Assembly (NCBI RefSeq): GCF_000522985.1
Contig: NZ_CP007128.1
Coordinates: 4,014,220-4,078,219, forward strand
Source: Gemmatirosa kalamazoonensis
GTDB taxonomy: Bacteria > Gemmatimonadota > Gemmatimonadetes > Gemmatimonadales > Gemmatimonadaceae
Length of the DNA: 64,000 nucleotides
Reading direction: 5' to 3'
Shown: piece by piece, positions 1 through 64,000 of the stretch
Layout of the letters: the number at the start of each line of letters is the position of its first letter
How positions within the stretch are numbered: the first letter of the stretch is position 1
The notes under the pieces: generated by a model
What the model saw: only the letters and a program-made list of their open reading frames with translations
Databases searched by the model: none
Told to the model about the DNA's origin: nothing
Position numbers and translations under genes: made by a program

Positions 1-1772
1 CGCGGTTCTCGGTGAGCGTGGCGCGGCTGCGCACGAATCAGGTGTCGGTCGTGGGCGACGTCGTGCGCCCCGGGAGCTACCGCGTGTCGAGCGCCGGAAC
101 GGCGCTCAGCGCGCTGTACGCCGCCGGCGGACCCACGGAGACGGGGAGCCTGCGCCGCATCCTCATCCGCCGCGGCGCGCGCGTGGTCGACACGCTCGAC
201 GTGTACGACTACCTGCTCCGCGGCGACGCGAGCCACGACCCGCGGCTCGAGACGGGCGACGTGATCTTCGTGCCGCCGCACGGTCCGCAGGTTCGCGTCG
301 TGGGCGAGGTGCTGCGGCCGGCGACGTACGAGCTGAAGCCGGGCGAGACGCTCGCTCAGCTCGTGTCCGCGGCGGGCGGGCTGCGGCCGACCGCGGCGCA
401 GCGATCGGTCCAGGTCGAGCGCGTGCTGCCGCCCGGAGAGCGCGGCGAGGCCGGGCGCGACCGCGTCGTGATCACGGTCCCGTTCGGCGCGTCGGGGACA
501 CTGCCGGCGTACGCGATGCAGCCGGGCGACGTGGTGCGCGTGTCCGCGATCGCGAAGCGGGTGCGCAACCGCGTCACGGTCGAGGGGAACGTGTGGTCGC
601 CGGGATCGCAGGGCTTCGCGCCCGGCGCGCGCCTCTCGGACGCGATCCGCGCCGCCGGCGGCCTGAAGCCGGACACGTACCTCGGCGAGGTGCTGATCGG
701 CCGGCTGCGTCCGGACTCGACGCGCGTGCAGCTCCGCGCCACGCTGCGCGACACGACGGGCGCGGTGGTGAACGACGTCCCGCTGCAGGAGGACGACGAG
801 ATCCACGTCTTCTCGGTGACCGAGTTCCGCCCGGAGCGCTACGTCGCGATCAGCGGCGCGGTGCGAAACGGCGGCCGCTTCAAGTACCGCGAGGGGATCA
901 CGGCGCGCGACCTGGTGCTGCTGGCCGGCGGGCTCGAGGAAGGCGCGCTGCTGAACGAGGCCGAGATCGCGCGGCTGCCGGAGAACCGCGCGAACGGCGT
1001 CACCGCGCGCACGTTCCGCGTGCCGCTCGACTCGAGCTACCTGTTCGAGCGCGGCGCGAACGGCCGCTTCGTCGGCCCACCGGGGCTGCCGGCGCCGAGC
1101 GGGCCGACGCCCGAGGTCGTGCTGCAGCCGTACGACAACGTGCTGATCCTGCGTCAGCCGGACTTCGCCTTGCAGCGCAACGTGTTCCTCGGCGGCGAGG
1201 TGCGGTACCCCGGTCGCTACGCGCTGCGCACGAAGTCCGAGCGCCTAACGGATCTCATCGCGCGCGCGGGCGGGCTCACGTCGGAGTCGAACCCCGAGGG
1301 CGTGGAGTTCTACCGCACGCGCAGCCGCACGGGACGTGTCGGTGTGGATCTGCCGGCGGCGCTGCGCGACCCGCGCCACCGCGACAACCTGCTGCTCGTC
1401 GACGGCGACTCGATCCTGATCCCGCCGTTCAACGTGATCGTCACGGTCACCGGCGCGGTGAACCAGCCTTCGGCGCTGCCGTACGTCCGCGGCCAGAGCA
1501 TCGACTACTACATCCGGGCGGCGGGCGGCGGCAGCCGCACGGCCGACGTGTCGCGCGCGTACGTCATCCAGCCGAGCGGGAAGCTGGAGGCGGTGCAGCG
1601 ACGCCGCTTCTTCCCCGACGGGCTGCCGTCGCCGCGGCCCGGCGCGCACGTCGTGGTGCCGGAGAAGGCGCCGAACGACGGACAGAACATCGTCCAGGCG
1701 CTGACGCTGTTCGCGCAGGTCGGCGGCACGATCGCCGCGCTCGTGGCCGCGATCGTGACGCTGAAGCGCTGA
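1..1772 (+). CDS. SLBB-repeat polysaccharide export protein (5' partial)
   Basis: This is probably an outer-membrane or periplasmic protein that helps export polysaccharide. The open frame runs in from the left edge, so the true start and any N-terminal export domain lie outside the window; the GTG at 12 is only the first possible in-window start. The visible 586 residues hold about six SLBB (beta-grasp) units, each recognisable by a V-x-G-x-V-x-x-P-G-x-Y opening and an A-A-G-G-L close, near residues 10-55, 90-140, 185-230, 275-325, 390-440 and 475-525. The protein ends in a single hydrophobic segment (about 565-583) followed by LKR, the same layout as the shorter Wza-like protein at 14329-15000. 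It is the first gene of a plus-strand side of the exopolysaccharide locus and converges on the Wzi-like gene 12 bases away, with a hairpin between them. The family is secure; the exact role is inferred from neighbours. Confidence 0.85.
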   Translation, partial: RFSVSVARLRTNQVSVVGDVVRPGSYRVSSAGTALSALYAAGGPTETGSLRRILIRRGARVVDTLDVYDYLLRGDASHDPRLETGDVIFVPPHGPQVRVVGEVLRPATYELKPGETLAQLVSAAGGLRPTAAQRSVQVERVLPPGERGEAGRDRVVITVPFGASGTLPAYAMQPGDVVRVSAIAKRVRNRVTVEGNVWSPGSQGFAPGARLSDAIRAAGGLKPDTYLGEVLIGRLRPDSTRVQLRATLRDTTGAVVNDVPLQEDDEIHVFSVTEFRPERYVAISGAVRNGGRFKYREGITARDLVLLAGGLEEGALLNEAEIARLPENRANGVTARTFRVPLDSSYLFERGANGRFVGPPGLPAPSGPTPEVVLQPYDNVLILRQPDFALQRNVFLGGEVRYPGRYALRTKSERLTDLIARAGGLTSESNPEGVEFYRTRSRTGRVGVDLPAALRDPRHRDNLLLVDGDSILIPPFNVIVTVTGAVNQPSALPYVRGQSIDYYIRAAGGGSRTADVSRAYVIQPSGKLEAVQRRRFFPDGLPSPRPGAHVVVPEKAPNDGQNIVQALTLFAQVGGTIAALVAAIVTLKR

Positions 1773-1791
1773 CCGCCTAACGGGTCAGCGC
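1766..1791. terminator. Bidirectional hairpin between convergent genes
   Basis: A perfect 9-bp stem (GCGCTGACC at 1766-1774, GGTCAGCGC at 1783-1791) closes a loop that is exactly the octamer GCCTAACG. The stem includes the stop codons of both convergent genes. There is no T-run on either side, so a strong pause or 3'-end stabiliser is as likely as a classical intrinsic terminator. Confidence 0.6.
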
Positions 1792-3419
1792 GTCCGCCGC
1801 GGTCGGAGACCAAGCCGGATCTGGAAGTTCGGCACGTCGCGGCGGAAGTCGCGATTGAGCTCGTACTCGGCGAGCGCGCCGACGACGACGTCCGCGCGCG
1901 CGCGGAACAGCGTGGCGTCGGCGCGCAGCCGGTACACGACGTCGTAGCCCGACTCGGGCGGCCCCTCGGCGAACGCGGGGGTCTGGCGGATGAAGCGCTC
2001 CAGGCCGACGGAGCGTGCCCCGCCCTGCGTGTACGTGTCCAGCCGCAGGAAGAACCCGCCGCCGCCGGTCGCCGCGGTCGACGCGAGCAGCTGGCCGAGC
2101 TGCGTGTGCCCCTCGGTGATCGGGAAGTGGATGTACATCGGCGTCTGCGTGCGCACGCGGTTGAGGTGCGACACGCCGGCGGACACGTACTCGGCGCTCA
2201 GCGCCGTCGTGCGGCGCGGCGTCGCGCGCACCACCTTGCGCGCGCCTAACGACCACGCGGCGTCGTGATCCGGCTCGACGACGAGGTCGCGGCGGTCGAG
2301 CGGGTGATCGTTCTTCACGTACTCGCCCCACAGCTCCGCGTGCCCCGCGACGCTCACCCACCGCGCGAACACGCTCGCGATCTCGTTCTTCGGCCGGAAG
2401 TCGGGCGCGGTGGGATCGTCGAAGCGCTTCGGCGCGCGGCTCGTCGCGAACAGCCCGCTGAGCGGCACGAGGAAGTCGGCGGGGCCGAGTCCCTCGGGCT
2501 GCAGCCACGCGTGGAAGAAGCGCGCGAGCCCGACCTCGAGCGCCGGCACGCCGCGCGGCGTGAAGCTCACGACGCCGCCGGCGACCTTTCGCGCGCGCGC
2601 GCTGTCGGTCGGCACGATGGAATGCGATGGCCGCCCGATCAGCAGCCGCGCCTGCACGCGGCCGATGCCGACGGACAGCGGATGCGACGTCTCGACGAAC
2701 ACGTGCGGGATCCCGGCCGCACCGGCGCCGAGCACGAGCGGGTTCTCGTCGCTCGGCCCCCACGCCTGCGTCGCCGACGACACGCCGACGGCGACGGGCC
2801 CGGTCCAGAAGCGCAGCGTCGACTCGCCGGGATCGATGCGCATGTACGCGCCCGTTCCGAACCGCTGCGGCGCGTCGATGCAGCATCCCCAGATCGCGTC
2901 GCCGTGCGGCGACGGCACCGTGGGATCGACCGGCGCCTCGCTGAAGTGCACGTTCTCGGCGCGGAACAGCGTCGGCCGCACGGTGAGCGAGAGATGCCGC
3001 GTGCGGAGCTGCGCGCCGCCCGTGAGCACCGTCGTGAGGCCGCGCCCCGCCCACACCGCGCCGTCGATCACGCCGAGCACCGGATAGCCCGTGGTGCCGA
3101 TGAGGTCCAGCTCCGGGGAGAAGACGTGCACGCGCAGCGCGCGCGTCGTGTCGCGGCGAAAGCGCGCGCTCCACGGGTGACCGGCGTCGCGCGCGAGCCC
3201 GTCGAGCGCCTCGGGCGACAGGGCGCGGATCGTCCACGGGGCGAGCGGCGCCTGCCCGGCGACCTGCGCGACGCGCAGATACATTTCCACGTCGCGCGCC
3301 GCGATCGCCTCCTGCCACGACGGGGTGAGCGCGGTGACGCTCTGCGACCGCAGCGCGACCGGCGCCGCGAGCGTGAGGAGCGCGCCGAGCCGGCGCAGAC
3401 GGGGAGACGCGAGATGCAT
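1785..3419 (-). CDS. Wzi-like capsule assembly protein (copy 1)
   Basis: This predicted outer-membrane beta-barrel protein of 544 residues resembles the Wzi family, which anchors or organises exported capsule on the cell surface. The start at 3419 is chosen because it gives a clean signal peptide (MHLASPRLRRLGALLTLAAP followed by VALRSQS); the frame stays open 28 codons further upstream but that part is not signal-like. The family-like core is VAVGVSSATQAWGPSDENP, followed by an IPHVF segment shared with copy 2 next door (QWWGPG, VPHAF). The C-terminal half alternates hydrophobic and polar residues as in barrel strands. It is divergent from copy 2 with a 68-bp gap, and convergent with the SLBB gene. 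Wzi assignment is from the shared motif and neighbourhood; specific ligand unknown. Confidence 0.7.
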   Translation of the reverse strand: MHLASPRLRRLGALLTLAAPVALRSQSVTALTPSWQEAIAARDVEMYLRVAQVAGQAPLAPWTIRALSPEALDGLARDAGHPWSARFRRDTTRALRVHVFSPELDLIGTTGYPVLGVIDGAVWAGRGLTTVLTGGAQLRTRHLSLTVRPTLFRAENVHFSEAPVDPTVPSPHGDAIWGCCIDAPQRFGTGAYMRIDPGESTLRFWTGPVAVGVSSATQAWGPSDENPLVLGAGAAGIPHVFVETSHPLSVGIGRVQARLLIGRPSHSIVPTDSARARKVAGGVVSFTPRGVPALEVGLARFFHAWLQPEGLGPADFLVPLSGLFATSRAPKRFDDPTAPDFRPKNEIASVFARWVSVAGHAELWGEYVKNDHPLDRRDLVVEPDHDAAWSLGARKVVRATPRRTTALSAEYVSAGVSHLNRVRTQTPMYIHFPITEGHTQLGQLLASTAATGGGGFFLRLDTYTQGGARSVGLERFIRQTPAFAEGPPESGYDVVYRLRADATLFRARADVVVGALAEYELNRDFRRDVPNFQIRLGLRPRRTR

Positions 3420-3487
3420 GATTCCGACGTGAGACGCGACGCATGCGGCGCCACGCATGACGGCACGCACGAACGCATGACGAAGGC

Positions 3488-5143
3488 ATGACGGACCGGC
3501 CACGCGGAATATCGCTGCGCGCTCGCACGATTGCAGCCGTGGCGCGCAGGTCGGGCGCGGCCCTCGCGGTCGCGTGTTGGGCGTCGGCGTGTGCGCATCC
3601 GTCGCGCTCCACGCCGTCGCCGGTGCTCGCCCCGCTCGGCGGCGTGGTGGAGGACCGCGCGCGCGTGATGCAGCTCACGTCCCACGCGACGACCGATGGC
3701 ACGTTGCTGCGCACCCCGTCGACCGCGTTGGGCACGCGCGCCGCGGCGGGCCTCCACGTGCTGCTGCCGTCGGCGACGCTCGTGTACAACGACGCCATCG
3801 CGTACGGGCCGAACCTCGGCAACCTGTGGGCGGGACGCGGCACGAACGTGCTCGCGTCGGCGGGCGCGGCGTACGACGGCCGCTACGTGCGGGTAGTCGT
3901 CGCGCCCGAGGTCGCGCACTCGGACAACCGGGTGTTCGAGGTGCTGCCGGGGCTCGTGCGCGGGCGGAGCACGTTCTCGTCGCCGTGGCACGCGGGCGTC
4001 GCGTCGGCCGATCTGCCGCTCCGCTTCGGTACGGCGCCGATCACGCTCGTGTCGCCTGGGCAATCGTCGCTCACCGTGCGCGCGGGCGCCGTCGCGGTCG
4101 GCGTGTCGAGCGAGGAGCAGTGGTGGGGGCCGGGCATCCGCAACGCGCTGCTCCTCAGCAACAACGCCGGCTCGGTGCCGCACGCGTTCCTGCGCACGTC
4201 GCGGCCGCTGCGCACGCCACTCGGCGCGGTGGAGGCGCGATGGATCGTCGGCGCGCTCACCGAGTCGACGTTCTTCGATTCCATCCCATCGAACGACACG
4301 CGCTCGCTCGGCGCGCTCGCCGTCACGCTGCGCCCATCGATCGCGCCTAACGTGACGCTCGGCGTCGCGCACAGCGTCGTGCGCGCGGCGCCGCGCGGAC
4401 GCGTGCCGGCGAGCGCGCTGTTCGATCCGCTCACACGGTGGCGCGCGGGCGCGCAGCTCGACACCGCGGCGCGGCCATTCTCCGCCCAGTCGGACACGAC
4501 GCGCGACGCGGACGATCTCGTGGCGCTGTGGGCGCGGTGGGTGTTCCCGAACGACGGGCTCGAGATCTACGGCGAGACCGTGCGCGCCGGCGTGCCGCGG
4601 CAGCTGCGCGAGTGGCTGCTCGTACCGCAGGCCGGCTTCGGCTACACCATCGGCCTGCAGTGGGCGGGTGCCGCGCGCGCGCGCGGTCGGCTGCGCTGGC
4701 AGGCGGAGGTGTCGAGCGTGGAGCAGACGGCCGACTTCGCGGGACGCGCGCTCGCCGATCTGTACACCGGCGCCGCGACGCCGCAGGGATTCACCCAGCG
4801 CGGGCGCGTGCTCGGCGCGGCCACGGGGCCGGGGAGCTCGTCGCAGTTCGTCGGCGCGGACTGGCTCGCGACGGGCTGGCAGGCGGGGCTCACCGCGACG
4901 CGCGTGCGCTGGGAGAACGACGCGATGTACCGACAGGCCGCGCCCAACTTCTTCCGCCACGACGTGAGCCTGCTGTTCGGCGTGCGCGGCGGGCTGCTGC
5001 TGCCGCACGCGACGGTGCTCGCATCGTTCGAGGCGGGGCGCCGCGACAACTACCTGTTCCAGAACGGCTTCAACAACCCGGGTGGATTCCGCACGATCGA
5101 CGTGCCGATGACGACGGCGCGCATCACGGTGACGGCGCGGTGA
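3488..5143 (+). CDS. Wzi-like capsule assembly protein (copy 2)
   Basis: The product has 551 residues and is a paralogue of the divergent gene at 1785-3419. The core motif VAVGVSSEEQWWGPGIRNAL is a better match to Wzi than that of copy 1. The N-terminus has an Arg-rich start, a hydrophobic stretch and a Cys at WASACAHPS, so it may be a lipoprotein, though the lipobox is weak. Several ATG triplets lie just upstream in repeated GCATGACG units (3455, 3475, 3486) but only the ATG at 3488 is in frame. The gene overlaps the following glycosyltransferase by four bases (GTGA), implying coupled translation. The barrel-like C-terminus ends in VPMTTARITVTAR, as expected for an outer-membrane protein. 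Confidence 0.7.
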   Translation: MTDRPRGISLRARTIAAVARRSGAALAVACWASACAHPSRSTPSPVLAPLGGVVEDRARVMQLTSHATTDGTLLRTPSTALGTRAAAGLHVLLPSATLVYNDAIAYGPNLGNLWAGRGTNVLASAGAAYDGRYVRVVVAPEVAHSDNRVFEVLPGLVRGRSTFSSPWHAGVASADLPLRFGTAPITLVSPGQSSLTVRAGAVAVGVSSEEQWWGPGIRNALLLSNNAGSVPHAFLRTSRPLRTPLGAVEARWIVGALTESTFFDSIPSNDTRSLGALAVTLRPSIAPNVTLGVAHSVVRAAPRGRVPASALFDPLTRWRAGAQLDTAARPFSAQSDTTRDADDLVALWARWVFPNDGLEIYGETVRAGVPRQLREWLLVPQAGFGYTIGLQWAGAARARGRLRWQAEVSSVEQTADFAGRALADLYTGAATPQGFTQRGRVLGAATGPGSSSQFVGADWLATGWQAGLTATRVRWENDAMYRQAAPNFFRHDVSLLFGVRGGLLLPHATVLASFEAGRRDNYLFQNGFNNPGGFRTIDVPMTTARITVTAR

Positions 5144-6354
5144 CCGACACGCTGCGGGTCGGCATCGACGGACGCACGCTGGAGGCACCGCGCACCGGCG
5201 TCGGACGCTACGTGTTCGAGCTGTGTCGCGCGCTCGACGCGTGCCTGCCGCAGGCCGAGTTCGTCGTGTACGCGCGCGAGCCGGTGGAGCTGCCGGTGAA
5301 GTCCCCACGCTGGACGCTGCGCACGGAGCGCACGCCGGCGGCCCGGCGGCTGCGGAACATCGGGTGGCTGAAGATGCGGGTCGCCAGGCTCGCGCGCGAC
5401 GATGCGCTGTCGGTGTTCTGGGCGACGGCCGCGCTGCTTCCCGCGCGCCGCCTGCGCGTGCCGACGGTGAGCACCGTGTTCGACCTCAACGCGTGGGTGG
5501 TGCCGGAGACGATGCCGGCATCGCACCGCATCGCGATGCGTGCGCTGCTGCCGCGCGACGTCACGCGTGCCGACGTCGTCACGGCGATCTCCCACGGCAC
5601 CGCATCGCGGCTCGCCGCGACGTTCGGCGCGCGCGTGTCGGCCGTCGTGCCGCCCGCGGTGGGCGAGGCGTTCACGCCCGCGTCGGACGCGGAGCGGAAG
5701 CGCGTGCGTGATCGATACGGTCTGCGCGGCCCGTTCCTGCTCGCCGTCGGCACGTGGGAGCCGCGCAAGAACCTCGCGCTGCTCGTCGACGCGTTCGTGC
5801 ACGGGCTGCGCGACGGGACGCTGCACGGGCAGCGGCTCGCGCTCGTCGGCGCGCGCGGCTGGAAGGACGCCGACCTCGCGCGGCGCGTCGCCGCGGCGGC
5901 GGGCGACGGCGCCGTCGTGCCGCTCGGCTTCGTTCCCGACGCGGACCTCCCCGCCCTGTACTCGGCGGCGACGGCGTTCGTGTTCCCGTCGCGCTACGAG
6001 GGATTCGGCATCCCCGTGCTCGAGGCCCGCGCGTGCGGCGCGACGATCGTGGCGGCCGACGTGCCGGAGATCCGCGAGGCCGGCGGCGAGGAGGCGACGT
6101 ACGTCCCGCCGCGCCTAACGGAGCTGCGCGCGGCGCTCGCGGCGGCGGCCGGCGGGGAGCTGCCGCGGAGCCGCGACCGCGGACCGCCGTGGAGCTGGCT
6201 GGACTCGGCGCGCGTGCTCGCGGACGTGCTGCGGCGCGCGGCGGCCGGCGGGTCAGCGCGGCGTGTCGAGCACGGGGGCACGGTCGGCGACGCGCGACAC
6301 GCGCGCGACGACGAGCGCGCGCTCGTGCGCGGCGAGCAGCCAGCGCCACGCTAG
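5140..6354 (+). CDS. Glycosyltransferase family 4
   Basis: This GT-B fold glycosyltransferase has 404 residues and would transfer a nucleotide sugar onto a growing lipid-linked glycan at the cytoplasmic face. The N-terminal domain begins VGIDGRTLEAPRTGVGRYV and the C-terminal nucleotide-sugar half has GTWEPRKNL and the E-x7-E region in SRYEGFGIPVLEARACG. The GTG start at 5140 overlaps the preceding stop by four bases; the frame is open far upstream but that part is a shadow of the Wzi-like gene. The 3' end is odd: the last 34 codons overlap the 3' end of the convergent flippase gene by 102 bp, and the family-like sequence stops at about LRRAAAGG, so the tail after that is probably an unconserved extension. 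Sugar specificity cannot be read from the sequence. Confidence 0.85.
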   Translation: MTDTLRVGIDGRTLEAPRTGVGRYVFELCRALDACLPQAEFVVYAREPVELPVKSPRWTLRTERTPAARRLRNIGWLKMRVARLARDDALSVFWATAALLPARRLRVPTVSTVFDLNAWVVPETMPASHRIAMRALLPRDVTRADVVTAISHGTASRLAATFGARVSAVVPPAVGEAFTPASDAERKRVRDRYGLRGPFLLAVGTWEPRKNLALLVDAFVHGLRDGTLHGQRLALVGARGWKDADLARRVAAAAGDGAVVPLGFVPDADLPALYSAATAFVFPSRYEGFGIPVLEARACGATIVAADVPEIREAGGEEATYVPPRLTELRAALAAAAGGELPRSRDRGPPWSWLDSARVLADVLRRAAAGGSARRVEHGGTVGDARHARDDERALVRGEQPAPR

Positions 6355-7818
6355 CCACGCGAAGCACAGCAGCGTGCCGCCGAGCAACAACGCGCGGCCG
6401 GCCACCGACGGCGGCGCGATCCACGTGAGCACTGCGGCCGTGACGCAGAGCGCCGCGAGGTAGCTCGCGCACCGCACCGTGACGCGTCGAGCGGCCGGCA
6501 GCAGCCAGCCCGCCGCGACGAACGACAGCGCCGAATCCACGACGACGCGCGCGCCCCACACGACCGCGGCGCCGAGCAGCCCGTGGCGCGGCACCGCCCA
6601 CGCGAGCGCGAGGCCGTAGGGCACGATCTGCGCGAGGTGCAGCTTGCCGGTCACGTCGGGTCGTCGCGCGGCCTGGACGACGGTGTACGCCGACTGCCCG
6701 ACCGTGTTCACGAACACCGCGAGCAGCAGCACGCGCGTGAGCGCCGCGCTGCGCGTCGCGAAGTCCTGGCCGAGCCACAGCCGCAGCCCCTCGGGCGCGA
6801 ACAGCAGCCCCGCGAGCACCGGCGGGAAGAGACAGAGCAGCGTGACGCGCGCCGCGCGCTCGTAGAGCAGCGCGGCGCGCTCCGGCGCCGAGCGATACGT
6901 CGCCGCGACGGCCGGGAACAGCACCGGCAGCAGCGCGGACGTGAACAGCCAGAGCTTCGTGACCAGCTCCTGCGGCGTCGCGTAGTACGTGAGCGCGGCG
7001 ACCGAGATCAGCCCGCTGATGACGAACCGGTCGCCGGTGACGAGGAGCGGGTTGAGCACGTTGCTCACGGTCATCCAGCCACCGTAGCCGAGCAGCGCGC
7101 GCACGGCGCGCCACGGCAGCGCGTGCGAGCGCCGCACCGGCGGATATGCGCGCGCCAGCGCCCACGCGTGCGCGAGCGCGAGCAGCGCGCGCGCGGCCAC
7201 GAGCAGCGCGATCGCGGGCGCGACGGCGTGCGAGAAGCGCACGCTGACGAGCGGCGCGAGCACCGTCGCCATGCCCAACGGCAGCCGCAGCGCGTTGATC
7301 CAGTCGAACCGCTGCAGCGCCTCGAGCACCGCGCGGCATCCCGCGCTCACCACGACGATCGGCACCGCGACCGCGAGCCAGCGCACCGCGGCAAGGGCGT
7401 CGGGCCACAGAGAGGGCGACGCGTGCATGGCATGGGTCACGAGCCACGGCGCCGCGGCGGCGACCGCGACGCCCGCCGCGCAGCCGGCGCCGAGCATCAC
7501 GAGCAGCGCCGCGTGCACGAGCCCCGGCACCTCGGCGTCCTCGGCGTGCGCGATTCGCTCGGAGACGACCTGGGTGAGCGCGCGGCTCAACCCGAGGTCG
7601 AGGAGGCTGAACTGGCCGATCAGCGTCCACGCGAGACTCAGCACGCCGAACCGTTCCACGCCGAGCGCGCGCACGAGTGGCGGCACCGCGACGACGGCGA
7701 GCAGCGCGGGCAGCGCCCAGCCGATCAGGTTCAGCACGACGTTGCGCGCGAGCAGCCGCGTCGCCGTGAGCGACGCGGACGTCGCGGACGGCGCGGTCGG
7801 CTGCGTGGGGGTCGTCAT
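6253..7818 (-). CDS. Polysaccharide flippase (Wzx/MATE-like), locus 1
   Basis: This integral membrane protein of 521 residues is predicted to have about 12-14 helices and would flip lipid-linked repeat units across the inner membrane. The N-terminus (LARNVVLNLIGWALPALLAV, then VPPLVRALGVERFGVLSLAW) is typical of the polysaccharide_synt and MurJ-like superfamily. The start at 7818 overlaps the previous gene by ATGA, making this the last gene of the nine-gene operon that begins at 19727. Its 3' end overlaps the convergent glycosyltransferase by 102 bp. A second, unrelated flippase lies at 30463-31917, so two separate glycans may be assembled from this window. Confidence 0.85.
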   Translation of the reverse strand: MTTPTQPTAPSATSASLTATRLLARNVVLNLIGWALPALLAVVAVPPLVRALGVERFGVLSLAWTLIGQFSLLDLGLSRALTQVVSERIAHAEDAEVPGLVHAALLVMLGAGCAAGVAVAAAAPWLVTHAMHASPSLWPDALAAVRWLAVAVPIVVVSAGCRAVLEALQRFDWINALRLPLGMATVLAPLVSVRFSHAVAPAIALLVAARALLALAHAWALARAYPPVRRSHALPWRAVRALLGYGGWMTVSNVLNPLLVTGDRFVISGLISVAALTYYATPQELVTKLWLFTSALLPVLFPAVAATYRSAPERAALLYERAARVTLLCLFPPVLAGLLFAPEGLRLWLGQDFATRSAALTRVLLLAVFVNTVGQSAYTVVQAARRPDVTGKLHLAQIVPYGLALAWAVPRHGLLGAAVVWGARVVVDSALSFVAAGWLLPAARRVTVRCASYLAALCVTAAVLTWIAPPSVAGRALLLGGTLLCFAWLAWRWLLAAHERALVVARVSRVADRAPVLDTPR

Positions 7819-9737
7819 GGCGCGCGCACCGCGGGCGGCGGCGGGATGCGCCACACGCCGAACAGCCGCAGCTCGTCGCTGTCGAACGTCGTGATGCTCA
7901 CGTTCGGGTACACGATCGGCGCGTCGGCCCACGGCGCGGGCGGCCGCACGGTGAGCGTGCCGATCACGCTGCCGGAGTCCGCCGTCGTCATGATGAGCGG
8001 GAACCGGCCGTTCGCGTCCGTCGTCGCGTCGATGCGCGCCGGCGAGACGGCGATGCCGCCCGTGCGCTCGAACGTGACGTGCGCACCAGCGACCGGACGA
8101 TCGTTCGCCGCGTTCAGGATCTCGCCCGCATACAGCAGGCTCGGGCCGAACCCCCACACTCCCGCGAGGCGCAGCGAGTCGTCGCGCTGCGTCTTCAGGT
8201 GCACGTTAGGCACCACGGTCACGAAGCCCGACGGCGTCCGCGCGCGCAGCTCGCCGACCACTTCCCCGCTCTCCTGCGTCGGCGGCGCGATGAGGAAGCG
8301 GCCGTTCGCGTCGGTGCGGCTCGTGAACACCGGCTGCGTCACGTTCACGCCGCCGGTGCGGCGGAACTCGACGTCGATGCCCGCCTGGCGCTGTCCCGTC
8401 GCGCGGTTGAAGAACTCGCCCGCGTACAGGATCTGGTCGCCGACGCCCCACACGCCCGCGAAGCGCACCTCGTCGCTCGGGAACGTCGCGAGCCGGATGC
8501 CGGTGTACGTCTGCTGCAGCGGCCCGGCCGGATCCACGACGAGGTCGCCCACCAGCTCCCCGCTCTCGCTCGTCGCCGTGATGATCGGGAAGCGGCCGTT
8601 CACGTCGGTCGTCGAGCGCAGCACCGGCGTCTCGACCTGGATGCCGCCCGTGCGCCGGAACTCGACCGGCACGTTCGCCGCGCGCGCGTGCGTGCCCCGG
8701 AACTGCAGCTCGCCGGCGTACGCGAGCCGATCGCCGAAGCCGAGTCGCAGCAGCCGCGTCTCGAGCGAGTCGTACGTCGTGAGCCGCACGCCACGCAGCA
8801 CCACGGGCGTGGTGCTCCCCGGCCGCACGAAGCTGATGTCGCCGACCACCTCGCCCTCCGCGGAGGGCGTGAGGTCGAGCAGCGTGCGACCGCTCGCGTC
8901 GGTGTGTCGGACGACGGTGGACGGCGAGATGGCGATGCCACTCGTGCGCACGAACTGGATGTCGGCGTTCGCGAGCGGGCGCCCGGTGCCGCGGTCGTAG
9001 ATCTCCGCGACGTACGTGAGGAAGAAGCCGATCGGGAACACGCCCTGCACGGCCAGCGGATCGTCGCGGTACACGACCGGGATGCGCGCGCCGCGGATCC
9101 ACGTGCCGCTGGTGAGCCCCGGCTTCACGACGTACAGGTCGCCGATGACGTCGCCGAGCGTGCCACCGTTAGGCGCGAGCTCGAAGCCGAACCGGCCCGC
9201 CTCGTCGGTGATGCGGTCGACGCTGTTCGGCGTCGCCGCCACGCCGCCGGTACGCATGAAGTGCACGGTCGCGCCGTACACGCCGAAGCCGCCGAAGCGC
9301 GAGCGGATCTCCGCGAGGTAGTTCACGTACGGGTCGACCACCCATCGTCCGAGCACGTTCCCCTCGCCGCGCCGCGTCGACGCGCTCGCGTGCACGGCCG
9401 GCACGCGGTAGCTCGGGTACGGCGACGGCGGCGTGACCTGCACGTCGACCGTCACGTCGCCGGTCGCGGTGGCCGGCAGCTCGAGCTGCCAGAAGCCGTC
9501 GCTCCCGGTCGTCGCGGACCCGCCCGTCGCGCCGGCGACCGGCACGACGTCGACGCGTACGCCGGACACCGGCCGGCCGGTGCCGCGCACCACGAACTGC
9601 CCGGTGAGCGCGAGTGTCGGGTCGCCGTTGCAGGACGCGAGACCGGAGCACGGATCGCACGCCACCGCCGACAGCACCAGCGCGAGCAGCGCGAGGAGCG
9701 CGCTCGCGCGCGCGCCGGCACGCAGCGCCGCGATCAC
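7815..9737 (-). CDS. Lipoprotein with five tandem ~100-residue repeats
   Basis: I do not recognise this 640-residue protein as a known family beyond its N-terminal domain. It starts at a GTG overlapping the upstream stop (GTGA), has a signal peptide and a lipobox ending AVAC (Cys 27), then three more Cys within ten residues. Residues 40-105 resemble a carboxypeptidase-regulatory or Ig-like domain (GRPVSGVRVDVVPV). From about 140 to the end there are five repeats of roughly 102 residues, starting near 140, 242, 345, 447 and 549. Each has Y-x-A/G-E at its head, then F-x-R-T-G/S-G-I/V, then a TDA-x-GRF turn, then a VIGDL-like strand and a closing L-x-GVWG. It sits between a glycosyltransferase and the flippase, so a surface or periplasmic role in polysaccharide handling is inferred. 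The repeat family may be undescribed. Confidence 0.8.
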   Translation of the reverse strand: MIAALRAGARASALLALLALVLSAVACDPCSGLASCNGDPTLALTGQFVVRGTGRPVSGVRVDVVPVAGATGGSATTGSDGFWQLELPATATGDVTVDVQVTPPSPYPSYRVPAVHASASTRRGEGNVLGRWVVDPYVNYLAEIRSRFGGFGVYGATVHFMRTGGVAATPNSVDRITDEAGRFGFELAPNGGTLGDVIGDLYVVKPGLTSGTWIRGARIPVVYRDDPLAVQGVFPIGFFLTYVAEIYDRGTGRPLANADIQFVRTSGIAISPSTVVRHTDASGRTLLDLTPSAEGEVVGDISFVRPGSTTPVVLRGVRLTTYDSLETRLLRLGFGDRLAYAGELQFRGTHARAANVPVEFRRTGGIQVETPVLRSTTDVNGRFPIITATSESGELVGDLVVDPAGPLQQTYTGIRLATFPSDEVRFAGVWGVGDQILYAGEFFNRATGQRQAGIDVEFRRTGGVNVTQPVFTSRTDANGRFLIAPPTQESGEVVGELRARTPSGFVTVVPNVHLKTQRDDSLRLAGVWGFGPSLLYAGEILNAANDRPVAGAHVTFERTGGIAVSPARIDATTDANGRFPLIMTTADSGSVIGTLTVRPPAPWADAPIVYPNVSITTFDSDELRLFGVWRIPPPPAVRAP

Positions 9738-10891
9738 GCGCGCTCCGCGGTGAGTGGGCGTCGAGCCGGCGCGCGTGCCTCGCCCGCCGCGTCGTGCAGC
9801 ACGCGGGCCGTCTCGCGCGCCGCGCGCGCCCACGAGAACTGGGACGCCCGCTCGCGCCCGTCGGCGATGCGCGTCGCGCGCAGCGTCGGATCGGTGAGCA
9901 GCGTGCGGACCTCGGCGGCCATGCCGCGCACGTCGTCGGGGTCGTAGACCGGTGCGGCGCCGCCGACCACCTCGCGTACCGCAGGCGTCGACGACGCGAC
10001 CACCGGCGCGCCGGCGGCCATCGCCTCGACGACCGGGAGCCCGAAGCCCTCGTAGCGCGACGGGAACAGCAGCGCCGCCGCGCCGGCGTAGCACCGGTGG
10101 AGCAGATCGTCGTCCACCGCGCCGAGCTCGACGACCGCGTCGCCGAGCCCGAGCTCCGCGGCACGCGCGCGCGCGATCGGCGTCGGCGTGTCGCGCCCGC
10201 CGGCGACGACGAGGCGCAGCGACGGGAACTGCGGCCGCAGCGCCGCGAGCACGTCGACCGCCGCCCCGAGGTTCTTGTGCGGCTTCTGGTTGCCGACGCA
10301 GAGCACGTACGACTCGTCGAGCGGCGGAGGGCCCGGCGGCCGGCCGAAGAACCGCTGCGACACGCCGTTAGGCACCGCGACGAGCTTGCGCGCGACCGAG
10401 GGGAACCACTCGCCGAGATCGCTCGCCGTCGCCTGCCCGACGCACACCACGCGCGTCGCGCGCCGCACCGCGTGCCGCAGCATCGGCCGACCGAGCGCGC
10501 GCTTCCCGGGCGTGAACGCGTCGGGCACGCGGAACGGCGTGATGTCGTGCACCGTGACGACGGACCGCCGAGGGAAGAGCGCGAGCGGCACGTCCCAGTG
10601 CGGGAAGAACGTCACGCGCTCGCGCGCCCCGCGGGCGAGACGGGCGGCGAGCCACGACCACTGGCTGCGCGCCGAGTACACGCGCCCCGCGTGCGGCACC
10701 ACGCGCACGGAGGCGCCGGTGGGATGCGCGTCGAGGAACGCGCCCAACGCATCGGGATCGCCGAGCAGCTCGATCGACCGGAACGGCGGATCGCGCAGCC
10801 ACTCCGCGAGCAGCTCGCGCAGGTAGCGCCCGAGCCCCGACGCATGCAGCACGCGCGCGTCGACGAGCAGCGTGGACGCGGCCGTCGTCAC
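9734..10891 (-). CDS. Glycosyltransferase family 4
   Basis: The product has 385 residues and a GT-B fold. Visible signatures are the N-terminal DARVLHASGLGRYLRELL, VTVHDITPF, VAVPNGVSQRFF, CVGNQKPHKNL and the donor-binding SRYEGFGLPVVEAMAAG. The GTG start at 10891 overlaps the upstream O-antigen ligase stop by four bases, and the stop overlaps the GTG of the repeat lipoprotein. Similar Gly-rich N-termini and PHKNL motifs occur in the plus-strand enzyme at 5140, so the two may be distant paralogues adding neighbouring sugars. Donor and acceptor are unknown. Confidence 0.85.
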   Translation of the reverse strand: MTTAASTLLVDARVLHASGLGRYLRELLAEWLRDPPFRSIELLGDPDALGAFLDAHPTGASVRVVPHAGRVYSARSQWSWLAARLARGARERVTFFPHWDVPLALFPRRSVVTVHDITPFRVPDAFTPGKRALGRPMLRHAVRRATRVVCVGQATASDLGEWFPSVARKLVAVPNGVSQRFFGRPPGPPPLDESYVLCVGNQKPHKNLGAAVDVLAALRPQFPSLRLVVAGGRDTPTPIARARAAELGLGDAVVELGAVDDDLLHRCYAGAAALLFPSRYEGFGLPVVEAMAAGAPVVASSTPAVREVVGGAAPVYDPDDVRGMAAEVRTLLTDPTLRATRIADGRERASQFSWARAARETARVLHDAAGEARAPARRPLTAERA

Positions 10892-12228
10892 GGCGCCGCC
10901 TCGGCGCGCGGCCGCGAGGCGGCGATCACGAACACCAGCCCCCACAGCAGCCACTGCGCTTCCATGATGAACGGCAGCAGCAGGCTGTTCACGAACGCGC
11001 TGTGCACGACGATCGCCACGGTGCCCGCGGCGACGCCGAGCGCCGTGCCCCGCTCGAAGCCGTCGCGCGCCGCGTCGCGCCACACCGCCCGGCAGCGCCG
11101 CCCGATGACGACGAGCATGCGGCCGTAGAACAGCAGGCCGACGATCCCCGTCATCACCGCGATGAACAGCAGCCCGCCGTCGACGCTGAAGCTGCTGTTC
11201 ATCGCCGTGGCCTCGAAGCCGTAGCGCGGCAGCACGAAGCCGTACGTGTTGAAGCCGACGCCCAGCCACAGGTTGTCGCCCCACACGGTGAGCGCCTGCA
11301 CCCAGGACACGACGCGCTTCAGCGCCGAGTCGTCGACGGTGAGCTTGTTGAACGACGCGGCGACGCGCACGAGCACCGGCACGAACGGCAGGATGGCGAG
11401 CGCCGCGCCGCCGCCGATCGCCGCGAGCCGGCGGTTGAGCCCCCGCACGGCGACGAGCACGATGCCGCCGGCGACGAGCGCGAGCACCGTGCTGCGCGAC
11501 ACCGTCATGAGCAGCGCGCCGAACAGCACGACGAGCTTCCACCGCGGCACGCGCTCGCCGTAAGTCAGCCGCGCGAGCAGCACGAGCAGCGGCAGCAGCA
11601 CGAACGCGCCGGCGAAGTTCGGGTCGAGCAGCGTCGACACCATGCGGTGTCCCTGGTGGTCCCAGCGCACCGTCGTCGTCTCCTCGGGGAAGACGAGCTG
11701 TGCGAAGCCCGGCAGGAACAGCGACTGCACGATCCCGAAGCCGGCGAACGCGAGCGCCATGCGCTCGTAGGTGCGCCACAGCGCCGGGACGTCGTCGCGC
11801 GACGCGCCGTTCACCACCACCACGTACACGCCGAAGTACGCCAGCCACCGGGCGAGGTACGCGAGGCTGAACACGAGCTGCGTGCCCGTGAGCGCGAACC
11901 GCCGCGCGCCGACCACCGCGGAGAACACGCCGACCGCCGCGAACGCGAGCGCCGCGAGCGCGACGCGGTCGAGCCGCAGCGACTGCGCGCGGAGACAGGC
12001 CGCGGCGCCGAGCACCAGCACCACGACGAGCGCGACGTCGTTCATGAGCAGCGGCGCGTCCTTCACCGCCGTGCTGAACACCGGCACGCGACCGAGGTTG
12101 CCGAGCACCATCGCCGCGACGGCGACGCGCAGCGCCGTGACGGGACGCAGCCCGTGCGGCGCGAGAGCACGAGGGCGCGGCGCGGCGAGCGTGCCGCCCG
12201 CGGCCGGGATCAGCGCGTCAGCGCCCAT
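10888..12228 (-). CDS. O-antigen ligase/polymerase family membrane protein
   Basis: This 446-residue protein has about 10-12 predicted membrane helices and a large periplasmic loop, the layout of the Wzy_C (O-antigen ligase) family. The segment TVSRSTVLALVAGGIVL and the later DNLWLGVGFNTYGFVLPRYG resemble the ligase signature region. Such proteins either join polymerised glycan to an acceptor or polymerise repeat units in the periplasm. Its ATG at 12228 overlaps the end of the Wzc-like gene by 11 bases. A second polymerase-like protein of a different type is encoded at 29030-30466. Ligase versus polymerase cannot be separated here. Confidence 0.75.
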   Translation of the reverse strand: MGADALIPAAGGTLAAPRPRALAPHGLRPVTALRVAVAAMVLGNLGRVPVFSTAVKDAPLLMNDVALVVVLVLGAAACLRAQSLRLDRVALAALAFAAVGVFSAVVGARRFALTGTQLVFSLAYLARWLAYFGVYVVVVNGASRDDVPALWRTYERMALAFAGFGIVQSLFLPGFAQLVFPEETTTVRWDHQGHRMVSTLLDPNFAGAFVLLPLLVLLARLTYGERVPRWKLVVLFGALLMTVSRSTVLALVAGGIVLVAVRGLNRRLAAIGGGAALAILPFVPVLVRVAASFNKLTVDDSALKRVVSWVQALTVWGDNLWLGVGFNTYGFVLPRYGFEATAMNSSFSVDGGLLFIAVMTGIVGLLFYGRMLVVIGRRCRAVWRDAARDGFERGTALGVAAGTVAIVVHSAFVNSLLLPFIMEAQWLLWGLVFVIAASRPRAEAAP

Positions 12229-14332
12229 CGCCCGTGACGGCAGCCGGCAGCTCGTCGCGGGGGGCGGAGGTCGCGCGCGGCGCGAGCCGGAGATCGGTGG
12301 TCGGGCGCGCCGGGCGCGGCGCGTCCACGCGCCACGCGTCGGGCTCCAGCAGCGCGACGCCGAGGCAAGGAACGGCGAGACGCGACAGCGCGTCGAGCGC
12401 GTCGACGATCGCGCGGCGGGGCGTCGCCCCGGCGCGCGCGGCGAGCAGCACGCGGCGCGGCGGCTCCAGCAGCGCGACCGTGGCCGGATCGCGCAGCGTG
12501 CGCGCCGCGACCACGACGACGTCGCGCTCGACCTCCGCGACGGCGACCGCCGCGCGCAGCGCCGCGTGATCCTGGCCGTCCTGCCCGTCGACGACGATCA
12601 CGCCGAGCCCGCGCTGCTCCAATGACGCGCCGACCGCGCGCGCCACCGCGGCGCACGCCGCGTCGTGTCCCGCCTCGGCGCCGAGGACGAGGATCGTCCC
12701 CGAGCGCACGCCGGCGCCGAGCAGCACCGGCTCGCCCGGCCGCACCACCACGCCCGGCAGCCCCGTCGCGCGCTCCACGTCCCACGGCACCACCATGCGC
12801 CGCGCGCCGCGGAACAGCGCCCACACGGTGCCTAACAGCAGCCCGCCGAGCGCACCGACGAGCAGCGTCGGCACCGGCCGCGGGAACGCGGGCCGCTTCG
12901 GCGACTCCGCGACGTCGATCTGCCGCACCTGGCCGCCCTCGCCGATCGCGGCGAGGCGCGTGTCGACGATCTGCGACTGGAGCGCGAGCAGCGTCTGCGA
13001 CAGCCGCTTCACGTCGCGCTGCCGCTGCACGCTCGCCTCGGCCTGCCCCGGCAGCACCGTGAGGCGCGACTCGACGACCGCGAGCTGCCGGTCCACCTCG
13101 CCCACCTGCTGGTCGAGCGACTGCTGATACGCGCGCGCGAGCGGCACGAGCTGTCGCTCGAGCTGCGCGATGCTCCCGCTCATCGCGACGATCTCGGGGT
13201 CCTTCTCCGTGCGGCGCTCGAGGGTCATCGTGCGCTGCGTCTCGAGCCCGGACATCTGCGTGAGCAGCGCGTTGACGGCGTCGCTCTTCAGGAAGCTCGG
13301 GTACGCCGCGAGCTGGCGCGGCGACAGGCGCCCCGCCTGCACGTCGGCCAGCAGCTGCCCGATGGCGCGGCGCTCCACCTCCAGCGCGCCCGCCTGCTCG
13401 CGCAGCGCGCGCGCCGCCTCGACGCCCGTGCGCCCGCTCAGCTCGGGGTCGAACACGCCGCTCGCCTCCTGCTCGCGGCGCAGCGCGTTCTCCGCCACCG
13501 CGAGCTGCCGCGACACGCTGTCCGCCTGCAGCACGAGGAACTCGTAACGGCGCGTGTTCACGCCGCGGTCCACGGTGCGGCGCCGCGCGAGGTAGGTCTC
13601 GACGATCGCGTTAGGCACCTCGGCCGCGGTCACGGAATCGCTCGCCGTGTAGCCGACGGCGGCCACCTCGCCGCCGCGCTTGTCGACGCCGAGCCGCTCG
13701 CCGAGGCGCTGCACGGCGTCCTCGCGGTCGTCGAACTGTACGCGGAAGCTCGCTAGCGCCGGCCGCGGCACGAGCGTGACGGTGCCGACCACCGGCAGGC
13801 GGAACGGCGTTCCGGGCGCGGCGAGCAGCGACACGCTGTCGCCGGTGACGCGGTAGCGGCCGTCCGGCTGCCGGTCGAACGCGAAGCGCTGCTTGCGGAA
13901 CGCGCCGGCGTACGGCGCCGGCTGGATCAGCCAGCGGCTCGGCACACCCGCGCGCCCGAGCACGCGCGCCTGCAGGCCTAACGAATCGACCACCGACCCG
14001 ATGACGTCGCGGCTCGCGAGGAGCGCGAGCTCGGTCTCCATCGGCGACTTGATCGCGTTGCCGAGCGCACCGCCGCCGAGGTCCGTCGGCAGCCCGACGC
14101 GCGAGAGGAGCGACGCGCTCGGGTCGGTCGCGCTCCGCAGCAGCACCGTCGACTCGCCCACGAAGCGGCGCGGCGCGAGCAGCAGCACCGCGGCCGCGGC
14201 GGCGAGACCGAGCGCGAGGCCGAGCGCGATCGCGAGCCACTGCCGGCGCAGCGACCGACCGACGTCGAACAGGTCGATCGTCTCCGCGACGGCGCCCGGG
14301 CGCGTGGAGACGACGGGAGCGAACGCCGTCAT
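12218..14332 (-). CDS. Wzc-like polysaccharide co-polymerase with degenerate kinase domain
   Basis: This 704-residue inner-membrane protein has a Wzz-type N-terminus (first membrane helix about 33-52), a long periplasmic coiled-coil region with a GNVR-like stretch, a second helix near residue 495, and a cytoplasmic domain. In active bacterial tyrosine kinases that domain carries a Walker A motif of the form G-E-G-K-S-T; here the equivalent is GAEAGHDAACA with no lysine or serine/threonine pair. The Walker A' region survives only as VIVVDGQDG. The last 35 residues contain no tyrosine at all, so the usual autophosphorylated cluster is missing. It likely still sets chain length but cannot act as a kinase. 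It overlaps the Wza-like gene by ATGA. Confidence 0.85.
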   Translation of the reverse strand: MTAFAPVVSTRPGAVAETIDLFDVGRSLRRQWLAIALGLALGLAAAAAVLLLAPRRFVGESTVLLRSATDPSASLLSRVGLPTDLGGGALGNAIKSPMETELALLASRDVIGSVVDSLGLQARVLGRAGVPSRWLIQPAPYAGAFRKQRFAFDRQPDGRYRVTGDSVSLLAAPGTPFRLPVVGTVTLVPRPALASFRVQFDDREDAVQRLGERLGVDKRGGEVAAVGYTASDSVTAAEVPNAIVETYLARRRTVDRGVNTRRYEFLVLQADSVSRQLAVAENALRREQEASGVFDPELSGRTGVEAARALREQAGALEVERRAIGQLLADVQAGRLSPRQLAAYPSFLKSDAVNALLTQMSGLETQRTMTLERRTEKDPEIVAMSGSIAQLERQLVPLARAYQQSLDQQVGEVDRQLAVVESRLTVLPGQAEASVQRQRDVKRLSQTLLALQSQIVDTRLAAIGEGGQVRQIDVAESPKRPAFPRPVPTLLVGALGGLLLGTVWALFRGARRMVVPWDVERATGLPGVVVRPGEPVLLGAGVRSGTILVLGAEAGHDAACAAVARAVGASLEQRGLGVIVVDGQDGQDHAALRAAVAVAEVERDVVVVAARTLRDPATVALLEPPRRVLLAARAGATPRRAIVDALDALSRLAVPCLGVALLEPDAWRVDAPRPARPTTDLRLAPRATSAPRDELPAAVTGDGR

Positions 14333-15000
14333 TTGTTGTTTCGCAGCACGGGGAGCAGCACCGACATCACGAGCCCCGCCGTGCTCACCACCGCCAGCAC
14401 GTTGCGCGACAGCCAGCTCCGTCGACCGACGACGACCTGATCACCGGAGCGCAGGTCGACCGACGCGGGCCCGCCCTCGGTCCACTTGCCGAGCGGGATC
14501 GGCTGTCCGCCGCGCACGATCGTCACGTGGTCGGGGTTGCCGTTCTCGGTGATGCCGCCGGCCAGCGCGATCACCTCGCGCAGCGTCATCGTCGCGTCGA
14601 CGAAGTAGAGGTTCGGCTTCTTCACCTCGCCCTGCACGCCGACGCGGCGGTACACGGTGACGGCGACCGAGGGGTTCCGCAGATACTCCGCGTAGCGCGA
14701 CCGCAGCGTGTCCTGGAGCGACGAGATCGTGCGGCCGGCGACGCGCATCGGTCCGAGGCGCGGCAGCACGACCTCGCCCCGATCGTCGACCGTCAGCGAG
14801 TCGCTGTAGCCGGGCTCGCGCCAGACACGGACCGTGACGCGGTCACCGACCGCGATCGCCACCTGCGCGGCCCGGCGCGCCGCGACGGCCACGCTGTCGT
14901 CGGTGACGGCCGCGGTCGACGCCACGGCCTGAGCGGCCGTGGTCTGCAACGCGAGGGAGAGAGCGAGGAGGAGGAGGAGCGAGCGTGTCGCGAATCGCAT
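14329..15000 (-). CDS. Wza-like polysaccharide export protein
   Basis: This 223-residue protein has a signal peptide (MRFATRSLLLLLALSLALQ, cleavage near TAAQA), a poly_export domain (VAIAVGDRVTVRVWREPGYS at the start, then GEVVLPRLGPM), one SLBB unit (VGVQGEVKKPNLYFVDATMT) and a C-terminal hydrophobic helix before RNNK. This is the short form of the outer-membrane export channel protein that pairs with the Wzc-like co-polymerase encoded immediately downstream. Its start abuts the stop of the upstream glycosyltransferase with no spacer. The C-terminal helix suggests it spans the outer membrane as in Wza. Confidence 0.85.
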   Translation of the reverse strand: MRFATRSLLLLLALSLALQTTAAQAVASTAAVTDDSVAVAARRAAQVAIAVGDRVTVRVWREPGYSDSLTVDDRGEVVLPRLGPMRVAGRTISSLQDTLRSRYAEYLRNPSVAVTVYRRVGVQGEVKKPNLYFVDATMTLREVIALAGGITENGNPDHVTIVRGGQPIPLGKWTEGGPASVDLRSGDQVVVGRRSWLSRNVLAVVSTAGLVMSVLLPVLRNNK

Positions 15001-16191
15001 TCAGCCGAAGGACAGCACACCGGACGAGGCGACGACGGCCGGCGGCAGCTCCGCGTCGCGCGGGCGTGCGCCCAACGCGTCGGCGACTGCGCCGGCGATC
15101 CGCGTCCGGAAGATCGACGAGTCGAAGCGCTCGGCCTGCGCCCGGCAGGCCGCCGCGTCGAACGAGCGACTCATGAGCTCCTCGATGGCGCCCGCGAGTG
15201 CCGCGTCCGTCTGCTCGTCGTACAGGATCCCCGTGACGCCGTCGATCACCGTTTCCGTGGCACCTCCCCGACCGTACGCCACCACCGGCCGCCCCGAGGC
15301 CATCGCCTCGACCGGCGCGATGCCGAAGTCGTCCAGCCCTGGGAAGACGAACGCGCGGCAGCGGGCATAGAGATCCGCAACCTCCGCGTCGTCGCGCCAC
15401 CCCAGGAATGTAACGTTCCGGCCTGCCAGTGCACGAAGCCGCTGCATCTCCGGCCCCACCCCGACCACCTTCAGCGGCACGCCCAGCCGGGTGGCGGCGA
15501 TCACCGCCTGGTCCACCCGCTTGTAGGGCACCAGCCGCGACACCACGAGCAGGAAGTCCTCCGACGGCAGCCCGTTCGGCCGGAAGCGCTGGGTGTCCAC
15601 CGGCGGGTGCACGACCGCCGCCTCGCGGCGGTAGTAGCGCCGGATGCGGCTCGCCACCGTCTCCGAGATCGCGAGGAAGTGGTCGACGCGGTCCGCCGCG
15701 GCCCGGTCCCACACGCGCAGCCAGTGCGCCGCGACGCCGATGAACGCCTTGCCGCGCAGCCCCTTCGTCTGCTGGTGGTACTGATCCCAGAGATAGCGCG
15801 GCGGCGTGTAGCAGTAGCAGAGGTTAGGCACGTCGGGCGGCGTGATCACGCCCTTCGCCGCCGCGCTCGACGTCGTGAGCACGAGATCGTACTCCGAGAG
15901 GTCGAACGACTCGAACGCGAGCGGCATCAGCGGGAAGAACGGCCGATGGTTCCGGCGCGCGAGCGGCATGCGCTGCAGGAACGACGGCCGCACCGTCCAG
16001 CCGCGATGCTCCGCGGGAAGCCCGCGCGGCTCGTACACGCTCGTGTAGATCGGCGCGTCGGGGAACACGCGCTGGAACTCCACCAGGCACCGCTCGGCCC
16101 CGCCGAACGCGGTGAGCCACTCGGTGGTGAGCGCGATGCGCGGCCCGCCGTGGACGGCGAGGCCCGGGCCGGGGAGGACGTTGGTCACCAT
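15001..16191 (-). CDS. Glycosyltransferase family 4 (WbaZ-like)
   Basis: The product has 396 residues. It opens with IALTTEWLTAFGGAERCL and continues with FPDAPIYTSVYEP, a combination seen in WbaZ/mannosyltransferase-like GT4 enzymes. Other landmarks are YCYTPPRYLWDQYH, HFLAISETVASRIRRYY, VVSRLVPYKRVDQAV and the donor site FPGLDDFGIAPVEAMASG. It would add a sugar, plausibly mannose, to a lipid-linked intermediate started by the WcaJ-type transferase encoded just upstream. The ATG at 16191 lies three bases past that gene's stop. Mannose specificity is family-level inference only. Confidence 0.85.
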   Translation of the reverse strand: MVTNVLPGPGLAVHGGPRIALTTEWLTAFGGAERCLVEFQRVFPDAPIYTSVYEPRGLPAEHRGWTVRPSFLQRMPLARRNHRPFFPLMPLAFESFDLSEYDLVLTTSSAAAKGVITPPDVPNLCYCYTPPRYLWDQYHQQTKGLRGKAFIGVAAHWLRVWDRAAADRVDHFLAISETVASRIRRYYRREAAVVHPPVDTQRFRPNGLPSEDFLLVVSRLVPYKRVDQAVIAATRLGVPLKVVGVGPEMQRLRALAGRNVTFLGWRDDAEVADLYARCRAFVFPGLDDFGIAPVEAMASGRPVVAYGRGGATETVIDGVTGILYDEQTDAALAGAIEELMSRSFDAAACRAQAERFDSSIFRTRIAGAVADALGARPRDAELPPAVVASSGVLSFG

Positions 16192-16194
16192 CGG

Positions 16195-17754
16195 TCAGTA
16201 CGCCCCCGTGCCGGTCACGACCACGCCGATCGTGCGCAGCATGATGTTGAAGTCCAGTCCGAGCGACCAGCTCTCGATGTAGTCGCGCTCCATGCGCACG
16301 ATCTGCTCGAAGTCCGTGATGAGGTTGCGCCCGCCGACCTGCCACGGGCCCGTCATGCCGGGGATGACGGTGAGGCGGGCGAAGTGGTGCGGCGCGTAGC
16401 ACGCCACCTCTTCGGGAAGCGGCGGCCGCGGGCCGACGAGCGACATCTCGCCGCGCAGCACGTTCACGAGCTGCGGCAGCTCGTCGAGGCTCGTGCGGCG
16501 CAGCAGCCGGCCGACGCGCGTCGTCCGCGGGTCGCGCTTCAGCTTGAACAGCGGCGCCTCGCCGTAGTGGTTCAGGTGGGCGAGTCGCGCGCGCACGCCG
16601 GGCGCCTCCGCGCGCATGCTGCGGAACTTCCAGATCACGAACTCGCGGCCGCCGAGCCCCACGCGCCGCTGCCGGAACAGCACCGCCCCCGGCGTCTCGA
16701 GCCGGATCGCGATGGCGATCACGATGCCTAACGGCAGTGCGACCGGGAGGAGCAGCAGCGTGAGCACCACGTCCACGACGCGCTTGAGCAGGAAGCGCGG
16801 CACCTGTACCTCCGCCGGCGTGAGTTCCGTCGCGGGATGGCCACCGACCGTGCAGGGGATCCCCGGCTCGGTGCATGCCGAACGGGCGTCGAGCGCGACG
16901 ATGCAGCGCGCGCCGGCGTCCTGGCACGCCGCGGCGATCCCCTGCAGCACGAGCGAGCGCGTCGCGGACACGACCACGACCTCCGACACGTCGCCGGCCG
17001 CGAGCCGTCGGGCGAGGCGCGACTGCACCCCGCCCCGCACCGCGCCGCGGCTCATCGCCACGCGGTCGACGATGCGCGCGCCGTCGCCGCCGAGCGCCGC
17101 GACGGCCGCGGCCATGTCGCGCTCGCGGCCGACGAGCACCGCGCCGCGCAGCGGCACGCGTGCCGACGACGCGCCGCGGCTGAACCGACGGCGGAGCCAC
17201 ACGAGCGCCGTGAGCGCGGTCGTCATCCCCAGCGCGAGCGCGACGAGCGACTCGCCGCGCCACCCGGTACGGATGTCGGCCGCGAGCATCGGCAGCACCA
17301 CCGCGAGCAGGCTGCACGCGACGATCGGCGTCGCCAGGCTGTGATGCCGCCGGCCGAGGATCTCGTACTCCCCGGCCGCGCCTAACGCGAGCAGCGCGAT
17401 GAGCAGCGCGCTCACCACCGACGGCGCGCCCGCGGCCTCCGCACCGGGCCCGGAGAACCCGTGGCGAACGAGCGCCGCGACGCCGGCGAGCAGCGACGCG
17501 TCCACGAGCAGCCGCGTGAGGGCGCCGAGCGCGGCGCGGCACCGGAACGCGAGCAGCCGGCGCGCCGACAGCTCGCCGAGCAGGCGCACGTCGTGCGACC
17601 GCAGACCCGGCACCGTGACGTGCACCGCGCCGTTAGGCTCGACGAACGTCGGGATCGGAACGAAGCCGACATGCCGGGTCGTCGCACTCCGGCGTCCGTG
17701 CTCGATCGTACCGTTCTCGGCCTGGAAGGCCGACACGTGCGAAGGCTCGGTCAC
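16195..17754 (-). CDS. WcaJ/Wbap-type polyprenyl glycosylphosphotransferase
   Basis: This 519-residue inner-membrane enzyme would start glycan assembly by moving a sugar-1-phosphate from a nucleotide sugar to undecaprenyl phosphate. Four hydrophobic segments precede a nucleotide-binding-like region, followed by the conserved catalytic module: [19 protein letters not shown], then [20 protein letters not shown], then [20 protein letters not shown] (the DE dyad) and [11 protein letters not shown]. The start is the GTG at 17754, overlapping the upstream stop by four bases. A much shorter transferase of the PglC type is encoded at 22535, so two initiating enzymes are present in the window, consistent with two glycans. 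Confidence 0.9.
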
Positions 17755-19727
17755 GGCCCCGTCTGCGCGAGGGCTCTCGCGGGGCGGCGCCCCGGCTCCG
17801 GCTCCGGCACCGACAGACGCGCCGTCGCGTGCATCGGACGGTCCGGCACGCCCGTGTACTCGGGGACGAGCAGCTTGATGGCGGCGCGCAGATCGTCCAC
17901 CGGCACGCCGCGGCGCGCCATCGCGACGAGCTGGTCGAGGCCCACCGGGCCGTCGAGCGCCAGCGTCGCGCTGCGCGCGCGCAGCACCTTCGGGTGCGCC
18001 GTCGGCGAGGCGTTCTCGGCGTCGAAGAACAGCTCCTCGTAGAGCTTCTCGCCCGGCCGCATCCCGACCTCGAGGATCTCGATGTCGTTCCCTTCCTCGA
18101 GGCCCGACAGACGGATCACGTCGCGCGCGAGATCGTAGATCCGCACCGGGTCGCCCATGTCGAGCACGAACACCTCGCCGTCCTCCGCCAGCACGCCGGC
18201 CTGCAGGACGAGCTGCACCGCCTCGGGGATCGTCATGAAGTACCGGCGCATCTCGCGATGCGTGATCGTCACCGGTCCGCCCGCCTGGATCTGCTTCAGG
18301 AACGTCGGGATCACGCTGCCGCGGCTTCCGAGCACGTTGCCGAAGCGCACCGACACGAAGTGCCGACCGGGATCGCCGGTGTAGCGCTGCACCACGCCCT
18401 CGGCCAGCCGCTTCGTCGCGCCCATCACGCTCGACGGGCGCACGGCCTTGTCGCTCGAGATCAGCACGAAACGCTCGGCGCCGTGCCGCCACGCCGCGTC
18501 GGCGACGACGGCCGTACCGTGCACGTTGTTCAGGATCGCCTCGGCGACGTTCGCCTCCATGAGCGGCACGTGCTTGTGCGCCGCGGCATGGAACACGGTG
18601 CTCGGCCGCGCGGCGCGGAACAGCGCCTCCATGCGGTTCTCGTCACGCACGTCGGCGATCACGGGCTGCACGCGCGCGTCGGGCGCGAGGCGGCGCAGCT
18701 CCTCGAGCAGCTCGAAGATGGAGTTCTCGCCGCGGCCCACCGCGATGATGCGCTGCGGGTCCAGCCGCACGATCTGCCGACACAGCTCACCGCCGATGGA
18801 GCCGCCGGCGCCGGTGACGAGCACCGTCTTGCCGGCCGCGAGCTCGCGCACCCGCACGAGATCCGTGCGCACCGGCTCGCGGCGCAGCAGGTCCTCGATC
18901 TGCACCGAGCGTAGCGCGCTCACCGACTTGCGGCCGTCGAGCAGCTCGAACATGCCGGGGACGGTGCGCGTCGGCACGCCGGCGCGATGCGCGCGGCTCA
19001 CCACGTCGCGTACACGGCGGCCCGGCGCGCTCGGCATGGCGATGATCACCTCGTCGATGTGCAGCGAGGCGGCCACCGAGTCGAGGCGATCGAGCGTCCC
19101 GGCCACGGGCACGCCATGGAGACGCCGTCCGTGCTTCGACGCGTCGTCGTCGAGCATGGCGACCGGCAGGAGACGGAGCTGCGGGTTGTCGAGCAGCTCG
19201 CGCACGATCATCGCGCCGGCCGCGCCGGCACCGGCGACGAGCGCGCGGCGCTGCCCCGGCTCGGCCACGAAGCGGCGGCGCACGCGGCGCAGCCCGATGC
19301 GGACGAGCAGTCGCGGCAGCGCCACCGCCATCGCGCCGAGCAGCGCGTCGAGCACCACGACCGAGAGCGGCACGCGCAGCGGCACGACGCTCAGCAGCGG
19401 AAGCAGGAAGATGCCGACCGTCGACGTGACGATGGCCGAGCCTAACACCGCGACGGAGACGATCTCGACGTCGTGCACGCTGGCGTACCGCCACAGCCGC
19501 GCGTACAGCCCCAGGCGCCACATGACGAGGAGCTTCAGCGGCACCGCGATGCCGACGTACATCGACAGGACGCGGCCGTAGTCCTCGTACCAGGCCGTCC
19601 CTTCGAAGCGGATCGTGAACGCGAGGACGGCGACCAGCGGCAGCAGCGCGGCGTCGATGAGGGCGAGATACCGGTTCCGCAGGCGCGAGTAGCGCCAGTC
19701 GCCCTGCAGGCTGACGGGATGGCTCAT
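17751..19727 (-). CDS. CapD/PglF/WbpM-type nucleotide-sugar 4,6-dehydratase
   Basis: This 658-residue enzyme has four N-terminal membrane helices, a Rossmann-like middle domain (LVAGAGAAGAMIV about 163-175) and a C-terminal extended SDR domain with TGAGGSIG at 305-312. The active-site stretch ISSDKAVRPSSVMGATK (about 423-439) has Met where classical SDRs have Tyr, which is normal in the PglF/WbpM group that makes UDP-4-keto-6-deoxy sugars from UDP-GlcNAc. Start at 19727 was chosen because MSHPVSLQGDWRYSRLRNRY leads straight into the first helix. It is the first gene of a nine-gene operon. With the aminotransferase, acetyltransferase and PglC-like genes at 21387-23858 it could form a diNAcBac pathway (inference). 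Confidence 0.9.
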   Translation of the reverse strand: MSHPVSLQGDWRYSRLRNRYLALIDAALLPLVAVLAFTIRFEGTAWYEDYGRVLSMYVGIAVPLKLLVMWRLGLYARLWRYASVHDVEIVSVAVLGSAIVTSTVGIFLLPLLSVVPLRVPLSVVVLDALLGAMAVALPRLLVRIGLRRVRRRFVAEPGQRRALVAGAGAAGAMIVRELLDNPQLRLLPVAMLDDDASKHGRRLHGVPVAGTLDRLDSVAASLHIDEVIIAMPSAPGRRVRDVVSRAHRAGVPTRTVPGMFELLDGRKSVSALRSVQIEDLLRREPVRTDLVRVRELAAGKTVLVTGAGGSIGGELCRQIVRLDPQRIIAVGRGENSIFELLEELRRLAPDARVQPVIADVRDENRMEALFRAARPSTVFHAAAHKHVPLMEANVAEAILNNVHGTAVVADAAWRHGAERFVLISSDKAVRPSSVMGATKRLAEGVVQRYTGDPGRHFVSVRFGNVLGSRGSVIPTFLKQIQAGGPVTITHREMRRYFMTIPEAVQLVLQAGVLAEDGEVFVLDMGDPVRIYDLARDVIRLSGLEEGNDIEILEVGMRPGEKLYEELFFDAENASPTAHPKVLRARSATLALDGPVGLDQLVAMARRGVPVDDLRAAIKLLVPEYTGVPDRPMHATARLSVPEPEPGRRPARALAQTGP

Positions 19728-20057
19728 CCCGGCATCCGCGAACCGAGGCCGCACATCAGCAGTGGCCCTGTTGCCATGTCTCGTCGTGCCTCCGGAGTGG
19801 GCCGCTCGTCGATCCGGTGAGAGGCCGCCCTCCGGTCGCGTCCCGTGCACTTTTGCGTCGACTGCTCGCGCGGTGCGCGCGCGCGCAACATAACGACGTG
19901 CTGTACTGACTTGCAGTTCACGTGGCCTCCAGCTGCGCACCGAGCCTGAGTCGCAACCCACCAGCAGGTCCGGTGCCAGGTGCGACCGTCCGCGAGGGAC
20001 TCCGCGGCCCGGATCCCCTTCCGCCGTACCCGTCGCGACGAGAGCCGGTCACGCGCA
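19728..20057. other. 330-bp gap between Wzz-like gene and exopolysaccharide operon
   Basis: No convincing gene is seen. The gap holds the candidate promoter above, a 12-base pure GC-dinucleotide tract at 19875-19886, and otherwise ordinary GC-rich sequence. It is the likely control region of the nine-gene operon, with a leader of about 150 bases before the start at 19727. Confidence 0.6.
19887..19916 (-). promoter_or_regulatory. Candidate promoter of the exopolysaccharide operon
   Basis: On the minus strand CTGCAA (19911-19916) and TATGTT (19887-19892) are 18 bp apart in the only AT-richer patch of the 330-bp gap upstream of the dehydratase gene. Matches to sigma-70 boxes are 3/6 and 4/6, so support is weak. 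A (GC)6 tract (19875-19886) follows directly and would contain the start of transcription. Confidence 0.3.
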
Positions 20058-21179
20058 TCACGTCGTAGTACCCTCGCGGCCGGCGTGCTTGTCACGAAAT
20101 GCACGCCGCCAACCACCGGCCGCGGAGATCGTGGGCATCACGTCGCGCTGCACGGCATCGCGCAGCAGTGCGATGCCGAACCCCGCCGGCACCGCGAGCA
20201 TGAGAGCGAGCAGGACCTTCAGCGCGACGCGCCGCGAGTCGGGGCGCACCGGCGGCGTCGGGGCCTCGATCACGGTGATCACCGGCACGTCGCGCAGCGC
20301 GTCCACGCGCGCCTGCTCGTAGACCTGCGCGATGTTCGTGAACACCGTCTGGCGCATGCCGACCTCGCGCTCGAGCCGCTCTTGCTCCTTCTCGAGGTCG
20401 GGCGCCTGCGCGTCGCGGTTGCGGGCCTTGAAGTACGCCAGCGCGTCCTCGGCCCGGTTGAGCTCGGATCGGAGCTGCTGCATCCGCTGCTCGGCGAACC
20501 GCTCCTCGTCGGCCGCCTTCTGCTTGCGACGCTCCTGGTTGAACTGGTCGACCAGCGACAGGACGTGGCCCGTCATCGCCGTGGACAGCGCGGGGGAACG
20601 GGTCGTGACCGAGAAGGTCACGACGCCGGTCTTTGCGTTCTTCGTCACGGTGACGCGTTTTGCGAGACGCTTCACGGCGTCGTCGAGCCGCAGCGCCGGC
20701 GTCTGCCCCTCGGCCTCGAGCAGCGCCACCCCGGTGCCGGCGCGGCCGAGCGGGTCGCCCGGCGGCAGCGTGTACGTGGACTCGGCCACCGCGGCGAGTA
20801 TCGGCCGTGAGGTCAGCAGGTCGGCGTAGAAGTCCGGCGACTGCGACGGATCGCCCGTCGCCGTCACGCCGAGCTGGGCCGCGAGGCCGCTCAGCGCCCC
20901 CTTCATGACGTCCGTCGTACGCGGCGTGAACGACGCGCTCGCCGTGTAGTCCCGCGGCCGCAGCAGGGCGTAGGTGCCCACGACGGCGGCGACGACGAGC
21001 GGCGTCACGACCGCCAGCCACGGGTGCCGCACGAGCACGCCGATCCACGCCAGCCCGCCCGGCTCCCGCTCCTCCGTCGGCCACGGACGGCCGATACGGT
21101 CGGTATACGCCATCCCGACGGACGGGGTATCGCCACCGATCGATGAGCCGCCGGCAGTGGGTCGGGGGGACGAGGACAT
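20058..21179 (-). CDS. Wzz-type chain-length determinant
   Basis: The product has 373 residues with two membrane helices (near HPWLAVVTPLVVAAVVG and VALKVLLALMLAVPAGFGIA) flanking a periplasmic domain whose second half (RRKQKAADEERFAEQRMQQL onward) is a long coiled coil. This is the layout of Wzz/GumC-type co-polymerases that set polysaccharide chain length. No cytoplasmic kinase domain follows. The start at 21179 (MSSSPRP) is preferred to one six codons upstream. The gene lies alone, divergent from the aminotransferase gene and 330 bp upstream of the exopolysaccharide operon, so it may serve the glycan begun by the PglC-like enzyme. Confidence 0.8.
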   Translation of the reverse strand: MSSSPRPTAGGSSIGGDTPSVGMAYTDRIGRPWPTEEREPGGLAWIGVLVRHPWLAVVTPLVVAAVVGTYALLRPRDYTASASFTPRTTDVMKGALSGLAAQLGVTATGDPSQSPDFYADLLTSRPILAAVAESTYTLPPGDPLGRAGTGVALLEAEGQTPALRLDDAVKRLAKRVTVTKNAKTGVVTFSVTTRSPALSTAMTGHVLSLVDQFNQERRKQKAADEERFAEQRMQQLRSELNRAEDALAYFKARNRDAQAPDLEKEQERLEREVGMRQTVFTNIAQVYEQARVDALRDVPVITVIEAPTPPVRPDSRRVALKVLLALMLAVPAGFGIALLRDAVQRDVMPTISAAGGWRRAFRDKHAGREGTTT

Positions 21180-21386
21180 GTCAACGAGAATCCGCAATGA
21201 ACGGACACGCCTCCGGGGGTCGGAGACGGGTCCGTACAGGTACTCAGCCGTTCGCGTCGCGAAACCTAACCGAGTACGTGATGCAACGAACAGCCGAGCA
21301 AGTGACGTCGGCCACCATGCCGACTAACTTCCTCGACAGATCCGCCCGGTTACGGGCGCAGGCGCACGTCTTCCCGCCCCTACCAC

Positions 21387-22538
21387 GTGACTTCGGAGCG
21401 CATCTACTTGTCCGTGCCCCACATGAGCGGGCACGAGCAGTCGTACATCGCGGAGGCCTTCCGCGCGAACTGGCTCACGACGGCCGGCGCGAACCTCGAC
21501 GGCTTCGAGCGTGAGATGTCGGCCCGGCTCGCCGGACGGCACACCCTCGCCGTCTCCAGCGGCACCGCTGCGCTCCATCTCGTGCTGCGGTACCTGGGCG
21601 TCGGGCCCGGCGATCGCGTGGCCGTCTCGACGCTCACGTTCGCGGGCTCCGTGTTCCCGATCCTGTACCTCGGTGCCGAGCCGGTGTTCGTGGACAGCGA
21701 GCGGCAGTCGTGGAACCTCGATCCGGACGTGCTCGAGAGCTATCTGCGCGACGCCGCCCGCCGCGACGAGCTGCCGAAGGCGCTCGTCCTCGTGCACCTC
21801 TACGGCCAGCACGCCGATGTCGATCGGATCCGCGCGCTTTGCGACGAATTCGAGGTCGCGCTGGTGGAGGACGCGGCGGAGTCGTTGGGCGCAACGTACA
21901 AGGGCCGCGAGACGGGCTGCACGGCCGACTTCGCGATCCTCAGCTTCAACGGCAACAAGATCATCACGACGACCGGCGGCGGGATGATCGTCGCACGCAG
22001 CGCGGATGCGATCCGCGCCATGCGCAAGTGGGCGCACCAGTCGCGCGAGCCCGCCGTGGAGTACGTGCACGAGGAGCTCGGGTACAACTACCGCATGAGC
22101 AACGTGCTCGCCGGCATCGGCCGCGGGCAGCTCACGGTGCTCGACGAGCGCGTCGCCGCGCGGCGTGCCGTCGCGGCCCGGTATCGCGACGCGCTCGCCG
22201 ACATCCCCGGCGTGGCGCTGCAGCCGGAAGCCGAATGGGGTACGCACAGCCGCTGGCTCAGCGTGCTGCTGTTCGACCCCGAGGAGCGGCCGGTGGATCC
22301 GGCGACGCTCGTGCTGGCGCTGGAGGTCGACGACATCGAGACGCGTCCCGTCTGGCGCCCGATGCACACGCAGCCGCTGTTCCGCCACGCGCGACGGGTC
22401 GGCGGCGAGGTGGCCGAGTCGTTGTTCGCCTCGGGCCTCTGCCTGCCGTCGTCGTCGAGCCTGAGCGCGGCGGCGCAGGACCGCGTGATCGACGCGCTCC
22501 GCCGAGCGCTCACCGGCTCGCTCGCCGCCGCGCGGTGA
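21387..22538 (+). CDS. DegT/DnrJ/EryC1-family sugar aminotransferase (PglE-like)
   Basis: This 383-residue pyridoxal-phosphate enzyme would transfer an amino group to a 4-keto sugar. Visible features are the N-terminal IYLSVPHMSGHEQSY, the cofactor-binding SSGTAALHL, VEDAAESLGA and the lysine that binds PLP (K191 in SFNGNKIITTTGGGM). The start is GTG at 21387, the first codon that keeps the family N-terminus. It overlaps the following PglC-like gene by GTGA and is followed by a PglD-like acetyltransferase, the same set that makes UDP-N,N'-diacetylbacillosamine in Campylobacter. The missing dehydratase step can be supplied by the gene at 17751. The actual product sugar is inferred. Confidence 0.88.
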   Translation: MTSERIYLSVPHMSGHEQSYIAEAFRANWLTTAGANLDGFEREMSARLAGRHTLAVSSGTAALHLVLRYLGVGPGDRVAVSTLTFAGSVFPILYLGAEPVFVDSERQSWNLDPDVLESYLRDAARRDELPKALVLVHLYGQHADVDRIRALCDEFEVALVEDAAESLGATYKGRETGCTADFAILSFNGNKIITTTGGGMIVARSADAIRAMRKWAHQSREPAVEYVHEELGYNYRMSNVLAGIGRGQLTVLDERVAARRAVAARYRDALADIPGVALQPEAEWGTHSRWLSVLLFDPEERPVDPATLVLALEVDDIETRPVWRPMHTQPLFRHARRVGGEVAESLFASGLCLPSSSSLSAAAQDRVIDALRRALTGSLAAAR

Positions 22539-23176
22539 TCGTGCCCCCCGCGCCCCGGCGCTGGGACGATCCACTGAAGCGAGCCGTCGACGTCGTTGCC
22601 GCGGCGGGCCTGCTCGTCGTCGCGTCGCCCGTGATCGCGGCCGTCGCGCTCGCGGTGCGCGTGAAGCTCGGGAGCCCGGTGCTGTTCCGTCAGCGCCGCG
22701 CGGGTCGGGGCGGCGAGCCGTTCGAGCTGCTGAAGTTTCGCACCATGCGCCCCGCCCCGCCGGGCCCCTGGACGGCGGCGACGGACGCCGACCGCCTAAC
22801 GCCGTTGGGCAAGGCGCTGCGGCGGTGGAGCCTGGACGAGCTGCCGCAGCTCGTGAACGTGCTGCGCGGCGACATGTCGCTCGTCGGCCCGCGGCCGCTG
22901 CCGGTGGAGTACCTGCCGCGCTACTCCAGCGCGCAGATCCGGCGGCACGCGGTGCTCCCCGGCGTGACCGGCTGGGCGCAGGTGAACGGCCGCAACGACA
23001 CCGACTGGTCGCGGCGGCTGCAGCACGACGTGTGGTACGTCGACCACCGCTCGCTCGCGCTCGACCTGCGGATCCTCGCGCGCACCGCCTATCAGGTCGT
23101 GCGGCCGCACGGGGTGTCGCAGCCCGGACAGGCGACGATGACGGAGTTCACCGGGACGGAGTTCACCGGCGAATGA
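22535..23176 (+). CDS. Small-form phosphoglycosyl transferase (PglC-like)
   Basis: This 213-residue monotopic membrane enzyme consists of one N-terminal re-entrant helix (VDVVAAAGLLVVASPVIAAV) and the catalytic module, with FRQRRAGRGG, FELLKFRTM, the DE dyad at D101-E102 in [12 protein letters not shown], and VLPGVTGWAQVNGRN. It would transfer a phospho-sugar, probably the diacetamido sugar made by its neighbours, to undecaprenyl phosphate. The GTG start overlaps the aminotransferase stop. The extreme C-terminus carries a perfect-length tandem duplication of 15 bp (23141-23170) giving TEFTG twice, which is not part of the family. Confidence 0.9.
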   Translation: MIVPPAPRRWDDPLKRAVDVVAAAGLLVVASPVIAAVALAVRVKLGSPVLFRQRRAGRGGEPFELLKFRTMRPAPPGPWTAATDADRLTPLGKALRRWSLDELPQLVNVLRGDMSLVGPRPLPVEYLPRYSSAQIRRHAVLPGVTGWAQVNGRNDTDWSRRLQHDVWYVDHRSLALDLRILARTAYQVVRPHGVSQPGQATMTEFTGTEFTGE

Positions 23177-23186
23177 TCGAGGCCGA

Positions 23187-23858
23187 ATGATGGAGCCGCT
23201 CGTCATACTCGGCCGCGGCGGCCATGGGCGCGAGCTGCTGGAGCTCGTCCTCGCGCTGAACGCGGAGGTGCCGCGCTACGAGCTGCTCGGCTTCGTCGAC
23301 GACGCGGCCACGGGGGCGCCGGAGGAGGTGCACGGCTACCCGGTGCTCGGCACCCGCGCGTGGCTCGCCGCTCGCTCGCCGGCGCCGCTCGTGGCGCTCG
23401 GCGTCGGCGTGTCGGCAGCGCGGGCGCGCGTCGTGGCGGCGCTCGCACCGCTCGGCGTGCGCTTTCCCACGCTCGTGCATCCCCGCGCCTCCGTCGGCCG
23501 GCACGTCCGGATGGACGAGGGCGTGACCGTGTGCGACGGCGCCGTCGTCACCACCGACGTGACGCTCGGCGCGCACGCGCACGTGAACGTCGGGGCGAGC
23601 GTGAGCCACGACTGCGTGCTCGGACGGTTCGTGTCGCTCGCGCCGGGTGTGCGCCTCGCCGGCAACGTGCGCCTCGGCGACGGCTGCGACGTCGGCGTCG
23701 CCGCGTCCGCCATCCCGGGCGTCGAGGTCGGCGAGTGGTCCATCGTCGGCGGCGGCGCGGTGCTGACGGCATCGCTGCCGGCGAACGTGACGGCCGTCGG
23801 CGTGCCCGCGCGCGTCACGCGTACGCGGCCGCCGGGCTGGCAGCTCCGCACGCCGTAG
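23187..23858 (+). CDS. Sugar O/N-acetyltransferase, PglD/NeuD type
   Basis: This 223-residue enzyme has an N-terminal nucleotide-sugar-binding Rossmann-like part (LVILGRGGHGRELLELV) and a C-terminal left-handed beta-helix made of hexapeptide repeats from about residue 95. The probable catalytic base is His 141 in NVGASVSHDCVLG, the position used by PglD and NeuD. It would acetylate the 4-amino group made by the aminotransferase two genes upstream. Start is the first of two adjacent ATGs. It ends two bases from the end of the convergent glycosyltransferase. Confidence 0.88.
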   Translation: MMEPLVILGRGGHGRELLELVLALNAEVPRYELLGFVDDAATGAPEEVHGYPVLGTRAWLAARSPAPLVALGVGVSAARARVVAALAPLGVRFPTLVHPRASVGRHVRMDEGVTVCDGAVVTTDVTLGAHAHVNVGASVSHDCVLGRFVSLAPGVRLAGNVRLGDGCDVGVAASAIPGVEVGEWSIVGGGAVLTASLPANVTAVGVPARVTRTRPPGWQLRTP

Positions 23859-23861
23859 CGC

Positions 23862-25025
23862 CTAACGATCCACGCCGAGCAGCTCGGCGTGGATCGCCCA
23901 CACGCGCTCCGTGAGCGCGTCCTGGTCGAAGCGCGCGCGCACGTCGCGCAGGGCCGCATCGGCTCGCGCGCGGGCGGCCTGCGGGTCGCGCAGCGCCGCG
24001 CGCAGCGCGTCGCCGAGCGCCGCGGCGTCGCGCGGCGGGAACAGGAGCGCCGTCTCGCCGTGGCGCACCACCTCGCGGCAGCCGGGGATGTCGCTCGCGA
24101 GGATCGGCAGGCCCATCGCCGCCGCCTCCATGAGGGCACGCGGCACGCCCTCGCGATAGCTCGGATGCACGAGCAGGTCCGCGGCCGCGTACAGCTCCGC
24201 GACGTCCGCCATGTAGTCGAGGCGCGTGACGCGATCGGCGACGCCATGGTCGGCGGCGAGCGTCGCCGGCAGCACGCCTTCCTCCCCCGCGAGCTCCGGC
24301 GCCGCCCACAGGTAGCGCACGTTCGGCCACTCGTCGCGGAGCGCCGCCGCGGCCGCGGCCACCTCGCGGTATCCCTTGTCGCCGACGAAGCGGCCCACCG
24401 TCAGCACGAGCACTTCGTCCGCGCCGACGCCGAAGCGGCGACGCACCGTCTCGCGCGTGTCCGGCGCGAGCGCGTCGCGCGAGAAGTGCGAGAGGTCCAC
24501 GCCGCTCCCCGTGAAGCGTGCCGACCGCGCGTCGCAGAGCCCGTCGTCCACCGAGTGCGCCATGTCGGCGCGGCTGATGTAGATCGTGCGGTCCGCGAGG
24601 CCGTTCGTCAGCCGGTCCGTCGCGCGGAAGAGGCGACGCTTCCACGCCGCCATGTCCGGCGTGTAGAGCAGCCCGCGGCACGAGTGGACGCGCCGACGCA
24701 CGCCGGCGAGCGCGCCCGCGATCTGCGCGAGCAGGCCCCCCTTCGGCGCGTAGCTGTGCACGATGTCGTAGCGTCCCGCGCGCAGCAGGCGCCACAGGCG
24801 CCACACCGACACGAGGTCCTGCGCGGGGCTCAGCTTGCGGTGCGCGGGGATCGTGAGCACCCGGAAGCCCTGGGCGCGCACCAGGTCCACCGCGGGGCCG
24901 GGCGCGCAGATGACGGTCACGTCCTCGCGGTCGCGCAGCCGTCGCAGGTCGTGCACCATGATGCGGTCCACGAACTCCGGCGCCACGGTGACGTGCGCGA
25001 CGCGCGGCCGGCGGCTCTCGCTCAC
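23862..25025 (-). CDS. Glycosyltransferase family 4
   Basis: The product has 387 residues and opens RVAHVTVAPEFVDRIMVHDL. Other family marks are HSYAPKGGLLAQIAG, RFTGSGVDLSHFS, LTVGRFVGDKGYREV and the donor-site segment HPSYREGVPRALMEAAAMG. The PKGGLLAQ and SYREGVPR motifs are typical of the group containing WbpH/PglA-like enzymes that act early on bacillosamine-type or N-acetylhexosamine acceptors (family-level inference). The GTG start at 25025 overlaps the upstream stop. The gene closes the second polysaccharide operon; its stop TAG is part of a CGTTAGGC octamer. Confidence 0.87.
   Translation of the reverse strand: MSESRRPRVAHVTVAPEFVDRIMVHDLRRLRDREDVTVICAPGPAVDLVRAQGFRVLTIPAHRKLSPAQDLVSVWRLWRLLRAGRYDIVHSYAPKGGLLAQIAGALAGVRRRVHSCRGLLYTPDMAAWKRRLFRATDRLTNGLADRTIYISRADMAHSVDDGLCDARSARFTGSGVDLSHFSRDALAPDTRETVRRRFGVGADEVLVLTVGRFVGDKGYREVAAAAAALRDEWPNVRYLWAAPELAGEEGVLPATLAADHGVADRVTRLDYMADVAELYAAADLLVHPSYREGVPRALMEAAAMGLPILASDIPGCREVVRHGETALLFPPRDAAALGDALRAALRDPQAARARADAALRDVRARFDQDALTERVWAIHAELLGVDR
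23866..23896. terminator. Strong hairpin between convergent genes
   Basis: A perfect 14-bp inverted repeat (arms 23866-23879 and 23883-23896, with ATCCACGCCGAG and its complement) closes a 3-base loop. It lies inside the last codons of the minus-strand glycosyltransferase and directly downstream of the acetyltransferase stop, so it could end the plus-strand transcript. No T-run follows. Confidence 0.55.
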
Positions 25026-26179
25026 GTGCACGCGTCCGCCGAGGCGAGGTACAGCTCCTCGTACGCCGCCGTCACCGTCTCGAGGGAGAAGTGCGCGCGC
25101 ACCCGCTCGCGGGCGGCGGCGCCTAACGCCGCGCGGCGCTCGGCGGGCAGCGCCACCATCACGCGCAAGGCGTCGGCGAGCGCCTCCGGCTGCCACGGCG
25201 GCACCACCATGCCGGTGTCGTCGACGATCCACGCCGCGTCGCCGACGTCGGTGACGACGCACGGCACCGCGCTCGCCATCGCCTCGCCCACCGCGTTCGG
25301 GAACCCCTCGAGGCAGTTCGACGGCGAGACGAGGACGTCGAGCGCGGCCATCAGCGCGGGCACGTCGCCCCGCTCGCCGACGAGGTGCACGCGGTCGGAG
25401 AGTCCCAGCTCGCGCACGAGCGCGGCGAGGCGCTCGTTCCGCGCGTCGACGCCGCGGCCGGCCATCAGCAGGTGCACGTCGCGCCCCGCACGCAGCGCGG
25501 CGGCCGCGTGAACGAGGCCTTCCTGGTTCTTCATCGGATCGTAGCGCGCCACCTGGCCGAGCACGATCGCGTCGTGCGGGATGCCGAGCTCCGCGCGCAC
25601 GCGCGCGCCGACCGCGGGCTGCGGCGCGTAGGCATCGCAGTCGAAGCCGTTCGGGATCACCGTCGCGCGGCCGCTCGCGTAGCCGATGGCCTCGTGCTGT
25701 CGCGCGCCCTCGCGCGAGTTGTACACGATGCGCCGCGGATGCCGGGACAACCGCGCGCCGAGCTTCACCGCGGCGACGGTGGCCGGCTTCATCGTGGCGA
25801 AGCCGTCGATCGACGCGCGCACGTTCCACAGCACGGGCGCGCGTGTGAAGCGCGCCATGCGCGCGAGCGATGCCGCGATGTTGCCATGATACATCCAGCC
25901 GTGCACCACGTGTGGCCGCGCCTGGCGCACCATGGCGCCCACGCGCGCGAGCGCGCGCGGCGACGGGCGCGCGAGCGACAGCCCCGCGGCGTGCACCTCC
26001 GCCCCGGCGCGCTCCAGCGGCTCGGCCATCGCGGCGCGCTCGCGCAGCGAGACCACGACGGTATGGAAGCGCTCGGGGTCGAGCCGCGTCGCGAGCTTGT
26101 GCAGCATCCGCTCGGCGCCGCCGGTCTCCAGGCCGGTGATCACGTGGCAGACGCGCAGCGGGGTCGTGCGCGCGCTCAC
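25022..26179 (-). CDS. Glycosyltransferase family 4
   Basis: The product has 385 residues. It opens LRVCHVITGLETGGAERML, a common GT4 start in which GGAERM sits near the acceptor site, and continues with HGWMYHGNIAAS, VIPNGFDCDAY, LGQVARYDPMKNQ and the donor-site SNCLEGFPNAVGEAMAS. It shares the RxDxMK (RYDPMKN, RWDAMKD) and FPNVVGEAMA patterns with the next gene upstream, so the two are paralogues from a tandem duplication. Start and stop both overlap neighbours by GTGA. Confidence 0.87.
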   Translation of the reverse strand: MSARTTPLRVCHVITGLETGGAERMLHKLATRLDPERFHTVVVSLRERAAMAEPLERAGAEVHAAGLSLARPSPRALARVGAMVRQARPHVVHGWMYHGNIAASLARMARFTRAPVLWNVRASIDGFATMKPATVAAVKLGARLSRHPRRIVYNSREGARQHEAIGYASGRATVIPNGFDCDAYAPQPAVGARVRAELGIPHDAIVLGQVARYDPMKNQEGLVHAAAALRAGRDVHLLMAGRGVDARNERLAALVRELGLSDRVHLVGERGDVPALMAALDVLVSPSNCLEGFPNAVGEAMASAVPCVVTDVGDAAWIVDDTGMVVPPWQPEALADALRVMVALPAERRAALGAAARERVRAHFSLETVTAAYEELYLASADACT

Positions 26180-27309
26180 GAGGCGTCGAGCCGGGCGAGC
26201 GCCGCCTCGGTGTTCCGCAGGAGCGACGCGAGGTCGAAGTTCGCCGTGATCCGCTCGCGACAGCGCTCGCGCACGTCGGCGTCGCGGGCGACGCGGAGGC
26301 TCCGCGCCCACGCATCGGCGAGCGCGGCGTGGTCGCCGATCGGCACCGACTCGCCCGTGTCGCCCACCACGCGCGCCGCGTCGCCGACGTCGGTCACCAC
26401 GCACGCCGTACCGCACGCCATCGCCTCGCCGACGACGTTCGGGAAGCCCTCGCCGAAGCGGGAGCAGAGCGTGAGCAGGTCGAGCGCGTTGTACACGGCC
26501 TCGACGTCGCGCCGTGGCGGGGACCACTTGATGCGATCGGCCACGCCCAGCTCCGTGGCGAGCGCCGTCACGCCGTCGACGTACGCGGCAGGGCCCTCGC
26601 CGACGAACACGAACCGCGTGGCGGGACACGAGGAGACGAGCCGCGCCGCGGCGCGCACGAACGTCGCGTGATCCTTCATCGCGTCCCACCGGCCGACGAG
26701 GCCGATGACCGGCGCGTCGACGTCGATCCCCCACTCCGCTCGCGCACGCACGCCCGCCGCGGGATCGGGGCGGAAGCGGCAGACGTCGATGCCGTTAGGC
26801 ACCACGGTCATGCGCTCGGCCGGATACCCCTGCGCCGCATGGAACTCGGCCCCGACCCACGAGTTGCAGATGATGAGGTCCGCCGCGCGCGCCGCGACCC
26901 GCGTGGCCGCGAACAGCGAGCGCGCGGCGCGGTCGTACACCGAGAAGTCCACCGACGACGCCCGCACGCCCCACACCACGCGCGCGCCGCGCAGCAGCGG
27001 TCGCAGCACGGCGAGCAGCAGGTTCGCGTCGGGCAGATAGCCGTGCACGATCGCGGGCCGCTCCGCGCGCAGCACGGCGAGCAGCCGCCGGCCGAAGCCG
27101 ACGACGTCCCACCGGTCCCGCTTCCCGACCACCACGTGGCGCACGCCGGCGCGCTCCAGCTCCGCGTCGAGCGCGTGGCCGCCGTAGAACGTCACGACCA
27201 CCACGTCGCGACCCGCGGCGTGCATGCCGCGCGCGAGCTCCACCAACTGACGCTGTGCACCACCGACGCCGAGCGACCGGATGAGGAACGCGATCCGGCC
27301 ACCGCTCAT
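26176..27309 (-). CDS. Glycosyltransferase family 4
   Basis: The product has 377 residues, with IAFLIRSLGVGGAQRQL at the N-terminus, HGYLPDANLLLAVLRP, VVPNGIDVCRFRP, GLVGRWDAMKDHATFV and SRFGEGFPNVVGEAMACG at the donor site. It is paralogous to the following gene. Its ATG at 27309 overlaps the methyltransferase stop. The octamer CGTTAGGC in the PNG codons uses the rare proline codon CCT. Specificity is unknown. Confidence 0.87.
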   Translation of the reverse strand: MSGGRIAFLIRSLGVGGAQRQLVELARGMHAAGRDVVVVTFYGGHALDAELERAGVRHVVVGKRDRWDVVGFGRRLLAVLRAERPAIVHGYLPDANLLLAVLRPLLRGARVVWGVRASSVDFSVYDRAARSLFAATRVAARAADLIICNSWVGAEFHAAQGYPAERMTVVPNGIDVCRFRPDPAAGVRARAEWGIDVDAPVIGLVGRWDAMKDHATFVRAAARLVSSCPATRFVFVGEGPAAYVDGVTALATELGVADRIKWSPPRRDVEAVYNALDLLTLCSRFGEGFPNVVGEAMACGTACVVTDVGDAARVVGDTGESVPIGDHAALADAWARSLRVARDADVRERCRERITANFDLASLLRNTEAALARLDAS

Positions 27310-28160
27310 GCGTCGCGTCGGAACACGAACTCGTTGCACCCGTGCTTGCCGGCCACGGTGACGAGCGTCTGCAGGGAGAAGCCGCGCGGCTTCAGGAAGC
27401 GGAAGATCTCCTCCGGCGACGCGACCTCGAACGGATAGCCGCCCACCCAGTCGGCCACGTCGCGGTAGATGCTCATGCCGCGCCGCTCCTGCCCGCGGTA
27501 GCGCGCCAGCGGCGACCGGCCGCGCAGCACGTCCGCCACGAGCAGCTCCGTCGCGAAGAACGCGAAGAAGCCCCAGTGCAGCAGCGCCTTCGCCGGCGCC
27601 GGCGCGTGGTTGTACACGCGCTTCACACCCGTCCAGTAGCCGGACAGGAACGGCTGCTTGTTGTAGATGGCGATGAACAGCCGACCGCCGGGCGCGACGG
27701 GCAGCGTCGCGTGCTCGATCGCCGTCCACATCTGCCCCGTGTGATGCAGCACGCCCCACGAGTAGACGACGTCGAACGTGCCGAGCGAGCGCACGTAGTC
27801 GGCGTCGAGCACGGAGCCTTCCTCCACCGTCCACGCGGCGTCGTCCGCGAAGTAGCGGCGACGCAGCTCACGCGTGCACGCCACCGAGTGCGGGTCGTAG
27901 TCGAACGAGTGGACCCGCGCGCCGAGCCGGCGCGCGGCGAGGCTGAACAGACCGCTGCCCGATCCGATGTCGAGGAACCGCTTGCCGTCGAGGCGACCGT
28001 CCGGTCCCAGCTCCAGCATCTGCCGGAGCGACTGCTCGGCTTCGGCGATGCGCTCGTCGTTCAGCACGGCGAGGAACCGGCTCCAGTTCTTGCCGAACTC
28101 GAACCGCTCGCCGCGCGCGACCTCCTCGGCGTGTGCCTGCGTCGCGACCGCGCCGTTCAT
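27306..28160 (-). CDS. Class I SAM methyltransferase (tandem copy A)
   Basis: This 284-residue protein has a SAM-binding motif I (FLDIGSGSGLFSLAARRLGA), an acidic motif II (HSFDYDPHS) and a motif near YSWGVLHHTG. The flanking regions, starting FEFGKNWSRFL and ending with a GCNEFVF segment, mark a group often found in O-antigen and exopolysaccharide clusters, where they methylate sugars or related groups. It overlaps both neighbours by ATGA. The central 87 residues are identical to copy B and 140 bp of DNA (27724-27863) are identical to 28602-28741, while the C-terminal halves have diverged. Acceptor unknown. Confidence 0.88.
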   Translation of the reverse strand: MNGAVATQAHAEEVARGERFEFGKNWSRFLAVLNDERIAEAEQSLRQMLELGPDGRLDGKRFLDIGSGSGLFSLAARRLGARVHSFDYDPHSVACTRELRRRYFADDAAWTVEEGSVLDADYVRSLGTFDVVYSWGVLHHTGQMWTAIEHATLPVAPGGRLFIAIYNKQPFLSGYWTGVKRVYNHAPAPAKALLHWGFFAFFATELLVADVLRGRSPLARYRGQERRGMSIYRDVADWVGGYPFEVASPEEIFRFLKPRGFSLQTLVTVAGKHGCNEFVFRRDA

Positions 28161-28741
28161 CGATCACCTCGCGGCGCGGCCGGCGACGCACGCTCGAACA
28201 CGAACTCGTTGCATCCGACGCCGTTGCCGCACGTCTTGAGTCGCCGCAGCTCGTAGCCGCGGCCGCGGAAGAACGCGAAGATCTCCTCGGGCTTCGCAAC
28301 TTCGAACGGGTAGCCGCCGACCCAGTCGATCCAGTCGTGCAGCATCGACATGCCGCGCTCGCGCCGCTTCAGGCGATAGCGGCGCGCGGGGTTCGTGAGC
28401 GTGAGCACGTCCTTCACGCCGCCCTTCACCACCTGCCCGGCGATGAAGCCGCCCGCGATGAGCCACTTGCCGGGACGCGGCGCGCTCACGTACGCGCGCT
28501 TCAGCCGCTTGTAGAACGACGACCAGTAGATCTGGTGGTTGTAGATCGCGACGAACAGCCGGCCGCCGGGCGCCACGGCGCTCTCCGCGTTCGCGAGCGC
28601 GGTCCACATCTGCCCCGTGTGATGCAGCACGCCCCACGAGTAGACGACGTCGAACGTGCCGAGCGAGCGCACGTAGTCGGCGTCGAGCACGGAGCCTTCC
28701 TCCACCGTCCACGCGGCGTCGTCCGCGAAGTAGCGGCGACG
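27724..28741. repeat. 140-bp identical direct repeat in two methyltransferase genes
   Basis: Bases 27724-27863 are identical to 28602-28741 (offset 878 bp). Beyond 27864 the similarity continues to about 27960 with only scattered changes (for example 27864 C/T, 27870 A/G), many of them silent. Both copies encode the SAM-binding core. The block could recombine to delete or fuse the two genes. Confidence 0.85.
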
Positions 28742-29023
28742 TAGCTCGCGCGTGCACGCCACCGAGTGCGGGTCGTAGTCGAACGAGTGGACGCGCGCGC
28801 CGAGCCGGCGCGCGGCGAGGCTGAACAGACCACTTCCCGAGCCGATGTCCAGGAAGCGGACGCCGTCCAGCCGGCCGTCGGCTCCGAGATCGAGCATCTC
28901 GCGCAGCGAGCGCTCGGCCTCCGCGATCCGATCCTCGTCGAGGACGTGAAGGAACCGGCTCCAGTTCTTCCCGAACTCGAAGCGCTCTCCGCGCTCGATC
29001 TCTGCTGCGTGTGCTCCCGTCAT
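28157..29023 (-). CDS. Class I SAM methyltransferase (tandem copy B)
   Basis: This 288-residue paralogue of the next gene has the same N-terminal FEFGKNWSRFL, the same motif I block (FLDIGSGSGLFSLA) and the same YSWGVLHHTG, but a different substrate-side C-terminal half (YNHQIYWSSFYKRLKRAYV). The shared core is identical at protein level over 87 residues, suggesting recent gene conversion that has homogenised the SAM-binding part while the acceptor part stays distinct. The gene starts six bases after the polymerase stop. Confidence 0.88.
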   Translation of the reverse strand: MTGAHAAEIERGERFEFGKNWSRFLHVLDEDRIAEAERSLREMLDLGADGRLDGVRFLDIGSGSGLFSLAARRLGARVHSFDYDPHSVACTRELRRRYFADDAAWTVEEGSVLDADYVRSLGTFDVVYSWGVLHHTGQMWTALANAESAVAPGGRLFVAIYNHQIYWSSFYKRLKRAYVSAPRPGKWLIAGGFIAGQVVKGGVKDVLTLTNPARRYRLKRRERGMSMLHDWIDWVGGYPFEVAKPEEIFAFFRGRGYELRRLKTCGNGVGCNEFVFERASPAAPRGDR

Positions 29024-29029
29024 TCGTTC

Positions 29030-30466
29030 TCAGACAGCGCTGGTACCCGGACTGATGCCCGAAGAATCTACCTGGCCCGCACGCAGCACGCGATCGGGGC
29101 GCAGCACATCCCACACGAACGGCGCCACGAGCAGCGCGGCGAGGGCGACGAGGTAGATCCCCGCCATCATCACCTGCACCGGGTCGGCGTACATCACGCG
29201 GAACGCGACGAAGAACAGCGACGACGCACGCACGATCGACCCGAGCCCCGAGCGCGTCGCCGGCAGCCGTCGCTCGCACACCGCGACGAGCCGGCCGAAC
29301 CCGAACGCGACGATCACCACGCCCACGATCCCCGCGCTGAAGTAGCCGAGGCTCACGACGTCCACCGGGATGCCGCCGAGCAGGTCGCCGAACAGCGACG
29401 TGTTCACCGTCGACACCGACGGCGTGTGGCGGATGTTGAACAGCCGCTGCGGGATCAGGTACACCACGGCGAGCGGGAAGTCGAGGAACCAGCGATAGGC
29501 CTCGCGCGTCGGCACCGACACGATCACGTTCGCCAGCGTCACGTCCGGGAACGCGAACTCCAGCAGGAACAGGTTCAGCGCGTAGAAGCTGTCGGTGCGC
29601 AGCGACGCCCACTGCCGCGCGAGCAGCCCCGGATCGGACACGACGAGGAAGAGCTGACGGCCGAACAGCACGAGGGCCGCGAACCCGAGAAGCCCCAGCA
29701 CGACCGTGCGCGCGCGGATGCCGCCACGCCGCACCGCGCCCGCCGTCGGGAACGAGACGAGGTACGCGACGAGCTGCAGTCGCCCGGCGTGGTGGAACAG
29801 GATCGCGAGCGACATCACCACGGTGACGGCAAGCATCACCATCGCCGCCGCGCGCCGAGCACGCCGACGCTCGTCGATCGTGACGGCGTAGAAGCAGAAC
29901 GATGCGCTGAGCGAGAACAGCGCGACGTTCTTCAGGAACGCGAACGCGGATTCCGTCGGCGGCTCGCCGCCGCGCGCCGCGACGCCGGAGATGAGGAACA
30001 CGAGCCAGCCGCCGATCTGACTGACGTACAGCAGCAGCGCGCCGCCGCCGACGATCGCGAGCACCACGCCGGCGAACATGACGTAGCCGGGCGACAACGA
30101 CGCGAGCCCTGCGCCCTTCGGCCGGCCGTTCGACACGGGCGCGGCCGGCGCGCGCCGCGGACGCCGCATGCCGCGGTGGTAGCCGGCGACGATGCACAGG
30201 TACGCGACGAGCGACGTCGTCGACGCGAGCGCGAACGGCTCCGAGCCGAACGGGTTCGTGAACACCCAGTCGAAGCTGCGCTCCGGGAACGAGCGCAGGT
30301 CCACCGTGGACAGGTAGAGCGGCACGACGACGAACGCCATGAAGTACACGGCGCTCGTGAAGCGCATGAAGTCGAGCGCGAGCCACCGCGGCTGCCGCCA
30401 CCGCTCGGCCACGAGGATCACGATGCCGAGCACGATCGGCATCACCATCGACAGCGCGTCGCTCAT
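29030..30466 (-). CDS. O-antigen polymerase (Wzy-like) membrane protein
   Basis: This 478-residue protein has around 12 hydrophobic segments and a large loop in its C-terminal half (FNIRHTPSVSTVNTSLFGDL), a layout seen in oligosaccharide repeat-unit polymerases, which are poorly conserved in sequence. Genes on both sides (flippase, methyltransferases) support polymerase as the role. The start at 30466 overlaps the flippase stop by ATGA. It resembles the Wzy group more than the Wzy_C ligase at 10888. The call rests on topology and context. Confidence 0.7.
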   Translation of the reverse strand: MSDALSMVMPIVLGIVILVAERWRQPRWLALDFMRFTSAVYFMAFVVVPLYLSTVDLRSFPERSFDWVFTNPFGSEPFALASTTSLVAYLCIVAGYHRGMRRPRRAPAAPVSNGRPKGAGLASLSPGYVMFAGVVLAIVGGGALLLYVSQIGGWLVFLISGVAARGGEPPTESAFAFLKNVALFSLSASFCFYAVTIDERRRARRAAAMVMLAVTVVMSLAILFHHAGRLQLVAYLVSFPTAGAVRRGGIRARTVVLGLLGFAALVLFGRQLFLVVSDPGLLARQWASLRTDSFYALNLFLLEFAFPDVTLANVIVSVPTREAYRWFLDFPLAVVYLIPQRLFNIRHTPSVSTVNTSLFGDLLGGIPVDVVSLGYFSAGIVGVVIVAFGFGRLVAVCERRLPATRSGLGSIVRASSLFFVAFRVMYADPVQVMMAGIYLVALAALLVAPFVWDVLRPDRVLRAGQVDSSGISPGTSAV

Positions 30467-31917
30467 CGCGTGTCGGCGGACACGACCTTCTGTCCCGTCG
30501 CGCCGAGCACCATCGCGCGTACGCGCGCGCGCACGCCCATGACGTCGAGGGCAACGAGCGCGGCGCCGTAGACCGCCGTGCCCACCGCGGCCTGCAACAG
30601 CAGTCCGACGACGCCGTCGATCGACCGCAGCGGAAGGATCGCGGCCGCCATCGCCGCCGTGGCGAGCACGATGCGCCCGAGCTGACTCCACGGCACCGGC
30701 AGCCGGCACTCGCGCCGACCGAGCCACCAGCTCACGGTGAGCCCGACCAGATAGCCGGCGAGCGTGGAGTACGCGGCGCCGAGCACGCCGCGCGTCGGGA
30801 TCCAGAGGAGATTGAGCGCGAGGTTCACCACCGCACCGCAGGCCACCGCCGCGACCTGGAGCCGCGTCTTGCGCGAGAGCTGGAACGCGATGTCGAAGTA
30901 GTAGCTCTTGAGTCCCAGCACGAGCGCGGCGAACGCGATCCACGGGAGGATCTCCCGCCCCGTCTCGCGGTACGCCGTCGCGAGCAGCGTCGTCGTGAGC
31001 GCCGGCGCGCACAGCGCGAGCCCCATGGCGGCGGGCATCGCGAGGGCGGCGAGCAGCGTGCAGTGCCGCTCGAGCTGCCCGCGCGCGCCGTGCATGCCGC
31101 CGCGCTCGAACGCGCGCACCGTGATCGGATACGCGGCGAGGTTCACCACGATCATCAGCATGCCGAGCGACTGCTGCGCGAGGTCGTAGCTCACCGCGTA
31201 CACGCCGACCGTCGACGCGCCGTGATACGCGCCGAGGAACAGCCGGTCCGACGTGCTGACGATGTACTCGAACGCGAACGTGAGCGTGAACGGCAGCCCG
31301 AACACGAGCAGCTCACGCACGATGTGCCGGTCGGCGCGCCGCACCGACACGCCGCTCCACTGCCGCAGCGCGGCCCACGCGCCGGGGAGCACGAAGCTCG
31401 CGGCGAGCGCGATCACGAGCCCCTCGGCGCCGAGGCCGAGCCGCGTCAGCAGCACGCCGCCGGAGATCAGCAGCGCAGCCTTCGCGAGCGACATCATCCC
31501 GTACGTGACCGGATGCGCCGACGCGGTCGCGAACTCGAGGTTCAGCTCGAACCATCCCTGCGCGACGAGCATCGCGACGCCGGCGACGACGAGCCACGGC
31601 CCCACGACCATGCCGTTGCGCGCGAGCACGATGCCCACCGCGACCGCGCTCGGCACCACCGCGCCGACGAAGCCGAGCAGCACGCTCGAGCGCCACCGCA
31701 CCGGATCCTCGCCGTGCACCGCGTTCATGCGCAGCAGCCCGAGACGCAGCCAGTAGAACCCGAGCGAGTTGACGAGCGCGGCGACCGCCACGACGAGCGC
31801 GTAGCGGCCGTACTGGTCCGGCGTCACCAGCCGCGCGAACAGCACCAGCGCCGCGAAGTTCAGCAGCCCCGGGCCCCCGCGGGCCACGAGATAGAGCAGC
31901 GTGTTGCGGATCAGCAT
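30463..31917 (-). CDS. Polysaccharide flippase (Wzx-like), locus 2
   Basis: This 484-residue membrane protein has about 12-14 predicted helices. The N-terminal segment MLIRNTLLYLVARGGPGLLN, followed by ALVLFARLVTPDQYGRYAL, is the classic Wzx/RfbX opening. It would flip the lipid-linked repeat unit of the second glycan. The ATG at 31917 is preferred because it directly precedes the first helix. It lies 25 bases downstream of a methyltransferase and overlaps the polymerase gene. Confidence 0.87.
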   Translation of the reverse strand: MLIRNTLLYLVARGGPGLLNFAALVLFARLVTPDQYGRYALVVAVAALVNSLGFYWLRLGLLRMNAVHGEDPVRWRSSVLLGFVGAVVPSAVAVGIVLARNGMVVGPWLVVAGVAMLVAQGWFELNLEFATASAHPVTYGMMSLAKAALLISGGVLLTRLGLGAEGLVIALAASFVLPGAWAALRQWSGVSVRRADRHIVRELLVFGLPFTLTFAFEYIVSTSDRLFLGAYHGASTVGVYAVSYDLAQQSLGMLMIVVNLAAYPITVRAFERGGMHGARGQLERHCTLLAALAMPAAMGLALCAPALTTTLLATAYRETGREILPWIAFAALVLGLKSYYFDIAFQLSRKTRLQVAAVACGAVVNLALNLLWIPTRGVLGAAYSTLAGYLVGLTVSWWLGRRECRLPVPWSQLGRIVLATAAMAAAILPLRSIDGVVGLLLQAAVGTAVYGAALVALDVMGVRARVRAMVLGATGQKVVSADTR

Positions 31918-31942
31918 GCGCGCTCGCCCGTCGCGCACATGG

Positions 31943-32785
31943 TCACGGTGCCGCGTCTCGGCGCTTGACCATGAAGATCGAGTTCCCGAACTGCAGCAGC
32001 GCCATGGCGCGGAGCCACGGCGACTTCCGCACGCGCTCCAGCACCGCGTGGCGCACACGCGAGCGCATGCCGTTCGGGGGCGGCGGCTCCAGCACGTCCA
32101 GCCGCGAGTAGAAGTACGCGAAGCCGGCCAGCCGCCCGAGACGGCACAGGTCCGCGTAGGACCACCAGTGCACCGCAGGCCGCACGGAGTAGTTCGCCAG
32201 GCGCGGATCGAAGTGCAGGTGGTGGTGCACGTACGCTTCCTTCAGCGTCTCGGGGAACCAGTTGTAGAACGGCACCCGGTACTCGAAGTTCTTGCCGGTG
32301 AGCGAGAGCCGGTACCGGTTCGTCGTGTAGATGTAGCAGACGCCGCCGGGCTCCAGGACGCGGTACGCCTCGTTGATCGTCGCGAGCGGCGAGTCCACGT
32401 GCTCCAGCACGTTCTCCAGCAGCACCACCCGGCACGACCCGTCCGGGTACGGCAGCGCCTCGGCCGCGGCCGTGGCGACACGCGACGGATCGCCGAGAAA
32501 CCGGCGCGCGTCCTCCGCCATGAGCGGCACGGGCTCCACGCCGACCGCGTCGTAGCCCGCCTCGAGGAGCTGTTGCATGGCGATCGGCTTCGGGCCGCAG
32601 CCGACGACGACGACGCGCCGGCTCCCCGTCGACAGGTCGACGAGGCGGTCGATCCACCGGATGACGGCGAGCGCCTCGCTGCCGACTTCCTGATGCTGCG
32701 CGTAGTAGTCGGCGGCGAGCCGGTCGAGGCCCGGATACAGCTCGGTGAGGCGGCGGTCGTTAGGCGTCGTGATCGATTCTGCCAT
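31943..32785 (-). CDS. Class I SAM methyltransferase
   Basis: The product has 280 residues with motif I VVVVGCGPKPIAMQQLLEAG, acidic VGVEPVPL, and post-motif ENVLEHVDSPLATINEAYR followed by LEPGGVCYIYTTNRYRLSL. It is unlike the tandem pair at 27306-29023. Its position between asparagine synthase and the flippase in one minus-strand operon suggests modification of a sugar or lipid-linked intermediate. The octamer in its fourth to ninth codons (TTPND) again uses CCT-AAC. Confidence 0.83.
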   Translation of the reverse strand: MAESITTPNDRRLTELYPGLDRLAADYYAQHQEVGSEALAVIRWIDRLVDLSTGSRRVVVVGCGPKPIAMQQLLEAGYDAVGVEPVPLMAEDARRFLGDPSRVATAAAEALPYPDGSCRVVLLENVLEHVDSPLATINEAYRVLEPGGVCYIYTTNRYRLSLTGKNFEYRVPFYNWFPETLKEAYVHHHLHFDPRLANYSVRPAVHWWSYADLCRLGRLAGFAYFYSRLDVLEPPPPNGMRSRVRHAVLERVRKSPWLRAMALLQFGNSIFMVKRRDAAP

Positions 32786-32805
32786 GCGTTGAGGCGTCGT
32801 TGCAG

Positions 32806-34752
32806 TCAGGCCCGGGCCGAGTCGAGCCACGCCTCGAACATCAGCACCACCCAGAGCTGGTACTGCCAGTTGCGTCGGCCGCTCTGGTGCTCGTTCCACT
32901 TCGTCTGGACCGCGTCGGGGTCGAGGTACCCCTGCGCGCGCAGCCGCTCCGGCGACAGCAGGTCCGCCGCCCAGTCGTGCAGCTCGTCGCGCAGCCAGTG
33001 CGAGATCGGGATGCCGAAGCCCATCTTCGGGCGGTCCACCAGCGCGCGGGGCACGTGCCGGTAGAGCACCTGCCGCAGCAGCCACTTCCCCTGCCCGTCG
33101 CGCACCTTGTACTCGATCGGCACCCGCCACGCGAACTCCACCACGCGGTGATCGAGGAACGGCGCGCGCGACTCGAGCGACACGCCCATCGTCGCGCGGT
33201 CCACCTTCACCATGATGTCGTCCGGGAGATAGCTCACGGAATCGACGTACATCATCCGCGACACGAAGTCGTCGAAGCTCGGCCACCGATCGCGGTCCGA
33301 CAGCACCGTCGGGTGCTCGGGCGCGCCTAACGCGAGGCCGGACGGGTCGCGCCACGTCGTGAGGAACTCCCGGTACATCTGCTCGTTCGTTCCGACGTCG
33401 AGCACGCCCGCCAGCTTGTGGACGCGATCGCCAGCGATCTTCATCCGGCGCGACGCGGGGAGCGTGGCGTTGATCGCGTCGAACGCGCGGTCCCAGCCGC
33501 CCGGCGACACGGCCTGGATCCCCTTCGCCACGCCGCGGCGCAGCGGCACCGGCAGGTGCTTCAGCCGCCGCCACAGGCGCATGCTCCAGAAATAGCGGTT
33601 GTAGCCGCCGAAGAACTCGTCGCCGCCGTCGCCGGACAGGCTCACCGTGACGTGCCGGCGCGCGAGCTGCGCCACGAGGAACGTCGGGATCTGCGACGGG
33701 TCGGCGAACGGCTCGTCGTAGAGCGCCGGCAGCTTCGGGATCACCGCGAGCGTGTCCGACGGTCCCACCCGGAGCTCCGTGTGGTCCGTGCCGAGATGCC
33801 GCGCGACCGCCCGCGCGTGCTCGGCCTCGTCGTACTCCTTCTCCTCGAAGCCGATCGTGAACGTGCGCACGGGTCGCGCGCTCTGCTTCTGCATGAGCGC
33901 CACGATGAGCGACGAGTCGAACCCGCCGGAGAGGAACGCGCCGAGCGGGACGTCGGAGACCATCTCCTCGCCGATCGTCTCGGAGAGCCGGCGCTCGCAC
34001 GCCTCGATCAGCTCCTCCTCGCCGAGCCGGAGCGGGTCGCGCGTGCCCGACTCGGCCACCTCGCGCGCGTTCCAGTAGCGGGTGGTCGTCGGCTCGCCGA
34101 GTGCCGAGCGGAACGACAGCACCGTGCCGGGCACGGCCTTCCGCACGTTCGAGAAGACGGTGTACGGCGCCGGGATGTAGCCGTGCCGCATGAGCAGCGC
34201 GATCGCGCTCCGGTCGATGTCGCCGCTCCAGCCGGGATAGGCGCGCAGCGCCTTCAGCTCCGAGCCGAACAGCAGCGTGCCCCCCGCCGTCCCGTAGTAG
34301 AGCGGCTTCTCGCCGATGCGGTCCCGGATGAGGTGGAGCGTCCGCTCCTCCCGGTCCCAGAGCGCCATGGCGAACATCCCGGCCAGCCGCTTCAGCGTCG
34401 GGACGAGCCCCCAGCGCTCGAACCCGGCGAGCATGACCTCGGTGTCCGAGTGCCCGCGGAACGCGTCGCCGGCGCGCTCGAGCTCTGCGCGCAGCTCCCG
34501 GAAGTTGTAGATCTCGCCGTTGAAGATCAGCTCGTAGCGACCGCTCCGGGACGCCATCGGCTGGTGCCCCGCGGCCGAGAGATCGATGATCGACAGCCGG
34601 CGGTGGCCGAGCCCCACGCCGCTCGCGTCATCCCACCAGGCGCCCTCGTCGTCCGGACCCCGGTGCCGGATCGCGCCGGTCATCCCCGCGAGCAGCTCGG
34701 CGGCCGGGACGGGGGGGCGCATTGTGGTCCAGAAGCCGGCGATGCCGCACAT
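32806..34752 (-). CDS. asnB: Asparagine synthase (glutamine-hydrolysing)
   Basis: This 648-residue enzyme has an N-terminal class II glutamine amidotransferase domain beginning MCGIAGFW, with Cys 2 as the nucleophile that becomes N-terminal after Met removal, and a C-terminal synthetase domain with the ATP-pyrophosphatase loop LSGGFDSS. The GEIYNFRELR and HRGPDDEG motifs are also present. Family members in polysaccharide clusters often amidate uronic acids or other glycan carboxylates rather than making free asparagine, and the position as first gene of the sugar operon makes that plausible (inference). The start at 34752 is fixed by the MCG requirement. Confidence 0.93.
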   Translation of the reverse strand: MCGIAGFWTTMRPPVPAAELLAGMTGAIRHRGPDDEGAWWDDASGVGLGHRRLSIIDLSAAGHQPMASRSGRYELIFNGEIYNFRELRAELERAGDAFRGHSDTEVMLAGFERWGLVPTLKRLAGMFAMALWDREERTLHLIRDRIGEKPLYYGTAGGTLLFGSELKALRAYPGWSGDIDRSAIALLMRHGYIPAPYTVFSNVRKAVPGTVLSFRSALGEPTTTRYWNAREVAESGTRDPLRLGEEELIEACERRLSETIGEEMVSDVPLGAFLSGGFDSSLIVALMQKQSARPVRTFTIGFEEKEYDEAEHARAVARHLGTDHTELRVGPSDTLAVIPKLPALYDEPFADPSQIPTFLVAQLARRHVTVSLSGDGGDEFFGGYNRYFWSMRLWRRLKHLPVPLRRGVAKGIQAVSPGGWDRAFDAINATLPASRRMKIAGDRVHKLAGVLDVGTNEQMYREFLTTWRDPSGLALGAPEHPTVLSDRDRWPSFDDFVSRMMYVDSVSYLPDDIMVKVDRATMGVSLESRAPFLDHRVVEFAWRVPIEYKVRDGQGKWLLRQVLYRHVPRALVDRPKMGFGIPISHWLRDELHDWAADLLSPERLRAQGYLDPDAVQTKWNEHQSGRRNWQYQLWVVLMFEAWLDSARA

Positions 34753-34940
34753 GAGTCTCGGGGTGGAAATCGCGGCGGAGCGCCTGAGCGCAGCCATCCG
34801 TACGGGATGGCGGCCGCGTACCAAGGTTAAGCCGGGCCCGATGCGCGTACAACCGCACGGACTGGTCCGTCGGTTCCCGGTCGTGCCGCCCGTCACGGGC
34901 TGTGACGGACGGCACGTTCCCTTCCCCTCGTCGGCGTGGC
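34753..34940. other. 188-bp gap upstream of asnB
   Basis: No gene is seen. It holds the hairpin annotated separately (34882-34916) and, between that and the asnB start, the probable promoter region of the second polysaccharide operon, in which I find no convincing -35/-10 pair. Confidence 0.5.
34882..34916 (-). terminator. Hairpin after the arylsulfotransferase-like gene
   Basis: Arms 34882-34896 and 34902-34916 pair over 15 positions with one mismatch (CGTGCCG, then CCGTCAC, against GTGACGG and CGGCACG) around a 5-base loop GGGCT. It begins 25 bases after the stop at 34941. There is no T-run, so the terminator role rests on stem strength and position. Confidence 0.6.
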
Positions 34941-36407
34941 TTACCGCGCCCGGCCGTACAGCGACGCGATGCGCGTCACGCGGTACGGGCTCACGAGCCC
35001 CCGCTGGTCGCGCAGGATCCCCTCGGACACGATCGCGCCGTTGGGCGTGACCTCGACGAGCGCCGACTGGGTCGAGAAGTACCCGAACGTGTTCCCGTTC
35101 GGGAGCCGCTGGGCGACGCTCGTGAACCCCGAGAAGTACCCCTTCGGGTGCGTGAACGACCACACGAGCGTCGCCGTGCGCCGCGTCGCGTCGATCTCGT
35201 ACTCGACGAGCCGCGAGACCTGCGGGGCGTGCCGCTGGCCGTTGTCGAACATGAGCAGTCGGTTCGGCGCGATCATACGCACCGAGTGCTGGCCGCTGAA
35301 GAAGCCGAGCGGGTCGTTCACGATCGTCAGCGTGCTGTGCGTGCCGCCGAGCCGCCAGCGGATCGCGCCCGTCGCGGGATCGAGCTTCGTGACCTCGCCC
35401 ATGTTGCGCCACGAGACGACGATGTCACCGTCCGGCGCGACGTCGATCGCGTTCGGGTGCGCGAGGTCGTACGGCGGCAGCGCCGGCGGGTCGATGCGGT
35501 CGGCGAGCGTGAACAGCTTCGTGTCGTCGAGCGCGATGGCGCTCGCGCCGGCGGGCGTCCACGCGAAGATGCGGTGCGACGCGAACAGCGTGTCGCGCGG
35601 CCCGCCGATCGACGACAGATCGGTCGGCGATGCGGTGAAGCCGGTGAAGTACGCGTGCGATCCCGTCGTGTCGTACTGGCTGAACACCAGCTCGTGGTTG
35701 TCGGTCGTGTACGGCGCCGGCGCGGCGATGTTGCGGACGAACGACCCGTCGGGACGCAGCTCGACGTAGTAGCCCTCGGCCGGGTTCCAGCCGCTGGTGC
35801 CGCCGGTGTACACGGTGAAGTCGCCGTTAGGCTGGAGCGCCGCGGCGCCGACGCCGCCCCGGTCCTCCACGCCGCGGTACCACGCGAGCCGTCCCGTGGA
35901 GTCGAACGCGACCACCCACACCGAGTCGCCGCCCCGGTAGCCGCTGACCGCGTAGCCGGCCGTCGGCGTTCCCTGATAGTCCACGTGCAGCGACGCGAGC
36001 GCCGCGGGGAGCGCGCCCGTCGTCACGCTGAAGCTGTCCGACGCGACGAGCTGCGCACCGACCATCGTCTCCACGACGCCGCGGTACACGGTCGATGGTG
36101 CGAGGCCGAGCAGCGGCAGCCGCTGCGCGCCGCCCGTGGCGAGCCGCGTGAAGGGCGACGTGCGCGCGTCGGTCGGCGTCGCTTCGGTCCAGTAGCGCAG
36201 GCGGGCGGAGTCGGCGCGCGCCACGGTGAACGTGACCGCGGCGCCGAGCGCGTTGTTAGGCAGCCGCGCCGCGGCGATGCCGTTCGCGCGCGCGCCGGCG
36301 ACGAGCTGCGCGTTCGACGCGAGCGGGCCGTCGTCGCTGCACGCGACGGCGGTGGCACAAACGACGAGAGCCGCGGAGAGAAGTCCGCGGCTCGGGCTGG
36401 AAGGCAT
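34941..36407 (-). CDS. Arylsulfotransferase (ASST)-like lipoprotein
   Basis: This 488-residue protein has a lipoprotein signal peptide (SRGLLSAALVVCATAVACSD; lipobox TAVAC), an N-terminal fibronectin-like region up to about 130, and then a beta-propeller domain of the arylsulfotransferase type, with repeated W-x-x-x-x-DP-AT-G-x-I-x-W blades (for example YDLAHPNAIDVAPDGDIVVS and DPATGAIRWRLGG) and HSVRMIAPNRLLMFDNGQ. ASST enzymes move sulfate between phenols in the periplasm; in related proteins the propeller may simply bind. Start at 36407 (MPSSPSRG) is preferred to an ATG five codons upstream. It lies downstream of hflX on the same strand. Confidence 0.8.
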   Translation of the reverse strand: MPSSPSRGLLSAALVVCATAVACSDDGPLASNAQLVAGARANGIAAARLPNNALGAAVTFTVARADSARLRYWTEATPTDARTSPFTRLATGGAQRLPLLGLAPSTVYRGVVETMVGAQLVASDSFSVTTGALPAALASLHVDYQGTPTAGYAVSGYRGGDSVWVVAFDSTGRLAWYRGVEDRGGVGAAALQPNGDFTVYTGGTSGWNPAEGYYVELRPDGSFVRNIAAPAPYTTDNHELVFSQYDTTGSHAYFTGFTASPTDLSSIGGPRDTLFASHRIFAWTPAGASAIALDDTKLFTLADRIDPPALPPYDLAHPNAIDVAPDGDIVVSWRNMGEVTKLDPATGAIRWRLGGTHSTLTIVNDPLGFFSGQHSVRMIAPNRLLMFDNGQRHAPQVSRLVEYEIDATRRTATLVWSFTHPKGYFSGFTSVAQRLPNGNTFGYFSTQSALVEVTPNGAIVSEGILRDQRGLVSPYRVTRIASLYGRAR

Positions 36408-36427
36408 CACTCTCGTGAACATGGGGC

Positions 36428-37693
36428 CTAATCAGGGGGCACGGTCTCGCTGTCACGCGTGAGACGACGAGCCAGCGCATCCGTAACACGTGCCCGCACC
36501 ACCAGCGCATCCCCATCCACCCGCTGCTCCAGGACCTCGCCGTCGCGGTGGATGGTCGCAAGCATCTTGCCGTCGCTCGCCGGGATGCGCAGTTCCACGA
36601 TCGGCCGCTCGCGGCGCGCCCGGTCGGCGAGCGCGCGCGCGAGCGGCTCCAGCCCGTCGGATGTGACGGCCGACACGAAAACGGCGGGCAGCTTCTCGTT
36701 GCGCGCGCGCTCCCGCAGCGCGTCGAGCATCGCCGGATCCACCGCGTCGATCTTGTTGAACACGTAGAGCACCGGCGTGTCCTGCACGCCGATGTCGGCG
36801 AGCACCTCCTCCACGACCTGCCGCTGCTCCTCCCACGCCGGGTGGCTCACGTCGATCACGTGGAGCAGCAGGTCGGCCTCGCGCGTCTCCTCGAGCGTGG
36901 CGCGGAACGAGGCCACCAGATGGTGGGGCAGCTTGCGGATGAACCCGACCGTGTCGGTCACGAGCACGCTCGTGTGCTCGCCGACCCGCGCCTCGCGCGT
37001 GAGCGGGTCGAGCGTCGCGAACAGTCGATTCTCCACGAAAACGTCACGAGCGCCGGAGAGCGCGCGGAGGATCGACGACTTGCCGGCGTTCGTGTAGCCG
37101 ACGAGCGCGGCGCGGAACTCCCGCCGCCGCGACGCGCGCTGCACCTCGCGCGACCGCAGCACGTCCTGCAGCCGCTCCTTCAACACCTTGATGCGGTGGT
37201 TGATGAGCCGACGGTCGGTCTCGAGCTGCGTCTCGCCGGGGCCGCGCATGCCGATGCCGCCGCGCGTCTTCTCGAGGTGGGTCCACATGCGCGTTAGGCG
37301 CGGGAGCATGTACTCGAGCTGCGCGAGCTCCACCTGCATCTTCGCCTCGTTCGTGCGCGCGCGCGTCGCGAAGATGTCGAGGATCAGCTCCGCGCGGTCC
37401 ATCACGCGCACGCCGACGGTCTGCTCGATGTTGCGTCCCTGCGCGGGACTCAGCTCGTCGTCGAAGATGACGAGCGACGCGCCGCGGTCGCCGGCCCGCT
37501 GCCGCAGCTCGTCGAGCTTTCCGGTACCGAGATACGTGGCCGGATGCGGGCGGTCGATCTGCTGGGTCAGCGTGTCCACCACCTCGGCCCCCGCCGTGTC
37601 GGCGAGGCGCGCCAGCTCCTCGAGGTGCTCCCCGACCTGGTGCCGGTCGTTCGACCGCTTCAGCGGCGCGCCGACGAGCAGGGCGCGCTCCAC
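36428..37693 (-). CDS. hflX: Ribosome-associated GTPase HflX
   Basis: This 421-residue GTPase binds the 50S subunit and helps split stalled ribosomes. The N-terminal HflX domain carries TYLGTGKLDELR and LSPAQGRNIEQ, the linker GGIGMRGPGETQLETDRR is diagnostic, and the G domain has G1 VGYTNAGKSS, G3 DTVGFIRKLPH and G4 NKID. The start is the GTG at 37693 (VERALLVGAP). The frame remains open upstream with IDLIDLAPPVERALLVG, which looks conserved, but offers no ATG or GTG start, so a rarer start codon cannot be excluded. A strong terminator separates it from the gene upstream. Confidence 0.93.
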   Translation of the reverse strand: MERALLVGAPLKRSNDRHQVGEHLEELARLADTAGAEVVDTLTQQIDRPHPATYLGTGKLDELRQRAGDRGASLVIFDDELSPAQGRNIEQTVGVRVMDRAELILDIFATRARTNEAKMQVELAQLEYMLPRLTRMWTHLEKTRGGIGMRGPGETQLETDRRLINHRIKVLKERLQDVLRSREVQRASRRREFRAALVGYTNAGKSSILRALSGARDVFVENRLFATLDPLTREARVGEHTSVLVTDTVGFIRKLPHHLVASFRATLEETREADLLLHVIDVSHPAWEEQRQVVEEVLADIGVQDTPVLYVFNKIDAVDPAMLDALRERARNEKLPAVFVSAVTSDGLEPLARALADRARRERPIVELRIPASDGKMLATIHRDGEVLEQRVDGDALVVRARVTDALARRLTRDSETVPPD

Positions 37694-37750
37694 GGGCGGC
37701 GCGAGGTCGATCAGATCGCGTGCGATGGCTCGACTCCGTCGAACGGGGTG

Positions 37751-37779
37751 AAACGGGGCCGGGCGACCGCCCGACCCCG
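37751..37779 (-). terminator. Intrinsic terminator after the LEA14-like gene
   Basis: On the minus strand, arms CGGGGTCGGGCG and CGCCCGGCCCCG (54-65 and 68-79 of 377xx on the plus strand) pair over 12 positions with one G-T wobble and are followed by TTT. It starts five bases after the stop at 37784 and ends the rarA transcript before hflX. Confidence 0.75.
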
Positions 37780-37783
37780 CATT

Positions 37784-38269
37784 CTAACGCGACGTCCGCC
37801 CGAACGACGAGAAGCTGCCCGTGCGGTCGTACGGCCGCGTGAAGTTGCCGAGCGGTGTGGCGACCGTCACATCGCCGAGCACCCGGTAGCGCACGGAGCC
37901 CGACTGCATGAGCTGCCGCCCCGCGGCCCCGAGGCCCGCGTACGTGAACGAGACCGGCAGCCGCACCTCGGTCGACTCGCCCTTCTGCACCGTGAACCGG
38001 TCGTCGAGCGCGCCGTTGCCCACCGGCGTCGAGTCGACCATCAGGTTGTACGTCAGCCGCACGCCCTCGAGCTTGAAGCCGTTCGGGTTGTACACGCTCA
38101 GCACGACGTCCGCGCTGCCGCCCGCGACCCCCAGGCCGTTGATGCGCACGTCGCGGAACGTGACGATGGGGTCCTTGAAGCCCCCCATGCCGAGCGCCGC
38201 GCACCCCACCGTGCCGGCCGTCGCGACGGCCAGCCCGACTCCCAGCACTCCGACGAATCTGCGAATCAT
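37784..38269 (-). CDS. LEA14/WHy-domain lipoprotein
   Basis: This 161-residue protein has a signal peptide with a lipobox (TVGC) and a single WHy/LEA-type-2 domain: VTFRDVRINGLGVAGGSADV, VLSVYNPNGFKLEGV and LPVSFTYAGL. Such proteins are small periplasmic lipoproteins linked to envelope stress; function is not well defined. The ATG at 38269 overlaps the rarA stop by four bases, so the two are cotranscribed, and the intrinsic terminator follows. Confidence 0.8.
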   Translation of the reverse strand: MIRRFVGVLGVGLAVATAGTVGCAALGMGGFKDPIVTFRDVRINGLGVAGGSADVVLSVYNPNGFKLEGVRLTYNLMVDSTPVGNGALDDRFTVQKGESTEVRLPVSFTYAGLGAAGRQLMQSGSVRYRVLGDVTVATPLGNFTRPYDRTGSFSSFGRTSR

Positions 38270-39672
38270 GGTGCCTCCTCTGGTGAACGCTCGGCGTCGC
38301 CGGGAGAGGACGGCGGCGCGGTCGTCCGCGCCTTCAGCTCCGCCCACCACGCCAGTCGCTTCGCGATCTCACGCTCGAAGCCGAACGAACCGGGTTCGTA
38401 GAACGTCTGCCCACGCAGCCGCTCGGGCAGGTACTCTTGCGGGATGTATGCCTCGGGGACGGCGTGCGCATACTGGTACCCTTCGTGGTAGCCCAGTTCC
38501 TTCATGAGCTTCGTCGGGGCGTTCCGGATGTGCAGTGGCACCGGCTCGGCGGGCGTCTCGCGCGCGGCGTCGAGCGCCGCCTCCAGCGCCATGTACGACC
38601 GGTTCGACTTCGGCGCGGTCGCCAGGTAGATCGTCATCTGCGACAGCGCGAGATACCCCTCCGGCGGCCCGAGCATGCGGTACGCCTCGCGCGCCGCGAT
38701 CGCCAGCTTCAGCGCCTCCGGATCCGCGAGGCCCACGTCCTCCGACGCCATCGCGATCGCGCGGCGGAACATCACGAGCGGATCCTCGCCCCCCTCGATC
38801 ATGCGCGCCATCCAGTACAGCGCGCCGTTCGGATCGCTCCCGCGCAGCGACTTGTGGTAGGCGGAGAGCATGTTGAAGTGCTCCTCGCCCGCGTTGTCGT
38901 AGTGCGCGACGCGCCGCTGCAGCGCGTCCTGCGCCGCGGCGCGGTCGATCTCACCGCCGTCGCCGACCGCGTCGGCCGCCGCCTCCAGCGCCGTCAGCGC
39001 GCGCCGCGCGTCGCCGTCCGCGTGCTCGGCGAGGAACGCGAGCGCCTCGTCGGTCGCGCGCAGCGCGCGCGTGCCGAGGCCGCGCTCCGGGTCGGCGAGC
39101 GCGCGGCGCAGCAGGCCGTTGAGGTCCTCCGCCGACAGCGGCTCAAGCACGAACACGCGTGTGCGCGACAGCAGCGCGCCCGTGAGCGCGAAGCTCGGGT
39201 TCTCCGTCGTCGCGCCGATCAGCGTGATCGTGCCGGCCTCCACGTGCGGCAGGAAGGCGTCCTGCTGCGCGCGGTTGAAGCGATGGATCTCGTCGACGAA
39301 CAGGATCGTCCCGCGCCCCTCGCGCTGCAGCCGCCCTTCCGCCTCGGCGACGATCTCGCGGACGCGCGGCACGCCCTCCGTCACCGCGGAGAACGGCGCG
39401 AAGTAGCGGTCGGTGTACTGCGCGACGAGCCGGGCGAGCGTCGTCTTGCCGGTGCCCGGCGGGCCCCAGAAGATCATCGACAGCACGCGCCCCTGCTCGA
39501 TCGCGTCGCGCAGCGGCTTGCCGGTGCCTAACAGGTGCAGCTGTCCCACGAACTCGTCGAGCGTGCGCGGGCGCATGCGCGCGGCGAGCGGCGTGGCCGA
39601 GGCGCGGCGCGCCGCGGCGAACAACGAATCGGGTCCCCGCCCCACCGGCGGGTCTCGGCGCTTGGGCGTCAC
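38266..39672 (-). CDS. rarA: Replication-associated recombination protein A (AAA ATPase)
   Basis: This 468-residue ATPase acts at stalled replication forks. It has [13 protein letters not shown] at the N-terminus, Walker [10 protein letters not shown], Walker [21 protein letters not shown], sensor GATTENPSF, and the C-terminal tetramerisation region with [21 protein letters not shown]. Length and motifs match the RarA/MgsA family. It starts 19 bases after the ZIP transporter stop on the same strand. Confidence 0.95.
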
Positions 39673-39691
39673 GCGAGTCCCTCCCGCCGCG

Positions 39692-40417
39692 TCACCGGCT
39701 CAGCCCCCGCTCGAGGGCGGCGCGCGCGGCGAAATACAGTCCACTCCCGAAGAAGAACGCGATCGACAGCCGCCATCCCGGCTTGCGCTGCACCTCCGGC
39801 ACCAGGTTGGCCGCCGCCACGTAGAGCGTGACGCCCGCCGCGAGCGCGAGCCCGGTCGTCCCCCGGAGCTGCGTCGCGAGCGCCACGCCGAGGCCGAGCA
39901 GCGTCGCGGCGCCGAGCAGCGTCGCCGCGCCGAGCGCCTTCGCGCGCCCCTCGCCCGAGGCGAGGAACAGGCTCGAGATCGCGAGCCCCTCGGGCAGCTT
40001 GTGCAGCAGGATCGCGCTCGCGAGGAGCAGTCCGATGCGCTCGTCGGCGGCGAAGCCGCTCGCGATCGCCACGCCGTCGACGAACGTGTGCAGCAGCAGC
40101 CCGCCTAACGCGGACACGCTCACCGCGCGCGTGACGTGGTGCGTCTCCTCGCCGAAGTGGAAGTGCCGCGCGAACGTGTGCTGCGTGAGGTGCACGAGCA
40201 GGAAGCCCAGCGTCGCGATCACCGCCGCCTCGTGCCCGCCCCGCTCGATGGCCTCCGGCAGCACGTCGGCGAGCGACACGGAGATCATGAATCCCGCCGA
40301 GAGCGCGATCATGGTCTCGAGCGACCGCACGCTCCATCGCGAGCGCGCCGTCACGGCGAGCGCGCCGAGCACGTTCGCGAGCGCGGCGAGCAGCGCGAAC
40401 GGGAGCGCCGCGCCCAT
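39692..40417 (-). CDS. ZIP-family metal transporter
   Basis: This 241-residue membrane protein has about eight helices and a His-rich cytoplasmic loop (HTFARHFHFGEETHH). The metal-path helices are HTFVDGVAIASGF and HKLPEGLAISSLF, the ZIP signatures in transmembrane segments 4 and 5. It would import Zn(II) or another divalent metal. The ATG at 40417 is chosen; a GTG two codons upstream is also possible. No Zur-like operator is evident in the 12-base gap upstream. Confidence 0.88.
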   Translation of the reverse strand: MGAALPFALLAALANVLGALAVTARSRWSVRSLETMIALSAGFMISVSLADVLPEAIERGGHEAAVIATLGFLLVHLTQHTFARHFHFGEETHHVTRAVSVSALGGLLLHTFVDGVAIASGFAADERIGLLLASAILLHKLPEGLAISSLFLASGEGRAKALGAATLLGAATLLGLGVALATQLRGTTGLALAAGVTLYVAAANLVPEVQRKPGWRLSIAFFFGSGLYFAARAALERGLSR

Positions 40418-40429
40418 CGCCACGGCGCG

Positions 40430-40963
40430 TCAGCGCGCCTCGAGCCCGAGCCGCTCCGCCGCGGCGGCCACCGCGTCGCTCAGCTCGGGCGCCGCGCCCA
40501 GCGCGTCGGCGTCGAACTCCCATCCCTGCGGCTCGAACGACATCACCTCGTGCAGCCCCTTCCCCTGCAGGATGTACAGCCACCGGTCGGTGCGCGCGTA
40601 GACGTAGAGCTCCAGATCCGCCGTGAGCGTGAGCTGGTCCTCCGCGGTGTACACGGCGAACTCCACGCCGCCGTACGCGGCGAGCGGCGCCTTCAGCCGC
40701 GCGATCGCCTCACGCACGTCGGGCAGCGCGATGCCGGAGCCGACCCATGCGCGCCGCTCGCGCACGTCCTCGATCGCGACGTCGACGGCCGGCGGGAGGC
40801 TCTCGGCCAGCGCGTGCAGCAGGTCGACGATGCGCTCCGCGTTCGCCACCACGCGCGCCTCGAAGTACTCGGCCTCCTGCACGAACGTGAAGTCGTCGGC
40901 GCCCGATCGGAATCGTCGCCACACCGACGACTCGGGCTGCTTCCCTCGAAAGAGCACCGGCAT
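40430..40963 (-). CDS. Conserved-looking hypothetical protein, 177 residues
   Basis: I do not recognise this protein. It starts MPVLFRGKQPESSVWRRF, has no signal peptide or membrane helix, and shows alternating strand-like segments (VEFAVYTAEDQLTLTADLEL, YVYARTDRWLYIL). It lies between rmlD (six bases upstream) and the ZIP gene in one operon. Codon use looks like that of its neighbours, so it is very likely a real gene. Confidence 0.7.
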   Translation of the reverse strand: MPVLFRGKQPESSVWRRFRSGADDFTFVQEAEYFEARVVANAERIVDLLHALAESLPPAVDVAIEDVRERRAWVGSGIALPDVREAIARLKAPLAAYGGVEFAVYTAEDQLTLTADLELYVYARTDRWLYILQGKGLHEVMSFEPQGWEFDADALGAAPELSDAVAAAAERLGLEAR

Positions 40964-40968
40964 CGCTC

Positions 40969-41910
40969 CTAATCGCGGTGAGCGAGCAGCGGCTCCGTGT
41001 CGGGCGCGCCCGCGCCCCCGAGCTGCTCGTCCAGGGTCTCGGCCAGCTGCGACTGCCACGACGCCGGCGCCACGCGGAACGTGCGCGCGGCCCGGCTGGT
41101 GTCGAGCACCGAGTACGCGGGGCGCGTCGCGCGCGTCGGATACGCCGACGACGGGATCGCCTGCAGCGGCGGCACCACGCCGCCGCGCGCGGCCAGGTTG
41201 GCGAAGATCGCCCCCGCGAACGCGTGCCAGGTCGCCTCGCCCGACGCGGCGACGTGATACGTGCCCCACGCGCCGAAGGTCGCGCTCCGGCACACGTGCG
41301 TCACCATGTGCGTCGTCGCCTGCGCCACCCATCGCGCCGACGTCGGCGTGCCGCGCCGGTCGTCGACGACACGCACGGGCGTGTCGCGCATCTCGGCGTC
41401 GGCCGCGCGGCGCAGCATCGACTGCAGGAACCCATGGCCGTGCGCGGCGAACAGCCAGCCCGTACGGATCACGAGCGAGCGCGGCGCCGCGTCGCGCACC
41501 GCGCGCTCGCCCGCGAGCTTCGACGCGCCGTACACGCCGAGCGGATTCGTCGGCGCGTCCTCCGTGTACGGCGTGCGCGCCTCGCCGTCGAACACGTAGT
41601 CCGTCGAGTAGTGCACCATCACCGCGTCGAGCCGCGCCGCTTCCTCGGCGAGGATGCCCGGCGCGATCGCGTTCACCGCCCACGCCTCGTCGCGCCGGTC
41701 CTCGGCTGCGTCGACGGCGGTGAACGCGGCGGCGTTCACGATCGCGTCCGGGCGCAGCGTGCGGAGCGTCCGGCGCACCGCGTCGGCGTCGGTCACGTCG
41801 AGCGCGGCGCGCGGCGCGGCGATCACGCGCGTCGTACCGTGGAGCGCACGACAGAGCGCGCGGCCGAGCTGTCCGTCGGCTCCGGTGACGAGGACAGCGA
41901 TCGGCGTCAC
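40969..41910 (-). CDS. rmlD: dTDP-4-dehydrorhamnose reductase
   Basis: This 313-residue NAD(P)H-dependent enzyme catalyses the last step of dTDP-L-rhamnose synthesis. It has the Rossmann motif VTGADGQLGRAL, the substrate loop NAAAFTAVDAAEDRRDEAWAVNA, STDYVFDG, and the catalytic YGASKLAGE (Tyr-x3-Lys). The GTG start overlaps the rmlC stop by four bases. The other two pathway genes, rmlA and rmlB, are not in this window. Confidence 0.95.
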   Translation of the reverse strand: MTPIAVLVTGADGQLGRALCRALHGTTRVIAAPRAALDVTDADAVRRTLRTLRPDAIVNAAAFTAVDAAEDRRDEAWAVNAIAPGILAEEAARLDAVMVHYSTDYVFDGEARTPYTEDAPTNPLGVYGASKLAGERAVRDAAPRSLVIRTGWLFAAHGHGFLQSMLRRAADAEMRDTPVRVVDDRRGTPTSARWVAQATTHMVTHVCRSATFGAWGTYHVAASGEATWHAFAGAIFANLAARGGVVPPLQAIPSSAYPTRATRPAYSVLDTSRAARTFRVAPASWQSQLAETLDEQLGGAGAPDTEPLLAHRD

Positions 41911-42503
41911 GCGCGCGCCTCCGTCAGCCCCACGAGCAGCGCCGTCGCCGCGTCGTACGTCGGCAGTCGATCGGTCAGCTCGGCGAGCGTCGGTGCGGCC
42001 GCATCGCGATCGGAGAGGATCGGCGCACCGTCCAGCGGCCACGTGATCCCGATCGCCGCGTCGTTCCACGCGACGGTGATCTCGTCCTCGGGATGGTAGC
42101 CTTCGGTCACTTTGTAGCCGACGACCGCGGAATCGCTGCGCACGAGAAAGCCGTGCGCGTAGCCCGCGGGAATGAAGATCTGCCGCCCCGTCTCCGCCTC
42201 GAGCCGCACCGCGCACCACCGGCCGAACGTCGGGCTCCCGCGTCGCACGTCGACGGCGACGTCGTGGATCTCGCCGTGCAGCACCGAGAGCAGCTTCCCC
42301 TGGCCGTGCGGATGCTGCAGGTGCAGCCCGCGCAGCACGCCGCGGCGCGAGCACGAGACGTTGTCCTGCACGAACCGGTGGCCCAGCCCGAGCTGCGCGA
42401 AACGTCCGCCGCTCCAGCTCTCGTAGAACCAACCGCGGGCGTCACGCGCCACGCGCGGCTCGATGAGCAGGACGTCCGGCAGGTCGAGCGGAGTCACTCG
42501 CAC
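41907..42503 (-). CDS. rmlC: dTDP-4-dehydrorhamnose 3,5-epimerase
   Basis: This 198-residue cupin enzyme performs the third step of dTDP-L-rhamnose synthesis. Visible motifs are VARDARGWFYESW, VQDNVSCSRRGVLRGLHLQ (with the catalytic His), VDVRRGSPTFG and the metal-free cupin strand IPAGYAHGFLV. Start is taken as the GTG at 42503; a second GTG two codons later is possible. It overlaps rmlD. The 171-bp gap upstream (42504-42674) has a TATGCT box without a partner and is the likely promoter region. Confidence 0.94.
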   Translation of the reverse strand: MRVTPLDLPDVLLIEPRVARDARGWFYESWSGGRFAQLGLGHRFVQDNVSCSRRGVLRGLHLQHPHGQGKLLSVLHGEIHDVAVDVRRGSPTFGRWCAVRLEAETGRQIFIPAGYAHGFLVRSDSAVVGYKVTEGYHPEDEITVAWNDAAIGITWPLDGAPILSDRDAAAPTLAELTDRLPTYDAATALLVGLTEARA

Positions 42504-42674
42504 CGCGGAGACCGAGAGACGAAGCGGACGGCGATCGATGGCACGGGCCGGGGTTTCACGGGCGGACGAACCGACGCGCGCGTCGGGTGACGGAGTCGAC
42601 CGTCGAGCATAACGTAATCGGCGGGGATGCCGGGCGCGAAAGCTCGGAGCGCGCGTCCCGGGCAAGCTCTGCGC

Positions 42675-44009
42675 CTAGCCGCCGAGCTCCGACAGCAACT
42701 CGCGCGCGATCGCGAGCAGCGCGTCGCGCGTGTTGAGTCGCGGATCCTCCACCACGCGCTCCAGCAGGCGCCGCAGCAGCTCGCCCACGAGCGGCCCGCG
42801 CACCCCCGGAATGGACAGCAGGTCGCCGCCGCTCACCGCGAGGTCGGCGACGTCCACGGGATCGCGGTACGCGATGCGCACCGCGCGCCGGTACAGCGCC
42901 CGCAGCGACGACGGCTCCGGCGCGACCTCGCCGAGCAGGCGCTCCGCCGCGAAGCGCGCGGCGGCGAGCCGCAGCAGCATGGGAAGGCGCGTGCGGCCCG
43001 TGGCCGCCGCCCATCGACGGATGTCGGCGTCGCGCGGCGGTGTGTCCGCGAGCAGCGCGTCGCGCACCGCGCCGCCGATCCGCCGCCAGCGGTCGGCCAG
43101 CTCGGTCGTCGCGCGCACCTTCGCGTTCGATGCGCGCAGCCGCCGCAGCGCCTCGTCCACCGCGCGGGGCTCGGCGTCGAGCCACAACGACGCGAGCCGG
43201 AGATCGAGCCGCTGCGGGCGCGCGGCGAGCGTCGGCATCGGCAGGCAGTCGGCGGTCGCGAACCGCTCGGGCTGCGCGTCGGCCAGCTCGGGCACGAGCA
43301 CCCCGAGCGCGCCGCTCGCCCGCCATCGCTCGAGGGCGAGCGACGGCCGCGCGACCTGCTTCATCGTCTTCTCCAGCTCCTCGCGCACCCGCTCGGCCGA
43401 CAATCGCACGAGGTGCGGTGCGCTGTCGACGATCGCGCCCCACGTCGCGTCGTCGATCGCGAAGCCGAAGCGGCCGGCGAAGCGGATCGCGCGCAGCGCG
43501 CGCAGCCGGTCCTCGCGCATGCGCGTCGCCGGGTCGCCCACCGCGCGCACGACGCCGCGCACGAGGTCGTGCCGCCCGCCGAACGGGTCGTGCACCACGT
43601 GACGCTCGGGCGAGTACGCGATCGCATTGATCGTGAAGTCGCGCCGCGCGAGATCGTCGTCGAGCGACGCGCCGAACTCCACGACGGCATGCCGTCCGTC
43701 CGTGCGCACGTCGCGCCGGAACGTCGTCACCTCGTGCATCTCGCCGTCGGAGTCGAAGATGCCTAACGTGCCGAACTCGACCCCCTTCGGGACGGTGCGG
43801 CGGAACAGCCGCCGCATCTCGTCCGGCGTCGCCGCGGTGGCGAGGTCCCAGTCGAGCTGGGGATGGTCGAGCAGCGCGTCCCGCACCGCACCGCCCACGC
43901 ACCACGTCTCGAACCCCGCCTTCTCCAGCCGGCGCGCGATCTCCAGCACGCCGCGCGGCGGCGCGAGGCGCGCGGGAACGTCCGCGTCCAGGGCCGTGCG
44001 GTCGCTCAC
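42675..44009 (-). CDS. cca: CCA-adding enzyme / poly(A) polymerase family
   Basis: This 444-residue nucleotidyltransferase repairs or adds the CCA end of tRNAs. The N-terminal head has VGGAVRDALLDHPQLDWDLA (acidic pair DWD) and ARRDFTINAIAYS; RMREDRLRALRAIRFAGRFG marks the RNA-binding domain shared with poly(A) polymerases, which cannot be excluded from sequence alone. A C-terminal tail of about 200 residues is long and Arg-rich. The GTG start overlaps the methyltransferase stop. Confidence 0.87.
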   Translation of the reverse strand: MSDRTALDADVPARLAPPRGVLEIARRLEKAGFETWCVGGAVRDALLDHPQLDWDLATAATPDEMRRLFRRTVPKGVEFGTLGIFDSDGEMHEVTTFRRDVRTDGRHAVVEFGASLDDDLARRDFTINAIAYSPERHVVHDPFGGRHDLVRGVVRAVGDPATRMREDRLRALRAIRFAGRFGFAIDDATWGAIVDSAPHLVRLSAERVREELEKTMKQVARPSLALERWRASGALGVLVPELADAQPERFATADCLPMPTLAARPQRLDLRLASLWLDAEPRAVDEALRRLRASNAKVRATTELADRWRRIGGAVRDALLADTPPRDADIRRWAAATGRTRLPMLLRLAAARFAAERLLGEVAPEPSSLRALYRRAVRIAYRDPVDVADLAVSGGDLLSIPGVRGPLVGELLRRLLERVVEDPRLNTRDALLAIARELLSELGG

Positions 44010-44857
44010 GCCGCGTCGGCCGAACGGTAGCCGACCGCGCACCAGCAGACCGGCCCGTCCTCGTCGATGCGCACACGCTCCAGCCCCGCGCGCGCCATCA
44101 TGTCGCGGATCTCGGCGCGCGTGAACCGCTGCTCCAGGCGCGTCCCGAAGCGGTCCAGCGCATCCGTGCGCATCACGTACATGCTGCGGTCGCGATACGC
44201 GGCGAGCGGGAACGACCCCGGCACGCGGCCCGTCGTGCGTTCGATCAGCTTCGCGGTGCGCGCGAGCGGCCAGTACACGCCGAACGCGATCGCCTGCGAC
44301 GTCAGGAGCCGCAGCCGGAACGGCATGCGCGCGATGCCGCGCCGCAGCGCGTCGCTCGCGCCCCACAGCGCACGGAACCACGCCGGCCGGTTGTCGAAGC
44401 GGTAGTAGAGGTACAGCAGCATCGGCGCACCGGGCTTCAGCGTGCGCGCGCAGGCGCGGATCGCCCCGGCCGTGTCGGGCACGTGATGCAGCACGCCTAA
44501 CGAGTACAGGAAGTCGAGCGATCCGGGCGCGAACGGCAGCGCGTCGACCGAGGCGTGGTGGAACTCGACGTTCGGCGCTCCGGCGAGATTGCGCCGCGCC
44601 ACGGCGAGCGCATCGTCGCTCGCGTCCACGCAGTGCAGCTTCCCCACGCGCGGCGCGGCGAGCCGCGCCCACCGCCCGGTGCCGCAGCCGATGTCGGCGC
44701 CCACGGCGTTAGGCGGCAGCTCGTCCCACGGGAACAGCCGGAAGTACGCGTCGAACATCTCCTGCAGCTCGGCACGGTCGGCCTCCTCGTACGTGAACGC
44801 CGACCACTCCGCGCCGAAACCTTCCACCGTGCGTTCGTCTACGTTCGACACGATCAT
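44006..44857 (-). CDS. Class I SAM methyltransferase
   Basis: This 283-residue protein has motif I VGADIGCGTGRWARLAAPRV, acidic VDASDDA, and motif II-like YSLGVLHHVPDTAGAIR. It is distantly related in layout to the tandem pair at 27306-29023 (both have Y-S-x-GVLHH). The position between cca and lhgO gives no clear substrate. Start and stop overlap both neighbours by four bases. Confidence 0.82.
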   Translation of the reverse strand: MIVSNVDERTVEGFGAEWSAFTYEEADRAELQEMFDAYFRLFPWDELPPNAVGADIGCGTGRWARLAAPRVGKLHCVDASDDALAVARRNLAGAPNVEFHHASVDALPFAPGSLDFLYSLGVLHHVPDTAGAIRACARTLKPGAPMLLYLYYRFDNRPAWFRALWGASDALRRGIARMPFRLRLLTSQAIAFGVYWPLARTAKLIERTTGRVPGSFPLAAYRDRSMYVMRTDALDRFGTRLEQRFTRAEIRDMMARAGLERVRIDEDGPVCWCAVGYRSADAA

Positions 44858-46116
44858 CCGGTCATCTGGGTGGTGTGCAGCGCGGCGGGCGCGCAGCCCA
44901 GCTCGCGCACGATCTCGTCGCCGATGGCGAGCGACGCGGTCGCCGCGGGACTCGGCGCGTTGATCACGTGCAGCGCGCCCTCCGTCGCCGCGAACTCGAA
45001 ATCCTGCAGCAGCGCGCCGTCGCGCGACATCGCCATCGCGCGTACGCCCGACCCGCCGGGCAGCAGATCGTCCTCGCGCAGCTCCGGCAGCAGCCGGCGG
45101 AGCGACGCGGCGAACAGCGGTTTGCTCGCCGAGCGACGCAGCTCCGACCACGTCACGCGCGGGTACCGCGCGACGAAGCGCCACAGCCCGGGAAACGTCA
45201 GCGCGTCCGCGACGTCGCCCACGCGCACGTCGCGCTTGCGGTAGCCCTCGCGCGCGAGCGCGAGCACCGCGTTGGGCCCGCACTCCACCCGGCCGTCGAT
45301 CATGCGCGTGAAGTGCACGCCGAGGAACGGGAAGCTCGGATCGGGCACCGGGTAGATGAGGTGCTTCACGAGCGACGCGCGCTCGGGACGCAGCACGAAG
45401 TACTCGCCGCGGAACGGCACCACCCGCGCGTCCGTGCGCGCTCCGGCCATGCGCGCCACGCGGTCGCTCTGCAGCCCCGCGCAGTTCACGAGGAACTCGG
45501 CGCGTCGGTCGCCCCGCGCGGTCTCGACCTGCCACGCGCCCTCGCGCCGCGCGAGCGCCCGCACGCCCGCGCCGGTGACGACCTCCGCGCCGAGCGCTTG
45601 CAGCTCACCGAGCATCGCATCCGCGACGCCGCGGTAGTCGACGATCCCCTCCTCCGGCACGCGCACGGCGGCGACCCCCGCCGCGTGCGGCTCGATCTCG
45701 CGCAGCTCCGCCGCCGAGAGCCAGCGCAGGCCCCGCAGCCCGTTCGCCGTGCCGCGGTCGAGCAGCGCGCGCAGCCGCGGGATTTCCGCATCGTCCACTG
45801 CGACCACGACCTTGCCGCAGATCTGGTGGCGGACGCCGTGCTCGCGGCAGAACGCGGTCATCTGGCGGATGCCGTCCACGGCGAGCCGCGCCTTCCGCGA
45901 CCCGGGCGTGTAGTACAGCCCCGCGTGCAGCACGCCGCTGTTGTGCGTGCTCTGGTGGCTCGCCACGCGCGGCTCCTTCTCCAGCACCGCGATCCGCAGA
46001 TCGGGGCGTGCGCGCGCGAGCTTCAGCGCCGTCGCGAGCCCCACCAGCCCGGCCCCGATCACGGCGACCGAGGCGCCGGGACGGAGCGGAGTGGTGCGGG
46101 CGGCGGACGTCGTCAC
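44854..46116 (-). CDS. lhgO: L-2-hydroxyglutarate oxidase (FAD-dependent)
   Basis: This 420-residue flavoprotein oxidises L-2-hydroxyglutarate to 2-oxoglutarate at the membrane. It has the dinucleotide fold VIGAGLVGLATALKLARA, the ADP-binding VLEKE, HQSTHNSGVLHAGLYYTPGS and FLGVHFTRMIDGRVE, all typical. The GTG at 46116 is preferred; a TTG 12 codons upstream would add an odd tail. It is divergent from the small plus-strand gene at 46191. Confidence 0.9.
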   Translation of the reverse strand: MTTSAARTTPLRPGASVAVIGAGLVGLATALKLARARPDLRIAVLEKEPRVASHQSTHNSGVLHAGLYYTPGSRKARLAVDGIRQMTAFCREHGVRHQICGKVVVAVDDAEIPRLRALLDRGTANGLRGLRWLSAAELREIEPHAAGVAAVRVPEEGIVDYRGVADAMLGELQALGAEVVTGAGVRALARREGAWQVETARGDRRAEFLVNCAGLQSDRVARMAGARTDARVVPFRGEYFVLRPERASLVKHLIYPVPDPSFPFLGVHFTRMIDGRVECGPNAVLALAREGYRKRDVRVGDVADALTFPGLWRFVARYPRVTWSELRRSASKPLFAASLRRLLPELREDDLLPGGSGVRAMAMSRDGALLQDFEFAATEGALHVINAPSPAATASLAIGDEIVRELGCAPAALHTTQMTG

Positions 46117-46190
46117 GGGCGGGACGGGATGCGGGAACAGATGTTCGCCCAACCGATGCCGGGCGACCGAAGATACACTACATTCGATCC

Positions 46191-46634
46191 ATGCCGCCGT
46201 TCACCCCCGCGCTCCCGCTCGACACGCTGCTCGCGGCGTGCGACGCGCACCCGGAGTTCAAGGCCGACGTCCTGGCGTACGCCGAGTTCCAGCGGGCCGA
46301 GCGCGTCGTCGCGCAGGGGCACGCGCCGCGGGTGAAGGTGCTCCGCGTGGTCGCCCAGCTGCTGCACCACGAGCCGTCGCTGCGCGTCGACTCCGTGCGC
46401 GTGAACGGATTCGCCGGGTGCTGCGACTTCCGCGGCGTCGTCACCGCCACGGCTGGCGACGCGACCCGGAGCTGGGAGTTCGTCTGGGACTGCCGCTGGC
46501 GCGCCCGTGAGGCCGGCCTGCTCGACCCCGGCGGCTACCCCGACCAGGCGTGGGCCGCGCGCGAGTACGGGTGGCGCTGCTTCTCGCACTGGCAGGAGCA
46601 GCCGATCGCCTCAGGCGTGCTCGCCGACGCCTGA
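46191..46634 (+). CDS. Hypothetical protein, 147 residues
   Basis: I do not recognise this protein. It begins MPPFTPALPLDTLLAACDAH, has a Cys pair (GFAGCCDFRG) and a Trp-rich C-terminal half (SWEFVWDCRWRAREAGL). There is no signal peptide or helix. It is the only plus-strand gene between the acetyltransferase at 23187 and the window end. It is divergent from lhgO and converges on the asparaginase gene 13 bases away. The Trp-rich, codon-typical sequence supports a real gene. Confidence 0.6.
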   Translation: MPPFTPALPLDTLLAACDAHPEFKADVLAYAEFQRAERVVAQGHAPRVKVLRVVAQLLHHEPSLRVDSVRVNGFAGCCDFRGVVTATAGDATRSWEFVWDCRWRAREAGLLDPGGYPDQAWAAREYGWRCFSHWQEQPIASGVLADA

Positions 46635-46647
46635 CGGCGGCTTCGGC

Positions 46648-47619
46648 TCACCCCTCGAACACCGCCCGTAGCTCGTGCGCGCCGAGCCCGGCGCCGAGAG
46701 CGAGCATGAGATCGATCCGTGCCTGCTGCGGCCGGCGCGCGCCCGCGAACACGGCGCCCAGCTCGTGGAGCCGCCGCCCGCCGCCCGGATACGCGTAGGT
46801 CTGGCCGACCCGCCCTTCGCCGGCGCGCGACGCGATCACGACCGGCTTGCCGTCCGCGATCCAGCGCTCGATGCCCGGCACCATCGCCGGCGGCACGTTG
46901 CCGCGGCCCATCGCCGCGAGCACCACGCCCCGCGCTCCGCTCTCCCGCGACGCGTCGAGCAGCCGAGCGTCGCACCCGGCCCACGCGGTCACGATGTCGA
47001 CCGGCTCCGCGGGAGCCTCGGGGCACAGCACGGGCGCCGTGCCGGCGAGCCGCCGCCGCACGATCACCCGCCCCTCGTCGATCACGCCGAGCGGCCCGAG
47101 CCCGGGCGACTCGAACGCCGAGAGGTCGTGCGTGTGCGTCTTCGCGTCCTCCAGCCCGGCGAACACCCGGCCGCCCATCACGACCACCGTCCCGATCCCT
47201 TCCGCCTCCGGCGCCGCGGCCACCGTCACCGCGTCGAGCAGGTTCGCGGGCCCGTCCCATCCGAGGTCGCTCGCCGAGCGCATCGCGCCGGTGAACACGA
47301 TCGGCTTCCGCGACGCGACCGACCGCGCGACGAGGTACGCCGTCTCCTCGAGCGTGTCGGTGCCGTGCGTCGCGACCACGCCGTGGATCTCCGGGTCGGC
47401 GAGCAGCTCCGCGATACGGTTCCGGAGCGCCCACTGCCGGTCGACCGTCATGTGCGGCCCCGGATAGCGCCCCCACTGCTCCGGTCGCACCCGCGCCACG
47501 CGCTCGATGCCGCGCGCCGCCTCGAGGATCTCCTCGGCCGACAGCGACGGCACGGCGCCGCCCGCGCTCTCGTCCACGCGCATGGAGATGGTGCCGCCGG
47601 TGAACAGCGCCGCGATCAC
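46648..47619 (-). CDS. Asparaginase
   Basis: This 323-residue amidohydrolase releases ammonia from asparagine. The two active-site threonines lie in LFTGGTISM and VVATHGTDTLEETAYLV, and MGGRVFAGLEDAKTHTHDLSA is the AsnA substrate loop. No signal peptide is seen, so it is cytoplasmic. The GTG start overlaps the SDR gene's stop. It ends the operon that begins with alaS. Confidence 0.93.
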   Translation of the reverse strand: MIAALFTGGTISMRVDESAGGAVPSLSAEEILEAARGIERVARVRPEQWGRYPGPHMTVDRQWALRNRIAELLADPEIHGVVATHGTDTLEETAYLVARSVASRKPIVFTGAMRSASDLGWDGPANLLDAVTVAAAPEAEGIGTVVVMGGRVFAGLEDAKTHTHDLSAFESPGLGPLGVIDEGRVIVRRRLAGTAPVLCPEAPAEPVDIVTAWAGCDARLLDASRESGARGVVLAAMGRGNVPPAMVPGIERWIADGKPVVIASRAGEGRVGQTYAYPGGGRRLHELGAVFAGARRPQQARIDLMLALGAGLGAHELRAVFEG

Positions 47620-48371
47620 CCGCACAGGACGCTCCCGCCGTTCACGTTGAGGATCTCGCCGGTGACGTGCCGCGCCTGCGGCGCGCACAGGCACACGACG
47701 GGGAACGCGATGTCGTCCGGCGATGCCACGCGGCCGACCGGAATCGTCGCGGCGATGCGCTCGCGACCACCGGATGCCATCGCGTCGGCGGTCATCTCGG
47801 TGTCCACCCACCCGGGCGCGACGCTGTTCACGGTGATGCCGCGCGGCCCGAGCTCCACGGCGAGCGACTTCACGAACGAGATCATCGCGCCCTTCGACGC
47901 CGCGTAGTCGGCGTGGAACGCCTCGCCGCGCTGGCCGGCGGTGCTCGAGATCATGACGATGCGGCCGCCGTCGCCCATCACCCGCGCCGCCTCGCGCGCG
48001 CAGTAGAACATCGAGTCGACGTTCTCGCGCATCGTGCGCAGCCACCGCTCGTCGTCGAGCCGCTCCACCGGCACGTCCTCGCTCGGCCACACGCCCGCGT
48101 TCGCGACGAGGATGTCGACGCCGCCTAACGCCTCGCGCGCGCGCGCGAACAGCCCTCGCACGCCGTCGCGCGTCGACAGATCCGCGCTGCACGACTCGGC
48201 CCGCACGCCCACCGACCGCGCGTCGGCCGCCACCGCGTCGGCGTCCTCGCCGCGTGCCCGGTAGCCCACCAGCACGTCCGCGCCGCACGCCGCGAGCGCG
48301 CGCACGACCGCCGCGCCGATCCCGCGCGAGCCGCCCGTCACGACGGCGCGCCTTCCCCGGAGATCGATCAC
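47616..48371 (-). CDS. Short-chain dehydrogenase/reductase (FabG-like)
   Basis: This 251-residue SDR has the cofactor motif VVTGGSRGIGAA, the structural NAG (VANAGVW), the catalytic Ser in MISSTAG and YAASKGAM (Tyr-x3-Lys), and the C-terminal VNGG segment. It resembles FabG-type ketoacyl reductases but its substrate is not evident. It lies between gmhA and asparaginase, with GTGA overlaps at both ends. Confidence 0.87.
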   Translation of the reverse strand: MIDLRGRRAVVTGGSRGIGAAVVRALAACGADVLVGYRARGEDADAVAADARSVGVRAESCSADLSTRDGVRGLFARAREALGGVDILVANAGVWPSEDVPVERLDDERWLRTMRENVDSMFYCAREAARVMGDGGRIVMISSTAGQRGEAFHADYAASKGAMISFVKSLAVELGPRGITVNSVAPGWVDTEMTADAMASGGRERIAATIPVGRVASPDDIAFPVVCLCAPQARHVTGEILNVNGGSVLCG

Positions 48372-48964
48372 GCGACGCCTCCCGCCACCGGGCGCGACGC
48401 CAGCTCGTCCGCCTCGATCATGTCGCAGATGAGGTGCTCGATGCACAGGTGCAGCTCCTGCGCGCGGTCGGTGCGGTCGGTCGGGATGATCACGTTGTGG
48501 TCCGCCAGGGGCCGCAGCGCGCCGCCGTCGCGCGCCGAGAACGCGAGCACGCGCACGCCCTTCGCGCGCGCGGCGCGCGCGGCGAGCAGCACGTTCGGCG
48601 AGTTGCCGCTCGTCGAGTGGATCACGAGCAGGTCGCCGCTGCGGCACAGCGCCTCCACCTGCCGCGAGAACACGTGGTCGAAGCCGAAGTCGTTCCCCGC
48701 GGCGGTCAACAGCGAGGTGTCGGTCGTGAGCGCGACGGCCGGATACGCCGCGCGATCGCGCCGGTAGCGCACGACGTACTCGGTGGCCATGTGCTGCGCG
48801 TCCGCGGCGCTGCCGCCGTTGCCGCAGAAGAACAGGGTGCCGCCGCCGCGCACGGTGTCGCGCACCATGTCCGCAGCGCGCGCGATGTCGTCGGCGAGCA
48901 GGTCGGCGGTGCGCGCGGCGGTGTCGGCCAGCTCGCGCAGCGCGCCGGTGATGCGGTCGTCCAT
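48368..48964 (-). CDS. gmhA: Sedoheptulose-7-phosphate isomerase GmhA
   Basis: This 198-residue SIS-domain protein converts sedoheptulose 7-phosphate to D-glycero-D-manno-heptose 7-phosphate, the first step to ADP-heptose for lipopolysaccharide core. FFCGNGGSAADAQHMATEYV is the GmhA signature, with the phosphate-binding HSTSGNSPNVLLA; the metal-side His is probably in HLCIEHLICD. The ATG start is 19 bases downstream of the phosphatase gene. No other heptose gene is near. Confidence 0.92.
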   Translation of the reverse strand: MDDRITGALRELADTAARTADLLADDIARAADMVRDTVRGGGTLFFCGNGGSAADAQHMATEYVVRYRRDRAAYPAVALTTDTSLLTAAGNDFGFDHVFSRQVEALCRSGDLLVIHSTSGNSPNVLLAARAARAKGVRVLAFSARDGGALRPLADHNVIIPTDRTDRAQELHLCIEHLICDMIEADELASRPVAGGVA

Positions 48965-48983
48965 CTCGTCTCCGTTCGGGTCG

Positions 48984-49751
48984 TTAGGCGCTCGGTCGGT
49001 CGGCGCGGCCGGCGATCCACAAGCGCAGCAGCCGCAGCGCGCCGGTCGGGATCGGGAGCGGCGGCACGGGCACCGGGCGCTCGTTGCGCAGCAGACGCTC
49101 GGGGTTCACGCGCAGCAGCAGATCGGACTGCTCCGCTCCGCCGTGCGCCGTGAGCCAGTCGCGAGCGAGCGCCATCGAGCGCCCGTCGCCGTGGTTGTCG
49201 CTCGCCACGAGGTCCACGAGCCCGTCGGCGAGCAGCGCGCGCGCCAGCCGCGCGCGGGTGCCGGTACCGAGCAGCATCACGGCGTCCACCTGCAGCGCCG
49301 CACCGGCGGCGCGCCACGCACGCGCGCTCTGCGGCGTGCACCCCACGTAGCGCTCCGGGTGGGCCAGCACCGGCACCACGCCGCTCATGCTGATGCGGAA
49401 CAGCTCGCGGTCCGCGTGCACGGGAACGGCGCCGGGAAACTCGACGAGCACGGCGCTCGAGCCGCCTAACGAGAGGTGCGGACGCGCGAGATCGACGCCC
49501 GGCTCGTCGAGCATGATCTCCCAGCCGCGCACGAGCGTCACTTCCGGCGGTGCGACCGCGCGCAGCGCGTCGTGCTTCTCGTCGAGCGCGTCCGCCGTCA
49601 CCGCGTGGGCGCGCGACGCGCGGAGGTGCGGGGTGCACGCCACCAGCCTCACGCCGTCGGCGGCGAATCGGCGCAGCACGCGCAGCGACGCCTCCTCCGT
49701 GGCCGCACCGTCGTCGACGCCCGGGAGGAGATGCGTGTGCAGGTCGATCAC
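48984..49751 (-). CDS. CpsB/CapC-type tyrosine phosphatase (PHP domain)
   Basis: This 255-residue metal-dependent PHP phosphatase starts MIDLHTHLLPGVDDGA, with the metal-binding His and Asp residues, and has CTPHLRAS, VPVLAHPERY and VASDNHGDG. In other bacteria such enzymes dephosphorylate tyrosine kinases that run capsule synthesis. The only Wzc-like protein in the window has lost its kinase motifs, so its target is probably elsewhere. The stop TAA is inside a GCCTAACG octamer. The GTG start overlaps the upstream gene. Confidence 0.85.
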   Translation of the reverse strand: MIDLHTHLLPGVDDGAATEEASLRVLRRFAADGVRLVACTPHLRASRAHAVTADALDEKHDALRAVAPPEVTLVRGWEIMLDEPGVDLARPHLSLGGSSAVLVEFPGAVPVHADRELFRISMSGVVPVLAHPERYVGCTPQSARAWRAAGAALQVDAVMLLGTGTRARLARALLADGLVDLVASDNHGDGRSMALARDWLTAHGGAEQSDLLLRVNPERLLRNERPVPVPPLPIPTGALRLLRLWIAGRADRPSA

Positions 49752-50089
49752 GTCGCGCCGACGCGAGACAGCGTCGCCATCGCTTCGCGCGCGATCTCCG
49801 CGAGGCCCTCCGGCGCGTCGCTCGCCGCTTCGAACGCGTAGGTCACCAGCGCGTCGGCGGTCAGCAGGTCGAGGGCGACGTTGCGTGCGGCGCCCGATGC
49901 GCTCTCGTTCTCGTCGAGCACCCGCGCGAGCGTGCGCTCGGCCGCGCGCAGGCACGCCCGCGGGATCGCGCTCGGATCGTCGGGCATCGAATCGCGCTCC
50001 GCGGCCAGCGCGCGCGCCACGTGCTCGGCCAGCGCGGGCGGCGCCGCGGGGGTGCGCCCCGCGACCCAGCGTACGACCGCCTGCGTCAC
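49748..50089 (-). CDS. Hypothetical protein, 113 residues
   Basis: I do not recognise this protein. It starts at GTG (VTQAVVRWVAGRTPAAPPAL), is rich in Ala and Asp/Glu, has no signal peptide, and is predicted mostly helical (LDLLTADALVTYAFEAASD). It is translationally coupled to alaS upstream and the phosphatase downstream by GTGA overlaps, which makes it very probably expressed. Confidence 0.65.
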   Translation of the reverse strand: MTQAVVRWVAGRTPAAPPALAEHVARALAAERDSMPDDPSAIPRACLRAAERTLARVLDENESASGAARNVALDLLTADALVTYAFEAASDAPEGLAEIAREAMATLSRVGAT

Positions 50090-52803
50090 GCCGCCTCGAG
50101 CAGCGGTCGAACGAGCTCCGGGGCCTCGCGCAGCGCGTCGCCGAGCCGGCCGGCGTCGGGAATCCCCGCCTGCGCCATGTGCGGCTTGCCGCCGCCGCGC
50201 CCACCCGCCGCCGCCGCCACGCGGCGCACGACGTCGTCGGCGCGCACGCCGCGGTCGCGCAGGCCGTCGCCGACCACCGCGAGCACCGTCGCCTTGCCGT
50301 CGTCGAGCCGCGCGCCGAGCACCGCGACGCCGTCGGCGAGCACCTCGCGCAGTGCGTCGCCGAGCGCCTGCAGCGCCTTCACGTCGGCGACCGACACCTC
50401 CGCGGTCACGAGCCGCGCGTTGCCCATCGTCTGCGCGCCGCTCACGAGCGCTTGCACCTGCGACGCGCCCCCGCCCTTCATCGCCTCCTCGAGCCGCCGC
50501 TCGAGCTGCCGACGCTCCTCGACGAGCGCGGCGACGCGGCGCGGCGCCTGGTCGAGCGGCGCCTTCACCAGCTCCGCCACGTGCGCGAGCTCTCGCTCGC
50601 GCTCCCGCAGCAGCTCGTATGCCTTCGGGCCGGTGAGCGCGGTGATGCGCCGGACGCCCGCCGCGACGCCCGTCTCGGACACGATGCGGAACAGCCCGAT
50701 CTCCGCCGTGTTGCGAACGTGCGTGCCGCCGCACAGCTCCGTCGACAGCCCCGGGATGTCGACGACGCGCACGACGTCGCCGTACTTCTCGCCGAACAGC
50801 GCCATCGCGCCGCCGGCGACCGCCTCCTGATACGGCTTCTGCGCGATCGACAGCGGCACCGCCGCCCACACGCCGCGGTTCACCTCGATCTCGATCGCGT
50901 CGAGCTGCTCCGGCTTCACCGGGCCGTGATGCGTGAAGTCGAACCGCAGACGGTCCGGCTCCACCACCGAGCCCGCCTGGTGCACGTGCTCGCCGAGCTG
51001 GTGGCGCAGCGCGGCGTGCAGCAGGTGGGTCGCCGTGTGGTTGCGCTCCGTGTCGCGTCGACGATCCGAGGGCACGCGAGCCGTCACGCGGCCGAACTGC
51101 AGCGCGCCGGTGAGCGTGCCCACCGCGGCGATCCGCCCATCGATCTTGCGCACCTCGTCCACGTCCACGCGCCAGCCGTCGCCGACGATCTCGCCGCGGT
51201 CCGACACCTGGCCGCCCGACTCCGCATAGAACGGCGTCTCGCGCAGCATCACCGCCACGCGTCCGTTAGGCAGGTGGCGCACCGCGGTGACGAGCGTCTC
51301 GATCTCGACGCCGTCGTAGCCGACGAACGCGCCGCCGACGTCCGCGGCCTCCGGTGCGCGGTCCCACGCGCTCACGTCCGACAGCTCGTCGGCGGCGACG
51401 CCGAGGTGGCGCGACTTCCGCTCCTCCTGAGATTGCGTGCGCTGACGCTCGAGCGCCGCCTCGAAGCCGGGGATGTCGACCGTGTAGTCGCGCTCGCGCG
51501 CCATCAGCTCCGTGAGGTCGATCGGGAAGCCGAACGTGTCGTACAGGCGGAACGCGTCCTCGCCGGAGATGTTGCGCTCCTGCGTCGTGCGCGCCGGGGC
51601 GAGCTCCTCGAATCGCGCGAGCCCGCCCTCGATCGTCGCGAGGAACCGCTCCTCCTCGGCGCGCGTCGTCGTCACGATGTGCTGCGCGCGCTGCCGGAGC
51701 TCCGGGTACGCGTCGCCCATCGTGTCGATCACCGCCTGCACGACGTGGTACAGCGTGGGCTGCGACGTGCGGCCCAGCAGGTACGCGTGCCGGACGGCGC
51801 GGCGAAGGATGCGGCGCAGCACGTAGCCGCGACCCTCGTTCGACGGGAACACCCCGTCGGCGAGCAGGAACGCGACCGCGCGCGCGTGGTCGGCGAGGAC
51901 GCGGTACGACGGCGCCTCCCCGGCGTCCACCGCCTCGCGACCGGTGTACGGTCGCCCGACGACTTCCTCGACCTTCGCGATGAGCGGCGCGAAGCCGTCG
52001 GTGTGGTAGTTGTTCGTCACGCCCTGCAGCACGGCCGCGATGCGCTCGAGCCCCGCCCCCGTGTCGACCGACGGCTTCGGCAGCGGCACGAGCGTGCCGT
52101 CCGGCTGCCGGTCGAACTGCATGAAGACGAGGTTCCAGATCTCGAGGAACCGTCCCGCCTCCGCGCCCTCCACGAACGCGTCGACCGACACCTCGTCGCG
52201 CGAGAGATCGGTCCACTCGCCGGTCGCGCCCTCGGGGAACTTCCAATCCTTCGCGAGGTGCGCGAGGTCGACGTAGATCTCCGTGCACGGGCCGCACGGC
52301 CCCGTGTCGGCCATCTGCCAGAAGTTGTCCTTCGCGCCCAGCCCGTAGATGCGCGTGTCCGGCAGGCCCGCGATCTCGCGCCACAGCGCGCGCGCCTCGT
52401 CGTCCTCATGGAACACGGAGACGCGCAGCTCCTTCGGATCGATGCCGAGGTCCTTCGTCACGAACTCCCAGGCGAACGCGATCGCGTCGCGCTTGAAATA
52501 GTCGCCGAAGGAGAAGTTCCCGAGCATCTCGAAGAACGTGTGGTGCCGCGCGGTGTGGCCGACCTGCTCCAGGTCGTTGTGCTTGCCGCCGGCACGCACG
52601 CACTTCTGCGCCGTGGTCGCGCGCCGCTTGCCGTCGGGCGGGTCCTCGAGGCCGAGGAAGATCTTCTTGAACGGCACCATCCCGGCGTTCGTGAACAGCA
52701 GCGTCGGGTCGTCGGCCGGTACGAGCGACGCGCTCGGACGCGCGACGTGATCGTGGCGCTGGAAGTACGCGAGGAAGCGGGAGCGGATCTCTGAGGCACG
52801 CAT
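50086..52803 (-). CDS. alaS: Alanyl-tRNA synthetase
   Basis: This 905-residue enzyme charges tRNA-Ala. It has the class II catalytic core (MRASEIRSRFLAYFQRHDH; LFTNAGMVPFKKIFLG), the editing domain with HTATHLLHAAL and the zinc-binding CGGTH, and a C-terminal helical DHHA1-like domain. Start at 52803 is the ATG that gives the family N-terminus. It begins an operon of six further genes ending with asparaginase. Confidence 0.97.
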   Translation of the reverse strand: MRASEIRSRFLAYFQRHDHVARPSASLVPADDPTLLFTNAGMVPFKKIFLGLEDPPDGKRRATTAQKCVRAGGKHNDLEQVGHTARHHTFFEMLGNFSFGDYFKRDAIAFAWEFVTKDLGIDPKELRVSVFHEDDEARALWREIAGLPDTRIYGLGAKDNFWQMADTGPCGPCTEIYVDLAHLAKDWKFPEGATGEWTDLSRDEVSVDAFVEGAEAGRFLEIWNLVFMQFDRQPDGTLVPLPKPSVDTGAGLERIAAVLQGVTNNYHTDGFAPLIAKVEEVVGRPYTGREAVDAGEAPSYRVLADHARAVAFLLADGVFPSNEGRGYVLRRILRRAVRHAYLLGRTSQPTLYHVVQAVIDTMGDAYPELRQRAQHIVTTTRAEEERFLATIEGGLARFEELAPARTTQERNISGEDAFRLYDTFGFPIDLTELMARERDYTVDIPGFEAALERQRTQSQEERKSRHLGVAADELSDVSAWDRAPEAADVGGAFVGYDGVEIETLVTAVRHLPNGRVAVMLRETPFYAESGGQVSDRGEIVGDGWRVDVDEVRKIDGRIAAVGTLTGALQFGRVTARVPSDRRRDTERNHTATHLLHAALRHQLGEHVHQAGSVVEPDRLRFDFTHHGPVKPEQLDAIEIEVNRGVWAAVPLSIAQKPYQEAVAGGAMALFGEKYGDVVRVVDIPGLSTELCGGTHVRNTAEIGLFRIVSETGVAAGVRRITALTGPKAYELLRERERELAHVAELVKAPLDQAPRRVAALVEERRQLERRLEEAMKGGGASQVQALVSGAQTMGNARLVTAEVSVADVKALQALGDALREVLADGVAVLGARLDDGKATVLAVVGDGLRDRGVRADDVVRRVAAAAGGRGGGKPHMAQAGIPDAGRLGDALREAPELVRPLLEAA

Positions 52804-52832
52804 GATCCGCGGAATATAGCGACCCCGGGTGG

Positions 52833-53663
52833 CTAGAAGCCGAGCCCCAGCTGGTCGTCGTCGCGCTCGGGCGGGCGCGCGGTGCGCCGTCGGTCGCGGC
52901 GCGGTGCGTCGTCGGCCGCGCGGTCGGGCTGGAGCGCGTCGGCGACCGCAGCGCGCACGTCGGGCGGACGCCGCGCGACCGACACCGCGCGTGCATCGGT
53001 CACGAGCGCGTCGAGCTCGCGCAGCGACACACCGAGTCGACGCGCGAGCGCATCGCGCACGGGCACGCTCGGCGAGCCGGCGAGCGTCGCCCACACCACC
53101 GACGACTTCAGTCGCTCGGCGCGCGACCACGCGGAGAGGGACTCGGGCCAGATCGCGAGGCCGACGACCGTCGCCGCGGGCATCGACGCCGCGTCGAGCT
53201 CCACGATGCGCACGGCTCGGCGCTCGATCGGGTTCGTGCCGTCGCGGCGCCGCGCGTACGGCGGGCGCGTCCAGTCGATGGGCGTCGGGTCATCGGTCGG
53301 CGCGGGCTCGACGTCGGCGGGGCCGCGGCGCGTCGACGGGGTCGCGCGCCGCGCCTCGATCAGGTGGTCGACGACCGCCAGGCCGACGTCGAGCCGCTCG
53401 GCGAGCTGCTGCCGCGTGCGCGCGTACGGCTTCCGCGCGGCGAGCATGTTGTAGACGAGCGACTCGGACGCGTGGAGCTCCCGCGCCCACGCGGCGATCT
53501 CGTCCGGCCACATCGCCAGCTGCACGACGAGCGACGCGGGCATCGCGGCGATCTCGCGACGCACCACTTCCACCGCCAGCCGCTCGACGGCGTTCTGGCC
53601 GTTCCGCTCCCGCCGTGTGGCGGTCGGGAGCTGCGCGTAGGGTGAGGGAGAGGTGTAGCCCAT
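52833..53663 (-). CDS. Protein with duplicated HTH-like unit
   Basis: I do not recognise this 276-residue protein as a known family. It has two related units of about 88 residues, near 18-105 and 140-225, each starting R-R/E-R-x-G-x-N-x-x-E-R-x-A-V and containing an AMW/AIW-P-x-x-x-x-x-W-x-R motif followed by a helix-turn-helix-like stretch (LSAWSRAERLKSSVVWATL and IAAWARELHASESLVYNML) and a P-V-R/T-R-x-x-L-A-x-R-L-x-V segment. This resembles an XRE-type HTH repeated twice. Between and after the units the chain is charged and low in order, ending QLGLGF. It lies between alaS and the formyltransferase gene, and a palindrome overlaps its upstream region. Confidence 0.65.
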   Translation of the reverse strand: MGYTSPSPYAQLPTATRRERNGQNAVERLAVEVVRREIAAMPASLVVQLAMWPDEIAAWARELHASESLVYNMLAARKPYARTRQQLAERLDVGLAVVDHLIEARRATPSTRRGPADVEPAPTDDPTPIDWTRPPYARRRDGTNPIERRAVRIVELDAASMPAATVVGLAIWPESLSAWSRAERLKSSVVWATLAGSPSVPVRDALARRLGVSLRELDALVTDARAVSVARRPPDVRAAVADALQPDRAADDAPRRDRRRTARPPERDDDQLGLGF

Positions 53664-53781
53664 CAGGACGCTCGGGGCCGCAGGGCCTGTGCCGGTGATC
53701 GACAGACTGCCCCGTGGTACCGTCGTCCGCAATCGCTGGCCGAGGTGCCTGCTGGCCGCGGTGCGCTGGTCTCGGGTGGTC

Positions 53782-53821
53782 GGCAGGGGATGTTTTCCAC
53801 ATTTGGGTAACATTCCCTGCC
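53782..53821. promoter_or_regulatory. 13-bp palindrome, candidate operator or terminator
   Basis: Arms GGCAGGGGATGTT (53782-53794) and AACATTCCCTGCC (53809-53821) pair at 12 of 13 positions with one G-T wobble, around a 14-base AT-rich loop. It lies 119 bp upstream of the HTH-like gene and 12 bp after the formyltransferase stop. Either an operator for the HTH-like protein or a terminator without a T-run fits. Confidence 0.5.
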
Positions 53822-53832
53822 TACCCCGCTCG

Positions 53833-54633
53833 CTACCGCGCACGCCTCCCGAATCGAGCGCCGAGGTATTCCCAGATCGTCGGGTGGTAGCGAAGCGCCG
53901 CATGCGGCGCCTCGACCGTCGGGCCCTCGGGGCGCGTCCCGGCGAGCAGCGCCTCCACCGCGGCGACGAGTGGCGGCACACCGGCCGCGAGCTGCAGCGC
54001 CGGATACGTCGCGAAGCTGTCCTCCGGCCCCGGCGTCACCGGCACGTGCGCGATCACCGACCCGGTGTCGATGCCCTCGTCGACGAAGTGCACCGTCGCG
54101 CCCGCGAGGTCCGGGCGGCCGTCCGCGAGCGCCCAGTACGCGCCGTGCACGCCGCGATACGTCGGCGTGATCCCGGCGTGCAGGTTCACGAACGGCGCGC
54201 GCGTGCTCCGGAGGGTCTCGCGTCCCACGATCCGCGTCCCGCTCAACACGATCACGTCGGGCGCCGTCTCCGCGATGAGCGCACGCGCGGCGTCCGAGTT
54301 GACCGAGGCGATCGCGCGCACCCGGTCGCGGGGAATCGGCTGGTCGCGCAGCCCCGACGCGCGCAGGATCTCCGCGACCCGCCCCGCCCCGCGGCGCGTG
54401 AGCCACGGGCTCACGCCGAGCTGGAACGCGAGCTGGCCGATCACGCGAAGCGGGCCGAGTCGCCGCACACGCCGGCGCACGAGATCGAGGCGCGGCACCG
54501 GCGGCTCGATCGCGACCACGACGTCGGATACGCGCGCGCTGAGCGCGTGATACACGACGTTCGTCGCCATGCACGCCGTCCCGAGCACGAGCACGCGCCC
54601 GCCGGCCTGCCTAACGGTCGACGACTCGCTCAC
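53833..54633 (-). CDS. Formyltransferase-domain protein
   Basis: This 266-residue protein has a formyl_trans_N-type domain with NLHAGITPTYRGVHGAYWAL and DEGIDTGSVI, close to the catalytic His and Asp region of Fmt and ArnA-type enzymes. It lacks the C-terminal OB domain of methionyl-tRNA formyltransferase and is better read as a sugar N-formyltransferase or a related carbohydrate-modifying enzyme. The GTG start overlaps the deacetylase stop by four bases. Confidence 0.75.
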   Translation of the reverse strand: MSESSTVRQAGGRVLVLGTACMATNVVYHALSARVSDVVVAIEPPVPRLDLVRRRVRRLGPLRVIGQLAFQLGVSPWLTRRGAGRVAEILRASGLRDQPIPRDRVRAIASVNSDAARALIAETAPDVIVLSGTRIVGRETLRSTRAPFVNLHAGITPTYRGVHGAYWALADGRPDLAGATVHFVDEGIDTGSVIAHVPVTPGPEDSFATYPALQLAAGVPPLVAAVEALLAGTRPEGPTVEAPHAALRYHPTIWEYLGARFGRRAR

Positions 54634-55633
54634 GCGACGTGTGCCGCCATCGCCCGGTCGGCCACCTCGGCCATCGACAGCGACTCCATCCCGTATCGCT
54701 CGCGGCACTCGGCGAACGTGTCGAGCAGCGCTCGCAGCATCGCGATGTTCGCTTCGGTCCGCACGCCGAAGTTGTGCGGGTGCCACCACAGGTGCACGAT
54801 CCGCCGCTTGCGCGCCGCGCGCACGATCGCGCGCCGCAGCCGAGACACGCGCGCGCGCGCTCGATCGCGTGCATCGCGGTTCCCTCGCGCACCGGCCGCA
54901 CGAAGAAGCTCGCGCGCACGTCGCACAGCCCCGACGGCTGCGCCACCTCGTCCCACCGCACGAGGTACGACGGACCCGCCGGCGCGTACGCCTCGGCGAG
55001 TCGCAGCGCGCGGACCGGGAGCGTCGTCGCTCCCCCGCCCCGCGGCGTGTGCACCCACCCGCGCGGCTGCCCGCGATAGGCGACGATTCCCGCGGCGCGC
55101 AGCAGCCGGTCGTACGCCGCGTTTCGCTGGTTGCGCGGGTACACGATCGAGCGCAGGTGAACGCCGTGCAGCGCGGCGCTCGCGACCGCCGCATCGAGGT
55201 CCGCGGCGAACGCGGCCTCGTCCTGCCCGGGCTCCAGGCAGTAGTAGTGCGAGTACGTGTGCGTCGCGATCTCCTGTCGCGGCGTCCCGGCAATGCGCGC
55301 GACGAGGCTCGGCGCGAAGTGCATCGGGTCGCGCGCCTCGTCGTCGCCCACCGGCTCGCCATACGGGTCGAGCCGAGCGTCCGCGTATCTGGGGCGCCGC
55401 GCGGGGTGCATGGCCTCGAGCTCCGCGCGCGAGCGGGCGAACAGCATCCCCACGGTGGCCCACGTGCACGCCGCCTCGTAGGCGGCGAACGTGTCGAGCA
55501 TCGCGGGAATCGCGTCGCGCGCCCCACGCAGGTTGGCCGCGTAGGGCGCGTCGAGCGTCACGTGGTCGCGCACCCCCCAGTGCAGCTCGAGGTCGAGCGA
55601 GAGCACGAGCGCGCCGGGCATGGTCGTCGGCAT
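54630..55633 (-). CDS. Polysaccharide deacetylase, frameshifted at a CG tract
   Basis: This NodB-type deacetylase would be 333 residues if read in one frame. The N-terminal 255 residues are in one frame (MPGALVLSLDLELHWGVRD, with the metal Asp; THTYSHYYC with the zinc His pair; VYPRNQRN) and the C-terminal 75 in another (RKRRIVHLWWHPHNFG, then FAECRERYGMESLSM). The frames join at a pure CG dinucleotide tract at 54848-54860 (13 bases). Removing one CG (two bases) restores a single frame with the sequence AIERARVSRLRR across the join. The C-terminal frame is the native one, since its TGA overlaps the GTG of the next gene. It could be a slip-prone switch, a dead gene or a sequencing error. Confidence 0.8.
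54848..54860. repeat. (CG)6.5 tract inside the deacetylase gene
   Basis: A pure 13-base alternating CG tract. Its length places the two halves of the deacetylase out of frame by two bases; 11 bases would restore the frame. The position of the run was fixed by comparing the two reading frames. Confidence 0.75.
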
Positions 55634-55684
55634 CCGCCGAATGCTGAGCGTGCCTCCCCCCCGCTCGCAAGCCGCGGCGGCGCG

Positions 55685-56374
55685 CTAGTCCGTGCCCTCG
55701 TCGACGCCGGCGAGATCGTCCCGCAGCTCCGCGGCGTCCGCCGGCGCGAGCACGCGCGTCATCGCGTTCCGGATCAGCTCTCCGTCGTAGCCCTTGCGCG
55801 CGAGGAACGCGTAGAGCCGTCGCCGGCGAGTCGGCGCGTCGAGGCCACCGAGCGTGCGGAGCTTCTTGCGCGCGGCGGTCTCGACGAGCGTGCTCTCGTC
55901 CACCTGCTCGTCCTCGAACACTTCGGCGATCGCCTCGTCGGCCGCCGCGCCGGCGACGCCGCGCCGAAACAGCTCGTCGCGCACGCGCCGCTTCGATGCG
56001 CCGCGTCCGAGCACGCGCGAGCGGGTGAACTGGCGCGCGAACGCGTCGTCGTTCAGCAGCCCCGCCGCGGCGAGGCGATCGAGCGCCGCGTCGATGCGCG
56101 GCTCGGGCTCGCCTTTCTGCAACAGCCGGCGCCGCAGGTCACGGCGCGAGCGTGCCTGTGCGGCGAGCAGATTGAGCGCGCGGTCGTACGTCACGAGCTC
56201 GCCCATCGCCTCGTCGAGCGCGGCGCGCTTCGCGTCGTCGACCACCACGCCGACGCGCAGGCCGAAGCGCTCGACGATGTCGAGCGAGATCCGCCCCGCG
56301 GCCGCGCCGTCGAGCGCGAGGTCGAAGCGTCCTTCCTTGCGCGGGCTTGGCACGATCGCCGTGACTACCGCCAT
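55685..56374 (-). CDS. recX: Regulatory protein RecX
   Basis: This 229-residue protein is a RecA inhibitor. It has the RecX three-helix repeats: ALNLLAAQARSRRDLRRRLL, DAALDRLAAAGLLNDDAFAR and RVRDELFRRGVAGAAADEAI, then YAFLARKGYDGELIRNAM at the end. The ATG at 56374 (MAVVTAIVPS) is preferred; the upstream 43 codons look unlike the family. It lies 163 bp downstream of recA on the same strand, the classic order. Confidence 0.9.
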   Translation of the reverse strand: MAVVTAIVPSPRKEGRFDLALDGAAAGRISLDIVERFGLRVGVVVDDAKRAALDEAMGELVTYDRALNLLAAQARSRRDLRRRLLQKGEPEPRIDAALDRLAAAGLLNDDAFARQFTRSRVLGRGASKRRVRDELFRRGVAGAAADEAIAEVFEDEQVDESTLVETAARKKLRTLGGLDAPTRRRRLYAFLARKGYDGELIRNAMTRVLAPADAAELRDDLAGVDEGTD

Positions 56375-56537
56375 GTGCTGCTCCTGCGTTCCATCGTTAG
56401 GCAGGCGCCCGGTGACGACAAGAGCCGAGGGGGGCCTGCCGGGTTCGACGAGGAGTCCGGGCCCCGTCGTTCCTCGGCCGACCACCCCTCGGCCCTGTCC
56501 CACCGGATCATGCTGAGCGGGCGACGCCCGCGACCGA

Positions 56538-57575
56538 TCAGTCCTCGGTCGGCTCGATCTCGGTGACGCCGGCGCCGATGCCGAGCACGCCCTTCACCTT
56601 CTCCTCGACCTCGGCCATCAGCGTCGGGTTGTCCTTGAGGTACATCTTCGCGTTCTCGCGACCCTGGCCGATCTTCTGGCCATTGTAGCTGTACCAGGCG
56701 CCCGACTTGTCGATGATCGCCGCCTCCGACGCGATGTCGAGGACGAGCGACGCGTGGCTGATGCCCTCCGCGTACATGATGTCGAACTCGGCCTGCTTGA
56801 ACGGCGGCGCGACCTTGTTCTTCACGACCTTCACGCGGACGTGCGAGCCCACCACGTCCTCCTTGTCCTTCACCGGGCCGATGCGGCGGATGTCGAGGCG
56901 CAGCGACGCGTAGAACTTGAGCGCCTTGCCGCCCGTCGTCGTCTCCGGGTTGCCGAACATGACGCCGATCTTCTCGCGCAGCTGGTTGATGAAGACGACC
57001 GACGTCTTCGAGCGCGCGATGGCGCCCGTCAGCTTGCGCAGCGCCTGGCTCATGAGGCGCGCCTGGAGGCCGACGTGGCTGTCGCCCATGTCGCCCTCGA
57101 TCTCGGCCTTCGGCACGAGCGCGGCGACGGAGTCGACGACGACGACGTCCACGGCGCCCGAGCGCACGAGGATCTCGCAGATCTCGAGCGCCTGCTCACC
57201 GGTGTCCGGCTGCGAGACGAGGAGGTTCTCCACGTCCACGCCGAGCTTGCGCGCGTACTCGACGTCGAGCGCGTGCTCCGCGTCGATGAAGGCCGCGACG
57301 CCGCCCGCCTTCTGGGCGTTCGCGACGACGTGCAGACACAGCGTCGTCTTACCCGACGACTCCGGGCCGTAGATCTCGGTGATCCGGCCGCGCGGGATGC
57401 CGCCCACGCCGATCGCCGCGTCGAGGTTGATCGCGCCCGTGGGGATCGCCTCGACCTTCACCTTCGTGTCGGTCCCCATCCGCATGATGGAGCCCTTCCC
57501 GCAGTTCTTCTCGATCTGCGAGATCGCGAGGTTCAGCGCCTTCTTCTTGTCGTCTGTGATGATCGACGTTGCCAT
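56538..57575 (-). CDS. recA: Recombinase RecA
   Basis: This 345-residue recombinase has Walker [10 protein letters not shown], Walker [15 protein letters not shown], loop L2 around [20 protein letters not shown] and the C-terminal acidic tail. Start at 57575 ([18 protein letters not shown]) fits the family. The gene has its own candidate promoter with a nearby direct repeat, and recX follows. Confidence 0.98.
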
Positions 57576-57663
57576 GGTTCTCTCGTCCACCCGTTGAATG
57601 TCGTGAAAGCGCTCCGGACCTCGCGGCCAACCTAGTGCGGCAGTCGGTCGCCGGAACCCGAAT

Positions 57664-57692
57664 AAAATACGAAAATCGAGTGCCGGAATCAA
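57664..57692 (-). promoter_or_regulatory. recA promoter
   Basis: On the minus strand TTGATT (57687-57692) and TATTTT (57664-57669) are separated by exactly 17 bp in an otherwise rare AT-rich patch; each matches its sigma-70 box at 4/6. The leader would be about 80 bases. The -35 box overlaps the direct repeat at 57682-57702. Confidence 0.6.
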
Positions 57693-57702
57693 GCCGGAAT
57701 CA
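57682..57702. repeat. Direct repeat at the recA -35 box
   Basis: GCCGGAATCA occurs at 57682-57691 and 57693-57702, period 11 bp (about one helix turn), with a weaker copy GCCGGAACCC at 57650-57659 on the other side of the -10 box. A regulator could bind these on one DNA face. Neither the Bacillus-type (GAACN4GTTC) nor E. coli-type (CTGTN8ACAG) LexA box is seen here. Confidence 0.55.
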
Positions 57703-58074
57703 GCACCGCGCGGGGACGTCGAAGGCATGCTCGACGTGCCGGATCCGGGCGCCCGACCGGGTCAGCAATACCCCGATCACGTCGAACCGATACGCCTCGC
57801 CGGGACGTCCGCATCGATCGATCCACACCCAGGCGCTCCGCACGAGCTCTCGCCGCTTCCGCCAGCCGACCGCCTCGACCGGATCGCCGAAGCCGAGTCC
57901 GCGGCGCGCTTTGACCTCGACGAACGCGACGTCGGCGCCGCGCCGAGCGACGAGGTCGAGGTCGCGGTGTCCGCTCCGGAAGCGGTGCGCCACGATCGTC
58001 CACCCGTGGCGCAGCAGCCACCGCGCCGCGACCCGCTCGCCGAGTGCCCCCGTGCCCTGCCGCACGTCCGTCAT
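57700..58074 (-). CDS. UPF0102 (YraN) family protein
   Basis: This 124-residue protein belongs to the YraN family with a restriction-endonuclease-like fold: [40 protein letters not shown] (D-x-x-D-E-x-K-like core). Some members are implicated in recombination or Holliday-junction processing, which suits its place just upstream of recA. The ATG start at 58074 is the only sensible one. Confidence 0.9.
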
Positions 58075-58170
58075 GGGCAGAGGATAGGGACATGGCGGGC
58101 GCGTCAGCGGGCCGAATCGTTGCGGCGCGGATCCGAATCGCGGCGTACCGTCCTACGCTCCCCCGGAGAG

Positions 58171-58203
58171 AGCACCTCGCGACCAGAGGTCGAGGGAGGT
58201 GCT
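58171..58203 (-). terminator. Two-step hairpin after the glycerophosphodiesterase gene
   Basis: The outer stem AGCACCTC/GAGGTGCT (58171-58178, 58196-58203) encloses an inner stem CGACC/GGTCG (58180-58184, 58188-58192). It starts four bases after the stop at 58208, so it is most likely the terminator; no T-run follows. Confidence 0.6.
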
Positions 58204-58207
58204 CAGC

Positions 58208-59005
58208 TCAGGAGGTTGGCCCCGACGCGCCGGTCGCGGCCCGGAGCCGCAGCATCGTCCCCGGATCGTCGGAGATGATCCCTCGCACGCCGAGCGACCA
58301 CAGCCGTCGCGCCTCGACCGGATCGTTCACCGTCCAGATGTGGACCGGCACGCCGAGCCGCTCGAGGATCCGCGTGAACCGTCCGATCGGCAGCCGGAGC
58401 CCGGAGTAGCTGGTCGGCACACAGACCACGCGGTACGGGACCGCTCGCACCGGGAAGCCGCTCAGCGCACAGGCCATGAGGCGCGCCACATCGTTGCGCG
58501 ACGAGCCGACGGCGATGCGCGAGCCGGCGAACGGCGTCAGGCACGCCGCGTCGAACGCGTCGACGACGACCCGGTCCTCGGCTCCGTGCCGCTCCACCAG
58601 CCGCCGCGTGGGCTCGGAGGCGGCGGGCGTCTTGATCTCGATGAGGAGCGGCGTGTCGGGATGGCGGCCGAGCAGCTCGTCGAGCGTCGGGACGCGGACG
58701 TCGCGCTCGCGGTACGGGAAGCTCGCTCCCCCGTCGGGCGTGAACCGCGCTCCGGCGTCGAGCGCGCGGACCGCGCCGAGTGTCAGCGACGCGATCGCCC
58801 CGACGCCGCCCGTCGTGCGTTCCACCGTCGGGTCGTGGTGCACCACCACGTGCCCGTCCGCAGTGAGCCGCACGTCGAACTCCAGCGCGTCGACGCCCAA
58901 CGCGACCGCCTGATCGAAAGACTCCAGCGTGTTCTCCGGCGCGTGCGCGGAGTTGCCGCGATGCCCGACGACGGGGCGGCGGTCGAGCGTCAGCAAGGGA
59001 TGCAC
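58208..59005 (-). CDS. Glycerophosphodiester phosphodiesterase
   Basis: This 265-residue enzyme hydrolyses glycerophosphodiesters to glycerol 3-phosphate. It has HRGNSAHAPENTLESFDQAV, the metal-binding EFDVRLTADGHVVVHHDPTV and the IEIK segment, and ends with IWTVNDPVEARRLWSLG. The GTG start at 59005 (VHPLLTLDRRPVVGHRG) is used; the open frame continues upstream through a region that is the inverted repeat, not protein. No signal peptide is seen, so it is cytoplasmic. Confidence 0.92.
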   Translation of the reverse strand: MHPLLTLDRRPVVGHRGNSAHAPENTLESFDQAVALGVDALEFDVRLTADGHVVVHHDPTVERTTGGVGAIASLTLGAVRALDAGARFTPDGGASFPYRERDVRVPTLDELLGRHPDTPLLIEIKTPAASEPTRRLVERHGAEDRVVVDAFDAACLTPFAGSRIAVGSSRNDVARLMACALSGFPVRAVPYRVVCVPTSYSGLRLPIGRFTRILERLGVPVHIWTVNDPVEARRLWSLGVRGIISDDPGTMLRLRAATGASGPTS

Positions 59006-59026
59006 GGTTCTCTCGGCTCGAGACGC

Positions 59027-59104
59027 CTCACGCGGAGACGCGGAGGCCGCGGAGATCTGCCCTCGAATGGACAGGTCTCCGCGGCCTCCGCGTCTCCGCG
59101 TGAG
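59027..59104. repeat. 29-bp perfect inverted repeat with 20-bp spacer
   Basis: Arms 59027-59055 and 59076-59104 are perfect complements (each contains CGCGGAGACGCGGAGG or its complement). Four more pairs, one of them a wobble, extend inwards. It lies between the glycerophosphodiesterase and TonB-receptor genes, both on the minus strand. It could be a terminator, a REP-like element or a small mobile repeat; no second copy was found in the window. Confidence 0.9.
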
Positions 59105-59124
59105 CAGCCACCGCGAGGCGGCGC

Positions 59125-61985
59125 TCAGAATGCGTATTGAATTCTGGTCAGGATCAGACGACCGATGTCCGGCACGCCGACGAACGTGGGCACCTTGTTG
59201 TCCAGGATGTTCTGCGCGTTGATCGACCAGCGCAGCTGCCCGCGCGGGCTCGGCACGCGCCATGACACGCCGGCGTCGAGGAACGCGTTCACCGGCACCG
59301 ACGGATAGCGCACCGGCGTGTTGATGCCGTACGAGTTGAACACGCCCGAGTTCACCGGGAACGCGTTCATGTAGCGCCCGCGCACCTCGGCGCTGAAGCC
59401 CTTCGGCTCGTCGGCGTAGCGCACCGTGGCCGTCGCGCGGTGGTTCGGCGTGTTCGCGGTGAACGGGTTCTGGGCCGTCGCGCCCGGCGCGTCGGGGATC
59501 ACGTTCTTGTTCAGCCAGGAGTACGTGCCCTCGAGCGTGAGCTTGTCGGTGAGCAGCACGTCGCCGGCGAAGTCCACGCCGTGCACGTTCACGTAGCCCG
59601 ACGCGTTCTGGTACGAGAAGACGAGGTACGGCTGGTCGTAGAGTGAGTTCGTGAACGCGGCGGCTCCCACCGGTACGCGCCCGAGGACCGTCGCGATGGC
59701 CGGTGCGAGCTGCGCGGCGGTGCCCTGCGCGACCGCGGCCGGCTGGCCGGCGGCGATGAGCCCCTGCGCGATGCCGGCGCCAAGGAACGTGCCGAGCTGC
59801 TGTCCGTTCAACAGCACGCCGGGATTGATGATCTGCGTCGTCGGGTCCACCGGGCGGCGCTGGATCCAGAACGCGCCGTCGAGGTGCACGCGCTGACCGA
59901 GCAGCCCCTTGTAGCCGATCTCGAACGTGTTCGAGAAGTTCGCGCCTAGCGGGGCGTAGTCCTGCGGCGGGCCGCTGAGCGGCGTGCTCGTATTGAGATC
60001 GACGAGCACCGTCCCGACCTGCGCGTCGGTCGGGCGCAGCGCGCGCACGATCCCGCCGACCGGCCCGCTCAGCGCGCCGACCAGCGCGGCCTTCTGCGCG
60101 TCGCCGCCGAAGCTGCTCGCCGGGATGCTGTTGACGATCGCGACAAGCTGCGACGCGATTCCGGCATACGTCGACGCCGCCGAGGCGGGCACCAACCCGC
60201 TGACGTACGGGGACCGCATGCACAGCCCACCGAGGCCTCCGCCGCAGGTACGGGCGAACTGCCATCCTTGCTTGGGGGGATTGCCGATGATCTGCACCGG
60301 CATGCCCGGCGCGGGCGTGGAACCCGAGTACTGATCGAGGAAGAACGAGAACGCCGCGGGCGAGTTGAACGCGCGGTTGAACGTCACGCGGAAGTTCTGG
60401 TTCGGCGCCGGCTTGAACACGAGCGCCGCGCGCGGCGAGACCTGCGTGCCCTCGATGCGCGAGTTGTTGTCGACGCGCGCCGCCGCGAGGAAGTCCACCA
60501 TCGAGCCGAGCGCGGTCGTCGTCTGCACGTAGCCGCCCGTCTCGTTGATGTCGTCGTCGTTCTCGTTGCGGCCGTTGATCGACCCGGCGGTCTGCGGGCG
60601 CGTGGCGATGTAGTCGCCGCCCAGCACGATGCGCGTGGGGCCGAGCTGGAGCCCCTGCTGCAGCTGGCCGACGAGGACGCTCGACTTGTCGACGACCGGG
60701 ATGCCGGTGCGAAGGTAGTACGTGCCCTTGTCGTCGAGCGCGTTGTCGTTGCCGCTGTTCGACTTGTTGTAGAAGACCTGTGCGAAGAACTTCTTGTGGC
60801 GGAAGCGCTCCTGCAGGTTCGAGTACGACCAGTCGCGCACCTGCGCCGCGCCGAACGTCGTCGTGATCTCCATGCCGCGGCCGATCTTCGACAAGCCGGC
60901 CGTCGTGATGAGCTCCGTGTTCTCGCCCGGCCGGATGTCGACGCGCGCCTCGCCGCTGTACTTCCGCAGATCGAAGTCGCGCGTCACCGGCTGCCCGCGG
61001 CGCGACGTCGGCACACGGGTGTCGGTCGTGCTGAACCGCGCCGGCTCGTTCGGATCGTGGTACTCCCAGTCGTGCGCCGTGAAGTACTCGCCCGACAGCT
61101 TGAACGCGACCTTGTCGCCGGGCACGACGCCGGCATACCGGCCGGAGCCGCGCAGGAGCGACCGCTCGCCGCCATCGATGGTGAGCGTCGTGCCCTGCGA
61201 CTGGAACGGCGACTTCGTGATGACGTGCAGCACCCCGTTGCCGGAGTTCGGCCCGTAGAGCGCCGCGGCGGGGCCCTGCAGCACCTCGATGCGCTCGATG
61301 TCCTCGTTCGTGCCCGTGAACAGGAACGGCACGTTGACGCGCAGCGAGGGCACGCCGGCGAACCGGTAGTCCTGCAGCATGAGCATCGACGTCGAGAACG
61401 CGTTGTTGAAGCCGCGCGACACGATGTTCGCCTGCGCGATGCCGCCCGTGCTGATCGACAGGCCCGGCGTCGCCTTCAGGTGATCGACCACCGTGGCCGA
61501 CGGCCGCTCGGCGATCCGCTCCGTCGTCACGACGCTGATCTGGTTCGGCGACTCGAGGATCTTCTCCGGCTCGGCGCCGCGCGTCGCGGTCGTCACGATC
61601 TGGTCGAGCTGCGACGCGGAGGGCTGCAGCACCGCATTCACCGTCTGCGTGCCGCCGCTTGTCACGTGCACCGTGTCGACGTCCTTCGGCGCGTACCCGA
61701 TGCGCGCCACGCGTACGCGGTACGCACCCGCGCGCAGCCCGCCGATGCGATACCGACCGGTCGAGTCGGTGATCGTCGTGCCGGTGACGCCGCGCGACGG
61801 CAGCACCAGCGCCGTGACGGTCGCGGCGGAGATCGGCGTGCCGCTCGCCTCGGTCACCCGGCCCGAGATCACGCCCGGCGCGTCCTGCGCGCGCGCGCGC
61901 GCGACGGCGTACCGAGCGTCGCGGCGAGCGCCGTGGCGAGAAGCAGGGCGAAACGTCGTTCGGCGACGGATGGAACGAACGGCAT
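59125..61985 (-). CDS. TonB-dependent receptor, frameshifted at a CG tract near the signal peptide
   Basis: This outer-membrane receptor would be 952 residues. It begins with a signal peptide (FALLLATALAATLGTPSRA, cleavage near ARAQDAPG), then a carboxypeptidase-like domain (ISGRVTEASGTPISAATVTA), the plug (LDQIVTTATRG; IERIEVLQGPAAALYG) and a beta-barrel ending in the expected aromatic residue (LILTRIQYAF). The signal peptide frame starts at the ATG at 61985, preceded six bases upstream by GGAGGT, but is out of frame with the receptor by two bases, because a pure CG tract at 61887-61903 (17 bases) is one CG too long. The in-frame GTG at 61872 lacks a signal peptide. Substrate unknown. Confidence 0.85.
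61887..61903. repeat. (CG)8.5 tract inside the receptor signal peptide
   Basis: A pure 17-base CG tract where 15 bases would join signal peptide and receptor in one frame. Its end was located by comparing two reading frames. Confidence 0.75.
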
Positions 61986-61991
61986 CGAGGC

Positions 61992-61997
61992 ACCTCC
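61992..61997 (-). promoter_or_regulatory. Ribosome-binding site of the TonB receptor
   Basis: GGAGGT lies six bases upstream of the ATG at 61985. It supports that ATG, and hence the frame with the signal peptide, as the genuine start rather than the GTG at 61872. Confidence 0.75.
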
Positions 61998-62106
61998 AGG
62001 CGATGGGAGCGGACGGCCGGCCCGTGGGATGGCGCCGTCGCGCGATGTGGCGAGAACGTGACTTTCCGCTGCGTGGCGGGAGGATACGGCACAGGTCGGC
62101 CGCCCT

Positions 62107-62134
62107 ACGTTATCACGCGGGCGGCCGCCGTCAA
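62107..62134 (-). promoter_or_regulatory. Candidate promoter of the TonB receptor
   Basis: TTGACG (62129-62134, 5/6) and TAACGT (62107-62112, 3/6) are 16 bp apart on the minus strand in the gap between ftsK and the receptor. The leader would be about 115 bases. I saw no riboswitch consensus in it. Confidence 0.4.
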
Positions 62135-62184
62135 CTCGTGCGGGTGGCGCGACGTACGGGCACTCCCACGCCGGGAATCCCACG

Positions 62185-64000
62185 TCACGCCTTGGGGCCG
62201 AACTTCATCTCCAGCTCGTCGAGGCCCATGAGGACCTCGCGCGGCTTCGAGCCGTTCTTGCCGCCTAACACACCGGCCGCCTCGAGCTGGTCGATGATGC
62301 GCGCGGCGCGGCCGTAGCCGACCTCGAACCTGCGCTGCAGCAGCGACGTCGACGCCTCGCGCTGGTGCACGAACAGCTCCGCGGCCTCGCGGAACAGCGC
62401 GTCGCGCTTCTCGTCGCTCTCGTCGTCGAAGTCGTCGCCGTCCTTCCCGTTCAGCAGCGCCTCGCGCTTCTTCACCGTCTCGAGGATGTCCTCCTCCTCG
62501 AGCACCGCGTCGACCGCCGCGGCGAGGTCGCGCGCCTCGGCCGACGTGCCGGCCTTCTGGTCGCGGTACCAGTGCATGAGCGCCTCCGTGTCCTCGCTGG
62601 AGAGGAACGCGCCCTGGAGACGGGCCGGCTCGCTCTTGCCGGGCGGGATGAACAGCATGTCGCCGTTGCCGAGCAGCGACTCGGCGCCGACGCCGTCGAG
62701 GATCGTCTTCGAGTCGACGCCCGACGCGACGCGGAACGCGATGCGGCTCGGGAAGTTCGCCTTGATGAGGCCCGTGATGACGTTCACGCTCGGGCGCTGC
62801 GTGGCGATGATGAGGTGGATGCCGATGGCGCGCGCCTTCTGCGCGAGCCGCGCGATCGGCGTCTCCACCTCGCCCTGCACCGTCATCATCAGGTCCGCCA
62901 TCTCGTCGATGACGACGACGATGTACGGCAGCTCGCCCTTCGTGTACGTGCGGTCCTCGAACGCGACGTCGGGGTTCTTCGGCTTGAGCAGCGGGACCTT
63001 GTCGCGCACGCGGTGGTTGAAGTCCTGCACGTTGCGGCAGCCGTTCGCCGCGAGCAGGGCGTAGCGCTCCTCCATCTCGATGAGCGCCCACTTCAGCAGC
63101 GCCGCCGCGTCCTTGCTGTCGGTGATGACCTTGTGCCGCATGTGCGGCAGGTCGTTGTACACCGACAGCTCGACCATCTTCGGGTCGACCATCAGGAAGC
63201 GCAGCGTGCGCGGCGTGTGCCGGTAGATGAGACTCGTGATGATCGTGTTCACGCACACCGATTTACCGGCGCCCGTCGCGCCGGCGATCAGCAGGTGCGG
63301 CATCTTCGCGAGGTCGGCGATGACCGGCTTGCCCTCGAGATCCTTGCCGAGCGCGATCGGCAGCGCCGCCTTCGCGTGCTCGAACTCGTTGCTGTCGACG
63401 ATCTCGCGGAACGCCACCATCTCGCGCGACGCGTTGGGCACCTCGATGCCGACGGCGCCCTTCCCCGGGATCGGCGCGACGATGCGGATGCTCGGCGCGC
63501 GCATGGCGAGCGCGAGGTCGTCGGCGAGCGACGCGATCTGGCGCACCTTCACGCCGGGCGCCGGCTCGATCTCGAACTGCGTCACGGTCGGCCCCACGGT
63601 GCGGCCGACGAGCTGTCCCTCGATCTTGAACGTGCGCAGCGCCTCCATGAGCTTCACGCCGGCGGCGTCGAGCTCGCGGCGATTCACCTCGGGGTTCTTC
63701 GGCGGCGGCGCGCTGAGAAGCTGCTTCGGCGGCCGCTCGAGCATCGTCCCTTCCGGCGGATGCTCGGTCGCGGTGATCTCGGCCTGCACGCGATCGGCGG
63801 CGCCGAGCGACTCGTCGCCCTTCGCGCGCTTCTTCTTGCGGTCGCCCTTCGCGTCCGCGTCGAGCGCAGGGTGCGCCGCCGGCGCGGCCGCCGCGACGGC
63901 CTCCATGGCGAGCACCGGGTCCACCGCCGGCATCTCCTCCGGCGACGGCTCCAGCACGACGGCGAGATCCTCCGACGCGTCCTTCCGGCGACGGCGCTTC
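62185..64000 (-). CDS. ftsK: DNA translocase FtsK/SpoIIIE (5' partial)
   Basis: The protein is a DNA-pumping motor that helps resolve and segregate chromosomes at the division site. The frame is cut by the window's right edge, so the membrane domain is missing. Visible are the alpha/beta motor domain (VGRTVGPTVTQFEIEPAPGV; Walker A GATGAGKSV; VIDEMADLMMT) and the C-terminal gamma winged helix (SLLQRRFEVGYGRAARIIDQ). The upstream linker is charged and Ala/Pro-rich. The gamma domain usually reads strand-bias (KOPS-like) sequences. Confidence 0.95.
   Translation of the reverse strand, partial: KRRRRKDASEDLAVVLEPSPEEMPAVDPVLAMEAVAAAAPAAHPALDADAKGDRKKKRAKGDESLGAADRVQAEITATEHPPEGTMLERPPKQLLSAPPPKNPEVNRRELDAAGVKLMEALRTFKIEGQLVGRTVGPTVTQFEIEPAPGVKVRQIASLADDLALAMRAPSIRIVAPIPGKGAVGIEVPNASREMVAFREIVDSNEFEHAKAALPIALGKDLEGKPVIADLAKMPHLLIAGATGAGKSVCVNTIITSLIYRHTPRTLRFLMVDPKMVELSVYNDLPHMRHKVITDSKDAAALLKWALIEMEERYALLAANGCRNVQDFNHRVRDKVPLLKPKNPDVAFEDRTYTKGELPYIVVVIDEMADLMMTVQGEVETPIARLAQKARAIGIHLIIATQRPSVNVITGLIKANFPSRIAFRVASGVDSKTILDGVGAESLLGNGDMLFIPPGKSEPARLQGAFLSSEDTEALMHWYRDQKAGTSAEARDLAAAVDAVLEEEDILETVKKREALLNGKDGDDFDDESDEKRDALFREAAELFVHQREASTSLLQRRFEVGYGRAARIIDQLEAAGVLGGKNGSKPREVLMGLDELEMKFGPKA

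Follow-up and report, generated by a model that had tools for sequence, protein, structure and literature searches.

Recent partial gene conversion best explains the SAM-binding core shared by two tandem methyltransferase genes of Gemmatirosa kalamazoonensis

Introduction

Gene conversion between duplicate bacterial genes is known from tufA and tufB of Salmonella (PMC5485169), and concerted evolution is known in prokaryotes (PMC6053082). As far as the accounts of the tuf genes in these two papers go, the copies are alike along their whole length. Here we describe two adjacent methyltransferase genes, A and B, of the soil bacterium Gemmatirosa kalamazoonensis, which resemble tufA/tufB (PMC5485169, PMC6053082) in that paralogues within one genome have been homogenised, synonymous sites included. 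Unlike in the tuf genes, only an internal segment of 230 bp is homogenised, in paralogues that are otherwise diverged and that lie in a polysaccharide cluster. A search of the gene-conversion literature in open-licence papers found nothing on the A/B locus.

The genome of strain KBS708 is a PacBio assembly with replicons of 5,312, 1,106, 1,041 and 21 kb, made from a library sheared to ~10 kb (PMC3974934). A short-read artefact is therefore unlikely, which speaks against assembly collapse as an origin of the likeness between A and B.

Results

The window analysed here is a stretch of 64,000 nucleotides of contig NZ_CP007128.1 (positions 4,014,220 to 4,078,219), and coordinates below are those of the window. 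It contains the two genes:

27306..28160, minus strand: gene A, 284 aa, class I SAM-dependent methyltransferase (open reading frame, Pfam, AlphaFold2 model with pLDDT 91.9)
28157..29023, minus strand: gene B, 288 aa, class I SAM-dependent methyltransferase (open reading frame, Pfam, sequence)

Since B lies directly upstream of A, head to tail and with a 4-nt overlap, the two are probably co-translated. Both resemble the class I SAM-dependent methyltransferases of Pfam Methyltransf_11/12/23, with matches above the gathering score (Methyltransf_23 at 1.4e-12 and Methyltransf_12 at 4.8e-12 for A; Methyltransf_12 at 6.9e-14 for B). Neither protein has an NCBIfam family above its cut-off; the nearest model, UbiG (TIGR01983), gave 43.1 and 44.5 bits for the two proteins, below the cut-off of 102.95.

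A polysaccharide-biosynthesis cluster surrounds the pair (21387-34758, by Pfam matches). The neighbours include a DegT/DnrJ aminotransferase, a PglD-like acetyltransferase, a polysaccharide flippase family protein, an asparagine synthase, two group 1 glycosyltransferases and a third methyltransferase (31943-32740), and these Pfam matches indicate a surface-polysaccharide cluster. The protein encoded directly upstream of B (29030-30400) had no Pfam match at 1e-5; it looks hydrophobic by eye, and its position suggests a putative O-antigen polymerase. In the two relatives' loci that were inspected, a glycosyltransferase adjoins the methyltransferase gene in one (L025), and a polysaccharide pyruvyl transferase and a glycosyltransferase lie nearby in the other (L034). 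The two enzymes would have SAM binding in common and would transfer the methyl group to different acceptors, probably sugars.

The methyltransferase family of A and B is patchily distributed. A match was found in 11 of 99 relatives (E 1e-20), in 14 of 395 genomes of the host phylum (E 1e-40) and in 11 of 179 genomes of the host's taxonomic family (E 1e-50), these three counts overlapping and each including the window's own genome; in a second phylum, 18 of 396 genomes had a match (E 1e-50). The search of the genus covered a single genome, the window's own.

A preliminary description of this DNA had reported 140 bp identical between the genes and 87 identical residues in the SAM-binding core. 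Direct comparison returned the first as an exact match, and alignment gave 87/87 for the second (A residues 61-147). The sections of the genes that these comparisons delimit are:

27724..27863, minus strand: exact 140-nt identity, copy in A (sequence)
28602..28741, minus strand: exact 140-nt identity, copy in B (sequence)
27724..27953, minus strand: homogenised tract of A, covering residues 70-146, with 3 of its 230 nt mismatched
28602..28831, minus strand: homogenised tract in B, partner of 27724..27953 in A
27315..27719, minus strand: diverged C-terminal section of A, residues 148-282, 69/135 identical to B
27981..28115, minus strand: N-terminal section of A, residues 16-60, 36/45 identical to B, synonymously saturated

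The two copies of the 140-nt identity are offset by 878. Past it, further identical runs of 44 and 38 nt follow, so that 27724-27953 and 28602-28831 mismatch only at 27864, 27870 and 27915. The identity at the protein level outruns the tract in the DNA: residues 61-69 of A, the start of SAM motif I, are identical in B, with the DNA differing at several sites. Past the other edge of the tract, the bin that covers alignment columns 151-165 has 35 identical nt of 45, and farther out most bins have 22-28. The divergence of the C-terminal halves, also noted in the preliminary description, was borne out by the 69/135 identical residues; what had been omitted is that the N-terminal section (36/45) is more alike than the C-terminal one.

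The tract is bounded at synonymous sites as well. By the NG86 method, dS between A and B is 0.073 in the tract, far below the values of the 5′ flank (1.03) and the 3′ flank (0.55); dN is 0, 0.144 and 0.535, respectively. Where A and B have the same residue (Met and Trp excluded), the same codon is used in 69 of 73 cases in the tract vs 75 of 117 outside it (Fisher P 6e-7, in a test that takes codons as independent). In permutation tests, the longest run of same codons, 42, was matched 7 times in 100,000, and the best-scoring same-codon segment once in 100,000. Codon bias lifts the background of same-codon use, which is 64% outside the tract, and so weakens the synonymous signal, though it does not remove it. 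In the tract, same-codon fractions were 0.41-0.75 when A and B were each set beside seven relatives, and 0.95 for A vs B.

Family-wide comparisons used 96 sequences including A and B, collected by BLAST at 1e-20 with exact duplicates removed, and each match had to extend to 25 residues or less from either end of A or B. In the 1,061 pairs whose C-terminal identity lies within 5 points of that of A and B, core identity averages 0.71 (sd 0.05) and reaches 0.85 at most. The core of A and B is identical (1.00), and the core of the closest other homologue is 0.86 identical. Since none of the 1,061 matched pairs has a core above 85%, conservation alone is insufficient to explain the A-B core. Indeed, when core identity was regressed on C-terminal identity, A-B was the largest outlier (5.1 sd) of 4,560 pairs, which are not independent of one another. 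Over residues 166-225, A-B identity is 0.38, the same as the family mean (0.38), and is thus at background.

Among the loci scanned, only two more pairs of neighbouring genes from this methyltransferase family were seen, both in other bacteria (L026, 732-2419, and L086, 824-2708). Neither of these pairs has a homogenised core, nor have two members ~8 kb apart on one contig (L009 and L019). Further match lists, among them those for the phylum, the family and the second phylum, contained no additional adjacent pair.

The AlphaFold2 model of A (pLDDT 91.9, pTM 0.88) has a Rossmann-like fold. In this model the tract spans the end of beta1 (61-65) to beta4 (129-135), that is, the SAM-binding half, and the diverged part comprises beta5 (155-167), the helices at 172-259 and two final strands, 261-267 and 275-282. 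The alignment used with the structure held 43 sequences; many other loci were left out to limit its size, and L027 and L065 (stop codons in the matched stretch) and L092 were dropped. The SAM-binding core contains many invariant columns of the family. Foldseek matched the model to many SAM methyltransferases, the best being ChlM and UbiG with a TM-score of ~0.5 over the query. A shares the Rossmann-like fold and the SAM-binding half with UbiG (PDB 4kdc) and ChlM (4qdk), but differs from these closest solved structures in having only 14-16% identity to them.

Given the general plan of class I methyltransferases and the predicted fold, the C-terminal beta5-beta7 together with the helical cap is presumed to be the acceptor-specificity side, with the cap governing the choice of acceptor. 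Its divergence, at the family background, would fit such a role.

Trees were built from 59 of the 96 family sequences, those closest to A or B in the core or the C-terminal part. The C-terminal tree places B beside L024 and L025, a grouping that has starred support, and A stands apart on a long branch; on these columns the AU test did not reject A and B as sisters (p 0.246). In the core tree both genes lie among sequences of Acidobacteriota, in a position that has no starred support, and on the core columns neither a grouping with L024 (p 0.148) nor one with L024 and L025 (p 0.236) was rejected. Because these AU tests are non-significant, the conflict between the core and C-terminal trees is suggestive only.

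The N-terminal section has a different pattern. Over residues 16-60 the identity of A and B is 0.80, which none of the 1,061 matched pairs reaches (maximum 0.76 over 45 residues), with synonymous sites near saturation (dS 1.03). Being unusually alike yet synonymously saturated, this section hints at an earlier common history or exchange of the N-terminal part, which the recent conversion of the core would have followed. This older layer is weakly supported, because A-B falls outside the top six N-terminal outliers in the regression over all 4,560 pairs.

Discussion

Recent partial gene conversion between A and B best explains the shared tract, with a probability of about 0.85. The step in dS and the family controls give good support to a conversion that was recent and limited to the core, as the preliminary description had proposed. 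On this explanation, tandem overlapping methyltransferase genes within a polysaccharide-biosynthesis cluster would have undergone a recent non-reciprocal recombination, in which ~230 bp of the SAM-binding core of one gene were replaced by those of the other. The flanks, diverged beforehand, would have stayed untouched, and their divergence probably restricted the length of the tract.

One alternative is a whole-gene tandem duplication without recombination, after which the core came under strong purifying selection and the C-terminal half diverged fast; it would agree with the many invariant family columns in the SAM-binding core. Selection at the protein level, however, leaves synonymous sites free, and the step in dS from 0.073 to 1.03 and 0.55 thus speaks against this history, as does the fact that 0 of 1,061 matched pairs exceed 0.85 in the core. 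Purifying selection as the sole cause was rejected from the synonymous sites together with the family controls, and we regard the duplication history built on it as extremely improbable. Very improbable, too, is a single event of partial duplication and fusion, in which a copied block of N-terminal part and core was joined to the C-terminal half of another lineage. It would fit the N-terminal identity of 0.80, above all matched pairs (maximum 0.76), and the background identity at residues 166-225 (0.38 vs a mean of 0.38). A single event predicts equal synonymous distances in the N-terminal part and the core, but these differ (1.03 vs 0.073), and A-B is absent from the top six N-terminal outliers of the 4,560 pairs. 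Such a fusion may nevertheless be an older layer under a later conversion.

A third methyltransferase gene, acquired from outside and closely related to the other copy, might instead have supplied the core of one copy, by horizontal transfer and homologous replacement. The placement of the core among Acidobacteriota sequences, with the C-terminal parts in a Gemmatimonadota-rich set, and the patchiness of the family (14/395 phylum genomes, own included), as for a horizontally moving gene, would suit such an import. But the closest foreign core is only 0.86 identical, a near-identical donor lies 878 bp away in the same genome, and the tree conflict is non-significant; import is improbable. We infer that the exchange took place within the genome and by conversion, no third copy having been imported.

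We also considered a modular pair, whose repeatedly homogenised SAM-binding core would serve as a recombination handle by which acceptor halves are exchanged or fused, with conversion at least twice (an older N-terminal and a recent core event). This we think unlikely. The preliminary description had also pointed to possible swapping or fusion of the acceptor halves by recombination, and it is plausible that the shared tracts, as direct repeats 878 bp apart, could permit this; crossing-over between them would leave one gene, consisting of the N-terminal part of B and the C-terminal part of A. If the modular reading is true, exchange or fusion of acceptor halves would diversify the methylation of surface polysaccharides.

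The A-B tract amounts to a single event in a single genome, and its mechanism is well known. It is a clear case in which gene conversion stayed within the cofactor-binding module and the presumed substrate-binding part kept its difference. Were exchange mediated by the core shown to recur, new patterns of methylation on surface sugars could arise in a simple way.
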